DNA of 64,000 nucleotides, taken from NCBI RefSeq assembly GCF_900520355.1, contig NZ_LS999521.1:3162001-3226000 (forward strand). Reading direction: 5' to 3'. This document shows, piece by piece, positions 1-64,000 of this stretch. The notes beneath the pieces are model-generated. The model was not told the origin of the DNA. It ran no database searches and saw only the letters and a program-made list of their open reading frames with translations. This DNA comes from Acinetobacter calcoaceticus. Its GTDB lineage: Bacteria; Pseudomonadota; Gammaproteobacteria; Pseudomonadales; Moraxellaceae. The translations under genes and the position numbers were made by a program. Within the stretch, counting starts at the first letter, position 1. Every line of letters starts with the position of its first letter.

Positions 1-2900
1 GAATCGCTGTCGCTGTCAGAGTCACTGTCAGAATCAGAGTCGCTGTCAGAATCAGAGTCACTGTCGCTATCAGAGTCGGAATCGCTGTCAGAATCAGAGT
101 CGCTGTCAGAGTCAGAATCGCTGTCAGAGTCCGAGTCGCTGTCAGAGTCAGAATCGCTGTCAGAGTCCGAGTCACTGTCAGAGTCCGAATCGCTGTCAGA
201 ATCAGAGTCACTGTCGCTATCAGAGTCGCTGTCAGAATCAGAGTCGCTGTCAGAGTCAGAATCGCTGTCAGAGTCCGAGTCACTGTCAGAGTCCGAATCG
301 CTGTCAGAATCAGAGTCACTGTCGCTATCAGAGTCGGAATCGCTGTCAGAATCAGAGTCACTGTCAGAATCAGAGTCGCTGTCCGAGTCAGAATCGCTGT
401 CAGAGTCAGAATCGCTGTCAGAATCAGAGTCACTGTCGCTATCCGAGTCGCTGTCAGAGTCAGAATCGCTGTCGCTATCCGAGTCAGAATCGCTGTCAGA
501 GTCAGAATCACTGTCCGAATCAGAATCGCTGTCAGAGTCCGAGTCACTGTCAGAGTCAGAATCGCTGTCAGAGTCCGAGTCACTGTCAGAGTCAGAATCG
601 CTGTCGCTGTCAGAGTCACTGTCAGAATCAGAGTCGCTGTCAGAGTCAGAATCGCTGTCGCTATCCGAGTCGCTGTCAGAGTCAGAATCCGAGTCGCTAT
701 CAGAGTCAGAGTCGCTGTCCGAGTCCGAATCGCTGTCCGAATCAGAATCGCTGTCCGAGTCAGAATCGCTGTCCGAATCAGAATCGCTGTCCGAATCAGA
801 ATCGCTGTCAGAGTCAGAATCACTGTCAGAATCCGAATCGCTGTCGCTATCCGAGTCAGAATCGCTGTCCGAGTCAGAATCACTGTCAGAGTCAGAATCG
901 CTGTCGCTATCCGAGTCAGAGTCACTGTCAGAGTCAGAATCGCTGTCAGAGTCCGAGTCACTATCAGAATCAGAGTCGCTGTCCGAGTCCGAATCGCTAT
1001 CAGAGTCCGAATCGCTATCAGAGTCCGAGTCACTATCAGAATCAGAGTCGCTGTCCGAGTCCGAATCGCTGTCCGAATCAGAGTCGCTATCCGAGTCAGA
1101 GTCACTGTCAGAGTCCGAGTCGCTGTCCGAATCAGAATCACTGTCAGAATCCGAATCGCTGTCGCTATCCGAGTCACTGTCAGAATCCGAATCGCTGTCG
1201 CTATCCGAGTCAGAATCGCTGTCAGAGTCAGAATCACTGTCAGAATCAGAGTCGCTGTCAGAATCCGAATCGCTGTCGCTATCCGAGTCAGAATCGCTGT
1301 CAGAGTCAGAATCGCTGTCAGAGTCAGAATCACTGTCAGAATCAGAGTCACTGTCAGAATCCGAATCGCTGTCGCTATCCGAGTCACTGTCAGAATCCGA
1401 GTCGCTGTCCGAATCAGAGTCACTGTCCGAGTCCGAATCAGAGTCGCTGTCCGAATCAGAATCACTGTCCGAATCCGAATCGCTGTCCGAATCCGAGTCA
1501 CTGTCAGAATCCGAATCGCTGTCGCTATCCGAGTCACTGTCAGAATCCGAGTCGCTGTCAGAGTCAGAATCGCTGTCGCTATCCGAGTCGCTGTCAGAGT
1601 CCGAATCGCTGTCCGAATCAGAATCGCTGTCAGAGTCCGAATCAGAGTCGCTGTCGGAGTCAGAATCGCTGTCGCTATCCGAGTCGCTGTCAGAATCAGA
1701 GTCGCTGTCAGAATCAGAGTCACTGTCAGAGTCAGAATCGCTGTCAGAGTCCGAGTCACTGTCAGAGTCCGAATCGCTGTCGCTATCCGAGTCGCTGTCA
1801 GAGTCAGAATCCGAGTCGCTGTCAGAGTCAGAATCGCTATCCGAGTCAGAATCGCTGTCCGAATCAGAATCGCTGTCAGAGTCAGAATCGCTGTCAGAGT
1901 CCGAATCGCTGTCGCTGTCAGAATCGCTGTCAGAGTCCGAGTCGCTGTCAGAGTCAGAATCGCTGTCAGAGTCCGAGTCACTGTCAGAGTCCGAATCGCT
2001 GTCGCTGTCAGAGTCGCTGTCCGAATCAGAATCGCTGTCCGAATCAGAATCGCTGTCAGAGTCAGAATCGCTGTCAGAGTCCGAGTCACTGTCGCTATCA
2101 GAGTCCGAATCGCTGTCAGAGTCAGAATCACTGTCAGAATCAGAGTCGCTGTCCGAATCCGAGTCACTGTCCGAATCCGAGTCACTGTCAGAATCAGAAT
2201 CACTGTCAGAGTCCGAGTCGCTGTCCGAATCAGAATCGCTGTCCGAGTCGCTGTCCGAATCAGAATCACTGTCCGAATCCGAATCGCTATCAGAGTCCGA
2301 ATCGCTGTCAGAGTCAGAATCGCTGTCGCTATCAGAGTCCGAGTCGCTGTCCGAATCAGAATCACTGTCCGAATCAGAATCACTGTCCGAATCAGAATCA
2401 CTGTCAGAATCAGAGTCACTGTCAGAATCCGAGTCGCTGTCCGAATCCGAGTCGCTGTCAGAGTCAGAATCACTGTCAGAGTCCGAGTCGCTGTCCGAAT
2501 CAGAATCGCTGTCCGAATCAGAATCGCTGTCCGAATCAGAATCGCTGTCCGAGTCGCTGTCAGAGTCAGAATCACTGTCAGAGTCCGAGTCGCTGTCCGA
2601 ATCCGAATCGCTGTCAGAGTCGCTGTCCGAGTCAGAATCGCTGTCAGAGTCCGAGTCACTGTCAGAGTCAGAATCGCTGTCGCTGTCAGAGTCGCTGTCC
2701 GAATCCGAATCGCTATCAGAGTCCGAGTCACTATCAGAATCAGAGTCGCTGTCCGAGTCAGAATCGCTGTCCGAATCCGAGTCACTGTCAGAGTCCGAAT
2801 CGCTGTCGCTGTCAGAGTCAGAATCGCTGTCAGAGTCCGAGTCACTATCAGAATCAGAGTCACTGTCAGAGTCAGAATCGCTGTCCGAATCAGAGTCGCT
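1..2900 (-). repeat. Ser-Asp coding repeat tract (6-bp periodicity, at least 2.9 kb)
   Basis: Hexanucleotide-periodic DNA encoding (Ser-Asp)n. Every second codon is GAT or GAC. The serine codons seen are AGC, AGT, TCT, TCG and occasionally TCC; I saw no TCA. Higher-order units of 12 to 30 bp recur in shuffled order, which points to growth by unequal recombination as well as slippage. The reading frame holds across the whole tract. The tract runs off the window, so its full length is unknown. Such a tract is prone to length change and to assembly collapse. Confidence 0.95.
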
Positions 2901-3347
2901 TTCTAAACTATTATTTTTATCGCTGTCATGAGCCCACCACAAAATTCCTGCTGCGGTTAGTGGTACAGATAACCATGCCCATGGAGATGCAGCACCATCA
3001 TGATAAAGCAATGGTTCAATACTATCGATATAACTATAAGTGATATGGTCTAATAAGACCCCATTACTGTCAGTAAACTGTACCCACAGTAATTTATGAT
3101 TATTATCTTCAAAAACTAAACTATTATCGGTTGAATAATTACCACCATTAAAGAAATCAATTATTACTATTTGCTCACCGTTTTTTAAAGTAATAATTGC
3201 ATTTCTACCGTCTTGTCTAATTTCAAAAACATCATCTTTATTTACTTTTATTAAAATAACTGATGCTTCGGAAAGAGTGACTGTATCCTTTGTCGTAGTT
3301 TCTAAGGTTTCATGACTATCCTTAGAAACTACCCTTATTTCAGACAT
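1..3347 (-). CDS. Giant serine-aspartate repeat protein with Bap-like N-terminus, T1SS substrate (5' part)
   Basis: Partial gene; the 3' end lies beyond position 1. Translation from the ATG at 3347, with AAGGGG as ribosome binding site, gives a 149-residue N-terminal region starting [16 protein letters not shown]. It resembles the prefix domain of Acinetobacter Bap-type proteins: a beta-rich part (about 1-115), a [14 protein letters not shown] motif, then a hydrophobic [17 protein letters not shown] segment. From residue 150 the sequence is only Asp-Ser dipeptides for 966 residues, with no frame slip seen. The upstream same-strand genes encode a complete LapB/LapC/LapE-type exporter, so a cell-surface adhesin with a C-terminal secretion signal (outside the window) is the likely identity. 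Family membership is recognised by eye; the adhesive function is inferred. The repeat is highly acidic and expected to be disordered. Confidence 0.85.
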
Positions 3348-3675
3348 ATTTATTCCCCTTCTCAGGATTATTTAATTAAACCAATCCAATTTAGAGCTCT
3401 TAAATTTTATTAAATAAGAAGAGCCCAAATTAAGGGATAAATTAGATAAAACAAGGGCCAACCTCAACGCATAATTTAATTATAAACATGAATTACGTCA
3501 CAAAAAAATAGCAAAAAGAAGTTTATTTATTAACCAAAATAAAACCAAAATTATTAATTATTATTTTTCAAAGAATTAGAATCAAATTAAAATAAAAATA
3601 TGCTTTTAATATTTTTATGTTTTAAAACACAAACAATAAAAACCACACATTTAAAACAAGATATTATCTCGATTA

Positions 3676-3717
3676 ATATCTATATGGTTTTTAAATATTT
3701 AAAAGCCATATAGATAT
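3676..3717 (-). terminator. Hairpin between hlyD-like gene and adhesin gene
   Basis: Arms near TATCTATATGG and CCATATAGATA with an A/T-rich centre form a long imperfect hairpin directly after the stop of the adaptor gene. There is no clean U-run after it on the minus strand. It could be a leaky terminator, an attenuator or an RNA-processing site that separates exporter dosage from adhesin dosage. The rest of the 378-bp gap (3348-3725) is very A/T-rich; I see no gene in it and could not pick a reliable promoter. Confidence 0.4.
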
Positions 3718-3725
3718 ATATTTGT

Positions 3726-4922
3726 TTACCTTTCTCTTAAAGCTTCTTTGGCTTTATTAAATGGTTTAAGCAAGTAATCCAGTACCGTTTTTTGACCAGT
3801 ACGAATATCTACCGTTGCTACCATACCCGGTGTAATACCGTATGCCTTACCTTGTTTATTATAAAGCTTGTCAGAATCTGTCCGGATATAAACACGATAA
3901 TAGAATTGGTCTTGTTTAACCTCATCACGAATCGTGTCTGGTGAAATAACCGTTACCTTACCTTTTAAACCACCATAAATTGAGTAGTCATAAGCAGTAA
4001 TCTTAACCAGCGCTTCTTGTCCCGGACGAATAAATGCAATGTCACGCGGTAAAATACGCGCTTCAATCAGCAGCTGCTCATCAATTGGAACAATGGTCAT
4101 CAACTTACCGTTTTGGGGAATAACACCACCATGGGTAGTGACCGCAATTTCTTTTACAACACCACGTACCGGCGCTTTAAAAATGGCACGATCTAAGCTG
4201 TCAGTACGCCCCAGCACAACTTGTTGCTGCGTTTCAATATCGGTATTGGCTTTTGATAACTCTTCACGAGCCTCCACGAAATACTGGTTCTGCACATCAT
4301 TCATTTTATTTCTAAGGTCGTTTGCTTCACGACGTAAACGTAAAACTTCAACCTCACTGGCTGCACCTTTAGCAACCAACGGTTCGGTCATTGCCAGTTC
4401 TTGTTGTACCAGTTGCAATGCCTGCCTAAAACCTGCAAGTGTTTGTTCGAGATTAGCTCTGCGGGATGCATATAATGCCGTTTCTTCATATACAAGTTTT
4501 GGTTCTTTCAGCACAATTTCAGGAAAAGCCAATGGTGTTCCATTTACTTCCGCCCGCAAACGTGAAGCTGTTGCCTGAGCAGAAATAAGCAAAGATCTTG
4601 ATTCACCGACATTCGATGCAAAACGGGTTGGATCTAATTGCGCAAGAATTTCACCTTTTTGAACAATATCGCCTTCTTGTACATTCAGTTTGGTTAAAAT
4701 ACCACCTTCTAAAGACTGGATGACCTGCTCTTTAGACGATGGAACTACTTTACCGGTGCCGGTAGACACTTCTTCAAGTTTAAATACCCATGCCCAGATA
4801 AAGAAAATAACTAAACCAATCCCCACAATCCAGATCACTAAACTGGCACGGGGTAACGGTGGTTCACTATAAGAGACATTCATTGAACGGGTGAGTTCTT
4901 GTTCTTTTTGTGGTTCGCTCAT
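3726..4922 (-). CDS. T1SS periplasmic adaptor (HlyD/LapC family)
   Basis: 398-residue membrane fusion protein. It has a cytoplasmic tail, one membrane helix at about residues 26-46 (ASLVIWIVGIGLVIFFIWAW), a lipoyl-like half motif (GGILTKLNVQEGDIVQKGE), a long alpha-helical hairpin of about 140 residues and a C-terminal beta-barrel part ending near the last 30 residues. Such proteins bridge the inner-membrane ABC exporter and the TolC-like channel. The start overlaps the stop of the ABC gene by 4 bp (ATGA), so the two are translationally coupled. Its position immediately before the giant SD-repeat gene makes that protein the likely cargo. Confidence 0.93.
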   Translation of the reverse strand: MSEPQKEQELTRSMNVSYSEPPLPRASLVIWIVGIGLVIFFIWAWVFKLEEVSTGTGKVVPSSKEQVIQSLEGGILTKLNVQEGDIVQKGEILAQLDPTRFASNVGESRSLLISAQATASRLRAEVNGTPLAFPEIVLKEPKLVYEETALYASRRANLEQTLAGFRQALQLVQQELAMTEPLVAKGAASEVEVLRLRREANDLRNKMNDVQNQYFVEAREELSKANTDIETQQQVVLGRTDSLDRAIFKAPVRGVVKEIAVTTHGGVIPQNGKLMTIVPIDEQLLIEARILPRDIAFIRPGQEALVKITAYDYSIYGGLKGKVTVISPDTIRDEVKQDQFYYRVYIRTDSDKLYNKQGKAYGITPGMVATVDIRTGQKTVLDYLLKPFNKAKEALRER

Positions 4923-7060
4923 GAATTACCCCCTTGGTTTACTTGTTTTTGCTGGGCTGTTGATTGGTTAAGGACCTGATCTCTTGGACCATCCATCACG
5001 ATTTTGCCTTCGTTAACGACAATAATACGGTCCACCAGTTCTAAAACAGCTCGGCGGTGTGTCGCAACGACCAAGGTCCGATGTGCCAGCCATCCTTTTA
5101 AATGATCAATCAGTTGCTTCTCTGCCACATCATCAATGGATGCTGTCGGTTCATCGAGTAATAAAATATTAGGTTGACGAATCAATAAGCGAGCCAATAA
5201 CAATGCTTGTTTCTGGCCACCTGAGAAACCAACCCCACCTTCTAAAATCAGGTGATCTAGTCCTTCTTTTTTCTCTTGCACAAAAGGTAATGCACCTGTC
5301 ACTACTAAAGCCCGAAGAATATCTTCATCCGTTGCAAGTGGTGCACCTAAAGTCAGGTTCTCACGAATCGTACCGTAGAAAAGTTGTGCATTCTGGTTGA
5401 GTAAACCCATATCACGACGTACATCAGATGGGTCAATTAAAGAAAGATCCAGACCATCTAAATGTATGGCACCTTGAGTTGGGACTTGCATGCCAGATAG
5501 AAGCTGAAGCAGGGTCGATTTACCAGCCCCATTGCGTCCCAGAATTGCAATTTTTTCACCAGCACGAATTTTTAAATGACGAATTGCCAAACTTGGTTTC
5601 GGGTCTTCTTCTCCATATTGGAACAAGACATTTTTTAATTCATAGTCACCATTTAAAGCAGCTTTATGTACCAGATGTGAATGGTCAGCCTGATCGATCG
5701 GACGTTGCATGAGTTCATCCAGACTTTGTTTAGCAACTTTCGCCTGCTGTAAACGTCCTAAAACACCCGTAATTTGTGCAATCGGCCCTAACATTCGTGA
5801 AGATAAAATTGAACAGGCCACTAAAGCACCCGTAGTCATTTCACCCTCCATTACCGCAAAACATCCAACCAGAACCACAATCGCATAGGTCAGACCCTGA
5901 AGCATTTGAGTCCATGACATTAAGGTACCGACAATTTTACGCTGTCTCATCCCAATATCGGCTGAAACTTCGTTCATGTGGTTCCACTGGTTCTGGAAAC
6001 GCGATTCGGCACGCAATAGCTTGATATCTTCAATACCCTGTACCGCTTCAACCAGAATTGCGTTACGGATTGAAGATTCTCTCATACCTTCCTGTGCAAG
6101 TTGCGCTAGCTTTTTCTGCACCAGAATACCCGGCAAAATCATAAGCGGAACAACCAGCAACATCACCCAGAACAGCTTGCCGCCAATGATGGCAAAGATG
6201 ATCAGGAACAGGAAAAAGAATGGGAAATCTGCAATTGCACTAATGGTGGTTGAAGTCACCAGTTCACGAACACCTTCGAGTTCACGAATCTGGGAAATAA
6301 AACTACCGGTAGACTTTGAACGGTCTTTATTCTTGATTCTTAAGGCATGACCAAATACACGGTCAGAAACCCGTAAGTCAGCACGTTTACCAATAATGTC
6401 GGATAAATACACCCTTGATATACGTAAGGTAAACTCAAAAATAGCAGCAATGAGTACACCACCTGCCAGAACCCATAAAGTCGGGATGGACTGCGATGGA
6501 ACAACGCGGTCATAGACTTGCATTGAGAAAATAATGGTTGCCAGTGCCAATACATTGGCAATGAGTGAGGCAAACATAATATCAACGTAACGCTTCCAGT
6601 CTCTTAGAACAATTGACCAGAACCAGCTTGCTTCATACGGTTTGATATATTCATCAATACGTGCATCGGGAATAGAGGTTTCAGGACGCAGAATATAGAC
6701 ATTCTTAACCTTATCTTTTAAAGCACCTAAAGAGACATTCTGCGAAAGCCCTTGATCTCCACTAAACTGGATACTGACATTTCCTTGGGTATCTGCTTTA
6801 TCAATAACACCGACTTGCCCGTCATTAAACTCGACCAGAACAGGTAGCCGCCACGGATTAAGTAAATCTAATGAAAAAGGCACTTTACGTAAATTTAGTC
6901 CAACTTGACGTGTCATTAACTGTAAAACATCATCAAGGTTTTGATTCTGGTTCCAGTCAAGTTGTAAACGGATTCTTTCTTCTGAAGGCTCAATTCGATA
7001 ATGTTTAGCAATCGTTAAGACCGACTGTAACCAGGGCTGGTAGTTTATTTTTGTCATCAT
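4919..7060 (-). CDS. T1SS ABC exporter with degenerate C39-like domain (LapB family)
   Basis: 713 residues. The N-terminal 130 residues match a C39-like domain but contain no cysteine (the first Cys is residue 400), so it cannot act as a leader peptidase. This is usual for exporters of Bap/LapA/RTX adhesins, which carry C-terminal signals. Transmembrane helices span about 155-425. The ATPase has Walker A GRNGAGKST (508-516), signature FSGGQ (612-616) and Walker B ILLLDE (632-637). It overlaps the neighbouring genes on both sides by 4 bp and is the energy-coupling part of the secretion operon. Confidence 0.95.
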   Translation of the reverse strand: MMTKINYQPWLQSVLTIAKHYRIEPSEERIRLQLDWNQNQNLDDVLQLMTRQVGLNLRKVPFSLDLLNPWRLPVLVEFNDGQVGVIDKADTQGNVSIQFSGDQGLSQNVSLGALKDKVKNVYILRPETSIPDARIDEYIKPYEASWFWSIVLRDWKRYVDIMFASLIANVLALATIIFSMQVYDRVVPSQSIPTLWVLAGGVLIAAIFEFTLRISRVYLSDIIGKRADLRVSDRVFGHALRIKNKDRSKSTGSFISQIRELEGVRELVTSTTISAIADFPFFFLFLIIFAIIGGKLFWVMLLVVPLMILPGILVQKKLAQLAQEGMRESSIRNAILVEAVQGIEDIKLLRAESRFQNQWNHMNEVSADIGMRQRKIVGTLMSWTQMLQGLTYAIVVLVGCFAVMEGEMTTGALVACSILSSRMLGPIAQITGVLGRLQQAKVAKQSLDELMQRPIDQADHSHLVHKAALNGDYELKNVLFQYGEEDPKPSLAIRHLKIRAGEKIAILGRNGAGKSTLLQLLSGMQVPTQGAIHLDGLDLSLIDPSDVRRDMGLLNQNAQLFYGTIRENLTLGAPLATDEDILRALVVTGALPFVQEKKEGLDHLILEGGVGFSGGQKQALLLARLLIRQPNILLLDEPTASIDDVAEKQLIDHLKGWLAHRTLVVATHRRAVLELVDRIIVVNEGKIVMDGPRDQVLNQSTAQQKQVNQGGNS

Positions 7061-8589
7061 GGTTGTACTTCGAACCCCTGAATTGAAATATTATTTAAGC
7101 CATAGGCTTGGCGGGAACGTCCTGTTGCCGAAATGTACTGAATAATACTGTTATAGATGTCATAACGTGCTGATTCGAGTTCTGAATTGGCACTATGAAT
7201 GGCCTGTTCTGCATTCAACAAATCGACCAATGAACGTGTCCCGAGCTTGTACTGCTCTTGATAAAGTTCACGTGTACGAACGGTTGTTGCCTGACGATTA
7301 GTCAGCACCTGCATTTGACGTTGTTTATTTTCAATTTGCTCACGGCTGGTTCTGATCTGGTCAAGAACATCCAGATAAACTGAATTGACCTGAGATTTAG
7401 CTGCTTCTTCGGCATAGCTTGCCATTTTGACCTGAGAAGAAACTGCGCCACCTTGATAAAACTGACTGCTTGCTTCAAGCATGACGGAACTATATAGACC
7501 GTCATCCTTATCATTGTTTGGATTTCTGCCGTTAATGGCCTGACTTAAGGACCCTTTTACCGCCAAAGTCGGATACCGACTCAGTCGAGTCTGTTCCTTT
7601 TGTGCCTTGGCAACTTCCACACCCGCTTGAGCAGCAATCATTTTTGGGATGGTATTGAATTCAGGCTCACTATAGAGACCAGATTGCTTCACCAAATCAT
7701 CAGGAATGACCCATACTTTATTAAAAACATCGACTCCTACCAGAGTTCTTAGATGTTGTTGGTACTGACGTAATAAGGATTGCTGAGCAATTAGTGTTGA
7801 TTGTGCAGATTCTAAATATGTTTGTGCCTGAACTGGATCAGCTTGGCTACTAATGCCTGCATTTGCACGTAAATTAGCAATGTCCTGAATTTGTTGAATA
7901 CCTGCAATTTGCTGCTCGGCAATTTTATTTAATTGAAGATAGCGCTGAATATTGACAATCGATTGCGCAACATCAAGTGCAATATCATCAATACTGACCA
8001 GCACATTGGCCTGCTCAACCTGAACCTTAGCCTGCTGAACCGATACACCTGATTTTACTTTGCCAAAATCAAAAAGCATTTGAGTTGCAGATAACGTGAG
8101 TAACTGTCTCCCCCGCTCACCACTACTCAAGTCACCTGTACTGATACCACCTGAAAGCTGGGGATAATAACCTGCCTTGGCAAAATCAATACCCGCGTTT
8201 TGGCCAGCTAAAGTTGAAATGGCTTGAGAAATATTAGGGTTTCGTTGAACTGCATATTGAATCGCATCAATTAAACTGACTTGATTGTTCCACATCGCAG
8301 TAGATGTTGGTAAATAGTTCCCATCATTTTCTAGCCGTTGAAATTGGCTCTGATCAAACCCTAAATTGCTTAATTTTTGAAAATCGACAGATCGGTAGCT
8401 TTCATCTGGCGTGGGTTTAAAGAGTTGAGAAACTTTTTTTGTTAAGCTTTTTCCTGAGTTAACAGACGCGGTATCTGCCTTTGTAATTGATATTGATACA
8501 CTAGAAGCAATAAAAAAAAATATAAAAAACTTCGTACCTGATCTGATTATAAGTTGGAAATCATTGTGGAAAAAAGGCAATTTACTCAT
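7057..8589 (-). CDS. T1SS outer membrane channel, TolC/LapE family
   Basis: 510 residues. An N-terminal hydrophobic stretch (about 20-35, TKFFIFFFIASSVS) is a signal sequence preceded by an unusually long n-region. The body shows the two-fold TolC pattern of coiled-coil and strand segments, for example DAIQYAVQRNPNISQA near the start and NAEQAIHSANSELESARYD near the end. It is the first gene of the secretion operon; the next gene begins within its stop codon. No strong Shine-Dalgarno is visible before the ATG. A more downstream start inside the signal sequence is possible but less likely. Confidence 0.92.
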   Translation of the reverse strand: MSKLPFFHNDFQLIIRSGTKFFIFFFIASSVSISITKADTASVNSGKSLTKKVSQLFKPTPDESYRSVDFQKLSNLGFDQSQFQRLENDGNYLPTSTAMWNNQVSLIDAIQYAVQRNPNISQAISTLAGQNAGIDFAKAGYYPQLSGGISTGDLSSGERGRQLLTLSATQMLFDFGKVKSGVSVQQAKVQVEQANVLVSIDDIALDVAQSIVNIQRYLQLNKIAEQQIAGIQQIQDIANLRANAGISSQADPVQAQTYLESAQSTLIAQQSLLRQYQQHLRTLVGVDVFNKVWVIPDDLVKQSGLYSEPEFNTIPKMIAAQAGVEVAKAQKEQTRLSRYPTLAVKGSLSQAINGRNPNNDKDDGLYSSVMLEASSQFYQGGAVSSQVKMASYAEEAAKSQVNSVYLDVLDQIRTSREQIENKQRQMQVLTNRQATTVRTRELYQEQYKLGTRSLVDLLNAEQAIHSANSELESARYDIYNSIIQYISATGRSRQAYGLNNISIQGFEVQP

Positions 8590-8866
8590 TAGAAGATCTA
8601 ATCTCTTGAAATATTGTAAAACAATCCAAAACTCAGTTAAAAATTATCAAAAATATTAAATTCCATACTTTAAATAAATAATTTTCAGAATAATTTTCTT
8701 AGCAAAAAAATAAAGCAAAAAATGATTAATTTTTAACAATAGAAACTAAACATTTAATTTACTTATAATTTAAATTATAAAAGTGAGTTTTAAACACATA
8801 TATTTAAAACTAATTAAACACCTATAAAAACTATAAAATTCAATTATTAGAATAAATAATTTCCAT

Positions 8867-8898
8867 AAAAAAAACCTACCTCTTGGGGAAGTGGTAGG
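8867..8898 (-). terminator. Rho-independent terminator upstream of the T1SS operon
   Basis: On the minus strand a CCTACC...GGTAGG stem, extended by an inner CTT/AAG part with one mismatch and a CCCC loop, is followed by eight T residues. It isolates the secretion operon from transcription coming from higher coordinates. Confidence 0.8.
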
Positions 8899-9052
8899 CT
8901 ATAAACTCTAATATATATACTTCTTCAAAAATATATTATTTATTTAAATTCATCAATAAGGATTAATTTAAAATAAAATTAAAACATATAATTAAAACAC
9001 ATCAAAAAAATAAAATATTTTCTATTTATTTTAGAGCACATGTGTTGTGCTT

Positions 9053-9080
9053 AAAAAAGGTTGCCAATAGTAACCCTTTT
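9053..9080 (-). terminator. Weak terminator after TetR remnant
   Basis: Imperfect AAAGGGTT / AACC-TTTT hairpin followed by T residues on the minus strand, about 35 bp after the stop of the TetR remnant. The stem is short and interrupted, so this is tentative. Confidence 0.35.
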
Positions 9081-9112
9081 ACATTGGCATCTTTATACAA
9101 AATATATGATCT

Positions 9113-9490
9113 TTATGTGAGATCTAAATAGCCAAATACAGCCTTTTCAACTCGCTGCTGTAAATGTTTTAAATCACGTTCCCCTGCTATGCCTGCCGCG
9201 TTAATCGTTCCTTTGCTTAAAGCAATTACATCTTGTGCGGCTGTCTGAGCGTGTGGCATACCAGAACGAATAAACAGATCAGAAATGATGGTCTCAAGCT
9301 CATGTTGAAGCTCGCTTTCCTCAAAGTCTTTTCCAATCAGTTCAGAAGCAAATTCTAGTGTTCGTGCCAACTGTGGACGACTCAATTGATGTTGCACAGC
9401 AGCCTGTATGATGAGCTTTAGTTTTTCCTTTAAATCTGCGGCGTCGTGTAGAGTACGAAAGTTGTTTATAAAAGAAGCACGATAAACCTT
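9113..9490 (-). pseudogene. TetR/AcrR-family regulator remnant (C-terminal ligand domain only)
   Basis: The open frame runs from just after an in-frame TAG at 9491-9493 to the TAA at 9113-9115. It reads KVYRASFINNFRTLHDAADL and continues into QHQLSRPQLARTLEFASEL, which is the C-terminal domain pattern of TetR-family regulators. The helix-turn-helix expected about 45 residues upstream is not present in this frame, and upstream sequence does not resemble it. A GTG at 9395-9397 could start a 94-residue product, but this would lack the DNA-binding domain. The divergent alpha/beta hydrolase is the likely former target. Confidence 0.65.
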
Positions 9491-9531
9491 CTAAATGTCA
9501 TAATTTTTAAGTGAAGTACCTATATCGTTAC

Positions 9532-9560
9532 CATAAGTATGTAAGTTTACAATGCTTATG
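9532..9560. promoter_or_regulatory. Inverted repeat, possible former TetR operator
   Basis: Arms CATAAGTATGTAA and TTACAATGCTTATG are inverted copies that differ by one indel. It lies between the TetR remnant and the divergent hydrolase, where a TetR operator would be expected. Confidence 0.4.
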
Positions 9561-9766
9561 AATTTAGCTTACGTTAATAAATGAAGAGCCATTATTATTG
9601 AAAAAGGAAATTTATTGGCATCCTTCATTTCTATATTCAGCATGATGTATTTGAAGAATATTAAAAGCAAAACACAATTGAAATAGTATAAAGCTTAACT
9701 AGTTTCTACACTGAAAAAATCATCTATCTGTGTCGTCCAACGTATGCTTTATTTAGGAATGACTCA

Positions 9767-10732
9767 ATGAAAAAGAAATTATTTTTCAGCACTATTGGCC
9801 TCACAATCTTGATTGGTGCGGGTCTATTTATCGATCGAGATACTAATCCATTGAGTCATTATACATCTGATACAGGCAAGCTAAAATTTAAAAGAGCTTA
9901 CGATCGAGCAATGGCGAACTTGCCCACGCCCAAAAAAACACTTGACCTAAAGACATCATATGGCACGGTTCGAGTTTATTATTTTGATAGTGGCAAGAAT
10001 ACAAAAGAACCCTTTGTACTACTACCGGGCCGATCAGCATCTACACCCATGTGGAGCCCAAACCTTGCGGGTTTATTAAAGAGTCGTTCAGTCTATACCG
10101 TCGACTTAATCAATGAAGCCGGAATGAGTAAGCAAACTAAAGCGATTACCAACGCTGAAGATCAAGCAAAATGGCTAGATGAAGCACTGACTCAATTGCC
10201 TGAGAGTAAGCTTCATCTTATAGGTGTATCTATTGGCGGTTGGACAGCAACTAACTATGTCGTGCACTTTCCCAATAAGGTAGCAAGTCTTAGTCTTATC
10301 GATCCTGTATTTGTATTTGATAATATTCCGCTGACCACAATCCTCATCTCAATTCCAGCATCAATTACTGTGATTCCAACACCTATACGCAATTATATGC
10401 TGAGCTATATTTCAGGAGGAGCCACGGTCAAAGCAGATGACCCCGTCGCGCAGCTCATTGAAACAGGGATGCATACGTTCTCAGTCAAGACACCAACACC
10501 AACACGGATTAGTAAAGAACAATTAAAACGTATCGATATCCCCGTCTTTGCTTTGATGGCAGGTCGCAGTGTTATGAATGACTCTGAAACTGCCGTTTCC
10601 AATGCGCAAGAGAGCCTAAAGAAAGGTACTGTAGATATGATTAAAGATGCTTCACATGCAATCAACGGAGAGTATGCTGATGAAGTAAATACCAAGATCA
10701 TTCACTTTGTAGATACCGTAGCACCTATGTAA
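9767..10732 (+). CDS. Membrane-anchored or secreted alpha/beta hydrolase
   Basis: 321 residues with an N-terminal hydrophobic helix (about 5-21) after a MKKK start, either a signal peptide or an anchor. The alpha/beta-hydrolase core shows the nucleophile elbow GVSIGG with Ser155 and a C-terminal His297 (DASHAINGEY). The acid residue is probably Asp268-272 region or Asp179 and is not settled by eye. It is probably an esterase or lipase-like enzyme with unknown substrate. A divergent TetR remnant suggests it was once controlled by that regulator. AGGA lies about 13 bases before the ATG. Confidence 0.85.
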   Translation: MKKKLFFSTIGLTILIGAGLFIDRDTNPLSHYTSDTGKLKFKRAYDRAMANLPTPKKTLDLKTSYGTVRVYYFDSGKNTKEPFVLLPGRSASTPMWSPNLAGLLKSRSVYTVDLINEAGMSKQTKAITNAEDQAKWLDEALTQLPESKLHLIGVSIGGWTATNYVVHFPNKVASLSLIDPVFVFDNIPLTTILISIPASITVIPTPIRNYMLSYISGGATVKADDPVAQLIETGMHTFSVKTPTPTRISKEQLKRIDIPVFALMAGRSVMNDSETAVSNAQESLKKGTVDMIKDASHAINGEYADEVNTKIIHFVDTVAPM

Positions 10733-10749
10733 TATCTTGCCTCTCATAA

Positions 10750-10986
10750 ACAAAGATTACTCAATTGAGGAAGTACCCAACTGTAAAAATTCGCTGGTAT
10801 GACGTTGAGACGTTTAGTACTAAAGCGAGTGATATTGCTGTGTTTGAGACGACATCTCTGCAAGATTATTATTTTGTGATTGATGCGATTCGAGACTCTG
10901 AGTTTTGCACAGTGCCCTACTTTGAGTTTGTAGAGATTATTCCAGCCATTGAGGATGGGTATGTGGAGTATGAAAGTTCTTTATAG
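10750..10986 (+). pseudogene. Orphan fragment of an unrecognised protein
   Basis: Open frame after a TAA at 10747-10749, with no ATG; the first usable start is TTG at 10765. It ends in an acidic tail ([15 protein letters not shown]). Composition ([22 protein letters not shown]) looks like real protein, small and acidic as in many immunity proteins. I do not recognise the family. The lack of a start and its position next to an Imm26-like gene suggest a decayed fragment. Confidence 0.4.
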
Positions 10987-11069
10987 AAGTTCCAGACGAC
11001 CTAATTTTTTCGCACGACCAGTAGATAATCTAGTCATAAGCATAATAGAGAGGGATATAACATTAACTT

Positions 11070-11576
11070 TTACTCAAAATCAGGATATACAAAATCGTAT
11101 TTCCCTGTTTTTATACGTTTTACAATATCATAAGGATTAATAACTACTCCAATTTCTGCTTTACGATTTTCTCCCTCTAATCTCCCTACACGAGTAAAGT
11201 CATTATCATTTATATGCCATACATACCAATTTTCAGATACTTTAATCTTCTCTGCACCAACTTGTGCTCCATAGTCATTCGTATCCCGAAAAAGAATATT
11301 AAAAAGATCACCAATTTCACTGGTATTTCCAACTTTTTCCCATAAGTTCATTTTTAGTCCAAGCTTAGTCACGCAATGAGCATAAAACTCTACTTCACCA
11401 TTTACGATTTCCAATAAATCAATATCAGTTTCCAATGGGTATATTTTTTTAAAGACCCTAATCACATCACTATTTAGTTGAGTTAAATCAAAAGCAATCA
11501 ATTGAAAATATTTTTTCTTATCATTGTCTACTTTAACAACAAAAATATCACCGATCTTGGTGTTTTTTCTTATCAT
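11070..11576 (-). CDS. Imm26-like immunity protein candidate
   Basis: 168 residues from the ATG at 11576; an in-frame TTG at 11588 is less likely. The opening KIGDIFVVKVDNDKKKYFQL fits the pattern of Imm26-type immunity proteins, which begin with a GD-F-V-P/K-strand motif. No signal peptide or membrane segment is visible. No toxin gene is adjacent, so it would be an orphan immunity gene, as left behind by turnover of contact-dependent or type VI toxin modules. The family call is from a short motif only. Confidence 0.45.
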   Translation of the reverse strand: MIRKNTKIGDIFVVKVDNDKKKYFQLIAFDLTQLNSDVIRVFKKIYPLETDIDLLEIVNGEVEFYAHCVTKLGLKMNLWEKVGNTSEIGDLFNILFRDTNDYGAQVGAEKIKVSENWYVWHINDNDFTRVGRLEGENRKAEIGVVINPYDIVKRIKTGKYDFVYPDFE

Positions 11577-11704
11577 TTTCGATTCCAAACTTTTCCCAAT
11601 ATTTCGGGCTAATTGATTTTCTACTTCAGTAGTATACTGCCACTTTGTCCAAGACTAAACTGATTAATTAAGCTCCTCCCCACTTGAGCTAATCAGGCAA
11701 CTCC

Positions 11705-12181
11705 TCATAAAAAATTCAATTTCAATCTTTTAGCCTCCGCTTCATCCCCATACCACCACACAGGTATATCCTTGATCTTGGCTGACATTTCCTCATTTAC
11801 TCCCTGATCTTTATCTAATAAAGGATCGTCTCCATTTTGGTACCTTGGCGTAACTATATTATTTATAAATAAATCATAAGTTTGTTGATGGCAGTTCGGA
11901 CAACAGGGTAAAGATTGTAAAAAGCGTTTTAGGTTATTTTGATAATACTCTCTATAAAGTGGACCGCTATCTGGGATATCTGTAGCATCCTCATTTAAAA
12001 TAGGATCATTACGTCCAGTGATCCATACAATCGTATGGCAATTTGCGCATTGTCCACCCATCGCTTCTGAAGAATGGTAATGAGCAGGTGGAATAAATAA
12101 TATTCCTTTGTGCTCGAATCCCTTTTGATACCATGCCCCTATATTTAACTGACTTGCTGCGACTTGGCATAAAGTTCTCAT
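11705..12181 (-). CDS. Zinc-ribbon-like hypothetical protein
   Basis: 158 residues with two Cys pairs, CANC (about 45-48) and CCPNCH (about 92-97), which could form a zinc knuckle. A strong AAGGAG precedes the ATG. It follows the TetR gene by 35 bp on the same strand and may be co-transcribed with it. I do not recognise the family and assign no function. Confidence 0.7.
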   Translation of the reverse strand: MRTLCQVAASQLNIGAWYQKGFEHKGILFIPPAHYHSSEAMGGQCANCHTIVWITGRNDPILNEDATDIPDSGPLYREYYQNNLKRFLQSLPCCPNCHQQTYDLFINNIVTPRYQNGDDPLLDKDQGVNEEMSAKIKDIPVWWYGDEAEAKRLKLNFL

Positions 12182-12216
12182 TATTTTCTCCTTTTTAGAA
12201 TGGATTTATTTAGTAA

Positions 12217-12786
12217 CTATTTAATCTTAACAGTATTACCCCTCCCCCAAAACCTTTCCAATACCATATCCCTTTCTTCCACACTATATGAACTCAACAC
12301 TTTTAGCATCAAGCCATCAATTAGGTTTAAAACCATGTTTGCATCGGGTTTGAGTGTGTTGTTTTCCAGACTAAAGACCAGATCAAAAAGCTCTCGTAGT
12401 AGCCATTTTCGATATTCAACGGCCATGCGGTAAGCCGTTGGATAAAGCAGTTTTATTTCAAAAATAGCCTTAAACAAAAGGTGGTAAAGGCTATTTACAT
12501 CGACATGTAAACGGACAATTTCTTTGAGTTTATCGGTTTGGCTTGCGTAACGGTGTGAATAGACAATTGCCAGTACTTCTTCTTTCAGTCGGCTTTTTTG
12601 AAAACTTATACACGTTTCTATGAGCTTCTCTTTGGAGTGAAAGTAGTTATAAAGCGTAGCTTTCGGAATTTTAGTTTCTTTGGCAATTAGGTCTACTCCT
12701 GCATTATGGAATCCATGCGTCGTAAAAAGTTGGATGGCGGTTTGAACAACCTGTAATTTTTTGGAAGATATTTCTAAAGTTGGCAT
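12217..12786 (-). CDS. TetR/AcrR-family transcriptional regulator
   Basis: 189 residues. Residues about 9-56 form the TetR helix-turn-helix (VQTAIQLFTTHGFHNAGVD, then IPKATLYNYFHSKEKL). The C-terminal part is a helical ligand-binding domain of unknown specificity. The zinc-ribbon gene lies 35 bp downstream on the same strand. The region upstream is a 650-bp gene-poor stretch with a phage-like RNA element, so the natural target is not obvious; autoregulation is likely. Confidence 0.9.
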   Translation of the reverse strand: MPTLEISSKKLQVVQTAIQLFTTHGFHNAGVDLIAKETKIPKATLYNYFHSKEKLIETCISFQKSRLKEEVLAIVYSHRYASQTDKLKEIVRLHVDVNSLYHLLFKAIFEIKLLYPTAYRMAVEYRKWLLRELFDLVFSLENNTLKPDANMVLNLIDGLMLKVLSSYSVEERDMVLERFWGRGNTVKIK

Positions 12787-13050
12787 AGTTTTACCGTTTT
12801 AAATTCTTGTTGTTTCTAAATGAGATAAAAAGCCTGTGCCCTTTCTGGGAGAAAAAAAGGCACAGCAAAGCAGCAAGATGGTGCTTAGCGCATCTCAAGT
12901 TCTATTGTTGATATAAGTTTTTAGTCGTGACGAGCTAAAGCTTTAAAACGTATTTTCAATTAAACAGTTTTAAAGATGAGCTAAACGATATTGGAATAAA
13001 AGGCTTGGCAATGGCTGCCAATAAAATAGAAATGTTGCGCATGAGCGACT

Positions 13051-13243
13051 CCTTAGGTAAAAGAAGTCCTACCGCATTACTGTCAAATAATGGTGGTAGA
13101 ACGAAAGAGGGTTGACAGACTGAACCTAAGAATCAGCACACCCGAGGGTGTCCCCCTTCCGTCCTACCGCAACAAAAAGGGGGACGAACGAGTCTACATT
13201 AAAAAAACAAATTTTTTCAATGTCTTAGGTTCTGGCCTGTCAA
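13051..13243 (+). ncRNA. Structured segment resembling phage C4/CI antisense RNA with target sites
   Basis: TTGACAG (13112-13118) and ACCTAAGA (13124-13131) are complementary to TCTTAGGTTC and CTGTCAA at 13223-13243. The same complements recur upstream as CTTAGGT (13052) and CTGTCAA (13080). Between the arms lie an ACACC/GGTGT hairpin (13138-13151) and a GTCCCCCTT/AAGGGGGAC hairpin (13150-13185). GTCCTACCGCA occurs twice (13066 and 13161). One antisense core with complementary sites on both sides is the layout of C4 of phage P1 and CI of satellite P4. No prophage genes surround it. The GTG-initiated ORF across it (13090-13359) is not convincing, and a 34-residue ATG ORF at 13011-13115 could be a leader peptide. 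Confidence 0.5.
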
Positions 13244-13404
13244 AGCCAACTGGCAATGTAGGCCAGCAGGCAAAGGATAATCCGAGAGTTGGTAGGTGTC
13301 AATGTAGCTTTTATGACAAGTATTTAAATTTATTATTATTTTTCATTAGATTAACTTAATTATTATTTTAGATATTATATTTAATTGTATTTTTAAAGTT
13401 AGAG

Positions 13405-13423
13405 AGAAGCGATCCGTGCTTCT
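13405..13423 (-). terminator. Possible terminator of the mes operon
   Basis: Stem AGAAGC/GCTTCT with a 7-base loop, 50 bp after the flavin reductase stop. There is no strong U-run on the minus strand, so it is tentative. Confidence 0.35.
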
Positions 13424-13473
13424 TGATTTCTTATTTAAGCTTTTAATATGAGAGTACAAAGCGGAAAGTTAGT

Positions 13474-13965
13474 TTAGACAATCTCAGTCTGCCCCACTTG
13501 GTGATAAGCACGATTAAAATAAACCAAACTTTGGTCATGCTGGCTTTGTTTAATCGCAACAATCGGACAAATAAGAATAGTATGCGTGCCGACTTGTTGA
13601 ATTTGATCAATCTCGCAATCGAAACTGACCAAAGCATCATCTAACACAGGTGAACCTGTTTCTAACTCAATCCATTCGCCATGTTTAAAGCGTTCTTCTG
13701 GTGTGAGCTTAGATGAAAATGCTTTTGAAATATGTTCGTGGTGTGCGCCTAAAACATTCACAGTTAAGATTTTGTTATCTAGGAAATGTGCATGTGAACT
13801 CGCAGATTGGTTCATACACACCAATAATGTCGGTGGTGTGTCAGTCACACTACAAACAGCAGAGGCAGTAAATCCAAAACGACCAGACATGCCTGCCGTA
13901 GTCACAACACTAACCGCACTTGTGAGTAAAGACATTGCATTTCTAAAGTCTGTTGCTTGAACCAT
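13474..13965 (-). CDS. Flavin reductase (RutF/HpaC-like)
   Basis: 163 residues from the ATG at 13965, which has AGGAA 11 bases upstream. A longer frame to 14118 exists, but its first 51 residues are not family-like and it fills the gap to mesD. The FMN-binding flavin reductase-like fold is shown by FRNAMSLLTSAVSVVTTAG, FTASAVCSVTDTPPTLLVC and HAHFLDNKILTVNVL. The enzyme would use NAD(P)H to reduce flavin. Location after mesX-mesD suggests it supplies reduced flavin to that oxygen-dependent reaction; this is inference. Confidence 0.88.
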   Translation of the reverse strand: MVQATDFRNAMSLLTSAVSVVTTAGMSGRFGFTASAVCSVTDTPPTLLVCMNQSASSHAHFLDNKILTVNVLGAHHEHISKAFSSKLTPEERFKHGEWIELETGSPVLDDALVSFDCEIDQIQQVGTHTILICPIVAIKQSQHDQSLVYFNRAYHQVGQTEIV

Positions 13966-14152
13966 GACATTATTCCTAAATTGAATCGTACCTTGTCCTG
14001 AGTGTTTGCTATACCGCCCAACTCCATCAGGAAGGTACTTAATCAACATACGTCCTGAGTAGAACGACATGTAGTAAGTAAAATGAGGGTTACTTGTTTG
14101 ATTATCAACTGCCATCAAAAAAGTAACCCTTTATACCACTTATTGGTAAATA

Positions 14153-15193
14153 TTAAGCAGTAAGATCAAAACCAGTAAGTTCTCTGCGAACAATTTCTGC
14201 ACCAGCACTTAAAGCATTTAACTTGCCACGTGCAACTTCACGAGAAAGAGGTGCCATACCGCAGTTTGTGCAAGGGTAAAGCTTATCTGCATCTACAAAC
14301 TGAAGTGCTTTACGTAGTGTGTTAGCCACTTCTTCTGGTGTTTCAATCTGGTTAGATGCAACATCAATCGCGCCGACCATGACTTTTTTACCGCGAATGA
14401 GTTCAAGTAAATCGATAGGCACATGTGAGTTGTGACATTCTAACGAGATGATATCGATGTTAGATTTTTGCAGTTTCGGGAAAGCTTCTTCGTATTGGCG
14501 CCATTCCGAACCTAGAGTCTTTTTCCAGTCGGTGTTGGCTTTAATGCCGTAACCGTAGCAAATGTGGACCGCAGTTTCACATTTTAGACCTTCAATTGCA
14601 CGCTCTAAAGTCGCAACGCCCCAGTCATTTACTTCGTCAAAGAATACGTTAAATGCAGGTTCGTCAAACTGAATGATGTCTACACCAGCAGCTTCTAACT
14701 CACGCGCTTCTTGGTTCAAAATTTTAGCAAATTCCCAAGCAAGTTTTTCACGGCTCTTGTAGTGACCATCGTAAAGCGTATCAATCATGGTCATTGGGCC
14801 AGGTAACGCCCACTTAATGGGTTGATCAGTTTGTTGACGTAAGAACTTAGCATCTTCAACAAACACAGGTTTTTGACGAGAAACAGCACCCACAACAGAC
14901 GGCACGCTTGCATCGTAACGGTCACGAATTCGAACTGTTTCGCGTTTCTCAAAATCTACGCCATTTAAGTGTTCAATAAACGTGGTCACAAAGTGTTGGC
15001 GGGTTTGTTCTCCATCGCTGACAATATCAATGCCAGCAAGTTGTTGTTCGTGCAACGCCAAACGTAACGCGTCTTTTTTACCTTCAATCAGGCCTTCGTT
15101 TTCGAGTTTCCAAGGCGACCAAAGCTTTTCAGGTTCTGCAAGCCAAGATGGTTTTGGTAAGCTGCCAGCAGTTGAAGTCGGTAATAATTTCAT
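14153..15193 (-). CDS. mesD: Folate-independent methionine synthase MesD
   Basis: 346 residues covering only the C-terminal catalytic domain of cobalamin-independent methionine synthase (MetE); the N-terminal folate domain is absent. Zinc-binding residues are visible: His210 and Cys212 (HICYGYG), and Cys308/Cys311 (YPCTNCGMAPLSR). The homocysteine-site motif IQFDEPAF is at 174-181. Published work on Acinetobacter baylyi showed that MesD makes methionine without methyl-folate and needs oxygen and MesX. The gene stands 21 bp after mesX on the same strand, followed by a flavin reductase, the same order as in other Acinetobacter. The methyl donor is not deducible from sequence. Confidence 0.92.
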   Translation of the reverse strand: MKLLPTSTAGSLPKPSWLAEPEKLWSPWKLENEGLIEGKKDALRLALHEQQLAGIDIVSDGEQTRQHFVTTFIEHLNGVDFEKRETVRIRDRYDASVPSVVGAVSRQKPVFVEDAKFLRQQTDQPIKWALPGPMTMIDTLYDGHYKSREKLAWEFAKILNQEARELEAAGVDIIQFDEPAFNVFFDEVNDWGVATLERAIEGLKCETAVHICYGYGIKANTDWKKTLGSEWRQYEEAFPKLQKSNIDIISLECHNSHVPIDLLELIRGKKVMVGAIDVASNQIETPEEVANTLRKALQFVDADKLYPCTNCGMAPLSREVARGKLNALSAGAEIVRRELTGFDLTA

Positions 15194-15214
15194 GATAAAT
15201 GACCTATATGTTGA

Positions 15215-16201
15215 TTAATTAGGAGCGTATTTAGCAGACCACTGCTCAAGAATCGCTTGGTATGGTTTGATAAATTGCTCTTCAACAAACTTCCCCTGCT
15301 CAATAGCCAGACGGCTACGTTCTTCTCGGTCATACACAATTCGAGTAAGTGAGTAATCTTCATTCTTCAAACTTGGCTGATAAGATTTCCCAGCAACTGA
15401 ATTTGCATTGTAAATTTCAGGGCGGTAAATCTTTTGGAACGTTTCCATCGTGCTGATGGTGCTGATCAACTCAAGGTTGGTGTAATCACTTAACAAATCA
15501 CCTGTAAAATAGAACGCTAAAGGCGCAACGCTATTTTTCGGCATGAAATAGCGAACTTTTAAGCCCATTTTTTGGAAATATTCATCAGTTAATGAATAGT
15601 CTTCTTGCTTATATTCAACACCCAAAACAGGGTGTTCATTTTCAGTACGGTGATATTCTTTAGTTGTTGAAACACTGAGGCAAATCACTGGCGCTTTTTT
15701 AAAGTTGGCTCTGTAAGTCTCAGAGTTAATAAAGCTCTTAAACAAGTTACCGTGCAATTCGCCAAATTTCTCTGGTGTACTAAAAGTAGACTGATTTTTA
15801 TTGTGGTCTAACAAGAGCACACTAAAGTCATAGTCACGTACATAAGATGAGAAGTTGTTGCCTACAATGCCTTCAATGCGTTCATTGGTCTTTTTATCAA
15901 CAATATTGGTTTTCAATATTTCGATTAAAGGAAGCCCGCTTGTACGATTTTCAGCTTCAATATTCATTTCAACTGAAATGATTTCAAGTTCAACGCCATA
16001 GCGGTCGCCTTTCGGGTTGTCCCAATGAGCTAAGGCATTGAAACGATTGTCGATCATCCGTAATGTGTTACGCAAATTCTCTTCGCGGCTCATCCCTCTC
16101 GCCAAGTTAGCAAAATTGGTTGTAATACGCGTATTGTCTGCTGGACGATAGTTCTCATCGAAACAAATACTCTTAATCGTAAATGTAAATTCTTTACTCA
16201 T
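15215..16201 (-). CDS. mesX: MesX, DUF1852 partner of MesD
   Basis: 328 residues of the DUF1852 family, recognised by the opening EFTFTIKSICFDENYRPADN and conserved NFANLARG-SREENLRNTLRMI. There is no signal peptide or membrane helix. In Acinetobacter the protein is required together with MesD for oxygen-dependent, folate-independent methionine synthesis; its chemical role is not settled. It is the first gene of the mesX-mesD-flavin reductase set, and the promoter must lie in the 366-bp gap upstream. Confidence 0.9.
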   Translation of the reverse strand: MSKEFTFTIKSICFDENYRPADNTRITTNFANLARGMSREENLRNTLRMIDNRFNALAHWDNPKGDRYGVELEIISVEMNIEAENRTSGLPLIEILKTNIVDKKTNERIEGIVGNNFSSYVRDYDFSVLLLDHNKNQSTFSTPEKFGELHGNLFKSFINSETYRANFKKAPVICLSVSTTKEYHRTENEHPVLGVEYKQEDYSLTDEYFQKMGLKVRYFMPKNSVAPLAFYFTGDLLSDYTNLELISTISTMETFQKIYRPEIYNANSVAGKSYQPSLKNEDYSLTRIVYDREERSRLAIEQGKFVEEQFIKPYQAILEQWSAKYAPN

Positions 16202-16567
16202 TGTGATCAGTACCCTAATTTCTGAGATAAACCTAAAAAAATTTCGAGCTCCTTTTAAACTTTCCAGCCTTGTCAGATTTGTGCCTTATGGTCTTATCAA
16301 AACTGAATTACTGGAGCGCTTCAGAGCATGAATAGATTTATACCGCAATCACAACATGAATAAAAATGATTTAGTCTCACTCAAAACTGAGTAAAATTCA
16401 TGTTTAGGGTTTAATAAATAAGTATGAAGTTAAATATTTTTCATCTTAGGAAATTTTAGACAGCAAAAATTCAATATACGGCGCTCGCAAATCACCTTTA
16501 TAAATTCAAATATTTATTATTATTTTCAATATTTTAATCAATAAAACCTTAGAGAGAATGGCTAGAC
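16202..16567. promoter_or_regulatory. mesX upstream region with nested inverted repeats
   Basis: No gene is seen in these 366 bp. AACATGAAT (16353-16361) and ATTCATGTT (16396-16404) form a 9-bp inverted repeat that encloses a second ACTCA/TGAGT hairpin. It lies about 150 bp upstream of mesX and could be an operator or a leader RNA fold; no known methionine riboswitch is recognised. Confidence 0.4.
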
Positions 16568-17440
16568 CTAAAGTAATTTGTGCTGACTCTCGCTCATCTC
16601 TGCTTTTAGCCATTCTAAAAATATAATCTTCCGTGGGTCTTCTTCAAAAGCGCTATGAGAAAGTAAAAAATAGGCTGAACCGTCTTGTACAACAGGTGAA
16701 TTTTTTTGCAGTAAATTCCACTCAAGCTCTTTTTCAATCATATAAATTGAGATGACCGTTACACCAAGTCCCGCCAAACAACCTTCTAAACATAGATAAA
16801 AATGTTCAAGCTCAACTTTGGTGTACCCTTTTAAACTTTGCTTTAACTCAGCAATGCGGCTAACGCTTTTGAAAAAATTTGGCCTAGAGGTCGAGATAAG
16901 TATGTCGTTAGTTTCTGATGACTTTGTTGCTTGAATCATTGCGATGTATTCATCGGCAATTTTTTCGCTATAGATATGCTCTCCCCAATCAAAATCATTT
17001 CTGCGAATCGCAATATCAATATTATCTTTTTCAAAGTCGACTACTCCGCCTGCTGTGAGTAACACAACCTCAAAATTATGACCAAGCTTTTTAAATTTTG
17101 ATAACCGCGGTATAAGCCATTTCATGGAAAGAGTCGGCTCACACGACAAGACCAGTTGTTTGTTTTCGGTTTTGGGTTGGCTTAGTTGTATTAAACATTC
17201 ATCGAGTTGACCAAAAACCTGATGGCAACAACTCAATAAAATTTCACCCTGCTCAGTCATCACAAGTGTTTTATTTTTTCGATCGAACAAAGTCGTATTT
17301 AAAGCTTCTTCTAAATTATAAATCTGTTTACTGACTGCACTTTGCGTCACAAATAATTTCTTTGCAGCTAAAGTGACACTGCCATACTTCGCCACAAAAT
17401 AGAAAAATTTTAATGAATTCAGCGATACTCTTTCTATCAT
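16568..17440 (-). CDS. LysR-family transcriptional regulator (GcvA-like)
   Basis: 290 residues. The N-terminal winged helix-turn-helix is clear: LNSLKFFYFVAKYGSVTLAA then FVTQSAVSKQIYNLE. The rest is the periplasmic-binding-like effector domain, with LSCEPTLSMKWLIPRL typical of the GcvA subgroup. It is divergent from a LysE-type exporter starting at 17696, so it probably controls that exporter; control of mesX is possible because both share a strand but the gap makes an operon unlikely. Confidence 0.92.
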   Translation of the reverse strand: MIERVSLNSLKFFYFVAKYGSVTLAAKKLFVTQSAVSKQIYNLEEALNTTLFDRKNKTLVMTEQGEILLSCCHQVFGQLDECLIQLSQPKTENKQLVLSCEPTLSMKWLIPRLSKFKKLGHNFEVVLLTAGGVVDFEKDNIDIAIRRNDFDWGEHIYSEKIADEYIAMIQATKSSETNDILISTSRPNFFKSVSRIAELKQSLKGYTKVELEHFYLCLEGCLAGLGVTVISIYMIEKELEWNLLQKNSPVVQDGSAYFLLSHSAFEEDPRKIIFLEWLKAEMSESQHKLL

Positions 17441-17695
17441 TCCAAAAACTCATATGTGTGTAGTCGTTTTTATCGATTTTTATTTCTAGGTTTCTGTTCA
17501 AAATAAAAATCATCTTTATTAAAACCTATTTTAGACGATGAAAAACATATTGAATATCGATATCTATCTGCACAGCCATATCGATGCGACTTCTTATTCT
17601 GAAAAAATAGCTGCTTTGGGTAATGCTGTCATCTTTTTAAATAAATTCCAAAAAGTACATATTAAGCCCCTCGTTTTCAGTGAGGGTACAAGATA

Positions 17696-18304
17696 ATGGC
17701 AGAGTTTATTGCGGTTATTTTAATTACGATTTTGGCAGTGGTAAGCCCCGGAGCTGACTTCGCGATTGTCACGAAAAATAGTTACCTGTACGGTAGGAAA
17801 ATAGGAGTTTTGACTTCACTGGGAATATCGCTTGGCGTGTTGGTGCATGTGACCTATACACTTGTGGCTGTTGCCTTTGTGATGACCTATACACCGCAAA
17901 TTTTGAATATTGTTAAATATATTGGTGCGATTTACCTGATCTATATTGGCTATAAAACTTTTACTCAAAAACCTGTTTTAGACACCGCTGCATTAAGTTC
18001 TATAGGTACTTTTCAAGCCATAAAATATGGTTTCTTTACTAATGCTTTAAACCCGAAAACCACGCTATTTGTGATTAGTACCTATACTCAAATTGTGAGT
18101 TTAACCACACCTAAAACCGTTCTTTTGGCTTATGGCTTTTTTATGTCATTTGCCCATTTTGTATGGTTTTCACTTGTCGCAGTGCTGTTTTCATCCATGC
18201 TGTTAAGGCAAAAAATATTAGCCAAGCAAGTACTGATTAATAAAGTGATTGGTTCAATTTTATGTGCTTTAGGTATGATTCTGGTTTTTACTCAGTTTCA
18301 ATAG
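17696..18304 (+). CDS. LysE/RhtB-family amino acid exporter
   Basis: 202 residues with about six hydrophobic segments and the family signature SPGADFAIVTKNSYLYGRK near residues 17-36. Members export amino acids or related metabolites across the inner membrane. The substrate cannot be told from sequence. The divergent LysR gene 255 bp away is a probable regulator, in the manner of LysG/LysE and ArgP/ArgO. Confidence 0.9.
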   Translation: MAEFIAVILITILAVVSPGADFAIVTKNSYLYGRKIGVLTSLGISLGVLVHVTYTLVAVAFVMTYTPQILNIVKYIGAIYLIYIGYKTFTQKPVLDTAALSSIGTFQAIKYGFFTNALNPKTTLFVISTYTQIVSLTTPKTVLLAYGFFMSFAHFVWFSLVAVLFSSMLLRQKILAKQVLINKVIGSILCALGMILVFTQFQ

Positions 18305-18405
18305 AGCCACTTCATTTTTAAGAAACTGTACAGTGAATTTAGAGCTGCTGGACTGAATCCTAAATACAGAACTCAGTCCATTCAAGCGAGCTAAGAATCA
18401 ATTTG

Positions 18406-19461
18406 TTAAGTATTCGATTCAGATAAATCATTTACATTCCAACGATTTGCTCTTTTAAAGGTTCCGACATCGTTAAATCGAACACCCATATCACGCATGA
18501 CTTTATGGGCAACAGGCGCAGTCATTTGTCGAATGTAGAAAGGCTCTTTCACTACAAAATGATGAATGGCATGCGTCGAACCAAAGTTAAAACAGAACAA
18601 TTGGAACGGTATCATCCACCACGGTGTTAATACTTGCGTTTGTTGAATCACATTGCCCAATTCAACATCACCGTAGTAATGCATATTGCTTGTCACAAAG
18701 TGCAGACAGAAAGTACGCAGCACATTTGGCGCAATCCACACCACAGTCAGAATATTAATCACATGCATAACATTTAGGGTTGTAGCTGACCATGCGATCG
18801 GTGCATTTGCCAAGCTTGAGATCATATCAACTGCATGGAAGCCTAAAAAGATATACCAAAGAGACCAATGAATAATTCCAAGTGGAAAATAAGCTAAGAA
18901 CGCACGTTTAAAAATAACTTTTCTAACAGTCCAATTGCTTGCAGCAATAATGCGTAGCAAAACTGCAAAGCCATTATCACCAATCGCGACGAGTCGGCGA
19001 ATGCTCCACTGCTCTCCATTGGTGAGCGCTCTTTCTTCTAAATCGACCTCAGTGCCTGAATTTTTATGATGATTAAAATGAAGCTCACGGCGTTTCCACG
19101 GGTTAATGGTACTTGGGCGAGCTAACCACACTAGACCCATCATAAGGTGATGTGCCCATGGTTTTTTTCTAAAATACATCCAGTGAATCAGGTCGTGTTC
19201 TAACTCATGGGTAAGAGATGCAAAAAATGCAATCATTGGAATTGCGAACCAAGCTGAAAGCTGATTATTTATATAGAGCACGGCCGTAGCAATCATTCCA
19301 ACGAGGGAAATAAATAGAATCATCGCTCCTATCGCGTTTTGATGGTTCAAAATGGGATGGCGTTTGCGTAAAGCCACACCTTCTGCCGTGACCACTTTTT
19401 TAATGTGTTCCGTTTTTTCGCTATCAGTCATTCCAGCAGGATTTTTATATATGTAGGTCAT
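18406..19461 (-). CDS. Membrane fatty acid desaturase
   Basis: 351 residues with hydrophobic helices and the three histidine boxes of integral-membrane di-iron desaturases/hydroxylases: HELEHDLIH (85-93), HFNHH (128-132) and HAIHH near residue 305. The substrate may be acyl lipid or another hydrophobic molecule. A 29-bp motif lies 65 bp upstream of the start, shared with the FadL-like operon promoter, and the divergent AraC gene is the likely regulator. No electron-transfer partner gene lies next to it. Confidence 0.88.
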   Translation of the reverse strand: MTYIYKNPAGMTDSEKTEHIKKVVTAEGVALRKRHPILNHQNAIGAMILFISLVGMIATAVLYINNQLSAWFAIPMIAFFASLTHELEHDLIHWMYFRKKPWAHHLMMGLVWLARPSTINPWKRRELHFNHHKNSGTEVDLEERALTNGEQWSIRRLVAIGDNGFAVLLRIIAASNWTVRKVIFKRAFLAYFPLGIIHWSLWYIFLGFHAVDMISSLANAPIAWSATTLNVMHVINILTVVWIAPNVLRTFCLHFVTSNMHYYGDVELGNVIQQTQVLTPWWMIPFQLFCFNFGSTHAIHHFVVKEPFYIRQMTAPVAHKVMRDMGVRFNDVGTFKRANRWNVNDLSESNT

Positions 19462-19525
19462 CCGTTATTCCTCAGTTTTCTCATGTTCCTACTTTATTTA
19501 TATCTACCTTTGTATGCTTAACTCG

Positions 19526-19554
19526 AAACGCCAATCTATTAGCCATAGATGCCA
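19526..19554 (-). promoter_or_regulatory. Putative AraC operator, copy 1 (desaturase promoter)
   Basis: 29-bp sequence that begins AAACGCCAAT and ends GATGCCA on the plus strand. It lies 65 bp before the desaturase start and 95 bp before the AraC gene start. A same-length, ungapped copy in the same orientation lies at 24493-24521 before the FadL-like gene. The two conserved blocks about 20 bp apart suit an AraC-type protein with two half-sites. Confidence 0.6.
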
Positions 19555-19648
19555 AAATGTAAAAAGCAGAGATAAACAAAAGATCTTTTATTTTTGAAAT
19601 CTTTTATAATGAGGTGAGGAATATGAGTCACAAGTTATAGGATATAAC

Positions 19649-20656
19649 ATGCCACAGACAGCAACGGCACTGGCTAGCTGGGTTAAAGCGATTCAAAAAG
19701 CGCTTGAGAAAGCAGGTGTAGATAGCCAACCTTTATTAAAACAAGCTGGTTTAGATGTTCAGGCCCTAAACGATCCAGATGCGCGCTATTCATTAAAAAA
19801 CACAGCAAATTTATGGAAATTAGCCGTTCAAGCGACTCAGGACTCATGCTTTGGCCTTAAAGTTGCCAGCCAAGTCAATCAAAATACATTTCATGTGTTG
19901 GGCCATTCACTCATTACCAGCACAACACTAAAAGAAATGTTTTTAAGAATTATTCGTTACTTCCGCATAGTGACCGACATTCCTGAACTTGAGTTTTATG
20001 GCGAGGGAAAAAATCATTATTTCGTTATTCATGTTCCCGACGAAGTTCAACCCGAATCTATTGATGCTTTTATCTCTGTTTTTATTCGTTCAAGTCGCGC
20101 GTTACAAGGTTCTGTTTTTTCGCCATTACGTATTGAACTGAGACGCTCGGAACCCGAAGATCTAGAAACTTTTCAAAGTATTTTAAAAGCCCCGACTGTG
20201 TTTAATGCCCTCAAAGACATGATTGTATTTGACACAGCAACCATAGAGCAGCCTTTAGACGGTGGGAACCCTAGCCTCACCCAAGAATATGATGAGATTA
20301 TTAATCGTTATCTCGCACGCTTTGATAAAGAAAATATATTGGCTCGTGTGAAAGTAAAACTCATTGAAAAATTATCTACAGGCGACTTTCAACAGCAAGA
20401 CGTTGCGAAAAGTTTAGGCTTAAGTATACGAAGTCTGCAACGCAAGCTTTCGGCAGAAAATACCTCTTATAGCGAGCTACTCGACAATACCCGGCACGAA
20501 CTCGCTTTGTCGTATATTAAAAACTCAAGCCACAATATTACCGAAATTGCCTATATTCTTGGCTTTACCGATGTGAGTAGTTTTACACGTGCTTTTCGAC
20601 GCTGGACAGATTTATCACCGCTACACTATCGGGAAAAGCATCTGTCTTGTTCTTAA
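19649..20656 (+). CDS. AraC-family transcriptional regulator
   Basis: 335 residues: an N-terminal effector domain of the OruR/arabinose-binding-like type (GHSLITSTTLKEMFLRIIRY) and a C-terminal double helix-turn-helix from about 235 on (VAKSLGLSIRSLQRKLSAEN and ITEIAYILGFTDVSSFTRAF). It is divergent from the desaturase. Two copies of a likely operator place the desaturase and the FadL-BASS-amidohydrolase operon under its control. The inducer is unknown; relatives respond to lipophilic compounds. Confidence 0.93.
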   Translation: MPQTATALASWVKAIQKALEKAGVDSQPLLKQAGLDVQALNDPDARYSLKNTANLWKLAVQATQDSCFGLKVASQVNQNTFHVLGHSLITSTTLKEMFLRIIRYFRIVTDIPELEFYGEGKNHYFVIHVPDEVQPESIDAFISVFIRSSRALQGSVFSPLRIELRRSEPEDLETFQSILKAPTVFNALKDMIVFDTATIEQPLDGGNPSLTQEYDEIINRYLARFDKENILARVKVKLIEKLSTGDFQQQDVAKSLGLSIRSLQRKLSAENTSYSELLDNTRHELALSYIKNSSHNITEIAYILGFTDVSSFTRAFRRWTDLSPLHYREKHLSCS

Positions 20657-20675
20657 ATTTTTAAAAATTTTAGAT

Positions 20676-20706
20676 AAAAAAAGATGCATTCATATGCATC
20701 TTTTTT
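20676..20706. terminator. Bidirectional terminator between AraC and amidohydrolase genes
   Basis: Stem AAAAAAGATGCAT / ATGCATCTTTTTT with a 4-base loop, A-tract on one side and T-tract on the other. It sits between two convergent genes and serves both. Confidence 0.85.
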
Positions 20707-20715
20707 ATGAATATT

Positions 20716-22083
20716 TTATTTTTTATTTAAAAGTTCAAGCATGGACACTGTGGTGACTTTAGCCCCGACTGGCAAGGCTTTTAAATCTACAACATAGTTC
20801 GGACTGTGCGGAATGTAAGGTGCGGGTTTGCCTTGCTTTACTGCATTTGCAAACACAACTGGATCTGCCACACCAATAAACATAAAGTTAAATGGAATGT
20901 CTTTTTGTTCACCTAACAAATGGTGCACATCTTCTGAACCCATAACTGGAGGAAAATTGGTTAAAACCTGTTTGTCGCCTAATAACGCTTTTAGTGGCCC
21001 ATTTAAACGGGCAGAAAATTCTTTATTGTTGACTACAGGCGTGCTTGAACCTTTGAATGTAAAAGTTGGCAATTGATCTTTACCCATACCTTGCATTTGG
21101 GCTGTGCCTTCACTCATAAGCTTAATATTATTTAACATGGTTTCACGCACTTTTGGATCAAACCAGCGTAAGTTCATCTTGACCAATGCAGTCGAAGGAA
21201 TCACGTTATTCGAATTTCCAGCTTGGATCGAGCCAATTGATAAAACTGCTGCTTGTTGTGGATCAACTGTATTTCCCATAATAGTCTGATATTGGGTAAT
21301 CGCATTTGCAGCCATGCTAATTGGGTTTTTGGTTAACATGGGTAATGAGCCATGCCCACCTACACCTTTAAATAGAACATCAAGCTGATCGGTTCCCGCC
21401 ATGCGTGGTCCTGGTGCATTAATGACCACTCCAACAGGCGCTGGTGTGGTATGAACTGCAAAGAAATAATCGGGTTTAGGTAAATTGTATTTCGTCCACA
21501 AACCATCAGTCACCATTGCTTTAGCACCCGTTATAGGCTCTTCAGCAGGTTGTGCCACTAAAATAATGGTTCCGCTCCATTCCTTTTTCAAAGCCACCAT
21601 GGTTTTTGCCATACTGAGCATCCATGTCACATGTGCATCGTGACCACACATATGAGCAACAGGTGTTTCGGTTCCATCATCGAGTTTTACCCGCACTTTA
21701 CTTGCGTATGGTAGACCAGTTGCTTCTTGAACAGTATTGGCATCCATGTCGGCACGGTACATGACCGTTGGCCCTGCACCATTTTTCAAAATGCCGACCA
21801 CGCCTGTTTTTGCTATTCCGGTTTTAACATCAAACCCTAATGACTTAAGCTCTTTGGCAACAATGGCAGAAGTGCGGGTTTCCATAAACCCCAATTCTGG
21901 GTGCTCATGAATGTCTTTATAGACCTTACTTAACCATTCTGTTTGGCCATCAATAATGTTTAACGCTTTTTGCGAAACCGCTGGCAAAGTTGTTGGACTT
22001 GCTTCTGCATGAAGGACAGTTCCATAGCCTGAAATCAAAGTTGATAACCCTAAAAATAAGGTATTTTTAAAAAATTTGATCAT
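20716..22083 (-). CDS. Secreted M20-family amidohydrolase
   Basis: 455 residues with an N-terminal signal peptide (about 1-28). M20D metallopeptidase/amidohydrolase motifs: DIHEHPELGFMETRTS, CGHDAHVTW (metal-binding Cys/His) and AQPAEEP (catalytic Glu). Relatives remove acyl groups from N-acyl amino acids or hydrolyse hippurate-like amides. It is the last gene of the FadL-BASS-amidohydrolase set (34-bp gap). A periplasmic amidase together with a hydrophobic-substrate porin suggests release of an amino acid or acid from an amide conjugate; this is inference. Confidence 0.9.
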   Translation of the reverse strand: MIKFFKNTLFLGLSTLISGYGTVLHAEASPTTLPAVSQKALNIIDGQTEWLSKVYKDIHEHPELGFMETRTSAIVAKELKSLGFDVKTGIAKTGVVGILKNGAGPTVMYRADMDANTVQEATGLPYASKVRVKLDDGTETPVAHMCGHDAHVTWMLSMAKTMVALKKEWSGTIILVAQPAEEPITGAKAMVTDGLWTKYNLPKPDYFFAVHTTPAPVGVVINAPGPRMAGTDQLDVLFKGVGGHGSLPMLTKNPISMAANAITQYQTIMGNTVDPQQAAVLSIGSIQAGNSNNVIPSTALVKMNLRWFDPKVRETMLNNIKLMSEGTAQMQGMGKDQLPTFTFKGSSTPVVNNKEFSARLNGPLKALLGDKQVLTNFPPVMGSEDVHHLLGEQKDIPFNFMFIGVADPVVFANAVKQGKPAPYIPHSPNYVVDLKALPVGAKVTTVSMLELLNKK

Positions 22084-22117
22084 TATGAATAAAGCTCCGT
22101 TTTAATAATCTTTGCAG

Positions 22118-23005
22118 TTAGTTAATAATTATTTTGTTTTTAGCTAAATCTTTCTTTTCTAATCGATTCAATAATGTACCAAACAGCGTTGCCATTACAT
22201 ACATTAAGATTGAATACACGGCTGCTGGCATAGCTGCGTCTGAGCTCGCCATAACAGTTAAAGCAATTGTTAACGCTAAGGTACTGTTATGAATTCCTAT
22301 TTCAAAAGCACAGGCTTTGGCTTGAAAGCTATTAATACCAAATAAACGAGGCACCAAATAACCAATCAAAAGACTACAAATACAGAAAAGTAAAGTTGCT
22401 CCACCCACTAGCCCAATGTAGTTGAGAAGTTTTTGATAGTCTTTGGCAATCGCGAGCGCAATAACAAAAAGTAAAAATACAATTGCGAAAACACGAACGG
22501 GGTTATTTAACCTTTCTGCAAATTTTGGTGAGAAATGTCTGATCAACATCCCAATAATGACGGGAACTAAAATAATAACAAACACCTGAATTATTTTAGA
22601 AAATTGCAATCCAACGTGTTGTTCACTTGCAACGAAATGTAGTAATGCAAAGTTCACAATCAATGGCAATGTAAAAGCAGCAAGCACTGAATTTATCGCA
22701 GTTAAAGTAATATTAAGTGCAATATCACCCTTATATAAATAGCTAAATAAATTTGCAGTGGCACCCCCTGGTGAAGCCGCAAGTAACATCAGCCCGACAG
22801 CAATCATTGGTGGTAAAGCAAAAACCTTACAAATAACAAATGCAATACTTACTAAAATAACGAGCTGGCAAAACAATGCAACAAACACCGCTTTGGGGTG
22901 CTGGCGAACACGTTTAAAATCTTTGAGGGTTAATTCTAGCCCCATACCAGCCATAATAATGGCCAAAGCTATGGGTAAGAATATGGTAATTATCAATGAA
23001 TCCAT
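22118..23005 (-). CDS. Bile acid:sodium symporter family (BASS) transporter
   Basis: 295 residues with about nine or ten hydrophobic helices and the family's LLAASPGGATANLFSYL (76-92) and CAFEIGIHNSTLALTIAL motifs (two crossing-helix regions). BASS members move organic acids with sodium. It is preceded by the FadL-like gene (33-bp gap) and followed by the amidohydrolase, so it probably imports an organic acid liberated in the periplasm. Confidence 0.92.
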   Translation of the reverse strand: MDSLIITIFLPIALAIIMAGMGLELTLKDFKRVRQHPKAVFVALFCQLVILVSIAFVICKVFALPPMIAVGLMLLAASPGGATANLFSYLYKGDIALNITLTAINSVLAAFTLPLIVNFALLHFVASEQHVGLQFSKIIQVFVIILVPVIIGMLIRHFSPKFAERLNNPVRVFAIVFLLFVIALAIAKDYQKLLNYIGLVGGATLLFCICSLLIGYLVPRLFGINSFQAKACAFEIGIHNSTLALTIALTVMASSDAAMPAAVYSILMYVMATLFGTLLNRLEKKDLAKNKIIIN

Positions 23006-23037
23006 TCTCTATTTCCTCTTTTAATTTTTTGTATTAT

Positions 23038-24423
23038 TTAGAATTTATAACCAATCTTGAGTCCATACCCAATCGAGTGATTATCCTTAAACTCCCCTAC
23101 ATAATAATCACTACCGGCCTGCGCGCCAAGCTGAGCTTTTGCATCACCTAGCCAGTAATATTTCACACCACCAGAAATAAAGTATTGTGGTGTTGGGCTA
23201 AATTGAGCACCAAATCCTAAATTATAATATCCATCGGTTGGGCCACCCGTTGAAACTTTATCGCCTACACCTGAGTCCCAACCGACCGAAACAGAACCTA
23301 ACCATTTAGGTGAAAAACGTTGCCCTAACCCTAAATTTAAAGACCATTGGTCTTCATCATAACGAACTAAATTCAGCCCTTCAGGACGGCTTGGTGTTGC
23401 TAACACTCCAATAGCTTTTGAAATTTCACCAAAACGATAAGGTTGTAGCGCCAATTCACTCCAATTTACCCAACGTAAACTTCCGAACAATAAAGTTCCC
23501 TGACGTAAACCGGTTTGAAACTCTAAATTCACTGAGTCTGGAGATTTAAATTTGGTTGTGCCAGAACCTTCGTCATGAGGTAATTCTAAAATAATTTGAT
23601 TTAAATAGTTTTTCTTTTGCTCGGTCATCTGCCCGATAGAAATCATATAGTCGAGATGTTGGCTAACTAAATCGCGTCCTTGCTGAGTCGTTAACATATC
23701 AATTAACGGTGCATTTTCAGTCGCGTTTACTTTGTGGGTAATGGCAGAGCGATAGGTAAGTGAAACTTTAACGGCCTTTTCAGGAATTTGATAAGCCAGT
23801 CCAGCTAACCAACCCCAATCGCCCACAGTTTTAGTTTGAAAGTCATAGCCATTATAAAGACTAAATATATTTCCTCTTAAACTGACCTGACTTTTGAAGG
23901 TTTGATAAACTGGCCCTGCAAAAATATTCCAGTTTTTATTAGGCTGATATCCGGCAATGAAGCTGAAACTTTGCATATCAAATTCTGATTTAGCATTTCC
24001 TATAGGAACTTGACCAGAAGTCGCATTTGCAAGGCTTGTAGCCGTTATACCGGGAAGCATGACCGTATCTTTTGGCGTTGCTACAAAGCCATTTACGCCA
24101 GAATATTCGGTGTCAGCACCAAAAGGCTGATCGTAAAGCAACCCAAATGAATAATGCGGTGCAATCTGAAACTTTAAAGCCGCAGTCGGCCGATAATCTG
24201 TATTGGCAATATCAGAAATTGGTTGATGTGAAGGGTTCGTACCAGATTCCACTCCTTTTAAATCCGTATCTGTCACGCCTAAACTGGCTTCAAAGTAATT
24301 TCCCGGTTGTAAAAATGCTGAGATGGATTGGCCTGTTTTATCAAATGCAGCAGCATGTAATACACTTGTACAAATTGAAGCGATTCCCAATACTAATGTT
24401 CTATTTCTTACTACAAAAATCAT
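23038..24423 (-). CDS. FadL/OmpP1-family outer membrane porin
   Basis: 461 residues from the ATG at 24423, which has AGGATGG just upstream. An in-frame extension to 24522 is rejected because it runs through the operator-like 29-bp motif and hides the signal peptide (LVLGIASICTSVLHAAAF). FadL-type beta-barrel features: NYFEASLGVTD, repeated amphipathic strands and a C-terminal aromatic residue (YGLKIGYKF). These porins take up fatty acids and aromatic hydrophobics. First gene of the operon. Confidence 0.9.
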   Translation of the reverse strand: MIFVVRNRTLVLGIASICTSVLHAAAFDKTGQSISAFLQPGNYFEASLGVTDTDLKGVESGTNPSHQPISDIANTDYRPTAALKFQIAPHYSFGLLYDQPFGADTEYSGVNGFVATPKDTVMLPGITATSLANATSGQVPIGNAKSEFDMQSFSFIAGYQPNKNWNIFAGPVYQTFKSQVSLRGNIFSLYNGYDFQTKTVGDWGWLAGLAYQIPEKAVKVSLTYRSAITHKVNATENAPLIDMLTTQQGRDLVSQHLDYMISIGQMTEQKKNYLNQIILELPHDEGSGTTKFKSPDSVNLEFQTGLRQGTLLFGSLRWVNWSELALQPYRFGEISKAIGVLATPSRPEGLNLVRYDEDQWSLNLGLGQRFSPKWLGSVSVGWDSGVGDKVSTGGPTDGYYNLGFGAQFSPTPQYFISGGVKYYWLGDAKAQLGAQAGSDYYVGEFKDNHSIGYGLKIGYKF

Positions 24424-24819
24424 GGATCCATCCTGGATTTTTTTATTTTGATTGTTCACTTTATTTAGATTTTGAGTGGTGCGCTTAGCCCCAAACGCCA
24501 ATTCGTTGACTGTGGATGCCATATTTAAAAATTATAAGATTGCCTCTCTGAAATGAGATAAGCCCTTTTGAACTCAAGATTAAAGACGACGATGATTTAA
24601 AACTTTCAGATAATTTTTTAAGAAACTTTTGTATTTATTGCTGTTGATATTAAAGCGCATGATAGATTTCCCAATCCTTCATATCTCTATAAATCACGGC
24701 ACACCAAACGAGAAATGCTAAAGCGATGATATTTATATACCTTTGCTTTAGCTTATAAATTTATCGGATATACAGTCAGTAGATTAAGATAGTACATACA
24801 TCAGCAAGTAAATCTTCCG
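24424..24819. other. Intergenic region between FadL-like and DcaP-like genes
   Basis: Contains the AraC operator copy and an 8-bp inverted repeat, GCTAAAGC (24717-24724) and GCTTTAGC (24745-24752), about 70 bp after the porin stop. The latter lacks a U-run, so it may be an operator or a weak terminator. No gene is seen. Confidence 0.45.
24493..24521 (-). promoter_or_regulatory. Putative AraC operator, copy 2 (FadL operon promoter)
   Basis: 29-bp sequence that begins AAACGCCAAT and ends GATGCCA on the plus strand, 70 bp before the FadL-like start. It matches copy 1 at 19526-19554 without gaps; blocks of 10 and 7 bases at the ends are identical and the middle differs mostly by transitions. Confidence 0.6.
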
Positions 24820-26082
24820 CTAAAATTCATATTTCGCCATCATTTCTATACGCTTATCTTTCCCTACTTGTTGACTTACGGTGTTGCGCTCGCCATAGAC
24901 ATATTCAACCCCAAAAGTTAGGGGTTTATTGGGTTTAAACATCAGATTAGCCCAGCTCTGTTGTAACTTCTTATTTGCATCTTTTGTTATTACGTCTTTA
25001 TCTTCATAGATCAGTGCACCATGACCTATTGTGCCCCTTAGTTTTTCATTAAATTGATAAGTAAGGCCCAGTTGAAATGCATCAAAATCAATTAATTCGA
25101 CATCATCTCCGTTTTGAATATGACGGACATTATCAGAGGTAGCCAGTAATAATTTATTGTCTCCAGAAACATGCGAATAGTTGCTATTAAATAATAAAGA
25201 TGGTGTGATTTTATAGCGAAGACCTAATGCTGCACCCCATCCCATTTTAGTTTCATCATTTTCATTACGTAGACGGATTTCCTGAACTAAACCACGTGCA
25301 GTCATTACGCCTTTATCAGTGGCAAATTCATATTTCAATTTACTTGCCAGTAAAGGCAGACGGTTCTCATCATTGCCTTTTTCTAAACTTAAGAAATAAG
25401 AGGTGGATGTATTGATTGGCCCTGAATAACGCACCATTGGATTACGATTGGTACCCCCACCTAAAGCGGTATTTGAATCTAGCATTTCTGGCGCGGTTTC
25501 AGTGGAAAGAAAAGTAGACGTCGTTTGACCGATCAACCAACGATCATAATTTAAATAGACATGTCGCAGACGGGCATTATCTTTATTCGGTCCACCACGG
25601 AAATCTATTTCAAGTTTTCCTTTTAACGTTTGTTCTCCTACAGGAGTACTAAAATCTAAACCAATACGAGAGGCATTTACGGTCGAATCCAAGCGATCTT
25701 CAGTAGATTGCTTATCAGGATCCCCTTCTAGTAACACACTATTAATGCGGTTAAACATACCTTTCGCACCTTCAAACTGATAGGCAGTATCAGCACGAAC
25801 AAATCCGTACAAATTCACATCAGCACCGGATTTTGTTTGCCATTTGAATATAGCTTGATTATTTTTTTCTGCCGGCGCGCCAATACTTGCTGTAGATACG
25901 TATGGAACCTGTACGCTAGTCACAGGTCTTGCTTGTTGAGCCTGAAGCATTTGTCGAAGTTCACTCACTTCAGTACGCAATTGTTCAATTTCACTGTTCT
26001 GGTTGGCATGAGTAAATGTAGTAATAGTCGTCAAGCTAGCTATAAATACCGTTAGTCGAGTCTTAGGTGACTTCAATTTCAT
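24820..26082 (-). CDS. DcaP-like trimeric outer membrane porin
   Basis: 420 residues from the ATG at 26082; an ATG four codons upstream (26094) also opens the frame. Signal peptide MKLKSPKTRLTVFIASLTT..., then a coiled coil (IEQLRTEVSELRQMLQAQQ), then a beta-barrel that starts near DVNLYGFVRADTAYQFEG and ends with the typical terminal Phe. Acinetobacter DcaP channels admit dicarboxylates and other anions. It is the last gene of the tct-type set, so it probably provides outer-membrane entry of tricarboxylates. Confidence 0.88.
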   Translation of the reverse strand: MKLKSPKTRLTVFIASLTTITTFTHANQNSEIEQLRTEVSELRQMLQAQQARPVTSVQVPYVSTASIGAPAEKNNQAIFKWQTKSGADVNLYGFVRADTAYQFEGAKGMFNRINSVLLEGDPDKQSTEDRLDSTVNASRIGLDFSTPVGEQTLKGKLEIDFRGGPNKDNARLRHVYLNYDRWLIGQTTSTFLSTETAPEMLDSNTALGGGTNRNPMVRYSGPINTSTSYFLSLEKGNDENRLPLLASKLKYEFATDKGVMTARGLVQEIRLRNENDETKMGWGAALGLRYKITPSLLFNSNYSHVSGDNKLLLATSDNVRHIQNGDDVELIDFDAFQLGLTYQFNEKLRGTIGHGALIYEDKDVITKDANKKLQQSWANLMFKPNKPLTFGVEYVYGERNTVSQQVGKDKRIEMMAKYEF

Positions 26083-26192
26083 TTTAAATTCCATTTGTTT
26101 TATTTCAATAAAGCGTGGTGTTCATCCATTTACAAAAATTGTAGATATACTCTCCCCTTAAATAGCCTTTTCAGCTGTTTGAAATGTCTTAC

Positions 26193-27239
26193 TTACTTTT
26201 TAGATTTAAAAAACAGTTGAAGACTGCGTTGATAAAAGAAATGTGTAGTGAGAATTACAAAAATTAATCTTGAGAGCTGAAAGGCAACTACAATAGGTAC
26301 TGCGAGACCGAGAGCTTTAGCCATGAGGGACATTTCTGCGATGCCTCCGGGAGAGAGACCTAAAATCAAGATTTGTTTTTCTGTATGGCTTAAGTTGACC
26401 AGTAATAACGCAAAGCTGATCGATAACACCAAAGCCAGCAGATTGAATATCAATGTTATCCCAATGAATTTTTTATTTTTTCTTAAAAAGCTAAATGGAA
26501 ATTTGCTGCCTAATGACCAACCAATACAGACTTGACCAAAGGCAGTAAACCATTCAGGCAATCTCATCTGAAGTATTCCGCAAAATGATAACAACCCGAT
26601 AATGGCGAGTGGCCCCAAAATCCAAGCATTCAAAAGATTAAAAAATTGAAAAGCCTTACCCACAAACAGGGCCAGACAAAACAGCAATACGACCTGAAAA
26701 AAGCTAAACTGGTCCGACACTGGTATCTTTAAACCAGTCCATTCGACTTGAAAATAAAGTTCCATAAAAATTGGAACCAGCACAACCAAAATCACAATTC
26801 TCAAACTATGGGCAGCAACGACTTTCTCAACTTGAGCTTGATGCCGTTCTGCAATATTCACCATTTCACTGGCGCTACCAATGGCAGAAGAAAACCATGC
26901 AGTTGCCCAATCCAAGGCATTCACTCGATATTGCAAACCAGCCAGTAACGTACCCAACGCAAGTGACCATGCCAACCCAATTAGAATAAAACCCCAATAT
27001 GCTGCCACTGCTTGTACTAAGGCTGGTGTAAAGTATAAGCCTAAGGCCATACCAATAATGACCTGCCCTATGCGTCGCCAATGGGGATCACAGGCAAGTG
27101 GATGGCCAACGCTACCGAACAATAAGGCTGTCAATAAAGGCCCAAGCAACCAAGGCAGGGGAATATGTAAATATTTGGCAATTAAAGCTCCGACCAGAGC
27201 AATTGCTAATCCTTTGAGATTTGAGCTTATTTTTTCCAT
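26193..27239 (-). CDS. AbrB-family membrane protein
   Basis: 348 residues from the ATG at 27239. About ten hydrophobic helices in two similar halves, each with a GPLL/GPLA turn (PLPWLLGPLLTALLFG and AWILGPLAIIGLLSF) and GMALGLY/GWSLGSK. It belongs to the AbrB membrane family often mis-annotated as ammonia monooxygenase. Such genes frequently accompany TctA-type transporters. It lies 49 bp after tctA, so co-transcription is likely. Its function is unknown. Confidence 0.8.
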   Translation of the reverse strand: MEKISSNLKGLAIALVGALIAKYLHIPLPWLLGPLLTALLFGSVGHPLACDPHWRRIGQVIIGMALGLYFTPALVQAVAAYWGFILIGLAWSLALGTLLAGLQYRVNALDWATAWFSSAIGSASEMVNIAERHQAQVEKVVAAHSLRIVILVVLVPIFMELYFQVEWTGLKIPVSDQFSFFQVVLLFCLALFVGKAFQFFNLLNAWILGPLAIIGLLSFCGILQMRLPEWFTAFGQVCIGWSLGSKFPFSFLRKNKKFIGITLIFNLLALVLSISFALLLVNLSHTEKQILILGLSPGGIAEMSLMAKALGLAVPIVVAFQLSRLIFVILTTHFFYQRSLQLFFKSKK

Positions 27240-27288
27240 AATTCTGAGCAATAATAGTCAACGAATGCTGACTATTATTGCTGTCCTA

Positions 27289-28788
27289 TTAAGCTTGTTG
27301 TTTTTTGATAAACAAGTACTTACGAACGATTGGCAAGATTACTAACAATCCTGACATGATCCAAAGCCCCATACTGATGTTACTGCTCCACAAGATGCCA
27401 AGTTCCCCTTGAGAAATCGACAAGGCACGGCGTAAATTTGATTCCATCAACTCTCCAAGTACGAAACCGAGAATCAGCGGTGCTAATGGGAAATCAAATT
27501 TTCGTAAAATATATCCAAATACACCCAAGCCCATACATAACAACAAGTCAAAGATATTGCTATGAATAGCATACACCCCAACAAAGCTGACACTTGCAAT
27601 GATCGGGATCAGAATATAATTAGGAATACTTAACATGCGGGCAAAGAAACCCACCAGTGGCAAGTTCAATACCAACAGAATGATATTACCCACCATTAAA
27701 GATGCAATCAGTGACCACACCAGTACAGGTTGCTGAACAAATAACTGTGGACCTGGTGTTATGTTGTACATAAGCAACGCGCCCATCATCACCGCAGTCG
27801 TCCCCGAGCCTGGCACACCTAGTGTCAACATTGGTACAAATGAACCACAAGCTGCTGCGTTATTAGCACTTTCGGGTGCAGCAAGCCCACGTAAGTCACC
27901 TTTACCAAATTTGCTACTATCCTTTGCCATTTTTCGTTCAGTGGTATAAGCCATTGCACTTGCAACTGTTGCACCTGCTCCAGGAAGAATGCCCAAGAAG
28001 AAGCCAATCACTGAACTGCGAATAATAGTAAATAAAGAGAAAAAGAACTCTTTGAGATTAAAAAGTGAACGTTTCCCTTGCTTTAATGCAACGTTACCAA
28101 TCGTGGTACGTTCAAGCAATAATAAAATTTCACTTACACTAAATAAGCCAATAACCAAAGTAGTAAAAGCAATTCCGTCACTTAAACCCACGCTATTAAA
28201 AGTAAAGCGATACACACCTGTAATTGCATCCATTCCCACAGTTGAAAGCGCTAAGCCCATGAGTGCCATAATTAAGGTTTTAAATGGTTGTGTACTGACT
28301 AAACCTGTTAAACAGACAATTGCAAAGACCATCAGGGCAAAATATTCAGCTGGACCAAAGGCAATTGCCCATTTCGCCAATATAGGAGCGAACAATACAA
28401 TCCCGATAAAGGCAACAGTACTCCCAACAAAGGAACTGACCGATGACAAAGACAGTGCGATTCCGGCTTTTCCTTGCTGTGCCAATGGATAACCATCTAG
28501 CGTGGTCATAATTGCCCCAGCATCTCCGGGTACATTTAATAAAATTGCTGAAATACGTCCGCCATATTCACAGCCCAAATAAACTGCTGCCAATAAAATC
28601 AAGGCACTATCTACGGGTAAACCTAAGGCGTAAGCAAACGGCAATAAAATTGCCACACCATTAATTGGACCTAAACCTGGCAATAACCCTACAATTGTTC
28701 CAATAAATGCGCCAATAAAGGCAATTAGAAGATTCTGCGGTTGCAAGGCAACCTCAAACCCCATCATTAAAAAATTTAATACATCCAT
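27289..28788 (-). CDS. tctA: Tripartite tricarboxylate transporter, large permease TctA
   Basis: 499 residues, about 11-12 hydrophobic helices, with the TctA signature GLLPGLGPINGVAILLP near residues 38-54 and the internal repeat LGILPGAGATVASAMAY. It forms the main transmembrane channel with TctB, using TctC to capture carboxylates in the periplasm. It lies 12 bp after tctB. Substrate is probably citrate, aconitate or tricarballylate, judging by the tcu genes nearby. Confidence 0.93.
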   Translation of the reverse strand: MDVLNFLMMGFEVALQPQNLLIAFIGAFIGTIVGLLPGLGPINGVAILLPFAYALGLPVDSALILLAAVYLGCEYGGRISAILLNVPGDAGAIMTTLDGYPLAQQGKAGIALSLSSVSSFVGSTVAFIGIVLFAPILAKWAIAFGPAEYFALMVFAIVCLTGLVSTQPFKTLIMALMGLALSTVGMDAITGVYRFTFNSVGLSDGIAFTTLVIGLFSVSEILLLLERTTIGNVALKQGKRSLFNLKEFFFSLFTIIRSSVIGFFLGILPGAGATVASAMAYTTERKMAKDSSKFGKGDLRGLAAPESANNAAACGSFVPMLTLGVPGSGTTAVMMGALLMYNITPGPQLFVQQPVLVWSLIASLMVGNIILLVLNLPLVGFFARMLSIPNYILIPIIASVSFVGVYAIHSNIFDLLLCMGLGVFGYILRKFDFPLAPLILGFVLGELMESNLRRALSISQGELGILWSSNISMGLWIMSGLLVILPIVRKYLFIKKQQA

Positions 28789-28800
28789 ATCGGGTCATCC

Positions 28801-29244
28801 TTAACCAAAAAATCCAAGTGGTAATGGCACATCCAAGAAACGGTCAAACATATAGTAGGTACTCATGCTAAGTACCAAACCTGTCACCAAAACCGGTATG
28901 GTTTTGCCATGGAAAAGTTTGCCCAGTGCAATGGTCATTAATAGAGTTGCAACAATAAAGCCTAGCCATTCAAAAACTAATGCATATAACGTTAAAGCCA
29001 CCGCACACAACGCTAACTTAACGACTAAGTGTTTTGTCCACCCCAACTCAACGGGTTCAAACATAATGGCCGGTCGAATAGTTAGATACGCTGCACTCGC
29101 TGTAATTAACCCCATTAATAAAATAGGAAAAGCTTTAGGGCCTACTGGATCGTAGGAGATTGGGGCTTCAAAATTGCTTGCATGAATCAACAAAAATAAT
29201 CCGCAAACCGTAATAATGGCCGTAAGAATCCGTTCAGATTTCAT
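28801..29244 (-). CDS. tctB: Tripartite tricarboxylate transporter, small permease TctB
   Basis: 147 residues with four hydrophobic helices and the family motif YDPVGPKAFPILL near residue 31. It partners TctA in the inner membrane. It lies between tctC and tctA on the same strand with short gaps. Confidence 0.9.
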   Translation of the reverse strand: MKSERILTAIITVCGLFLLIHASNFEAPISYDPVGPKAFPILLMGLITASAAYLTIRPAIMFEPVELGWTKHLVVKLALCAVALTLYALVFEWLGFIVATLLMTIALGKLFHGKTIPVLVTGLVLSMSTYYMFDRFLDVPLPLGFFG

Positions 29245-29301
29245 CCTCTATCCTCAAAAAAAAGCTGAGCTGAAAAATAGCTTCCCTGCTCAGCCTGTTT
29301 G

Positions 29302-30294
29302 CTATTTTGATAATTTATATTCTTGCGACAACTGACGCATTTCTTCAGTCTGCTTATATACATAGGCAGTGAGTTCTTCACCCGTCAGCTGAAATGGGAG
29401 TAAATCTTGATTGTTACGTACTGCCTCAAATTTCTGGTTTGCCATCATTTTATCAAAGGCATTTTTCCACCAGCCATAGGCTTCATCACTGACCTGTGGT
29501 CCCATATAGAAACCACGAATTACCGGCCACTCTATGTCATAGCCTTGCTCTTTTGCGGTAGGTAATTTTGAGAACTTCCCGTCTAAACGCTTGTTTGCAA
29601 AAACTGCCAAAACCCGAATATCGCCAGACTCTAGGTATGAACTTACTTCACTGATATTCCCTACCCCAACTTGAATATGCTGTCCCAGTAATGAAGTCAG
29701 TACTTCCCCACCACCTTCAAGTGCAACAAATCTTAAATTGGCCGGACTAATACCTGCTTTTTTTGCCAACATGGCTGTTTGCATCCAGTCTTGACCACCC
29801 ACACTTCCAGCACCACCAAAGCTAAGTGCTTTTGGGTTTTCTCGTAGTACTTTCATCAAGTCATCAAGGTTTTTCAGCGGTGAGTCTTTATGTACCGAAA
29901 CCAAACCATAATCGACGGCGACCCCAGACAACCATTTCACATCTTTTTCAGTGAAGTTTCCGAATTTTCCTTGTGCCAAGTTCAAGAGTGAACCAGTCGA
30001 AAATGCAACCACGGCATCATTGTTAGCAGGATCACTGTTTACGATCTTATTATAGGCTACGGCACCTACCCCGCCTGGCATATAGGTTACGCGTATTGGG
30101 TCTTTGAGCTGGTCTGTTTGTTTAAAGCCAGATTGGATTAATTTACAAGTCATATCAAACCCACCACCCGGCTTTGCTGGGGCTATACATTCCGGACGTT
30201 TTGGCTGACCAGCCTCTTTAGAAGCATTTCCTGAACCACACCCAGCCATTGTCACACTGACGCATGTTAATGCGAGTAAAGTTAAATTTTTCAT
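29302..30294 (-). CDS. tctC: Tripartite tricarboxylate transporter, substrate-binding lipoprotein TctC
   Basis: 330 residues from the ATG at 30294, preceded by AAGGATG; the longer frame to 30378 is rejected. Signal peptide ends in the lipobox VTMAGC, so the protein is probably a lipoprotein. TctC/Bug-family fold motifs: IAPAKPGGGFDMTCKLI, VTYMPGGVGAVAYNKIV and SFGGAGSVGGQDWMQTAML. It captures a carboxylate for TctAB. It is the first gene of the tctC-tctB-tctA-AbrB-porin set. Confidence 0.92.
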   Translation of the reverse strand: MKNLTLLALTCVSVTMAGCGSGNASKEAGQPKRPECIAPAKPGGGFDMTCKLIQSGFKQTDQLKDPIRVTYMPGGVGAVAYNKIVNSDPANNDAVVAFSTGSLLNLAQGKFGNFTEKDVKWLSGVAVDYGLVSVHKDSPLKNLDDLMKVLRENPKALSFGGAGSVGGQDWMQTAMLAKKAGISPANLRFVALEGGGEVLTSLLGQHIQVGVGNISEVSSYLESGDIRVLAVFANKRLDGKFSKLPTAKEQGYDIEWPVIRGFYMGPQVSDEAYGWWKNAFDKMMANQKFEAVRNNQDLLPFQLTGEELTAYVYKQTEEMRQLSQEYKLSK

Positions 30295-31088
30295 GTTACA
30301 TACATCCTTATAACGTTTTGCTCTATTCATATTTTGATTTTTACCAATCGCCATAATCGACCTCCTTGGCACGATCATGTTTACCGGTTTTTAGTTTTAA
30401 TCTTGTGTTTTGAAATGCGCTCTTTCACAGCGAACTTCAGCAATGCTGCGTTACTATAAAAATTACGAATCAACCGACTAAAAGAAATAGCTAAGTGGAG
30501 GGAAAGTTATGACAATCACCAGATCTATAATGAGTAATTAAAACCTTTGCAAAAATATCCAAAAATACTGGTTTTAATTAATACTGATGAATAACAATAA
30601 GATAATAAAAAAGTAATCTATTGAGTTGTCTTTTACATATCCATGCTATGGGTAACGTTTAATATTCAAATAAATAAACCTATTTACCCAATCTTTCCTT
30701 CTGACCAAGTGAGCAAAATACTCATACGTTTTTCCAATAGTTATTTAATCAGGTACGCTTCTTCATAATTTGCAAACCCATCATATTTTTTAATGCATCA
30801 TGCATTTAATGCTCTCCCTTTCTAATTTGAGGAGATTAAAGCACAGAATAAGAAATCATCGTGATACCAACAATTTAAAGGGGGCATTAGTAAAATTAAA
30901 TAGGCTTAAAAATCCAAGCAAAGGGAGTGAGAGAAACTGAAAAGGATCGTTTTATTATTCTTAGAATATAAAGTTAAAGATCACTTTTATGAGAATGGAT
31001 AATTATTTATAAGAGAATATACAGCTGTTAATATACAAAAAATCTATGAAAATTTGGCGCTTACTAAAATTAATACGGACATTTATAT
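30295..31088. promoter_or_regulatory. Divergent regulatory region between tctC and LysR gene
   Basis: 794 bp without a convincing gene. It holds a perfect palindrome AATGCAT-C-ATGCATT (30792-30806) and, on the minus strand, CTCTCACTCCCT (30922-30933), the motif also found upstream of tcuC and, in a variant form, of tcuA. Promoters for tctC (minus) and LysR (plus) must lie here. Confidence 0.55.
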
Positions 31089-32018
31089 ATGGAAATCAAG
31101 CAAATAAAGTATTTTTTGACGGTCGTTGAAGCAGGCAGTATTGGTAAAGCAGCCCAAAAACTTGATGTTGGTGCTTCAGCAATTAGTCAACAAATTAGTA
31201 AACTAGAACAAGAGTTAAGCATTCGCTTGCTGCAGCGTAATGCCTTTGGCGTCACACCTACTCCTGCTGGTCTCGCCTTTTTAAAACATTCTCAACTCAT
31301 TTTACGACAGATTAACTTTGCTGTTGATGCTGCTCACTCTGCAAGGCTTTCAGGCCATGTCAGCTTAGGTTTTCCACCCACCATTACCGCCTTAATTGGC
31401 ATCCCTTTAATGAAATTAATGTCTGAACGTTATCCAGATATTCGTCTAGAGATTGTCGAAACACTGTCGGGTAACCTGATTCAATCCATTAATTCGCGTC
31501 AGCTTGATATTGCCATTATTTTTACCAATGAAATTGATAAGCAATGGTCAATACAACCATTGGTACGCGAGCAAATGTATTTAATGGCACGAAAAGAAGT
31601 ACTAGAAAAATACGGTCTTGCCGAATGCATCAAAAGTGGAATTATTCAGTCTCAACAAATTGGTGACATTCCTTTAGTGCTGCCACGCCAGCGTCACAGT
31701 TTAAGAAAATTACTTGAACACAAGATTGGACAGCTTAATGTCGTCTATGAAATTGATGGTCTACACTTACTCATGGATAGCCTGATTCATCTTGAACTTG
31801 CCAGCGTCCGCCCCGGAAGTGCTTGTCTGCAAGAATACAAACATAAGCTTCAATTGCTCAAATTGGTTGATCCAGAAGTTGAACGAATCAATTACTTGGT
31901 TAGCCTTGCCGAAGAAGAATTATCCCCTGCGGCACTCGCTGCTAAGTCAGCAATTAAAGCGTGTGTGAAAGAGCTTATTCAAAATCAAATCTGGCCTTGT
32001 TCTGAAATTATTTTATAA
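31089..32018 (+). CDS. LysR-family regulator of the tricarboxylate block (paralog 1)
   Basis: 309 residues. N-terminal helix-turn-helix: IKYFLTVVEAGSIGKAAQKL, GASAISQQISKLEQEL. It is clearly paralogous to the LysR at 34620-35549: same length, and more than half the residues look identical by eye. It is divergent from tctC and upstream of tcuC. By analogy with TcuR it probably responds to a tricarboxylate. Which paralog controls which transporter cannot be told. Confidence 0.92.
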   Translation: MEIKQIKYFLTVVEAGSIGKAAQKLDVGASAISQQISKLEQELSIRLLQRNAFGVTPTPAGLAFLKHSQLILRQINFAVDAAHSARLSGHVSLGFPPTITALIGIPLMKLMSERYPDIRLEIVETLSGNLIQSINSRQLDIAIIFTNEIDKQWSIQPLVREQMYLMARKEVLEKYGLAECIKSGIIQSQQIGDIPLVLPRQRHSLRKLLEHKIGQLNVVYEIDGLHLLMDSLIHLELASVRPGSACLQEYKHKLQLLKLVDPEVERINYLVSLAEEELSPAALAAKSAIKACVKELIQNQIWPCSEIIL

Positions 32019-32036
32019 AAGGTCATTAATTATATT

Positions 32037-32090
32037 AAACACCCAATTAATTTTGCCCTCTCACTCCCTCCTGCTTTTTGAGATTACATT
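32037..32090 (+). promoter_or_regulatory. Putative LysR-regulated promoter element upstream of tcuC
   Basis: Sequence after paralog 1 that begins AACACCCA, contains CTCTCACTCCCT (32058-32069) and ends in GATTACATT. A similar stretch follows paralog 2 (35573-35625), just before tcuA. Confidence 0.5.
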
Positions 32091-32294
32091 TTCGTCCGAA
32101 TGATAAGTGGTTTTCTGTTTATCGAAATATAGATGTGTAGTTTGAACTGGAAACAAGACATCACATTTTCTACGAAGGGTCTCTCTAAATCTCATCTCAA
32201 ACCCATTTTTATTTAGGTTTATTGATTGAACCGATTTAGGTCCGACCTCGAAAATCGTGAATGTTTCCATTCTGTCAGGCCAAGGAGGTCTTCA

Positions 32295-33605
32295 ATGGAT
32301 GTCGTGAATAACCCTAGGGCTACTTTAAAAAAAATATTAAATGTAACGAGTGGCAACTTTTTAGAACAGTACGATTTTTTTCTTTTTGGTTTCTATGCCA
32401 CTTATATCGCAGCAAAATTTTTCCACTCTGAAAATGAATATGTCTCTTTAATGATGACATTTACCGTATTTGCTGCGGGCTTTCTTATGCGCCCTCTTGG
32501 CGCTATTTTCTTGGGTGCTTATGTCGACAGAGTTGGACGACGTAAAGGTCTTATTGTGACCTTAAGCCTTATGGCAATCGGAACCATCTTAATTACCTTT
32601 GTGCCAGGTTATGAAACCATTGGTATTATTGCGCCAATTTTGGTGGTGATTGGACGCCTATTGCAAGGCTTCTCGGCAGGCGTTGAATCTGGCGGTGTTT
32701 CTATTTATTTAGCTGAAATTGCAACAGATAAAAACCGTGGATTTATCACAAGCTGGCAGTCTGGCAGCCAACAAATTGCGGTTGTGTTTGCTGCATTACT
32801 TGGCTATTGGCTTAACACCATTTTAACTACTGCTCAAGTGGGCGAATGGGGCTGGCGTATTCCGTTCTTAATTGGCTGTTTGATTATTCCTTTAATCTTT
32901 TTATTCCGCCGTACTTTAGAAGAAACCGAAGACTTTAAAGCTCAAAAAACTCATCCAACTTCTAAAGAGATTTTCAGCACACTGGTGAGCAACTGGCGTA
33001 TTGTGCTTGCCGGTATGATGATGAGTGCCATGACCACAACAACGTTCTACTTTATTACGGTTTACACAACAGTATATGCAAAACGTACTTTAGAAATGTC
33101 GGTAACCGATAGCCTTTTAGCGACTGTATTTGTTGGTTTGTCGAATTTCTTCTGGTTGCCAATTGGTGGTTTACTTTCAGACAAAATTGGCCGTCGTCCT
33201 ATTTTAGTCGGTATTACTACCCTTGCCATATTTACAACTTATCCAGTTTTAAGCTGGTTAGTAAGTGATATTAGTTTTTCTAACCTCCTCATTACGCTTG
33301 CGTACTTCTCATTTTTCTTTGGTATGTACAACGGAACTATGGTGGCAACACTAGCCGAAGTGATGCCAAAACGTGTACGTACAGTCGGCTTCTCTTTAGC
33401 GTTTAGTCTTGCAGCCGCTATTTTTGGTGGCATGACCCCCATTGCCTGTACATATCTTGTTGAAAACACGGGTAATGCAAGTGCACCAGCATTCTGGCTG
33501 ATGTTAGCTGCGGTATGTAGCCTCATCTCAAGCTTATATCTATGCCGCGGTTCTCAACAGAAAAATTCTGAAGCAATTGCTGAACCTGTGAAGGTTAGCG
33601 CTTAA
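32295..33605 (+). CDS. tcuC: MFS tricarballylate/citrate-type proton symporter
   Basis: 436 residues from the ATG at 32295, preceded by a consensus AAGGAGGT (32282-32289). Twelve hydrophobic helices; the metabolite:H+ symporter signatures are [20 protein letters not shown] and the loop 2-3 motif [13 protein letters not shown]. It is related to TcuC/CitA carriers. It is followed by the aconitate isomerase-like gene (88-bp gap). Assignment to tricarballylate or aconitate rests on the neighbouring tcuA and tcuB. Confidence 0.85.
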
Positions 33606-33693
33606 AACAACTACTTAACCTGAAATTTTACTGAACAGTACGGCAGACCCTAAGTCACCGTACTGTGCTCTTTTACAATTAAAGTGAGGCACT

Positions 33694-34488
33694 ATGAAAA
33701 AGTCCCCTATCTTCAAAACTATTTGCTTAGCTGGTGCGGGCTTAGTATCTACTTTTGTTAATGCAGATACACTCGAAGTGATTAGCTCAGGTGGTTTTTA
33801 CTCATCTATGGAAAAACTCATTCCAATATTTGAAAAGCAAACTGGCCATACCGTACACCTCTCGTCTGGTTCATCCATGGGTGCATCACCAACGGCAATC
33901 CCAAATCGACTCGATCGTGGTGAACATTTTGATGTGGTGGTGTTAGCTGCTCCTGAACTAAACAAGCTTGCAGAAAAGGGTTATGTAGACCCAAATTCAC
34001 AAAGTGCTTTAGTTAATTCAAGCATTGGCATGGCTATTCCTAAAGGTGCCCCAAAACCAGACATTAGTTCTGCTGCAAAATTCGAAAAGGTTTTATTAAA
34101 TGCAAAGCACATAGGCTATTCAGCAAGTGCAAGCGGCACGCATCTTGAAAAGAATGTTTTCCCAAGCTTCCCGTCTGTGGAATACAAAGTAATTTCTGGT
34201 AAAGCGGAAAAAGTGGTAGGTGACCGCGTTGCAAAGCGTATCGCCGAAGGCCAGTTTGATATTGGTTTCCAACAAATTAGTGAAATCAAACCTTTTACTG
34301 GCAAATATGGACAAGTTGAGTTAGTGGGGCCAATTCCTGCACCTTATCAAAAAGTCACCATTTTTGCGGCTGGTATTGGTAAAAATTCTGAACATAAAAA
34401 AGTGGCAAAAGAATTAATCCAGTTTGTGAAATCACCACAAGCAACACAAATTATTGAAGAACAAGGTCTTGAGCAGGTCAAACAATAA
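33694..34488 (+). CDS. ais: Aconitate isomerase-like periplasmic protein (ModA-type fold)
   Basis: 264 residues with a signal peptide ending near FVNA (about residue 24). The fold is that of molybdate-type solute-binding proteins: VISSGGFYSSMEKLIPIFEKQ, HLSSGSSMGASPTAIPNRLD, FDVVVLAAPELNKLAEKGYV. There is no partner ABC permease or ATPase here. A ModA-like protein encoded beside tcu genes in Pseudomonas sp. WU-0701 was shown to be aconitate isomerase, which converts trans- to cis-aconitate. By context this gene is the likely equivalent; a plain binding-protein role remains possible. Confidence 0.65.
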   Translation: MKKSPIFKTICLAGAGLVSTFVNADTLEVISSGGFYSSMEKLIPIFEKQTGHTVHLSSGSSMGASPTAIPNRLDRGEHFDVVVLAAPELNKLAEKGYVDPNSQSALVNSSIGMAIPKGAPKPDISSAAKFEKVLLNAKHIGYSASASGTHLEKNVFPSFPSVEYKVISGKAEKVVGDRVAKRIAEGQFDIGFQQISEIKPFTGKYGQVELVGPIPAPYQKVTIFAAGIGKNSEHKKVAKELIQFVKSPQATQIIEEQGLEQVKQ

Positions 34489-34619
34489 AAGCTATAAAAG
34501 GCAACGTCTTGAGGTGATGTTGCCTCTACTCTATTGCCGGTTTACTCAAAGCAATAGAACAAAATATATAGTAATAAACCAGTGTAGAATCATCAATAAA
34601 GGTTAATGTAGTATTTACC

Positions 34620-35549
34620 GTGGAACTCAAACAGTTAAAGTATTTTATTGCAGTGATCGAGTCAGGAAGCTTGGGTAAAGCTGCAAAAAATCTCGATATT
34701 GGAACTTCTGCATTAAGTCAGCAAATCTCAAAATTAGAAAGCGAGCTTTCCATTCGCCTTTTACAACGTACCGCTCTGGGTACAGTTCCCACCCCTGCGG
34801 GTTTGGCTTTTTTTCAACAGGTTCAACTTGCGCTTAGACACCTAGACCATGCCGTAGATTCTGCACATTCTTCACGCTTAAGTGGCCACGTCACCGTGGG
34901 GTTTTCGCCGAGTGTCGCGACTGTTATAGGCACACATTTTTTAAAGCTCATGAGGAATCGTTACCCCGACATTAAAGTCCGTTTAATTGAAGGCTTATCG
35001 GGCGATCTCAAAACATTGGTCAATGCAAGACAACTCGATGTTGCAATTATCTTTAGCGACGATGTCGACCCGCAGTGGGCCATACAGCCTCTAGTCAAAG
35101 AGCAAATGTTTTTAATCTCGCCTAAAGAAGTGCTGAGCCAGTACCATCTTGACAGCTGTATCGACACTCAAACCATTACCCATCCACAACTGAAAGAACT
35201 TCCGCTTATTTTACCAAGCCAACGACATGGACTGCGCTTGTTGCTCGAACAGAAAATTCATCAACTTAAAGTCGCCTATGAAATTGATGGGCTACATTTG
35301 CTAATGGAAAGTATTAGCCATCTAGAAATGGCAACCATCCAACCTGCGGGTGCAGCATTAAACTCTCGGCAAGACTTATGTTTGCTACGCATTGTAGAAC
35401 CTGCCATTGAACGTATTAACTATTTAATTAGTCTCTCTGAAGAAGAAATTTCGCCTGCCACTTTAGCCACTAAAGTGGTGATTCGAGCCTGTGTCACCAA
35501 CTTAGTTAATGAAAAATGCTGGCCCGGTGCGGAACTCATAAACACTTAA
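34620..35549 (+). CDS. tcuR: LysR-family regulator, TcuR-like (paralog 2)
   Basis: 309 residues from a GTG at 34620; alignment with paralog 1 supports this start (MELKQLKYFIAVIESGSLGK against MEIKQIKYFLTVVEAGSIGK). Helix-turn-helix residues about 18-50. It stands just upstream of tcuA on the same strand and is probably its activator, as TcuR is in Salmonella. The symbol is by position and is tentative. No strong Shine-Dalgarno is seen before the GTG. Confidence 0.85.
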   Translation: MELKQLKYFIAVIESGSLGKAAKNLDIGTSALSQQISKLESELSIRLLQRTALGTVPTPAGLAFFQQVQLALRHLDHAVDSAHSSRLSGHVTVGFSPSVATVIGTHFLKLMRNRYPDIKVRLIEGLSGDLKTLVNARQLDVAIIFSDDVDPQWAIQPLVKEQMFLISPKEVLSQYHLDSCIDTQTITHPQLKELPLILPSQRHGLRLLLEQKIHQLKVAYEIDGLHLLMESISHLEMATIQPAGAALNSRQDLCLLRIVEPAIERINYLISLSEEEISPATLATKVVIRACVTNLVNEKCWPGAELINT

Positions 35550-35556
35550 GCCATTA

Positions 35557-35577
35557 GTGTTTATTTTTAATAAACAC
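35557..35577. terminator. Hairpin after LysR paralog 2
   Basis: Perfect 9-bp stem GTGTTTATT / AATAAACAC with a TTT loop directly after the regulator stop. There is no U-run downstream; it may be a weak terminator or part of the tcuA operator region. Confidence 0.4.
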
Positions 35578-35625
35578 CCATTCAAGCTTAGCCTCTCACT
35601 TCACCCTCCCTTTTAAAGCTACATT
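35573..35625 (+). promoter_or_regulatory. Putative LysR-regulated promoter element upstream of tcuA
   Basis: Begins AACACCCA, contains CCTCTCACT (35592-35600) and ends GCTACATT, about 28 bp before the tcuA start. It resembles 32037-32090 upstream of tcuC. Confidence 0.5.
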
Positions 35626-35652
35626 AGCCCTAGCTGAGAAAGGGAGAAATCT

Positions 35653-37059
35653 ATGCATGATGTGATTGTAATTGGTGGTGGGAATGCCGCACTGTGTGCC
35701 GCGCTCACTGCAAAGGAAAATGGCGCTTCTGTGCTGGTGCTAGAAGCAGCGCCTAAAGAATGGCGTGGTGGTAATTCACAACACACCCGTAACCTTCGCT
35801 GCATGCATGACGCTCCCCAGGATGTATTGGTTGATGTCTACTCAGAAGAAGAATATTGGCAAGATCTGCTTAAAGTAACTGCTGGAAAAACCAATGAACA
35901 CTTAGCACGACTTGTAATTCGTAGCACAGCAACCTGCCGCGACTGGATGCGTAAACATGGCGTGAATTTTCAGCCGCCGCTATCGGGTGCTTTACATGTT
36001 GCACGTACCAATGCATTTTTTATGGGTGGCGGTAAAGCCCTCATTAATGCGTATTACCGTAGTGCCCAAGCGCTTGGCATCGAAATTTTATACAACACAA
36101 AAATTAAAGATCTAAAGTTAAACCAAGGACAGTTTGAAGCAGCGATTGCTGAAGATGGTCGTGTGTTTAAAGCAAAAAGCTGTGTATTGACCGCAGGTGG
36201 TTTTGAGTCAAATCTAGAATGGTTAAGAGAAGCATGGGGACAAAATGAAAATGGCGAATGGCCTGCCGATAATTTCATTATTCGTGGTACTCGCTTTAAT
36301 CAAGGCAACTTACTTAAATTTATGATGGATCAAGGCGCCGATATTATTGGTGATCCATCGCAATCACACTGCGTAGCCGTAGATGCACGAGCACCCTTAT
36401 ATGACGGCGGCATTTGTACCCGAATTGACTGCGTTTCATTGGGTATTGTGGTCAATAACAAAGCCGAACGTTTTTACGATGAAGGCGAAGACTTCTGGCC
36501 AAAACGTTATGCGATTTGGGGCCGCCTTGTTGCCAAACAGCCTCAGCAAATTGCCTATTCAATTATTGACTCAAAAGCGATTGGTCGTTTTATGCCACCT
36601 GTGTTTGCGGGTGTAAAAGCTCACAGCATTCAAGAGTTAGCCGAAAAAATCGGGCTAGATGCAAAAACCTTATGCCACACCGTAGAAGAGTTTAACCAAT
36701 CTTGCGTGCAAGGCACCTTTAACCATACCGTTTTAGATGACTGCACTACCGAAAATATTGTGCCCAACAAAACCCACTGGGCCGTTCCACTTGATCGCCC
36801 ACCTTTCTATGCCTATGCCCTCAAACCCGGCATTACCTTTACCTATTTAGGTTTAAAAGTCGAAGACGATGCTGCTGTGCGTTTTAACAATAAAGCTAGC
36901 CGCAACCTGTTTGTCGCAGGTGAAATGATGGCAGGTAACGTACTCGGTCAGGGTTATACCGCAGGCGTTGGCATGTCGATCGGGACGACGTTTGGGCGAA
37001 TTGCCGGAAAAAATGCAGCCCACTATGCACTTTCACAAGGAGTTGAACATGAATGCTAA
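35653..37059 (+). CDS. tcuA: FAD-dependent tricarballylate dehydrogenase
   Basis: 468 residues. N-terminal dinucleotide-binding motif VIGGGNAALCAALTA (6-20) for FAD. Fumarate reductase/succinate dehydrogenase flavoprotein-like features: GGNSQHTRNLRC and, near the C-terminus, GEMMAGNVLGQGYTAGVGM. TcuA oxidises tricarballylate to cis-aconitate and passes electrons to TcuB. AAAGGGAGAA precedes the ATG. It overlaps tcuB by 11 bp. Confidence 0.9.
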   Translation: MHDVIVIGGGNAALCAALTAKENGASVLVLEAAPKEWRGGNSQHTRNLRCMHDAPQDVLVDVYSEEEYWQDLLKVTAGKTNEHLARLVIRSTATCRDWMRKHGVNFQPPLSGALHVARTNAFFMGGGKALINAYYRSAQALGIEILYNTKIKDLKLNQGQFEAAIAEDGRVFKAKSCVLTAGGFESNLEWLREAWGQNENGEWPADNFIIRGTRFNQGNLLKFMMDQGADIIGDPSQSHCVAVDARAPLYDGGICTRIDCVSLGIVVNNKAERFYDEGEDFWPKRYAIWGRLVAKQPQQIAYSIIDSKAIGRFMPPVFAGVKAHSIQELAEKIGLDAKTLCHTVEEFNQSCVQGTFNHTVLDDCTTENIVPNKTHWAVPLDRPPFYAYALKPGITFTYLGLKVEDDAAVRFNNKASRNLFVAGEMMAGNVLGQGYTAGVGMSIGTTFGRIAGKNAAHYALSQGVEHEC

Positions 37060-38182
37060 TAGCAAAGCCCTAATTCCAGTTGTTCAGCTCTCTGACCATG
37101 AGCAAGAAGTTCAAAGAGCCCTACAGATTTGTAATGCTTGTCGTTACTGTGAGTCATTTTGTGCTGTATTTGCGGCCATGACCAAACGCCTTGAGTTTAA
37201 TCAAGCCGATATTCATTACCTCGCAAACCTGTGCCATAACTGTGGTGCTTGCCTACACGCTTGCCAATATGCTCCACCACATGAGTTTGGTGTAAACATT
37301 CCAAAAGCAATGGCGCAAGTACGTTTGGAAACTTACCAAGAGTTTGCTACGCCTCAACCGCTAGGTAGACTTTATAAGTCTGTGGGTATTCCGTTTGTCT
37401 CGGCGTTAACACTTATTTTCTTTTTTTGCATGTTAGGTGTGGTGTGGTACAAAGGCACCGACCTATTTGCAGGCTACCAAGGTAATTTCTATGCGATTTT
37501 CCCGCATAACTTTTTAGCTCTATTGTTTGGAGCAACCTTTACCATTGCGATTGTTCTGCTCGGCATTGGAATTAGTAAATTTTGGCGACAAACCTCTAAA
37601 GTCATCCATGGCAAAGTTGAGAAACCCGACCTGCTCCAAGCCACCCAAAATGTATTAACGCTTAAATATTTAGATGGTGGACATGGCAAAGGCTGTAATG
37701 AGCAAGATGACCGCTACACACAAATCCGCCGTGTGTTCCATCACCTGACGTTTTATGGCTTTATGCTCTGCTTTGCAGCTACAGGTGTAGCGACTTTATA
37801 TCACTATTTTCTTGACCTACATGCACCTTATCCTTACCTAAGCTTGCCTGTGATTTTAGGAACTTTGGGTGGAATTGGCTTAGTTGTCGGGCCATCTGGC
37901 TTACTCTATTTAAATCTTAAACGCCATCCGTTACATGGTGACCGCGAGCAAAAACCTATAGATCGAGGCTTTATCTTCCTTCTACTTATCGTTAGCGCTT
38001 CAGGGCTAGCACTCATGGCATTTCGCAATACCCCTTACATGGCACTTTTACTGATTTTCCATTTAGCCACGGTCATGACATTCTTTATTACCATGCCATT
38101 TGGAAAGTTCGCACATGGTTTTTACCGCAGTGCTTCTTTACTCAAATTTGCCATCGAAGAACGTATTTCCAAGAAATCATAA
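37049..38182 (+). CDS. tcuB: Iron-sulfur membrane protein, tricarballylate utilisation TcuB
   Basis: 377 residues from the ATG at 37049 (AAGGAG upstream); the longer frame to 36968 overlaps tcuA more and is rejected. N-terminal part carries two cysteine clusters, CNACRYCESFC and CHNCGACLHAC, for two iron-sulfur centres. The remainder has about six membrane helices with histidines for possible haem binding. TcuB re-oxidises the FAD of TcuA and passes electrons to the quinone pool. Confidence 0.92.
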   Translation: MNANSKALIPVVQLSDHEQEVQRALQICNACRYCESFCAVFAAMTKRLEFNQADIHYLANLCHNCGACLHACQYAPPHEFGVNIPKAMAQVRLETYQEFATPQPLGRLYKSVGIPFVSALTLIFFFCMLGVVWYKGTDLFAGYQGNFYAIFPHNFLALLFGATFTIAIVLLGIGISKFWRQTSKVIHGKVEKPDLLQATQNVLTLKYLDGGHGKGCNEQDDRYTQIRRVFHHLTFYGFMLCFAATGVATLYHYFLDLHAPYPYLSLPVILGTLGGIGLVVGPSGLLYLNLKRHPLHGDREQKPIDRGFIFLLLIVSASGLALMAFRNTPYMALLLIFHLATVMTFFITMPFGKFAHGFYRSASLLKFAIEERISKKS

Positions 38183-38188
38183 TTTCAC

Positions 38189-38224
38189 AAAAGCATTCAC
38201 TATCTTGGCGTAGTGAATGCTTTT
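38189..38224. terminator. Bidirectional terminator between tcuB and HPP gene
   Basis: 14-bp perfect stem AAAAGCATTCACTA / TAGTGAATGCTTTT with an 8-base loop between convergent genes; A and T tracts on the two sides serve both directions. Confidence 0.85.
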
Positions 38225-38258
38225 ATTGTTTTTCGGCTTAGAACACTTCATGCCTTCC

Positions 38259-38792
38259 CTACTTTTTACTATTGAAAATTCCTAAGCCATACATCGGCCA
38301 CTTCGTGCTCGCTTTAATATTATTAATCAGCATCGCCACCAAGACTAAAGACACTGCACCGACCAAAACAGGGAAAATCAAAAAACTCCACTCGTAATGT
38401 ATGCTGCTCGCGGTAAGCAAAATAACCAAAGGATTGGCACCCGCAGGTGGATGAACACATTTAAAAACTTGCATGAGTGCAATGGCACAACCCACTGAAA
38501 AAGCAATTGTAAAAATAGAAACACCCGCAAATTTTAGAAAAAACAATCCCACAAAAGCCGAAATAAGATGCCCAAATATAATATTTCTCGGCTGTGCCAA
38601 AGGAGACTGTGACACCGTATAGAGCAATACACAGGTCGCACCAAACGGCGCCATAATAAAGATATTATGTGTAAGTTTACTCAACCACAGAAGTATAAAA
38701 ATACTGACTGTACCCCCAATAAGACTTCTTAAAATATCAACTTTAGTGGGCGATGGAGCCAGTTTTTCTTTGCCATGAAAGATCGAGAACAT
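38259..38792 (-). CDS. HPP-family membrane protein
   Basis: 177 residues with four hydrophobic helices and the signature HPPAGANPLVIL (about 114-125) that names the family, plus APFGATCVLLYTVSQSPLAQPRN. Some HPP proteins have been linked to nitrite transport; the substrate here is unknown. It is divergent from a TetR gene, with a perfect 24-bp palindrome between them, so it is a likely TetR target. Confidence 0.9.
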   Translation of the reverse strand: MFSIFHGKEKLAPSPTKVDILRSLIGGTVSIFILLWLSKLTHNIFIMAPFGATCVLLYTVSQSPLAQPRNIIFGHLISAFVGLFFLKFAGVSIFTIAFSVGCAIALMQVFKCVHPPAGANPLVILLTASSIHYEWSFLIFPVLVGAVSLVLVAMLINNIKASTKWPMYGLGIFNSKK

Positions 38793-38847
38793 TGTTTTAT
38801 TCCTCTAACAAAAAGTTGCTTTTTAAAAAGCATATAGATAAAATTCC

Positions 38848-38871
38848 AAATAGTACAGATCTGTACTATTT
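38848..38871. promoter_or_regulatory. 24-bp perfect palindrome, TetR operator candidate
   Basis: AAATAGTACAGA followed directly by its reverse complement, 20 bp before the TetR start and 56 bp before the HPP start. Even-length perfect palindromes of this size at divergent promoters are characteristic of TetR-family operators. Confidence 0.75.
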
Positions 38872-38890
38872 TATTTTTTGGAAAAGTTTT

Positions 38891-39439
38891 ATGTCAAAAT
38901 CTGCCTTAAAAATATTAGATACAGCCGAGAAGTTATTTAATGAAAATAGTTTTGTTGGCGTTGGCGTTGACCTGATTCGCGATGAGTCTGGCTGTTCCAA
39001 AACCACCATGTACACTTACTATAAAAATAAAAATCAATTGGTTCAGTCTGTACTGATTGCTCGTGATGAACGCTTTAAGCAAAGCCTTTTAGGTTATGTG
39101 GGAGATGCAACGGGGTTAGAGGCTATTAATAAAATTCTTGATTGGCACACCAATTGGTTTAGACAAGATTTTTTTAAGGGCTGTTTATTTGTAAGAGCGG
39201 TCGCTGAATCTAACCAAGATGATCAAGACATTATTTCTATTTCTAAAGCCCATAAGCAATGGATTAAAGAACTCATCGCGTCAAACTGCAATATGCAAAA
39301 TGGTGAAACTTTATCTGAACTAATCTATACGGTGATTGAAGGGCTAATTAGTCGTTTTTTAGTCGATGGCTTCGATGAGGCACTTGCGATAAATATGAAA
39401 AATTCTATTAATCAATTATTTAATATCAATCAAAATTAA
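38891..39439 (+). CDS. TetR-family transcriptional regulator
   Basis: 182 residues from the ATG at 38891; the frame extends upstream to 38753, but that part covers the palindrome and the HPP gene start. Helix-turn-helix at about 6-50: ILDTAEKLFNENSFVGVGVD, CSKTTMYTYYKNKNQLV. It probably represses itself and the divergent HPP gene through the palindrome at 38848-38871. Confidence 0.92.
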   Translation: MSKSALKILDTAEKLFNENSFVGVGVDLIRDESGCSKTTMYTYYKNKNQLVQSVLIARDERFKQSLLGYVGDATGLEAINKILDWHTNWFRQDFFKGCLFVRAVAESNQDDQDIISISKAHKQWIKELIASNCNMQNGETLSELIYTVIEGLISRFLVDGFDEALAINMKNSINQLFNINQN

Positions 39440-39440
39440 T

Positions 39441-39464
39441 AATTGCAGCCCGATAGCTGCAATT
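39441..39464. terminator. Hairpin between convergent TetR and CoA-transferase genes
   Basis: 9-bp perfect stem AATTGCAGC / GCTGCAATT with a 6-base loop, placed directly after the TetR stop and 19 bp from the CoA-transferase stop. The flanking A/T tracts are modest. Confidence 0.55.
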
Positions 39465-39482
39465 GAATAAATGGAATTTTAG

Positions 39483-40712
39483 CTACGAAACTTCCCCATC
39501 AATAATGCCTTTCTCTTTTAACGCTGCTAATTCATCAGTTGTTTTAAATCTCGATAAAATTTGAGCGGTATGTTCACCGAGCTCTGGCGGTGCGTGATGA
39601 TATTCAACTGGAGTATCAGACAACTTGATCGGTGAGCCAATCGTTTGAAAGTTTTCATTTAAACGATGAGGAATATTCACCACCAAATTGCGATGTACAA
39701 TTTGTGGTTCAGCCAAGGCATCTTCAATAGAGTTGATAACACCTACAGGTACTTTAAGCGCATGAATCATCTCGACCCATTCTTTAGCGGTTTTCTGCAA
39801 AAAGTGCTCCGACAATAAAGGAATTAGTTCATCTCGATACTTTACTCGGTCTTGATTACGCACAAATTTTTCATTTTCGAGCAGCTCTGGATAACCAATC
39901 GCAATGCACAAATCTTTAAACTGTTTGTCGTTACCACACGCAATAATAAATTCTTTATCTTTAGCCTTAAAGGTTTGATACGGCACAATACTTGGGTGCT
40001 GATTACCCATGCGCTGTGGTGCTTTACCCGAAGCTAAATAGTTCATTCCCTGATTTGCCAGTGCCGCAACCTGCACATCAAGGAGTGACATATCAATATA
40101 TTGACCACGCCCTGTGTGCGAACGTGCAATCAAGGCCGCTTGAATGGCAATGGTTGAATACAATCCAGTTTGAATGTCTACCACAGCCACACCAACCTTT
40201 TGCGCACCACCGCCTGTGACATCATAAGGTTCACCAGTAATGCTCATTAAGCCAGACATGCCTTGAATAATAAAATCATAACCGGGTTCTTCTGCACGTG
40301 GACCATCTTGCCCAAAACCAGTAATCGAGCAATAAACAATATTGGGGTTCAGTTCACTTAATGATGCGTAATCCAAACCATATTTAGTCAAAGATCCTGT
40401 CTTATAATTTTCAATTACAACATCGGCAGTCTTGGCAATTTCATAAATTAAGGCCTGACCTTCTGGAGTTGTAATATCCACAGCAACAGAATATTTATTA
40501 CGGTTGGTACACTGAAAATAGCCAGATTCACGGGTCATGTTTCCGTCTTGATTGGACATCCATGGTGGTCCCCACATACGGGTGTCATCACCAACTCGAG
40601 GACGTTCAATTTTAATGACTTCTGCGCCAAGGTCTGCCAAGATTTGTCCACACCACGGTCCCGCAAGCACACGACTTAAATCTAAAACCCGAATTCCTTG
40701 TAATGCACCCAT
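39483..40712 (-). CDS. CaiB/BaiF-family CoA transferase (glutarate activation)
   Basis: 409 residues. Family III CoA-transferase motifs: GIRVLDLSRVLAGPWC (6-21), DLGAEVIKIERP (27-38) and the probable catalytic Asp179 in VVDIQTGLYS. With gcdH nearby it most likely moves CoA onto glutarate, as in Pseudomonas GcdG. It is the last gene of a minus-strand set with the MFS carrier (54-bp gap). Confidence 0.88.
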   Translation of the reverse strand: MGALQGIRVLDLSRVLAGPWCGQILADLGAEVIKIERPRVGDDTRMWGPPWMSNQDGNMTRESGYFQCTNRNKYSVAVDITTPEGQALIYEIAKTADVVIENYKTGSLTKYGLDYASLSELNPNIVYCSITGFGQDGPRAEEPGYDFIIQGMSGLMSITGEPYDVTGGGAQKVGVAVVDIQTGLYSTIAIQAALIARSHTGRGQYIDMSLLDVQVAALANQGMNYLASGKAPQRMGNQHPSIVPYQTFKAKDKEFIIACGNDKQFKDLCIAIGYPELLENEKFVRNQDRVKYRDELIPLLSEHFLQKTAKEWVEMIHALKVPVGVINSIEDALAEPQIVHRNLVVNIPHRLNENFQTIGSPIKLSDTPVEYHHAPPELGEHTAQILSRFKTTDELAALKEKGIIDGEVS

Positions 40713-40766
40713 AACGATACCCTTCCTTATCTTTTTAGAAGGTACTCAACGCACCTTCTTCATTGT

Positions 40767-42089
40767 TTATGATTGTTTTTGCGGATCGTACTGACGATCT
40801 TTAATAAATAAGCCTGGCAATACACCCGCAACAAAATACGCAGCGCCCATTACAATAAAGGCCATGGCAAACGTACCGCCCGATGCCAAGAAACCAATGG
40901 TAGCTGGTGCAATAGCTGCCCCAACACGACCAATGTTATAGGCACCGCCAATGGCTGTTCCGCGTACATCAGTTGAAAAACTTTCAGCCATATACGTCGC
41001 GTTTACACCGTATGGAATGCCATATAAGAAGCCAAAAGTGATCAATAAATACAAAATATTGTCAGGCGTATTAAAGAAAATAATGATGGGCAAAAACACG
41101 GCGCTGGCAATTGTTCCAAACACGAAAACAGCACGGCGGTTAAATTTGTCAGCAAGATAACCTGCTAAAATTTTGCCTAAAATCATTGCTGTATATGAAC
41201 CCACCATATAACTGGTTAAGTTTTTAAAGTTCATATGCACTTCTGTTTCTAAATAACTTGGCATCCAGTTGTTAATGCCGTAATAACCAAATTGTAAGAA
41301 GAATGCTGTAGTCATCCACAACAAAAACATTTTACGGTGCTTAAAGTTATTAAAAATTTGCTTATAGATACTGCTACTTTTTGGTTTCTCAGTCGCTACA
41401 ATTTCTTTAGGCTGTCTGTTGTCTTGTAAACTTTCAATTTTGGTTAACTGCCAAGATTTTGGCTCTGGCACAAATCGTTGTAGAAAAATATTAACGAAAG
41501 CAGGAACTACGGTCAGGAAGAATAAAACACGCCAGCCATGATCTGGAATAATCGCACCAGCTAATAGCGTCGCAGCAATATAACCCACTGTTTGACCAGT
41601 CTGTAACGTGCCCAGTACGGTTGTACGGTAAGTGGTTGGCACATATTCAGCCATTAATGTATTACAGGCCATATAGAGTGCTCCGATTCCTAAAGCACCA
41701 ATAAAGCGTAAAGCCATAAATTGCTCGAAGCTTTGCGTAAAACCTAATAAACAAGTCGCTACCGAAAAGAAGGTTACCGAGTTGGCAATCGTTCGCACGC
41801 GACCAAACTTATCACATGCCCAACCACCCAAAATACCGCCAACGCCCATTCCTGCCAAAGAAGCACTCCCCAATGCACCCGCTTGAAAGGTACTTAAACC
41901 AAACTCTGCCTTTAAACTGGTCAAACTATAAGACAGCAGCATAATATCAACGCCATCGACCACCATCGCAAAATAGGCAAATAGCAACGCCCATTTCCAT
42001 GTATGAGGTCCGATCTTTTCATATGTTCCAAGATTGCTTGGAAATGTAGTTCTTAACTCTTTCGATATTGCCTGAACGTCATTGTTCAT
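40767..42089 (-). CDS. MFS transporter, aromatic acid:H+ symporter type
   Basis: 440 residues, 12 hydrophobic helices, with the AAHS-type motifs DGVDIMLLSYSLTSLK in helix 1 and GWACDKFGRVRTIA in loop 2-3. By position between the CoA transferase and gcdH it is a candidate glutarate importer; aromatic acids remain possible substrates. Confidence 0.87.
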   Translation of the reverse strand: MNNDVQAISKELRTTFPSNLGTYEKIGPHTWKWALLFAYFAMVVDGVDIMLLSYSLTSLKAEFGLSTFQAGALGSASLAGMGVGGILGGWACDKFGRVRTIANSVTFFSVATCLLGFTQSFEQFMALRFIGALGIGALYMACNTLMAEYVPTTYRTTVLGTLQTGQTVGYIAATLLAGAIIPDHGWRVLFFLTVVPAFVNIFLQRFVPEPKSWQLTKIESLQDNRQPKEIVATEKPKSSSIYKQIFNNFKHRKMFLLWMTTAFFLQFGYYGINNWMPSYLETEVHMNFKNLTSYMVGSYTAMILGKILAGYLADKFNRRAVFVFGTIASAVFLPIIIFFNTPDNILYLLITFGFLYGIPYGVNATYMAESFSTDVRGTAIGGAYNIGRVGAAIAPATIGFLASGGTFAMAFIVMGAAYFVAGVLPGLFIKDRQYDPQKQS

Positions 42090-42272
42090 CTTTAGTTCCT
42101 CATTTTCCCAAATGAGTCATCGATAGCTTACTTATGTTTTCTGTATGACTTAATCTTCTATACTTTTCATTATCTTACATTCAAATTTAAGTACACAGAG
42201 GCGCATCTTCACATGAGTATCCTTACGATGAATCTTGTCATTATCTATAAATTTTTGCGTAAAAATCCCTAA

Positions 42273-42294
42273 AGGTGCTCTTGAAAGAACACCT
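42273..42294 (-). terminator. Terminator-like hairpin after gcdH
   Basis: Stem AGGTGTTCTT / AAGAGCACCT (one G-U type mismatch) 23 bp after the gcdH stop on the minus strand, followed by a moderately T-rich stretch. The MFS gene starts 184 bp further on, so it may have its own promoter. Confidence 0.5.
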
Positions 42295-42316
42295 CCATCT
42301 TTTAAAAATGAATGAG

Positions 42317-43537
42317 TTAGTTACTAAATGCCGCGATGCCTGTTTGTGCACGACCTAAAATCAAGGCATGAACGTCATGTGTACCTTCATAGGTATTTAC
42401 GACTTCAAGATTAACTAAATGACGTGCCACACCAAATTCATCACTAATACCGTTTCCACCCATCATGTCGCGTGCCATGCGGGCAATATCAAGCGCCTTT
42501 CCACAGTTGTTACGCTTAATTAAAGATGTGCCTTCAACTGACGCAATGCCTTCATCTTTCATACGACCAAAACGTAAAGCTACTTGCAAGCCTAATGCAA
42601 TTTCAGTTTGCATATCTGCAAGTTTCTTTTGAATCAATTGATTTGCAGCCAACGGACGACCAAATTGTTTACGGTCCATGGTGTATTGATGTGCGGTATG
42701 CCAACAGAACTCGGCAGCACCCATAGCACCCCATGCAATGCCATAGCGGGCACTATTTAGGCAAGTGAACGGACCACGTAATCCTCGAACTTCAGGGAAT
42801 GCGTTTTCTTCGGGTACAAAAACGTTATCCATCACAATTTCACCCGTAATCGATGCACGTAAACCGACCTTGCCATGAATGGCAGGCGCAGATAGCCCTT
42901 CCCAACCCTTTTCTAAAATGAAGCCTCGAATATCACCCACATTACCTTCAGCAGAAACTTCTTTTGCCCACACTACAAACACATCAGCAATTGGGCTATT
43001 GGTAATCCACATTTTTGCGCCAGTTAAACGGTAACCGCCGTCAACTTTTTTAGCACGGGTAATCATACTGCCTGGGTCTGAGCCATGGTCAGGTTCTGTT
43101 AAACCAAAACAGCCAATGAATTCACCAGTTGCCAATTTAGGTAAGTACTTCTGTTTTTGCTCTTCGGTACCAAATTCATGAATTGGAACCATCACCAATG
43201 AGCTTTGCACACTCGCCATAGAGCGGTAGCCCGAATCGACATATTCAATTTCACGCGCAACCAAACCATAACTCACATAGTTCAAACCCGCGCCGCCATA
43301 TTGCTCAGGAATAGTTGGCCCCAATAAGCCAAGCTCTCCCATTTCACGAAAAATAGACGGATCTGTTTTTTCATGACGGAACTGTTCAAGTACACGTGGT
43401 TGCAAGCGTTCTTGGCAATAGGCATGAGCCGCATCACGAATCATGCGTTCATCTTCGGTAAGCTGTTGCTCAATTAAAAATGGGTCTTGCCAGTTAAATT
43501 GAACTTTTGCTTTTTTTGTTGTCACCATGTGATTCAT
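42317..43537 (-). CDS. gcdH: Glutaryl-CoA dehydrogenase
   Basis: 406 residues of the acyl-CoA dehydrogenase fold: [15 protein letters not shown] (FAD/substrate site), [18 protein letters not shown], and the catalytic Glu384 in [18 protein letters not shown], a sequence characteristic of GcdH. It converts glutaryl-CoA to crotonyl-CoA in lysine and glutarate breakdown. AGAGGA precedes the ATG. The divergent LysR is probably the activator. Confidence 0.95.
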
Positions 43538-43625
43538 CGCATCCTCTGCTTGATTTGATCTTCTTTATTTAACTCGATGTTATGCGTGAAAAATGCAGTA
43601 ATCAAACGATAAATCTTCATGCAGA

Positions 43626-43659
43626 TATGCGACTTACGCATATTTAAAATAAGTCGCAT
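43626..43659. promoter_or_regulatory. Nested palindromes, gcdH/LysR operator
   Basis: TATGCG-N5-CGCATA (43626-43642) is a perfect 17-bp dyad containing a T-N11-A type LysR box. ATGCGACTTA (43627-43636) and TAAGTCGCAT (43650-43659) form a second, overlapping 10-bp inverted repeat. Both lie about 90 bp upstream of gcdH and 125 bp before the regulator start. Confidence 0.7.
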
Positions 43660-43783
43660 TAAATTTAGATAATTAATTGGTTGTATTTCATTAAAAATGG
43701 CTTATTTTTAGACTAAACTCTGCTATCTGCATTTAGGTCATATGCTTTTTTGAAATATGACGACAAATAAAAGGATTTTATTT

Positions 43784-44731
43784 ATGCGAAGAAGTATCCC
43801 GTCAATTCAGGGCCTGATTTGCTTTGAAAGTGCAGCAAAACATCTCAGTTATACCTATGCTGCCCAAGAGTTATGTATTACCCAAAGTGCGGTCTCTCGC
43901 CAAATTCAGCAGCTAGAAGATTTCTTGGGTGTTGAATTATTCATACGCACTCGGCACGGAGTCGAGCTAACTATTGCGGGCCAACAATATTTTAAAAGCA
44001 TTAAACCCTACTTATTAGGGCTAGAAAAATGTACGGCAGATGTGATTTCTCATAAGGGTTTAGGCGGAACATTAAAGCTAGGCGTGGTGCCTACCTTTGC
44101 AACGCGCTGGCTGTTACCCAAGCTTCATCTTTTAAATCAAAGATACCCTGAAATTACGGTTCATTTAGAAACCAGTACCAAACCTTTTTTATTTAACGAC
44201 AATATTTTTGACGCCGCTATTTTTGCAGGTACACAGCAGCAGATTGATCACTGGCCCGGCATACAAGCCCATTATTTAATGGATGAAGAAATTGTGCCTG
44301 TTTGCTCCCCAAGGCTGATCGAAAAGTATTTTCCAGATGCCATCATGATCAATGAAAATACCTATGACTTAAGCTGCGAGGATTTACTAAAAATTCCCCT
44401 GCTGCAACAAACCACTCGACCTAGCATTTGGCAAGAATGGTTTCTGACTCATCACATGCAACATCCAAAACCCTTTGATGGACAACGCCATGAGTTATTT
44501 TCAATGCTTGCGGTTGCTGCAAGCCATGACATGGGAATGACTCTAATTCCGCAAATGTTGATTGAATCTGAACTACAAAAAAAAGAACTTGTGATTGTTT
44601 CCAATAAAAAACTAAAAGGCAGCCGAAAGTACTATCTCATTCACTCAAGCCAAGACATCACCCCAACCATTCAAAAATTTGTTGACTGGATTCACCACGA
44701 ATTAGAGCAGCTAAAAAGTAGTATAAATTAG
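43784..44731 (+). CDS. LysR-family regulator of the glutarate genes (GcdR-like)
   Basis: 315 residues from the ATG at 43784, preceded by AAGGA; an upstream ATG at 43757 is less likely. GcvA-type LysR: FESAAKHLSYTYAAQELCIT, QSAVSRQIQQLEDFLG, then LKLGVVPTFATRWLLPKL in the effector domain. Divergent from gcdH, with clear dyads in between. Confidence 0.92.
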   Translation: MRRSIPSIQGLICFESAAKHLSYTYAAQELCITQSAVSRQIQQLEDFLGVELFIRTRHGVELTIAGQQYFKSIKPYLLGLEKCTADVISHKGLGGTLKLGVVPTFATRWLLPKLHLLNQRYPEITVHLETSTKPFLFNDNIFDAAIFAGTQQQIDHWPGIQAHYLMDEEIVPVCSPRLIEKYFPDAIMINENTYDLSCEDLLKIPLLQQTTRPSIWQEWFLTHHMQHPKPFDGQRHELFSMLAVAASHDMGMTLIPQMLIESELQKKELVIVSNKKLKGSRKYYLIHSSQDITPTIQKFVDWIHHELEQLKSSIN

Positions 44732-44776
44732 CTCAGCAGCTTTTATTGAATACCCAATATTGCGACTTATACTCAT

Positions 44777-44813
44777 AAAAAAAGATTGTGATTGATGAAA
44801 TCACAACCTTTTT
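44777..44813. terminator. Bidirectional terminator between LysR and alcohol dehydrogenase genes
   Basis: Stem of about 15 bp (AAAAAGATTGTGATT / AATCACAACCTTTTT) with one mismatch and flanking A and T tracts, between convergent genes. Confidence 0.8.
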
Positions 44814-44836
44814 AGTTAAGCATCAATTACTTTGAA

Positions 44837-46012
44837 TTAATGACTCATCAATTGAATGCCTGAACCACTACGTTTTGGGTCAATCAAAATTTTGGCATGT
44901 TGTTCAGGGTCGCGTAACGCTTCAAATGCACTCATAACACCCTCTAAGCCGACAACACCGGTAATAAGTGGCGAGCAGTTCACTTTACCTTCTGCAATCA
45001 TGTGTAGCGCATCTCGGAACTCAAGTGGTGTATACCCCAACACAAACTGAATTTCTAACTCTTTATTAATCGCAAGTGCTGGTTCTATTTTGTCACTTTG
45101 CATGCACACCCCAACTCCGACAATTCGGGAAAACAAAGGTGCACCTTCAATAATTTGCTGTAAAACACCCGGTACGCCAACACATTCAAAAATAACAGGA
45201 CGTTTTGGCAAAGCACCCAACTTATCAATCATGCGCCATCCATGCCACCATGGTAAACGTGTCGCTTGTAACTTATCAAAAAGCCCCATGCCCATATTGA
45301 TCGCATCAGAAACATTGCCCAGCAAACCAAACTCTTTCCAGTTGGCAAATGGCGATGTCTGTTTAGGATCTACCACAATATCGGCACCACATTGCTCGGC
45401 AAGCTTACGGCGGTTTGGTGAAAAATCACTAGCAACCACGGTTTTAACCCCAGCCGCTTTAAGCATTAAAATAACACCTAGCCCAACAGGGCCACAGCCA
45501 ATCACAATAGCAGGTTCACTGGTTTTCACACGGCTACGGCGAACGGCATGCAATGCAACTGCCATAGGTTCAGTCATGGCAGCACTATCTGCATCTAGAC
45601 CATTGGGCACTTCAAACATTAAACTCGATTGAGCTAGTACTTGCTCGGCATAGCCACCCGAAGCATTTGGTGAAAGCCCTGTAGATAAATAACCATGCTG
45701 ATCTACATTTAAAAGAGGCATTGCACAAACGAGTGTATCGGCTTTAAATTTATGACGAGTTTTTGGGCCATAATCTAAAATTTTGCCACAAAACTCATGA
45801 CCAAGTACGAATGGATCAGTAGATTTAGCTAAACCATTAAACCCGACACGTGCGGCTAAATCATGCATGTGGTCACAGTGATGTTGCATATGTAAATCAG
45901 AGCCACAAATCCCGCATCGAACCACTTCTAATAACACCTGTCCTTTTGCAGGAGTTAATTTCGGTTGGTCTACTACTTCTAATTTTGCTTGATGACAAAG
46001 TACCGACTTCAT
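44837..46012 (-). CDS. Zinc-dependent alcohol dehydrogenase family protein
   Basis: 391 residues from the ATG at 46012 (AGGAAG upstream); the longer frame to 46150 is rejected. Medium-chain dehydrogenase motifs: catalytic zinc ligands in RCGICGSDLH and LGHEFCG, NAD(P) fold VIGCGPVGLGVILMLKAAG. The usual four-cysteine structural zinc lobe is not evident; a His-rich HHCDHMHD stretch stands nearby. Substrate unknown. Confidence 0.88.
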   Translation of the reverse strand: MKSVLCHQAKLEVVDQPKLTPAKGQVLLEVVRCGICGSDLHMQHHCDHMHDLAARVGFNGLAKSTDPFVLGHEFCGKILDYGPKTRHKFKADTLVCAMPLLNVDQHGYLSTGLSPNASGGYAEQVLAQSSLMFEVPNGLDADSAAMTEPMAVALHAVRRSRVKTSEPAIVIGCGPVGLGVILMLKAAGVKTVVASDFSPNRRKLAEQCGADIVVDPKQTSPFANWKEFGLLGNVSDAINMGMGLFDKLQATRLPWWHGWRMIDKLGALPKRPVIFECVGVPGVLQQIIEGAPLFSRIVGVGVCMQSDKIEPALAINKELEIQFVLGYTPLEFRDALHMIAEGKVNCSPLITGVVGLEGVMSAFEALRDPEQHAKILIDPKRSGSGIQLMSH

Positions 46013-46414
46013 TTGAACACTTCCTATTTCTTCTTTTTCATTTACTTGCCAGAAATAGATTTCTACAGATAAATTAATCGCCTTATCAGTTTGGTCTTTA
46101 GCAAGCCTTTGCTCATCTTTACAACTAAAAGGCAAAATACCAATGACCATTCTTTAGCCAATCTATTCTTAAATAGTCAACAAGAGGCAGGCTCAGCGAG
46201 ATTAAAAACAATAAAAATCTTGGTACTTGTATCTTACACAGACTGCGTTATCTTCTTAGGCCAGAACAATGTCATCAAAATTAAAACTTAAACGAATATC
46301 TTAAGTTCAAAAAACTCAACCAAACCCTTTTCACAAAAACATAGCAAATCCAAACTTTTATCAATTGCCCCAAACAGGCATGATGAATTGATACGAACAG
46401 ATAAGAAGAAATTT
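46013..46414. other. Divergent intergenic region, alcohol dehydrogenase / adenosine deaminase
   Basis: 402 bp, A/T-rich. The small ORFs crossing it have no family-like features. It must hold both promoters; I could not single out reliable elements. Confidence 0.4.
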
Positions 46415-47410
46415 ATGATTACTAAAACGCTTCCACTTACAGATATACACCGCCACCTCGATGGCAATATCCGTATTCAAACTATTTTAGAATTAGGGCA
46501 ACAATACCATTTAGATTTGCCTGCCTACGACATTGAATCTTTACGCCCACACGTACAAGTGATTGACAACCAACCGGATTTATTAAGTTTTTTATCGAAG
46601 TTGGATTGGGGGGTAAAAGTATTAGCGAGTTTAGATGCCTGTAAACGAATTGCATTTGAAAACATGCAAGATGCTGCACAACAAGGCCTAGACTATGTAG
46701 AACTTCGTTTTTCGCCGGGTTACATGGGCATGACGCATCAACTACCACTTGAAGGCGTTGTTGAAGCGGTTATTGCTGGTGTAAAAGAAGGCAGTCAGAC
46801 TTACGGGGTAAAAGCGAATTTAATTGGGATTATGAGCCGTACTTTTGGCCAAGAAGCCTGCGAAATAGAATTAAATGCTCTACTTGCTCATAAAAATAAT
46901 ATTAAAGCTTTAGATCTAGCAGGTGATGAACTTGGTTTTCCGGGCAATTTATTTATTGATCACTTTAAAAAAGCGCGTGATGCAGGTTGGCACATTACGG
47001 TACATGCAGGAGAGGCAGCTGGCCCAGAAAGTATTTGGCAAGCTATTGAAGAATTAGGTGCTGAACGGATTGGACATGGTGTTAAAGCGGTTCAAGATTT
47101 GAAGCTGTTAGATTATTTAGCTAAACATGAAATTGGTATTGAATCTTGCCTAACTTCGAACATTCAAACCAACACAGTACCCTCACTAGCACAGCATCCA
47201 TTAAAGACTTTTTTAGAGCATGGCGTTCTTGCAACGATTAATACGGATGACCCAGCTGTAGAAGGTATTGAAATACAACATGAATATTTAAGTGCTGCCC
47301 CATTGGCAGGATTAACCCCTGAGCAAATTTATACAGCTCAAGAAAACGGTCTTAAAATCGCATTTTTATCAGAACAAGAAAAAGATGAGTTAAGACAGAA
47401 ATATCAATAA
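46415..47410 (+). CDS. add: Adenosine deaminase
   Basis: 331 residues from the ATG at 46415 with AGAAGAA upstream. Metal and catalytic motifs of the adenosine/adenine deaminase family: DIHRHLDGN (two zinc His), [21 protein letters not shown] and INTDDPAV. It deaminates adenosine or adenine in purine salvage; distinguishing the two needs alignment. The TAA stop is the first base triplet at the edge of a 7-bp tandem repeat. Confidence 0.85.
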
Positions 47411-47597
47411 CAGAGAACAGAGAACAGAGAACAGAGAACAGAGAACAGAGAACAGAGAACAGAGAACAGAGAACAGAGAACAGAGAACAGAGAACAGAGA
47501 ACAGAGAACAGAGAACAGAGAACAGAGAACAGAGAACAGAGAACAGAGAACAGAGAACAGAGAACAGAGAACAGAGAACAGAGAACAGAGAACAGAG
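47409..47597. repeat. 27-copy 7-bp tandem repeat (AACAGAG)n
   Basis: Exactly 189 bp of AACAGAG with no interruption found when the phase is checked line by line. It begins on the last two bases of the add stop codon and ends before a short unique spacer. Since 7 is not a multiple of 3, all frames are open on the minus strand, which yields spurious ORFs. It is a typical variable-number tandem repeat. Confidence 0.97.
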
Positions 47598-47667
47598 CTT
47601 ATATGTGTATAAGGAAACGAGTTCAAGCATTGAAATGCGTTTGAATTAGATTTTTTAAATAGAAAAC

Positions 47668-47710
47668 AAAAAAATTTCTTCTATCTATAAGATAAGAAGA
47701 AATTCTTTTT
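47668..47710. terminator. Bidirectional terminator between add repeat and tRNA operon
   Basis: Long stem: AATTTCTTC plus TATCT, paired with AGATA plus GAAGAAATT, with a single bulged A and a 3-base loop, an A-tract on the left and a T-tract on the right. On the minus strand it follows the last tRNA and a run of T residues follows, so it ends the tRNA transcript. Confidence 0.85.
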
Positions 47711-47751
47711 AATATTTGGGATATTTTATAAAGCTTGAACGCTTCTAAATA

Positions 47752-47828
47752 TGGTCGGAGCAGTAGGATTCGAACCTACGACCCCCTGGTCCCAAACCAG
47801 GTGCACTACCAGGCTGTGCTATGCTCCG
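47752..47828 (-). tRNA. tRNA-Pro(TGG), copy 2
   Basis: 77 nt including the encoded CCA. The minus strand starts CGGAGCATAGCACAGCCTGG, has the anticodon arm CCTGG-TTTGGGA-CCAGG (anticodon TGG) and the T loop GGTTCGAATCC. Last gene of the four-tRNA operon. The sequence is the same as the copy at 48074-48150. Confidence 0.97.
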
Positions 47829-47832
47829 AAAT

Positions 47833-47909
47833 TGGGGTGAATGACGGGATTCGAACCCGCGACAACTGGAATCACAATCCAGGGCTCTACCAACTGAGCT
47901 ACATCCACC
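47833..47909 (-). tRNA. tRNA-His(GTG)
   Basis: 77 nt including the extra 5' G and the encoded CCA. Anticodon arm CTGGA-TTGTGAT-TCCAG gives anticodon GTG. The T loop GGTTCGAATCC is standard. Third gene of the operon. Confidence 0.97.
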
Positions 47910-47940
47910 ATCAAATAGTTCTATGTACCAAGCTACCGAG

Positions 47941-48017
47941 TGGCGCGCCTGACAGGATTCGAACCTGTGACCATCCGCTTAGAAGGCGGATGCTCTATCC
48001 AACTGAGCTACAGGCGC
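47941..48017 (-). tRNA. tRNA-Arg(TCT)
   Basis: 77 nt including CCA. Starts GCGCCTGTAGCTCAGTTGGA; anticodon arm CCGCC-TTCTAAG-CGG gives anticodon TCT. Second gene of the operon. Confidence 0.96.
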
Positions 48018-48073
48018 TTAACCGATGATGCTTATCATGCGATACTTCGCCGATCTTAAAATATTATTTTAAG

Positions 48074-48150
48074 TGGTCGGAGCAGTAGGATTCGAACCTA
48101 CGACCCCCTGGTCCCAAACCAGGTGCACTACCAGGCTGTGCTATGCTCCG
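48074..48150 (-). tRNA. tRNA-Pro(TGG), copy 1
   Basis: 77 nt including CCA, identical by eye to the copy at 47752-47828. First gene of the operon, about 48 bp after the -10 element. Confidence 0.97.
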
Positions 48151-48197
48151 ATCTATCTCAGCTTTTGCTGTATCGCACATCGTGCGGTACGGTGTGC

Positions 48198-48226
48198 ATT
48201 CTAGGCGCGACGCCCTCAGACGTCAA
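48198..48226 (-). promoter_or_regulatory. Sigma-70 promoter of the tRNA operon
   Basis: On the minus strand TTGACG (48226-48221), a 17-bp spacer and TAGAAT (48203-48198), followed by a GC-containing discriminator (GCACACC). Near-consensus elements at ideal spacing and a discriminator of the stringently controlled kind. Confidence 0.85.
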
Positions 48227-48292
48227 CACCTATTGTCAAAAAAGTTTAAAAATCCTTATCAAATGTATATTTAACAAGCATTTTGAGGTTTT

Positions 48293-49357
48293 TTAACGCT
48301 TTAACGATGCACTAAAGGCTAACATTCGATCTAAAGGCATTTTGGCACGTTCAGCAAGCGCTGGTTCAACGTGTATTTCCTGATCGCCTTTCTGTAAAAC
48401 TTCTAAAATTCCGTCGAGTTCGTTCATTGCCATCCACGGACAGTGAGCACATGAACGGCAAGTTGCACCCTCACCTGCTGTTGGAGCCTCAACTAAAATT
48501 TTATTTGGTACAGCTTGCTGCATTTTGTAGAAAATACCACGGTCAGTTGCCACAATGAGTCTTTCATTTGGCAAAGTCTGCGCAGCTTTAATCAATTGAG
48601 AAGTACTACCTACCGCATCAGCAATGTCTACAACCGACTCTGGCGACTCTGGATGTACCAATACAGCTGCATCTGGATACAGTGCTTTCATGTTGGCAAT
48701 ACCACGTGCACGGAACTCTTCATGCACAATACATGCGCCATCCCAAAGCAACATATCTGCACCGGTTTTCTTTTGAATATAACGGCCTAAGTGCTGATCT
48801 GGTGCCCAGATAATTTTCTCACCCAAGCTATCAAGATGTTCAACAATTTCGACTGCACAGCTTGATGTCACCACCCAGTCTGCTCGTGCTTTAACAGCAG
48901 CCGAGGTATTTGCATAGACTACTACGGTGTAGTCAGGATGCTGATCACAAAATGCTGTGAACTCATCAACTGGACAACCTAAATCGAGTGAACACGTCGC
49001 TTCGAGTGTCGGCATGAGAATTGTTTTTTCAGGAGACAGAATTTTAGCTGTTTCTCCCATAAATTTTACACCTGCCACAACCAGTGTAGAGGCAGGATGA
49101 TCTCGTCCGAAACGGGCCATTTCTAAAGAATCAGAAACACAACCACCTGTTTTTTCAGCAAGCTCCTGCACTTCAGGGTCGCAATAGTAGTGTGCAACAA
49201 GGACAGCATCACGTTTTTTGAGCTCTGCTTCGATCTGAGCAAACTTTTGTTGTTTTGCTTCTTCACTTAAGCGGTTGTCTTTTGGCTCACCTAAACGGTC
49301 TAAATGCGCTTGTACAATGTTTTTTGCATCGTTGGCAATTAAAGTCGCATCACTCAT
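48293..49357 (-). CDS. nadA: Quinolinate synthase
   Basis: 354 residues. NadA motifs: [32 protein letters not shown], and the three cysteines for the 4Fe-4S cluster in EATCSLD, SSCAVEI and the C-terminal [10 protein letters not shown] region. It condenses iminoaspartate with dihydroxyacetone phosphate to quinolinate in NAD synthesis. Confidence 0.97.
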
Positions 49358-49462
49358 AAAACGTCTTCTCTATCCTTCATGCTGGCATACCTGCTCGCAT
49401 ATAACGTTACTGCTTAAATGATTTAATAGTTCAATCATTTAATATCAAAAGGTGGGGCTAAT

Positions 49463-49486
49463 AAAAAAGCCTCTTTGTCGAGGCTT
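49463..49486 (-). terminator. argJ terminator
   Basis: Stem AAGCCTC / GAGGCTT with a 6-base loop, followed on the minus strand by six T residues, 17 bp after the argJ stop. Confidence 0.88.
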
Positions 49487-49502
49487 GATTATAACTGAAT
49501 AT

Positions 49503-50723
49503 TTACGAACGGTAATCAGCATTAATCTTGACATAGTCATAAGATAAGTCACAGGTATATACCGTGTCTTTGGCTTGACCGCGTCCTAAATCAACTCGAA
49601 TGGTAATTTCTGTTTGTGCCATAACACTTGCACCCGCCTCTTCGGTATAATCCTCGGCAGCTCCGCCATCTTTACAGATTTGTACTTCATCTAGCCACAC
49701 TTGAATTTTAGACACGTCTAAGTCTTTCACCCCAGCATAGCCAATTGCCGCCAAAATACGTCCCCAGTTCGGGTCAGATGCAAAAAGTGCGGTTTTTACT
49801 AACGGCGAATGAGCAATGCTATAAGCAATATCGCAACATTCTTGAGTATTGCCACCGCCTTCTACAGCAACAGTAATAAACTTCGTTGCACCTTCGCCAT
49901 CACGTACAATTAACTGAGCTAAACGATTCATAACACGCGCAAGTACTTCTAACACTTGAGCGTAGCGTGCATCGTTAATTGAAGTAATTTCAGCTCCACC
50001 TGCCTGACCTGTTGCCACAAAAATACAAGAGTCATTGGTTGAGGTATCGCCATCAATCGTAATACGGTTAAATGAATGCTCAACCGTTGTCTTTAATAAG
50101 CTTTGTACTAAATCACGGCTAATAGGTGCGTCTGTAGCTACAAAGCTCAACATGGTTGCCATGTTTGGACGAATCATGCCAGCGCCTTTACTAATACCTG
50201 TCATGGTATAAGTAATACCATCTAGCTCAAATTGTTCAGATGCGCCTTTAGGCACTGTATCTGTGGTCATAATGCCAGATGCCGCGTCATACCAAGCAGC
50301 CTCTTGCAAAGTGTTTAATGCAGGTCGAAGTCCAGCCAGTAAACGCTCCATTGGAAGCTGCTCACCAATCACACCTGTAGAAAATGGTAAAATTTCTGAG
50401 CTATTTACCCCAGCAATCTCAGCTAATTTTGCGCAAGTATCTTGAGCATTTTTCAAGCCCGTCGGTCCAGTTCCCGCATTGGCATTACCCGTATTAATCA
50501 CTAAATAGCGAGGGTTTCCTTGTGCAAGATGAGCCTTAGAGACATGAACAGGTGCGGCACAAAATGCATTTTGGGTAAAAACACCTGCAACATTTGAACC
50601 TTTTGCAAACTCAAAAATGACTAGATCTCGTCGGTTCGGGTAACGTACATATGCTTCTGTTGAGCCAATTTTTACACCTTTTACCACATGCATTTGTGGC
50701 ATTGTTACGTCACCGACAGCCAT
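49503..50723 (-). CDS. argJ: Bifunctional glutamate N-acetyltransferase / N-acetylglutamate synthase
   Basis: 406 residues. The self-cleavage site precedes Thr190 in [15 protein letters not shown], which yields alpha and beta chains; an oxyanion-hole stretch FSTGVIGE is at 114-121. It recycles the acetyl group in arginine synthesis. Stand-alone gene with its own terminator. Confidence 0.97.
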
Positions 50724-50856
50724 TTTTAGAACATCCAGAGTTTGTTATGAATAAGATCAATATTTCAAAAAAGCGATGCAATGAAGCACTGTCTTCATGA
50801 AATATCATTGTTAACAGCTTAGTAGAAAAGACTAAAAAAATCGAGCGCAAAACGGC

Positions 50857-51336
50857 TCATTGTTGCTCTAGCTTTAATAAAATATCTTTCTTATCAAGAC
50901 CACCGGCAAAACCAACTAATGCCCCACCCGCACCGATAACCCGATGACACGGCGCAATAATCGAAATCGGGTTTTTCCCATTTGCAGCGCCCACTGCTCG
51001 CACCGCTTTTTCATTGCCAATTTGAATTGCGATTTCTTTATAACTTCTTGTTTCCCCATAAGGGATGGTCAGTAATGCAGCCCACACCTGTTTTTGAAAT
51101 GCGGTCCCTTCAAAATCTAACGGCAAATTAAACTCACAGCGCTTACCTTCAAAATATTCTTCTAATTGCTGCTGAGTTTTTAATAAAACTGGATGTTCAA
51201 GTTGTTCGACCAGCTCAGCCAGCCGAACACGTTTCGGATTTTCATTGTCCCAGAGTACTGCCACCAAAGCATTTTCATTCGCAACTAGCTTTAATTGCCC
51301 AACAGGCGAATCAATATACTTATAAGACAGCAACAT
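50857..51336 (-). CDS. ogt: Methylated-DNA--protein-cysteine methyltransferase
   Basis: 159 residues. Active-site motif IAPCHRVIG with Cys130 as the methyl acceptor, plus the DNA-binding helix RAVGAANGKNP. It repairs O6-alkylguanine. It lies 11 bp after the guanidinium exporter on the same strand, so it is probably read from the same riboswitch-controlled transcript, an unusual partner. Confidence 0.95.
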   Translation of the reverse strand: MLLSYKYIDSPVGQLKLVANENALVAVLWDNENPKRVRLAELVEQLEHPVLLKTQQQLEEYFEGKRCEFNLPLDFEGTAFQKQVWAALLTIPYGETRSYKEIAIQIGNEKAVRAVGAANGKNPISIIAPCHRVIGAGGALVGFAGGLDKKDILLKLEQQ

Positions 51337-51347
51337 AGTTCATTCTC

Positions 51348-51668
51348 TTAGGACGGTGACGAAATTTTCATTAGGATCAAACCTGACACAATCAGTACAG
51401 CGGCAATCATTCGCATAGCTCCAATGGGTTCATTGAGAAAGAATATACCAACTAAAAATGATCCAATTGCGCCAATTCCTGTCCAAACCGTATAGGCAGT
51501 GCCAAGGGGTAAAGTTTTCATTGAAATTGAAAGTAGAACTACACTCAAAATCATAAAAACCACGGTAATAATACTAGGAGTTAAGCGGGTAAAACCTTCG
51601 GACATTTTCATAGAATATGCCCAAATAATTTCAAATACACCTGCTAAAATTAAAATTGCCCAAGCCAT
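51348..51668 (-). CDS. gdx: Guanidinium exporter Gdx (SugE-type SMR)
   Basis: 106 residues from the ATG at 51668; a GTG three codons upstream is an alternative. Four transmembrane helices, with the conserved Glu of helix 1 in AGVFEIIWAYSMKMSEGFTR and AYTVWTGIGAIGSFLVGI in helix 3, as in the Gdx branch of the SMR family. The guanidine-II type hairpins directly upstream support export of guanidinium rather than quaternary drugs. Confidence 0.92.
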   Translation of the reverse strand: MAWAILILAGVFEIIWAYSMKMSEGFTRLTPSIITVVFMILSVVLLSISMKTLPLGTAYTVWTGIGAIGSFLVGIFFLNEPIGAMRMIAAVLIVSGLILMKISSPS

Positions 51669-51688
51669 AACGTTCACTTGTTCTTATT

Positions 51689-51737
51689 GTCAGGTCGTCC
51701 TGACATGATTACCCAGTTTGGGGGAGGCCGTTCCTCC
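51689..51737 (-). promoter_or_regulatory. Guanidine-II (mini-ykkC) riboswitch
   Basis: Two hairpins on the minus strand: GGAGG-AACGG-CCTCC (51737-51723) and GTCAGG-ACGA-CCTGAC (51704-51689), 18 nt apart. Both display an ACGR loop, the hallmark of this class, and the gdx start is 20 nt after the second. In the first hairpin the loop carries an extra A. Guanidine binding should make the two loops dock and raise gdx expression. Confidence 0.88.
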
Positions 51738-51861
51738 TTTATGTGAGGGCTCAGTTTACTTTAAAATAAAAAATGAAGGCAAGGACTGTCTATAACCCAT
51801 CTTCAATCAAAAAATTTAAAGATAAATTTCCACTATATTTAAATAATTTAAGTTGAAAAAT

Positions 51862-52806
51862 TTATTCGTTTTTTAACTGTAAAATTTTTCGGGCACTATT
51901 TAAAACGAATAATACAACAATCAATCCAATAATTAAGTCAGGATAATTCGAACCTGTAAAAGCAACTAGAATGCCTGCAACAATAATCCCTAAATTTACA
52001 ATCACATCATTGGCAGAGAAGATATAACTTGCCTTCATGTGTGCTCCACTATTTTTATGATCGCTCATTAAATAAAGACAACTAATATTTGCCGCAAGTG
52101 CTAACCCACCAATTAAAATCATAAGAATTGAAACAGGTTCACTGCCATATACAAAACGGCGTAGCACATCAATTAAAACAATCATGGCTAAACCAAACTG
52201 AAACCAACCAGAAAGATGTGCAGCCTTTAATTGAGCATTAAGATTTTTACCTACCACAAATAAGGCAATACCATAGATTGCAGCGTCTGCGAACATATCG
52301 AGTGAATCGGCGATTAACCCTGTCGATGAAGCAATAATGCCTGCCATAAACTCAATGACGAACATGACAGCATTAATCAGTAATAACCACTGCAAAACCT
52401 GTTTTTGCGATGCACTTGTAGAAGTGTTACTTCGTACTTTTTTAGGTTTTTCGACGTAATCATAATGAGGTTGTGTCTGCTGCAATTCTGCGCCCAAGCC
52501 TAGGCGCTGTAAGCTTTGGGTTAACATTTCAGCCTGAGCACTGTGATAAACCGCTAAATGACGGGCAGGCAAATCAAAATAGAGTTCTTGAATATCATCA
52601 GCGTAAGAGGCTAATGCCATCCGTACCATCTGCTCTTCTGCGGCACAGTCCATTTTGGGAATATGATAATAGCTTACCCATTGACTCTTTTTAGAGACGA
52701 GCTGACTTGCACCCATATCTTTTTGAGGTGCGACTTCACTTGTACACCCACAATTTGAGCAATTTTTATTTGCATTTATTTGATTCTCTTGTTTTTCTAA
52801 AGCCAT
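51862..52806 (-). CDS. Cation diffusion facilitator with N-terminal Cys/HMA-like region
   Basis: 314 residues from the ATG at 52806; an ATG at 52860 opens a longer frame and neither has a strong Shine-Dalgarno. The N-terminus has a CSNCGCTS cluster and a heavy-metal-associated-like part (YHIPKMDCAAEEQMVRMAL). Then six membrane helices of the CDF fold, with the metal-site residues in SLDMFADAAIYG and HMKASYIFSANDVIVNLG. It follows the copper genes by about 80 bp, but CDF proteins usually export Zn, Co or Cd. Confidence 0.82.
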   Translation of the reverse strand: MALEKQENQINANKNCSNCGCTSEVAPQKDMGASQLVSKKSQWVSYYHIPKMDCAAEEQMVRMALASYADDIQELYFDLPARHLAVYHSAQAEMLTQSLQRLGLGAELQQTQPHYDYVEKPKKVRSNTSTSASQKQVLQWLLLINAVMFVIEFMAGIIASSTGLIADSLDMFADAAIYGIALFVVGKNLNAQLKAAHLSGWFQFGLAMIVLIDVLRRFVYGSEPVSILMILIGGLALAANISCLYLMSDHKNSGAHMKASYIFSANDVIVNLGIIVAGILVAFTGSNYPDLIIGLIVVLFVLNSARKILQLKNE

Positions 52807-52888
52807 CTGTGCACCATAACTGACACAAAAAACAATGCCATTAGTATAAACCAATGGCATGTCGTTAAGCTTACTTTTTGTTCTGCAA

Positions 52889-53644
52889 TTAGAATTTAAG
52901 TGTTAACCCTGCTCCATAATACCAACCATGTTCAGAGTCGGTTCCAGTTTGCCAAGCCGTCTGTTTTAAACCTTTTTCATAGCCATAACCAACATCAACA
53001 AATGGCATTACCTTTTTGTTGATTTCATAACGGGTTTGAAAACCAGCTTGTAAACTCGAGATACCTGTTTTACTGGCATAGCGAGATTCATCTTGCAAAA
53101 CAACATCTGCTTTTAAATAAGGTTTACCAATTAACTTTTGGGTAAAGAGTAAGTCTCTTTCAGTCTCTAAACTTAACTTCCATAGCTGGTCTTCACCTGC
53201 ATACAGATATGCATCGGTTTCAAAAAAGTAAGGTGCCATGCCATGTAAACCCACTACACCTGCCCAGCGATCTTGCTTTTTGTCGTCCCGCTTTAAACGC
53301 TCATAGTTCACCCCAGCCTGTACATCCCAATAGTCAGCTACATTGCGGCTGTAAAGTACTGAACTGCCGTAATTAGCATCTTCGGACTCGGCCTTTTCAA
53401 CATGAGCTTTAATGAACAATTTGTTTTCATCAGTTCCCACCCAACTTTCTAATTCAGAAGAAAAACTACCTTCCCCTTCTTCATTTTGAGTCCAGCCAGT
53501 ATCAATGGTAGTCGCCTGATAAACCTGACCGCCATGTTCGCGTAAATGATCATGTGTTAAAGGTTCTTGAGCGAAACTAAATACAGATATGCTAGAGAAA
53601 ACACCGCAACATATCATTTGAGAAAATAACTTAGTGATGTGCAT
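52889..53644 (-). CDS. copB: Copper resistance outer membrane protein CopB
   Basis: 251 residues from the ATG at 53644, with AAGGAG upstream; the longer frame to 53692 lies within copA. Signal peptide (ITKLFSQMICCGVFSSISVFSFAQ) and a beta-barrel body with regular aromatic strands. The usual Met/His-rich N-terminal section of CopB is missing. It overlaps the copA end by 14 bp. Confidence 0.9.
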   Translation of the reverse strand: MHITKLFSQMICCGVFSSISVFSFAQEPLTHDHLREHGGQVYQATTIDTGWTQNEEGEGSFSSELESWVGTDENKLFIKAHVEKAESEDANYGSSVLYSRNVADYWDVQAGVNYERLKRDDKKQDRWAGVVGLHGMAPYFFETDAYLYAGEDQLWKLSLETERDLLFTQKLIGKPYLKADVVLQDESRYASKTGISSLQAGFQTRYEINKKVMPFVDVGYGYEKGLKQTAWQTGTDSEHGWYYGAGLTLKF

Positions 53645-55565
53645 GACTAGCTCCTTTCTCATTTTCAGATTGAACAGGTGCTTGAGATGCATCTACTGCT
53701 CCATCATTCACTTGAGCCACAATCAACTTATTCATCATCCCTGCACTCATGTGATAGAGCAAATGACAATGAATCGCCCACTCTCCTAAGGCATCGGCTG
53801 TCAATAACGCAGTAACTGTCTTTCCGGGTGGAACAATAACAGTATGTTTATTGGGTAAGTTCTCAGCTTGCTGACCATTTTCCAATTGCATAAACATGCC
53901 ATGTAAATGCATTGGATGTGCCATCATGCTGTCATTCACAAACTTCAAGCGTATGCGTTCACCATACTTAACTTGCAATGGCTCAGCTTCGCTAAATTTC
54001 TTGCCATTAATGGTCCAGATATAACGCTCCATGTTGCCACCTAAACGAATAACAAGCTCTCGTTCTGGGGCACGCGTGTCTGGCTGAGGTGTTAAAGACT
54101 GCAAATCACTATATTGAAGAGCTTTCATACCAGCTGGTGTTGAAGCATTTGCCCAGCCATACACCGGCTCATCTTTTTTATTCGTATTCTCAGATTGAGC
54201 TTGTATCTCATGATTCATATTCATCATCGAATGGTCATGCTCGCTAGATGGCTTTGCCTGCACATCGTGTTTCATTTCAGGCATAGCTGACATGTCGTGC
54301 TTCATTTGCATCATGGAATGATCATTTTTGTCAGATGACATGTCTTTCATGCCATGGTCCATGTTCATCATTGCATGATCATGATTGGCATGGCTTGCCT
54401 CTTTTTTCACTTCCGGCATCGCCGACATGTCATGTTGCATGTTCATTTGATGGCTAGCATGTTCATCACTCGATCCATCACCATGACTCATACCCATATC
54501 TTCCATGGTCAATAAAGATCGCGGGCGTGACTGCGGCATTTTAATTGGCCCCGCCGACTGAGTATTTTCATCATGCAAAGTACCAATGGCAAAACCGCTA
54601 CGGTCAATTGACTCTGCTTCAATCTGATAATTTGCCTGTTTAGGTTCAACAATCACATCGTAGGTTTCGGCTGTGCCAATACGAAACTCATCAATTGCAA
54701 CAGGCTTGACTGGCTGCCCATCTGCACTCACGACTGTCATTTTCAAGTTTGGAATTCTGACATCAAAAAATGACATTGCAGAGGCATTAATGAAACGTAG
54801 TCGGACTTTATCTCCCGCCTTAAAATCACCTGTCCAGTTTTGCTGCGGTGTTTTTCCGTTGACTAAGAAGGTATAACCCGTCACATCAGACATATCTGTT
54901 TTTAACATCCGCATCTGATTCCACATCGAACGATCTTGCCAAGTTGCTTTTAAACCTTGAGCTTTAACCTGCTTCCATACATCAGATACGGTTTCACGGC
55001 GATTTTGATAATACTCAGCAGATTTTTTCAAATTCTTCATAATGCTATCACTAGAAGAATTATGAAAATCTGAGAGCATCACAACATAATCACGGTCAGT
55101 TTTTTCATGCGCTGCAACTGGTGTTCTCCCTTTCGGGTAAATCACGAGTGGGCCATATAAACCGTCTTGCTCTTGGCCTTTACTGTGGGCGTGGTACCAG
55201 TAAGTGCCGTTTTGTTTCACCTTAAAACGGTAAACAAAATCTCCGTTTGGAGCAATTCCTTTAAAATTATTAAAACCCGGTACACCATCCATTAATCCCG
55301 GCAATAACAAACCATGCCAGTGCAAAGACGTATCCTGATTCTTTAATTGGTTATGCACATGAATAACAGCGTCATCCCCTTCCTCAAACTCAAGGAGTGG
55401 TGCTGTAAATTTTCCATTTACTGTAATTCGCTTTAACGGTTGACCAGTAACATTTACCTGTTGTTCATTAATATTAAGGTGATATTCCTTAATTGCCGCG
55501 AGGGACCATGGTGAAACCAATAGCCCAAATACAGCGACTAAGCTGCTAATTGTTTTATGAGACAT
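53631..55565 (-). CDS. copA: Periplasmic multicopper oxidase CopA
   Basis: 644 residues. Copper-site motifs: HWHGLLLPGLMDGVP, YWYHAHSKGQEQDGLYGP, HPMHLHGMF and HCHLLYHMSAGM. A Met/His-rich insertion lies at about 350-455 (repeats of the form HDMSAMPE and HSMMNMNH), which can bind Cu(I). The signal peptide (MSHKTISSLVAVFGLLVSPW) is of Sec type with no twin-arginine, unlike many CopA/PcoA proteins. It oxidises Cu(I) to Cu(II) in the periplasm. Confidence 0.95.
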   Translation of the reverse strand: MSHKTISSLVAVFGLLVSPWSLAAIKEYHLNINEQQVNVTGQPLKRITVNGKFTAPLLEFEEGDDAVIHVHNQLKNQDTSLHWHGLLLPGLMDGVPGFNNFKGIAPNGDFVYRFKVKQNGTYWYHAHSKGQEQDGLYGPLVIYPKGRTPVAAHEKTDRDYVVMLSDFHNSSSDSIMKNLKKSAEYYQNRRETVSDVWKQVKAQGLKATWQDRSMWNQMRMLKTDMSDVTGYTFLVNGKTPQQNWTGDFKAGDKVRLRFINASAMSFFDVRIPNLKMTVVSADGQPVKPVAIDEFRIGTAETYDVIVEPKQANYQIEAESIDRSGFAIGTLHDENTQSAGPIKMPQSRPRSLLTMEDMGMSHGDGSSDEHASHQMNMQHDMSAMPEVKKEASHANHDHAMMNMDHGMKDMSSDKNDHSMMQMKHDMSAMPEMKHDVQAKPSSEHDHSMMNMNHEIQAQSENTNKKDEPVYGWANASTPAGMKALQYSDLQSLTPQPDTRAPERELVIRLGGNMERYIWTINGKKFSEAEPLQVKYGERIRLKFVNDSMMAHPMHLHGMFMQLENGQQAENLPNKHTVIVPPGKTVTALLTADALGEWAIHCHLLYHMSAGMMNKLIVAQVNDGAVDASQAPVQSENEKGASHAHH

Positions 55566-55606
55566 TGCTGTAATCCTTTTTAATTAAAAAAATAAGTAAG
55601 TAAGGA

Positions 55607-56002
55607 TTAAGCTTTAGGAGGACGTAAAATTTCTTGCCAGTAGCCGGCTAAATGCTGAGCCTGATAAATACTGCTAAATTGAGATGATATGGGAATAAAT
55701 TGTGATTCAACATCTGGGACTGCTTGTTGCAATGCCAGATTCACGATTTGACAATGTACGGGGTTACAGTCCTTACAATGCTCACCGTGCGAATGATCAG
55801 ACTGAAGCATGGTTTGGTGACATACAGTCTGATCATCTGCTTGAACATGCATATTCTTATGCGAAGTTTTTTCACTATGACACGGCATAGTGTGAAGATC
55901 ATGCTGCATAGACGTCTGAGCAATAGACACACCACTCCACCCAATGACCAAAGTCATTAGGAACACAAACCAAGCATACTTGCGTAAGTGTTGTAGGGCC
56001 AT
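55607..56002 (-). CDS. Small His/Met-rich secreted protein of the copper operon
   Basis: 131 residues with an N-terminal signal/anchor helix (about 8-28) and a Cys/His/Met-rich middle: MPCHSEKTSHKNMH, CHQTMLQSDHSHGEHC, CKDCNPVHC. The protein is probably a periplasmic copper-binding factor. It is the first gene of the copper set, 41 bp before copA. I do not recognise a named family with certainty. Confidence 0.8.
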   Translation of the reverse strand: MALQHLRKYAWFVFLMTLVIGWSGVSIAQTSMQHDLHTMPCHSEKTSHKNMHVQADDQTVCHQTMLQSDHSHGEHCKDCNPVHCQIVNLALQQAVPDVESQFIPISSQFSSIYQAQHLAGYWQEILRPPKA

Positions 56003-56104
56003 TGTCGTTTATTGCCTTATGCAATTTATAAATCTTAGGGTACTAGCATAACCAAGTTTTAAAACAGATACAATTTCCCATCTTAACTGTTTGTTTTAAA
56101 TTAA

Positions 56105-56926
56105 TTAAACAAATGGTGGTTGGTGCTGAAGTACTAAATCGATCACTTCCAATGCACCCTCATGCTCATTACTCACAGTCGTATACGGTGCTACTGCTTT
56201 TAAAGCTTCTACTGCATTTTCAACCGCAAATCCATAACCCACTGCTTTAATCATCTGGATATCATTATTATTATCGCCAATCGCAACGACTTGATCAGGT
56301 TCAACTTGCCATTTTTGTAATAGAAGCTTCAAACCATGTGCTTTATGCTGGTCAGGAAGAATAAGATCGATAAAGTCAAAACCACTTGAAACGGGAACTA
56401 ATAATTGATCTGCAACAAAACTTTGCTGCTGAAGATCTTGAAAAATAGTAAAACTTTCGTTTTTCTGAGCAATAAAAGTAATTTTGCACACTAAGTCATC
56501 TAGTGCATAAAAGTCATCTATAACTGTTAGTTTTTCAAAATATCGAGCGACTTTGGCATAGTCCTCGGCTTGCATACTCGTATGTACATAAGCACTCTGT
56601 TTTCCACAGATCACCATTTTAGATGTATAAGTTGAATCAATCGCCTTTAAAGTCTCAATAAATTGTTGCTGACTTAAATGAGCAAAAGCTATTTCTTGTC
56701 CTGCATCTACAACATGTGCGCCATTTTCTGCAATAAAAGCGATTTCATGACTAATTTCTGGAAAGTAGGTAACAAGCTTTGCGAGTTGGTTACCACTGGC
56801 AACCACAAAATGAATATTATTTTGTTTGAGTTGTTCGTACTGTTTTAAAAAACGTGCTTTGTTGTACTGCTTCTTAGAATTGAGAAAAGTCCCATCCATA
56901 TCTACCGCTAAAATTTTTACCGTCAT
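56105..56926 (-). CDS. Cof-type HAD-family phosphatase
   Basis: 273 residues. HAD motif I VDMDGTFLNSK (6-16), motif III lysine near LILPDQHKAHGLKLLL, motif IV AIGDNNNDIQMIKAV. The C2B cap is between motifs I and III. Likely dephosphorylates a small sugar phosphate or cofactor; the substrate is not predictable. Confidence 0.92.
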   Translation of the reverse strand: MTVKILAVDMDGTFLNSKKQYNKARFLKQYEQLKQNNIHFVVASGNQLAKLVTYFPEISHEIAFIAENGAHVVDAGQEIAFAHLSQQQFIETLKAIDSTYTSKMVICGKQSAYVHTSMQAEDYAKVARYFEKLTVIDDFYALDDLVCKITFIAQKNESFTIFQDLQQQSFVADQLLVPVSSGFDFIDLILPDQHKAHGLKLLLQKWQVEPDQVVAIGDNNNDIQMIKAVGYGFAVENAVEALKAVAPYTTVSNEHEGALEVIDLVLQHQPPFV

Positions 56927-57112
56927 TAATTGTTTAAATCTCTTACTAAAATCTTATTAAACCAAATTTAGCTTTATTTTTCATGACACTTTTACAGTTT
57001 TACATCTATATATCTATTAAAAAGTGTCCACACAGTATTATCATTTTTTGCACAGGTTATTTTTTAGTAGAGCTTAATAAAAAATCAGGTAATAAAATAT
57101 CCAACTCGCATA

Positions 57113-57140
57113 AAAAAAGAACGCCAAAACGTTCTTTTTT
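57113..57140. terminator. Terminator downstream of rpe
   Basis: Stem AAAAAAGAACG / CGTTCTTTTTT with a 6-base loop. On the minus strand the T-tract follows the stem, about 140 bp after the rpe stop. Confidence 0.85.
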
Positions 57141-57198
57141 CATACATTCTGCCTAGAGAATAAACGATTGATCTAATTTTGTTTATTTTACCAACATC

Positions 57199-57255
57199 TT
57201 ATCCATATGGTTATCAACACAGTTATCCATACAGTTATAAACAAAGTTATCCACA
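57199..57255 (+). promoter_or_regulatory. Array of five DnaA-box-like sites at 12-bp spacing
   Basis: Nine-mers TTATCCATA, TTATCAACA, TTATCCATA, TTATAAACA and TTATCCACA start at 57199, 57211, 57223, 57235 and 57247, exactly 12 bp apart and in the same orientation. The last is a perfect DnaA box (TTATNCACA); three differ by one base and one by two. They lie between the rpe stop and its terminator, in the 355-bp gap 56927-57281, which otherwise holds no gene. Confidence 0.75.
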
Positions 57256-57281
57256 AGCTTATTCTCGGTTTAACATATTTT

Positions 57282-57968
57282 TTAAGCGTCTACACTACCT
57301 ACTTTTGCAAGCTCTGCACGCATTTGATCAATTACAACTTTATAATCTGGTTGACCAAAAATTGCTGAACCTGCAACAAACATATCTGCGCCCGCTTCTG
57401 CAATTTCACGAATATTTGCAGGGCCAACACCACCGTCGACTTCTAAACGAATATCACGGCCACTTGCATCAATAATTTTACGAGCTTCACGTAATTTTTC
57501 TAATGTCATTGGAATGAACTTTTGCCCACCAAAGCCAGGGTTCACACTCATTATTAAAATTTGGTCAACTTTATCAAGTACATAATCTAGATAATGCAAT
57601 GGCGTTGCAGGGTTAAATACGAGACCAGCTTTAGCACCACCTGATTTAATCAGTTGTAGTGAACGGTCAATGTGATGAGAGGCTTCTGGGTGAAACGTAA
57701 TAATATCGGCACCAGCTTCCAAAAAATCTCCAATAATACGGTCAACCGGAGACACCATTAAATGCACATCAACAGGCGCTTTAATTCCATAATTTTTTAA
57801 AGCCTTACAAATGCCAGCACCAAAAGTTAAATTTGGAACATAGTGGTTATCCATTACATCAAAATGCACTACATCTGCACCTGCGGCTAACACTTTGTCT
57901 ACATCTTCACCTAAACGTGCAAAGTCAGCAGATAAAATAGAAGGAGCAATCAAATAAGGCTTGGACAT
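57282..57968 (-). CDS. rpe: Ribulose-phosphate 3-epimerase
   Basis: 228 residues. TIM-barrel motifs: [16 protein letters not shown] (7-22), [36 protein letters not shown] and [12 protein letters not shown], which include the metal-binding His and Asp residues. Acts in the pentose phosphate pathway. Confidence 0.97.
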
Positions 57969-58151
57969 AGGTGGATGACCTGGCTAAGAATTTAAGGAGA
58001 GGCTTAAATTATAACAAAAAACCGCCTACTTGGCCTGCTCTTCCTTGTTCAAATGACAACATTTCAAACTTGCAACGTAATGTTGCAACATTAGAATGCT
58101 AAGGACTAAACGAATTTGTTAAGGTACATTTAACCAATGTGAGGATTTATA

Positions 58152-58424
58152 ATGAAAAGCACAACTCATCTATTAACAAACGATGGTAAACGTATTGCAA
58201 AACGTCTAGTTAATCATTGGAAACACAAATTTGAAGTACAAGAAACAGAACAAGATTTCAAAATCTTAATGCCTACAGCAACCATTACTCTTACACCAGA
58301 AATAGAGCAGTTAAACGTTGCTATTGATAGCCAATTAGATGACCACGACCACTTAGAAAAAGTCGTGCTTGATCATCTAAATCGTATGGCTCAACAAGAA
58401 TTTCAGGTGGAATGGCAGCACTAA
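58152..58424 (+). CDS. DUF2218 protein
   Basis: 90 residues, recognised by the pattern of a short His/Asp-containing alpha-beta protein (LTNDGKRIAKRLVNHWKHK and LTPEIEQLNVAID). GTGAGGA precedes the ATG. Its stop overlaps the convergent fghA stop by 4 bp. Function unknown. Confidence 0.85.
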   Translation: MKSTTHLLTNDGKRIAKRLVNHWKHKFEVQETEQDFKILMPTATITLTPEIEQLNVAIDSQLDDHDHLEKVVLDHLNRMAQQEFQVEWQH

Positions 58425-59269
58425 TAGCCATTTACCTTTTCTAACTGGATTGCATGAAACTGCAAATGCTCATCCATAAAGGTTTGAATAAAGTAATAGC
58501 CATGATCATAGCCAGCATGTTGTCTTAAAGTTAAGGGCTGTCCCGCTTTTAAACATGCTTGCTTAAATTTTTCAGGGTGAAGCTGTTCATAAAATTGATC
58601 ATCCAATCCCTGATCAACCAGAATTTCATCAAATACTGCACCATTTTTTGAAACTAAGGCTGTGGCATCATGAGCCAGCCAGCTGTCGCGGTCATCCCCT
58701 AAATAATGACTAAAGGCTTTGTCTCCCCACGCACATTCAGTTGGCGCGCAAATCGGGGCAAAAGCAGATACCGACTTAAACTTTTCAGGATATTTAAACG
58801 CTAAAGTTAATGCGCCGTGGCCACCCATTGAGTGCCCAAAGATACCGACTTGTTGAGCATTTACAGGAAAGTTTTTCAAAATAAGTGGATATAACTCATC
58901 AATCAAATAGCTTTCCATTTGATAATGTTCAGACCAAGGTGCTTGCGTTGCATTAATATAGAAACCTGCACCTTGACCTAAATCCCAATTATCCCCTGCA
59001 GCGACTTGTTCTCCACGAGGAGAAGTGTCTGGCGTAATCAATATTAAACTTAACTGTGCTGCCATATGCTGTGCATGTGCTTTTATGGCAAAGGTTTCTT
59101 CAGTACAAGTTAAACCTGCTAAATAAAACAAGGTTGAACAAGGTTTACCTTCTAAAGCGGCTGGTGGCAAATACACACCAAACTTAGCAGGTCCTTTTAA
59201 ATAAGAAGATTCAAATTGGTATATACGCTGCTCACCCTCAAAGCAGCGGTTTTTTTGCAGGAGTTGCAT
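58421..59269 (-). CDS. fghA: S-formylglutathione hydrolase
   Basis: 282 residues from the ATG at 59269 (AGAGG upstream). Nucleophile Ser147 in GIFGHSMGGHGA, Asp in LVDQGLDDQF and His in HAGYDHGYYF; the oxyanion part YLAGLTCTEE is typical of esterase D. It ends formaldehyde detoxification by releasing formate. It overlaps the C13 peptidase gene by about 30 bp. Confidence 0.95.
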   Translation of the reverse strand: MQLLQKNRCFEGEQRIYQFESSYLKGPAKFGVYLPPAALEGKPCSTLFYLAGLTCTEETFAIKAHAQHMAAQLSLILITPDTSPRGEQVAAGDNWDLGQGAGFYINATQAPWSEHYQMESYLIDELYPLILKNFPVNAQQVGIFGHSMGGHGALTLAFKYPEKFKSVSAFAPICAPTECAWGDKAFSHYLGDDRDSWLAHDATALVSKNGAVFDEILVDQGLDDQFYEQLHPEKFKQACLKAGQPLTLRQHAGYDHGYYFIQTFMDEHLQFHAIQLEKVNGY

Positions 59270-60689
59270 CGTTTTTGGCCTCTGTTTTTGTTTGAGCAAT
59301 ATCTACACTACCAGTATTTTGCTGAGGAAATAGATACTTTTCCAATTGAGGTAGCATGAGTTCCATATTTTTACCAATCATCCACTGAGGCTCTGAAGGT
59401 TCTACACCTTGAGCCACTTCCCATTTGGTTACTGTTTGCTTAGCTGTACTAAATGAATCTTTCATCGAAGATTGCTCTCGCATAGCCAAATCAAAGAAAG
59501 CCCGACCAAAATAGGTATAGTCGGCTTCGTTATTACATCCAAAAGAAGTTTTATCAGCAGCAGACGCAGTAATAATTAAAGTATCAGGAGACTGTAAAGC
59601 AGGAATAAAGCTTCCTGAATAACAGGCTGAGATGACAATCACACGCCAGCGAATACCGGATTTATCAAGTGTTTCACGCAACCATTTAGGGTCTACTTGC
59701 CCTAGATCTAATGGTGCATTTTCAATTTCGAAGTGATTTTGTTCACCGTGTGAAGTCATATATAGAAATAGCACATCACTATCACGGTTCATTTGCTGAC
59801 CCATACGGCGTAGGGCTAACTCTATACTGGTTTTAGAGGCAATCGGAATTTCAGTACGCGTATCTGGATTATTGACCAGCATCATTGACCGACCAATCGT
59901 TCCAAAACGTGTATCAAACTGTTCTTTAATACGGACTACTTCCGATTTAAAAACATCTTGGTAGCTGTCACCTGCCACGCCTAAAAAATACCAATGACTT
60001 TTTGCCTGCTCACCATATTCGACTTGCTCTAAAGAATCATTCAGCAGCTTACTTTGTGCATAAAAAGCATCTTCAGCAAATGTTGGAGCTGAGTCTTCAA
60101 CCTTCCAAATAGGTTGATCTTTTACAGAAAGTTGCCAGACCACCATCGTCGCAATAGTCGCAACCATGACGAGTGCACGTTCCCACCAAGGCCACTTGAG
60201 CTCGCGTGAGAAAACCCAAATCACCGCTAAACTTTGCCATACGAACAAAGCCACAAATAGACTAGGTAAAATTCCGTTATAAATGGCATCTGGAATAAAG
60301 TTGAGATAACCGTTAGAACCCAAATACTGAATTAAACATTGAATTAATAAGATATTTGTATCTAGAACCAACCAAAGTAAAGCAGGCACTAGCATTAAAC
60401 GAGGTTGATTGGTGCGCTGTGATAAGAAAATACCAACAATTAAAGCAATAAATGGCCAAAGTGCGTAACCAATTAACCCTTGTGAATTGAAATCACCAAT
60501 TTGACCAGCCACAAGCCAGCTATAAAGAGAGTTAGTACAGCCCCCTAAAATTCCCCAGACAATGAGCTGAAGAATAGATGGATGTACAATTTGTAAAGAA
60601 CGTCTTGATCCCAAAAACAGCCACATTCCGGCAATTTGGTTGCTTTTAAAATCATGCCAAAAGTTAATGGAGGGTTTAAGATCAATCAT
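59238..60689 (-). CDS. Membrane-bound C13-family (legumain-like) peptidase
   Basis: 483 residues. The N-terminal part (about 40-185) has about five membrane helices. The C-terminal domain has a caspase-like fold with catalytic His314 in YMTSHGEQ and Cys356 in VISACYSGSF, typical of peptidase family C13. In eukaryotes C13 contains legumain and GPI8; bacterial members are little studied. The substrate and side of the membrane are unknown. Overlaps fghA, so probably co-transcribed with it. Confidence 0.88.
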   Translation of the reverse strand: MIDLKPSINFWHDFKSNQIAGMWLFLGSRRSLQIVHPSILQLIVWGILGGCTNSLYSWLVAGQIGDFNSQGLIGYALWPFIALIVGIFLSQRTNQPRLMLVPALLWLVLDTNILLIQCLIQYLGSNGYLNFIPDAIYNGILPSLFVALFVWQSLAVIWVFSRELKWPWWERALVMVATIATMVVWQLSVKDQPIWKVEDSAPTFAEDAFYAQSKLLNDSLEQVEYGEQAKSHWYFLGVAGDSYQDVFKSEVVRIKEQFDTRFGTIGRSMMLVNNPDTRTEIPIASKTSIELALRRMGQQMNRDSDVLFLYMTSHGEQNHFEIENAPLDLGQVDPKWLRETLDKSGIRWRVIVISACYSGSFIPALQSPDTLIITASAADKTSFGCNNEADYTYFGRAFFDLAMREQSSMKDSFSTAKQTVTKWEVAQGVEPSEPQWMIGKNMELMLPQLEKYLFPQQNTGSVDIAQTKTEAKNDATPAKKPLL

Positions 60690-60825
60690 AAAAGGTTTTC
60701 AAAAATTTCGTTTTTGTCAGGCATCTTAAGTGTATGCCTGCTAAGAATTTTAGCAATCATGCTTTTGAACTATATCACATATATTTGTGCATTATTCAAG
60801 CAATAAAACCTAACCTTACATAAGC

Positions 60826-61617
60826 CTACTGAAAATACGCATCAAAACGACAAGCATCCCCTTGCCATTGATGAGCTGGCTCTTGATTTGCCAGAAAAAC
60901 AGCATGGCGTGGTCGTTTAACCACCACACGTTTAGCAACTTTCTGCGCCAGAAACAGTAAATTATCACCTAAATCCATTTCGCCATCTTCGGGTAAAAGG
61001 AGATGTAAAAGCTGCATCTGTTTTTTAACTTGAGCTTGCTTTTTGACTGCTTGATGATTCTGATCACGCTGCGGAAACATCGGGTCTAGATAAACCACAT
61101 CAACCATTTGAGCTGTTTGCTGTAGTTGTTGTAGATAACTTGCAGAGTCAGCAAAGATCAGTTGAATCCGTTCCATAAACTGGCTTAAAAAGCTATCTTG
61201 CTCAGCTTGGGCTTTTGCATCTTCAAGTAAAGTAAATAAAATCGGATGGCGCTCAACCAATTGTATTTGTGCGCCAAGATAAGCCATGAGTAAACTATCA
61301 TGACCTAAGCCAGCTGTAGCATCAATTAAGGTAGGTTTTTCACCTAACTGACAAGCCCGAGCAATCATTTCTGATTTAAGACTTGCACGTTTTAAACGGG
61401 AAATTTCGGCTTTCCAGTCGGGCTGCATTTTCATGCCATTTGCAGATAACCATAGCCCGTTTTCATCTACACAAAGTGCCAATTCAGGATTTAAACGCAA
61501 AAAACGTGCATTCAGCTTTTCAACTGGCTGCAATTCAACAGTCACACCTCTAGAACAAAGCACAGCTTGGTAGTTCTGAGCTTGTTCTTGAAAATCTACT
61601 TCAAAATATATGTGCAT
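60826..61617 (-). CDS. rsmJ: 16S rRNA (guanine1516-N2)-methyltransferase
   Basis: 263 residues. SAM motif [20 protein letters not shown] (98-117) and catalytic [11 protein letters not shown], as in RsmJ. It lies 11 bp after tsaB on the same strand and is likely co-transcribed. Confidence 0.93.
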
Positions 61618-61628
61618 GAGTAGTGCCT

Positions 61629-62294
61629 TTATTTTGCTTTACCCTGATCTGCTATTTTTTTCCATGCATCATCACGTAAATAAACTGGCAAAGCATGTTC
61701 AGCATCAACCCACTGCTTTTGCGCTGCATAAACACGTGCAATAGAAGCAATGTCTTGTGCAGTTGCAGTGATTGTTTGATGCTCTGCATCAGCTTGAAGG
61801 AGCTTTGCACCCGAACCAATTAAGCAATGCTTTGCATAAGCAGTCGCTGGCTCGTAGCCCATTAATTTTTCTTCATCAATACATTGCATAATTCCATGCT
61901 CATCTAGAACAAAACTTGCAATATAAACTTCATTCATACGAGCATCGAGAACCGCAGTCACCTGTTCCAAACCTTCAAGTCGGTATGCTGCTTGTGCTAA
62001 AGCTTGTAAACTCGAAACGGGAATAACAGGTAAATCTTGTGACCATGCCAAAGCCTGAGTCACAGCTGCATTAATTCGGACACCACTAAAAGAACCCGGG
62101 CCACGACTAAAGGCAATCGCATCCAGACCAGCAATCTCAAGACCTGTTTGTTGTAGCCCCTGCTCAATCATGGGCAAAATAGTCTGGGTTTGTGCTTTCG
62201 CCCGCGTATCGAGTTGAAAAAACAGTTCTTGGGTTTCATCGACTAATGAGATAGAACACTGCTCATTTGCAGTTTCCAACGCCAGCAATTTCAT
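61629..62294 (-). CDS. tsaB: tRNA threonylcarbamoyladenosine biosynthesis protein TsaB
   Basis: 221 residues from the ATG at 62294; a TTG two codons upstream is unlikely. ASKHA-fold motifs: [16 protein letters not shown] and [13 protein letters not shown]. TsaB partners TsaD and TsaE in t6A tRNA modification. Confidence 0.95.
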
Positions 62295-62380
62295 GCACAA
62301 CCTTAGTATTAAATCAGATTAAAAACGGGAGTTATGATACCCCACTCGGCTCTGATAGGCGAGTCGTTCTCTGTCTAAAT

Positions 62381-62405
62381 AAAAATGCCAAGATTTAACT
62401 TGGCA
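62381..62405 (-). terminator. Terminator of the gamma carbonic anhydrase gene
   Basis: Stem TGCCAAG / CTTGGCA, 6-base loop, followed on the minus strand by five T residues, and with an A/T tract on the other side, 24 bp after the stop. Confidence 0.8.
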
Positions 62406-62428
62406 TAATTTTTTTTGCTAAAAAAGAG

Positions 62429-62959
62429 TTAAAAGTGAAATTCTTTTAAATCACTATAACTTTTAAAATGTTCAGCATAATGCAATGCACTCAACCGTAT
62501 TTTAGCCGCACCATCTTCATCTAAAGTTTTAACAATTTTGCCGGGTGATCCCATAACGACTGAATTATCTGGAATGACTTTCCCTTCTGGAATTAAAGCA
62601 TTAGCGCCAATAATACAATTTTTACCAATCACTGCCCGATTTAAAATCACGGCGTTCATGCCAATTAAACTGTTATCACCAATCGTGCAGCCATGTAGCA
62701 TGACTTTATGTCCAATCGTGACATATTCGCCAATATTCAGCTCAAGCCCAGCATCCGTATGCAAAACAGAATTTTCTTGTACATTTGAATAGTTACCAAT
62801 ACGAATTACACAGTTATCGGCACGTACTACAGCTCCAAACCAAATGCTGACTTGGCGCCCTAACTCTACTTGTCCAATTAGCGTTGCTGTTGGAGCAACC
62901 CAACCATCCCATGGTTCATATAATGCTTTTGGGTGCTGTCCTTGATAGCTATACATCAT
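62429..62959 (-). CDS. Gamma carbonic anhydrase-like protein
   Basis: 176 residues of left-handed beta-helix hexapeptide repeats. Metal-site His residues appear in SVLHTDAG and IGHKVMLHGC, as in the YrdA/CaiE-like gamma-class. Activity of such homologs as carbonic anhydrase is not always shown. Confidence 0.92.
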   Translation of the reverse strand: MMYSYQGQHPKALYEPWDGWVAPTATLIGQVELGRQVSIWFGAVVRADNCVIRIGNYSNVQENSVLHTDAGLELNIGEYVTIGHKVMLHGCTIGDNSLIGMNAVILNRAVIGKNCIIGANALIPEGKVIPDNSVVMGSPGKIVKTLDEDGAAKIRLSALHYAEHFKSYSDLKEFHF

Positions 62960-62975
62960 AATTTATCAGTCCTGA

Positions 62976-63605
62976 TCATTTATTCTTATGAGAAAATTTT
63001 GGCATGCCAAAGGTTGGTGAGTTGAGTAAAAATGGCCAATCTTTTTGATAACCTAACCCATATTTAAACAGAGCAACTAGCATACGAGCAGTTAAACCCC
63101 AAATAATTTCATTATCAATCTGTAAACTCGGAAAATATAAAGATTGATGGGCATAACGTACTTCGTGAGGCGTTGGTCTTGTCTCGATGAGTTGCTGCAA
63201 CGGCACGAAAAAGATTCGATCAATTTCCGTGGGTTGAGGTATTAACGTAATCTCTGGAGGAATAAGCCCAACAATGGGTTTTACAGATAACCCGCTTCTT
63301 GCACGTTGCATTGGCAAATCACCTAACAACTGCACATCAAAAGGATTTAAGGCTGTCTCTTCCTGAGCCTCTCTTAATGCCACCACAATATTACTCGTGT
63401 CACTTGGATCACGCTTTCCACCCGGAAAAGAAACTTCACCAGCATGATTGTTCATGTGTATTGAACGGCGAGTGAGTAATACCTTAGGATTATTTTCATT
63501 TGTAATAGCAATGAGTACTGCAGCTTGTGCTTCTTGTATGCGGGTGGAAAAGCGCAATCTTTGCTGTAACTTTTGTGTTAGCAAGTGCTCTTCCATACCA
63601 TTCAC
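62976..63605 (-). CDS. CoA pyrophosphatase-type Nudix hydrolase
   Basis: 209 residues. Nudix box GGKRDPSDTSNIVVALREAQ followed by EETAL, with the NudL/YeaB-type preceding HAGEVSFPG. Likely hydrolyses CoA derivatives or other nucleoside diphosphate-linked compounds. It lies 17 bp upstream of the carbonic anhydrase gene in the same direction. Confidence 0.9.
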   Translation of the reverse strand: MNGMEEHLLTQKLQQRLRFSTRIQEAQAAVLIAITNENNPKVLLTRRSIHMNNHAGEVSFPGGKRDPSDTSNIVVALREAQEETALNPFDVQLLGDLPMQRARSGLSVKPIVGLIPPEITLIPQPTEIDRIFFVPLQQLIETRPTPHEVRYAHQSLYFPSLQIDNEIIWGLTARMLVALFKYGLGYQKDWPFLLNSPTFGMPKFSHKNK

Positions 63606-63719
63606 CTATTATTCTGTCTCTCTTTGCATCATATCTGAAAAATAAACTTAAGACATAGAGTTGATGCGTAAGTCTAAAAATTCAGTTATGCTGAGGCATC
63701 TCTATACTCGATGATAATT

Positions 63720-64000
63720 ATGAGTTTCTGTGTAGCGTGTGGGCATAAAACCGAACAAAAAATTCCTTTAGGTGATCATAAAGTACGCCGTGTTTGTACT
63801 CATTGTGGCAATATCCATTATGAAAACCCCAAAGTAATCTGCGGTGCCTTAGCGTTATGGGAAGACAAAGTATTACTCTGTCGTCGTGCTATTGAACCTC
63901 GTTATGGTTTATGGACCCTACCTGCTGGTTATATGGAATTGTTCGAGACCATGGAGCAAGGGGCAGCACGTGAAACTCGTGAAGAAGCAGAAGCCGAGAT
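63720..64000 (+). CDS. Nudix hydrolase with N-terminal zinc ribbon (partial)
   Basis: 5' 93 codons; the gene is cut by the window end. Four cysteines in CVACGH and CTHCGN form a zinc ribbon, then the Nudix box [20 protein letters not shown]. Similar proteins act on ADP-ribose or related nucleotides. Divergent from the CoA pyrophosphatase gene. Confidence 0.9.

Follow-up and report, generated by a model that had tools for sequence, protein, structure and literature searches.

Organization of the adhesin locus

The studied locus lies on the one-contig chromosome of Acinetobacter calcoaceticus (GCF_900520355.1, NZ_LS999521.1; genome G000, 3,934,114 bases) and extends past position 1 of the window, i.e., the whole stretch of 64,000 nt that was analyzed (positions 3,162,001-3,226,000 of the forward strand, C1:3162001-3226000). 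Families were assigned by Pfam and NCBIfam profile scans judged against curated cut-offs. The window contains the following features:

7057..8589, minus strand: TolC-type outer membrane channel, LapE-like (TIGR01844, 236.3 bits; cut-off 225.15)
4919..7060, minus strand: LapB/LssB-type ABC exporter (TIGR03375, 864.4 bits; cut-off 693.1)
3726..4922, minus strand: LapC/HlyD-type membrane fusion protein (TIGR01843, 336 bits; cut-off 208.65)
3676..3717, no strand: 19-pair palindrome in the gap between the lapC-like and adhesin genes, also a self-inverted match
1..3347, minus strand: open reading frame of the giant adhesin, 5' portion, with 5,103 bp more beyond window position 1
2970..3347, minus strand: BapA_N, adhesin residues 1-126 (Pfam PF22783, 148 bits, cut-off 27; NCBIfam NF033677, 71.5 bits, cut-off 35)
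1..2900, minus strand: Ser-Asp tract, portion in the window (966 of 1,984 residues; translation of the open reading frame)

A sequence-only reading of the window had described TolC-like, LapB-like, and LapC-like genes followed by a Bap-type gene with at least 966 Ser-Asp residues, and had interpreted them as a self-contained secretion operon. The observation is confirmed, as all four genes lie in this order on the minus strand with family scores above the cut-offs, and the window portion of the tract is exactly 966 residues. The interpretation is partly supported. Since 378 bp, including the palindrome, separate the lapC-like gene from the adhesin start, a transcript shared with the adhesin gene is only putative. 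The ABC exporter, HlyD-type adaptor, and TolC-type channel, each scoring above its cut-off, constitute an LssB/LapB-type I secretion system; a second copy of the exporter, 94% identical, is located at 2.56 Mb.

The adhesin gene is intact. It occupies C1:3156897-3165347 (8,451 bp) with a single stop codon at the end, and its 2,816-aa product consists of residues 1-149, the Ser-Asp tract (150-2133), and a 683-aa C-terminus closed by a type I secretion target domain (TIGR03661, 56.1 bits; cut-off 17.6). The protein further carries the common C-terminal end of BAPs (NF045619, 258.7 bits; cut-off 180), two RTX-like nonapeptide matches, and one weak Ig-type match in the C-terminus (Big_9, 28.3 bits; cut-off 23.6). 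Extension past position 1 thus recovered the full gene, and the early stop lacking a C-terminal secretion signal, which the earlier reading had considered, did not occur. By eye, the N-terminus shows no Sec signal, and the last 40 residues contain no LPXTG-type end. The earlier reading was right in placing a Bap-type protein with Sdr-like repeats next to genes for type I export.

With its BapA-type N-terminus, a Ser-Asp tract replacing Ig-like modules, and the BAP C-terminal end, the adhesin belongs to the beta-type BAPs. The combination of BapA_N with a type I target, and of neither a Sec signal peptide nor LPXTG, excludes it from the staphylococcal Sdr proteins. The match to the ABSDF2314 family of large adhesins (NF045618) spans nearly the whole model and remains below the cut-off (607.6 vs. 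975 bits), which makes the adhesin a relative and a non-member by the cut-off rule.

The tract comprises 992 Ser-Asp dipeptides (1,984 residues) with zero exceptions. Its DNA is an 18-bp minisatellite with 80% identity at a lag of 18 bp and 10 different Ser-Asp hexamers; 1,167 of 5,934 tract positions differ at this lag, and the protein is still Ser-Asp throughout. Only 18% of the possible single changes in the tract are silent. Since the DNA repeats diverge while the protein stays constant, and few silent changes are available, the purity of the tract is not a matter of chance.

A putative modification cassette downstream of the adhesin gene

Past the window, six more AT-rich genes on the same strand lie downstream of the adhesin gene (coordinates in L004):

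13128-14783, minus strand: U552 (AGE-epimerase-like)
12399-13121, minus strand: hexapeptide acetyltransferase
11601-12392, minus strand: S11-like
10552-11598, minus strand: ATP-grasp
9027-10538, minus strand: SdgA/B-like glycosyltransferase
8087-9070, minus strand: metalloprotease-like

The locus is therefore not self-contained in the sense of the earlier reading, which missed this cassette. The GC content of the cassette is 24-31%, compared with 39.7% for window positions 9001-64000, and together with two resolvase-like genes nearby its AT-richness suggests that the locus is on a genomic island. A hydrophobic N-terminus is absent in five of the six cassette proteins. None of the six cassette and three export proteins was named SecA2/SecY2 or Asp1-3 by Pfam or NCBIfam.

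The characterized relatives nearest in sequence to the cassette glycosyltransferase are SdgA/SdgB; identity to the staphylococcal enzymes is about 25%. By the NCBIfam rule it is neither of them (200.9 and 183 bits; cut-off 800), these models being of the 'exception' type and built for the staphylococcal enzymes. The fold predicted over its whole length is of the SdgB/TarM type, and the predicted ten-stranded insertion and the catalytic Arg, Lys, and Glu (numbering from the available part of PMC8561734) assign it to the SdgB/TarM/GtfA group, i.e., GT-B with a DUF1975 insertion.

Linkage of the enzyme to dipeptide-repeat adhesins

The SdgA/B-like enzyme was found in 29 places in 175 Acinetobacter genomes. 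In 23 of the 29, part of a BAP-type adhesin is on the same contig, and a dipeptide tract is present in 17 of the 18 places with a readable repeat region. The converse fails, as three Acinetobacter genomes have long Ser-Asp adhesins without the enzyme. Dipeptide tracts occur in none of the eight complete open reading frames of Ig-type BAPs, taken from loci picked for absence of the enzyme. The enzyme is linked to an adhesin in all four Enterobacterales loci considered, and in one of these it is fused to another cassette protein. In genome G624 it is fused to U552 inside the row of exporter genes of a Ser-Asp adhesin. Among Gammaproteobacteria-linked sequences, the enzyme turns up again in three branches, where its neighbors differ. 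U552 itself accompanies BAP genes in 58 of the 175 Acinetobacter genomes.

Proposed function and alternatives

We consider it probable that this beta-type BAP locus, with its type I export genes and cassette, is one in which the glycosyltransferase modifies the serines of (Ser-Asp)992 in the cytoplasm before export. Support at the sequence level comes from the adhesin with its predicted secretion domain, the export genes, the catalytic residues of the glycosyltransferase, and its linkage to dipeptide-repeat adhesins across genomes. The enzyme would transfer sugars to the tract serines, presumably from UDP-GlcNAc, as SdgB does. Because the type I signal is C-terminal, the adhesin chain would be complete before export; this, along with the five cassette proteins having no hydrophobic N-terminus, points to modification preceding export of the glycoprotein to the cell surface. 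Tailoring of the glycan may be the task of the acetyltransferase, U552, ATP-grasp, and S11-like enzymes. The modified adhesin would form a long stalk, coated with glycan and resistant to proteases, that keeps BapA_N at a distance from the cell. More tentatively, with the odds slightly against it, the locus may represent a Gram-negative pathway of the Sdr-Sdg type, in which a modular cassette including a secreted metalloprotease places a tailored glycan on nearly a thousand serines of a single cytoplasmic chain, a dedicated type I system replaces accessory Sec in exporting the finished glycoprotein, and strains change their coat by swapping cassette genes.

The tract could instead be a bare acidic stalk exposing the N-terminus, the cassette being an island passenger or having another target. 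The enzyme-free Ser-Asp adhesins of three genomes and the foreign-like composition of the cassette would agree with this, and the available part of PMC4647330 reads beta-BAP repeats as a spanning stalk. We regard it as unlikely, given that the enzyme predicts the tract in nearly every readable place, that retention of a passenger is not expected in three branches with differing neighbors, and that the G624 fusion lies within the exporter gene row. Rather improbable, too, is a TarM-like enzyme acting on a surface polysaccharide, whose proximity to the adhesin would reflect joint use in biofilms and no substrate relation. VIA gives 39.0 for TarM and 35.9 for SdgB, i.e., TarM is equally close or closer; the fold and insertion domain are shared with TarM, and databases name relatives of the enzyme poly(glycerol-phosphate) alpha-glucosyltransferase. 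By sequence comparison, however, SdgB is ahead of TarM by 64 bits, polysaccharide genes are absent among the six cassette genes of the A. calcoaceticus locus, and the tight link is to dipeptide-repeat adhesins, not to the Ig-type BAPs of the enzyme-free loci.

An assembly artefact in tract length or open frame is scarcely credible. Assemblies of relatives do break or carry runs of N at the tract region, but here the chromosome is one contig, the frame is open over 8,451 bp, exact repeats of 150 bp are absent from the tract, and single-contig or complete-looking genomes have similar tracts (948 Ser-Asp dipeptides in G141; 1,105 in G021).

If beta-BAPs are indeed glycosylated by an Sdg-like enzyme, one solution serves two very different export routes, and a glycosyltransferase family named only generally in databases acquires a substrate. 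It would then become a testable question whether a chain with sugars on every second residue fits through a type I exporter and its TolC channel. The analysis also draws attention to U552 as an unstudied BAP companion.

Comparison with known systems

The sequence-only reading had regarded the combination of Ser-Asp repeats and type I secretion as unusual, but precedents exist. The pair of protein and exporter is already described in the available part of De Gregorio et al. 2015 (PMC4647330), where beta-type BAPs (ABSDF785, ABSDF2314, and others) have, as here, a BapA N-terminus, a long Ser-Asp tract in place of Ig repeats, a type I C-terminus, and adjoining lapEBC; two of them carry 501 and 701 Ser-Asp repeats, compared with 992 here. 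The same source names Klebsiella KPN_00994 and Enterobacter ST548_p6177, which likewise are Ser-Asp-rich adhesins beside lap genes, and a K. pneumoniae protein with 424 Ser-Asp copies appears in part of PMC3324548. The main-text parts of PMC4647330 make no mention of a glycosyltransferase cassette, and the literature searched reports no glycosylation-type genes beside a beta-BAP.

In staphylococci, according to parts of PMC3794999 and PMC8561734, SdgA and SdgB O-glycosylate the Ser-Asp repeats of adhesins; glycosylation shields the repeats from host protease and is a major antibody target (PMC3794999). The locus resembles this system in its Ser-Asp repeats and in a neighboring glycosyltransferase with the predicted SdgB fold and the catalytic Arg, Lys, and Glu (PMC3794999, PMC8561734). 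Sdr proteins, however, have a Sec signal and LPXTG end, whereas the ends here are BAP-type and the export genes type I. Moreover, staphylococci have the SdgA/SdgB pair, whereas a single Sdg-like gene is present here.

The streptococcal accessory Sec system combines serine-rich repeat glycoproteins, a GtfA-type enzyme, and adjoining dedicated export genes, and its Asp2 protein performs O-acetylation. The likeness lies in a serine-rich repeat protein with a GtfA-type enzyme and dedicated export genes beside it, and the cassette acetyltransferase may parallel Asp2. Export in streptococci depends on SecA2/SecY2, whereas a type I exporter is found at the A. calcoaceticus locus.

The Adhesin and Its Export Genes

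The window (C1:3162001-3226000) truncates a gene that is complete on the full chromosome (one contig of 3,934,114 bp), where it spans 8,451 bp on the minus strand and encodes 2,816 aa. The coordinates of the sequence-only reading proved right on re-reading of the window, its type I export genes each score over the family cut-off, and a C-terminal type I target is present (TIGR03661, 56.1 bits, cut-off 17.6). The adhesin comprises:

residues 1-126, BapA_N
residues 150-2133, (Ser-Asp)992 tract
C-terminal 683 aa, over the cut-offs of the BapA/Bap/LapF C-terminal and TIGR03661 models

The BapA/Bap/LapF C-terminal model gives 258.7 bits (cut-off 180), and the ABSDF2314 adhesin model scores 607.6 on the adhesin, under its cut-off of 975. 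The protein has zero cysteine and 1,093 acidic residues vs. 32 Lys/Arg. An AT-rich palindrome of 19 pairs (window 3676-3717) separates lapC from the adhesin gene; it could be a terminator of the export transcript or a sign that the adhesin has a promoter region of its own.

The combination of a Ser-Asp BAP with type I export genes, which had seemed unusual, is already described in two papers (PMC4647330; PMC3324548). According to the former, A. calcoaceticus PHEA-2 and A. baumannii SDF carry, on genomic islands, beta-BAPs with a Bap N-terminus, SD tracts, and adjoining lapEBC; A. pittii has further ones, and Klebsiella and Enterobacter have SD-rich adhesins that adjoin lap genes (De Gregorio et al., 2015; PMC4647330). 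The latter counts 424 SD copies for K. pneumoniae and >80 for A. baumannii (PMC3324548). The finding as originally stated is therefore known, and what is added to it here is a probable dedicated glycosylation cassette.

The tract DNA has an 18 bp unit (80% identity at lag 18) and 10 different SD hexamers. Lag-18 mismatches occupy 1,167 of 5,934 positions (109, 109, and 949 at codon positions 1, 2, and 3, respectively), those at positions 1 and 2 being AGY/TCN serine switches, and none alters the protein. Since all of these mismatches are silent, though silent changes make up ~18% of the possible single changes in the tract, we infer that Ser-Asp is under strong protein-level selection.

The Downstream Cassette

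Beyond the window, six tightly spaced genes follow on the adhesin strand (locus L004):

13128-14783, minus, U552
12399-13121, minus, hexapeptide acetyltransferase
11601-12392, minus, S11/beta-lactamase-like protein with SVIK, SSN, and KTG motifs
10552-11598, minus, YheC/D-type ATP-grasp protein
9027-10538, minus, GT4 glycosyltransferase (SdgA/SdgB-like)
8087-9070, minus, metalloprotease-like protein (HEIFH present; weak metalloprotease match)

Their GC content is 24-31%; the export genes have 41-43%, and window 9001-64000 has 39.7%. A strongly hydrophobic N-terminus is found only in the metalloprotease-like protein (mean over 17 residues 2.56; ≤1.07 in the other five), so the other five look cytoplasmic. 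The S11/beta-lactamase-like protein has all three active-site motifs and no signal peptide, which is odd for a penicillin-binding-type enzyme. Two resolvase-like genes lie at the far side of the cassette (L004:4089-4724, minus; L004:5507-6094, plus), and because a similar gene also adjoins the A. lactucae copy (L078:6003-6644), they suggest an island border.

The top curated models on the glycosyltransferase are those of the staphylococcal O-glycosyltransferases acting on Ser-Asp repeats, SdgA (200.9 bits) and SdgB (183), followed by GtfA (134); all three score under their cut-offs. Against structures, a profile of 13 relatives ranks SdgB first, TarM second, and Gtf1 third. The predicted model can be matched along its entire length to both SdgB and TarM (Foldseek ranks SdgB first, VIA ranks TarM first); the enzyme keeps the ten-stranded insertion, and its catalytic Arg and Lys are conserved as well.

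Linkage of the Enzyme to Dipeptide Tracts

The 13-relative profile (≥215 bits) places the enzyme at 29 sites in 25 of 175 Acinetobacter genomes; the next class, at ≤146 bits and mostly a GT domain alone, has 61 places once a fragment adjoining a full-length copy is set aside. Flanks were fetched for 28 of the 29 places, the remaining one (G157:C169) starting at base 3 of its contig. An adhesin part shares the contig at 23 places: 17 have a dipeptide tract, one (G081) has none, and in five (two in G034, plus G065, G113, and G155) the repeat region is cut or has gaps. The tracts are mostly SD, with AD-rich (G173), Ser-Ala/Ser-Glu (G010, G118), and looser Ser-rich (G099) types; in G016 two enzyme copies have one adhesin in common. 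The G173 adhesin (L100/L101; 3,593 codons), whose tract opens as Ala-Asp and holds 831 mixed AD/SD dipeptides, adjoins a related glycosyltransferase and, as a substrate, would offer fewer serines. Four of the other six places (G043, G033, two in G157) fall at the end of a contig or on a short one, the second copy of G141 has no adhesin in the flanks read, and the G028 enzyme lies ~35 kb from a Ser-Asp adhesin and is surrounded by insertion sequences.

Among the matches listed, a BapA_N gene occurs in 25/25 enzyme genomes vs. 92/150 others (p = 2e-5). Under a fixed rule (listed BapA_N match ≤25 kb away on the same contig), linkage was found, among the matches listed (down to E about 6e-26) and counted by eye, for 16/29 enzyme places vs. 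2/61 next-class places (p = 3e-8).

A search for U552, which has an epimerase-like barrel, gave 69 rows in 58/175 Acinetobacter genomes, 19 of these rows being in enzyme-linked loci. From the remaining 50, 24 enzyme-less loci were fetched as controls and 19 could be judged: 13, of which 8 are complete Ig-type ORFs and 5 are split or N-gapped, lack a tract, and six have one, namely SD in G019, G021, G076, G033, and G028 and 38 AD dipeptides in G156. Tracts thus accompany 17/18 enzyme-linked vs. 6/19 enzyme-less loci (p = 1e-4; p = 0.004 with complete controls only). G033 and G028 carry the enzyme elsewhere in the genome; a profile search of G019, G021, and G076 found no full-length copy. The G021 ORF (L148/L149; 4,388 codons), with 1,105 Ser-Asp dipeptides, exceeds the adhesin studied (992); U552 and ATP-grasp genes adjoin it without an Sdg-like enzyme, and no export genes were seen near. 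Because of the long tracts in these three genomes the rule is one-way: the enzyme predicts a tract, and a tract is not always accompanied by the enzyme.

U552 also follows Ig-type BAPs and is a general BAP companion. The other BAP of the A. calcoaceticus chromosome (C1:822.8-850 kb; L128, L129) is an Ig-like 8,462-aa ORF followed by a second U552 gene. A second tolC-lapB-lapC-type set (C1:2555898-2560425; L002, L007), 94% identical over query 727-5254, has a TolC that differs at the N-terminus; reading 18 kb around this set showed no giant adhesin.

An evenly spread sample of 368 other Gammaproteobacteria gave no match to the enzyme at E 1e-50, and 394 Enterobacterales gave three, including the Winslowiella used as centre. 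All four Enterobacterales loci examined (Edwardsiella anguillarum L010, Winslowiella iniecta L019, G913, and G624) align Ser-Asp adhesin parts, TolC, LapB, LapC, and the glycosyltransferase on one strand; the Winslowiella contig opens within the tract, the G913 adhesin is split over two ORFs, and in Edwardsiella the tract is made up of short SD runs. The G624 adhesin (3,389 aa) has 1,074 SD dipeptides, counted in runs of at least 3. Downstream of it and its type I export genes, a single 1,062-aa ORF (L175:10243-13428, minus) joins a U552 part (49-567, 35% identity) to a glycosyltransferase (703-1039), with a metalloprotease-like gene next. This natural fusion within the Ser-Asp adhesin/export row is strong circumstantial evidence that the two proteins have a joint function.

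Proposed Glycosylation Pathway

Type I substrates carry their export signal at the C-terminus, and the chain is therefore complete in the cytoplasm before export. A cytoplasmic SdgB-like enzyme could load the tract with sugar at this stage; in vitro, SdgB attached as many as 59 GlcNAc to a substrate that contains 60 DSD motifs (PMC3794999). Family and position lead to two further guesses: the glycan might be tailored by U552 and the acetyltransferase, ATP-grasp, and S11-like enzymes, and outside the cell the metalloprotease-like protein might process the adhesin or free it.

The best explanation, to which we give moderate confidence, is that the enzyme glycosylates the tract in the cytoplasm before type I export. 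We propose more tentatively a dedicated Gram-negative pathway of the Sdr-Sdg type, in which a modular cassette tailors the glycan, the type I system exports the product, and strains swap cassette genes. Both readings became slightly less probable because G021 brought to three the genomes that have a long tract but no enzyme. In streptococci, glycosylated serine-rich adhesins are exported by a dedicated accessory Sec exporter, to which the type I exporter described here may be equivalent in role.
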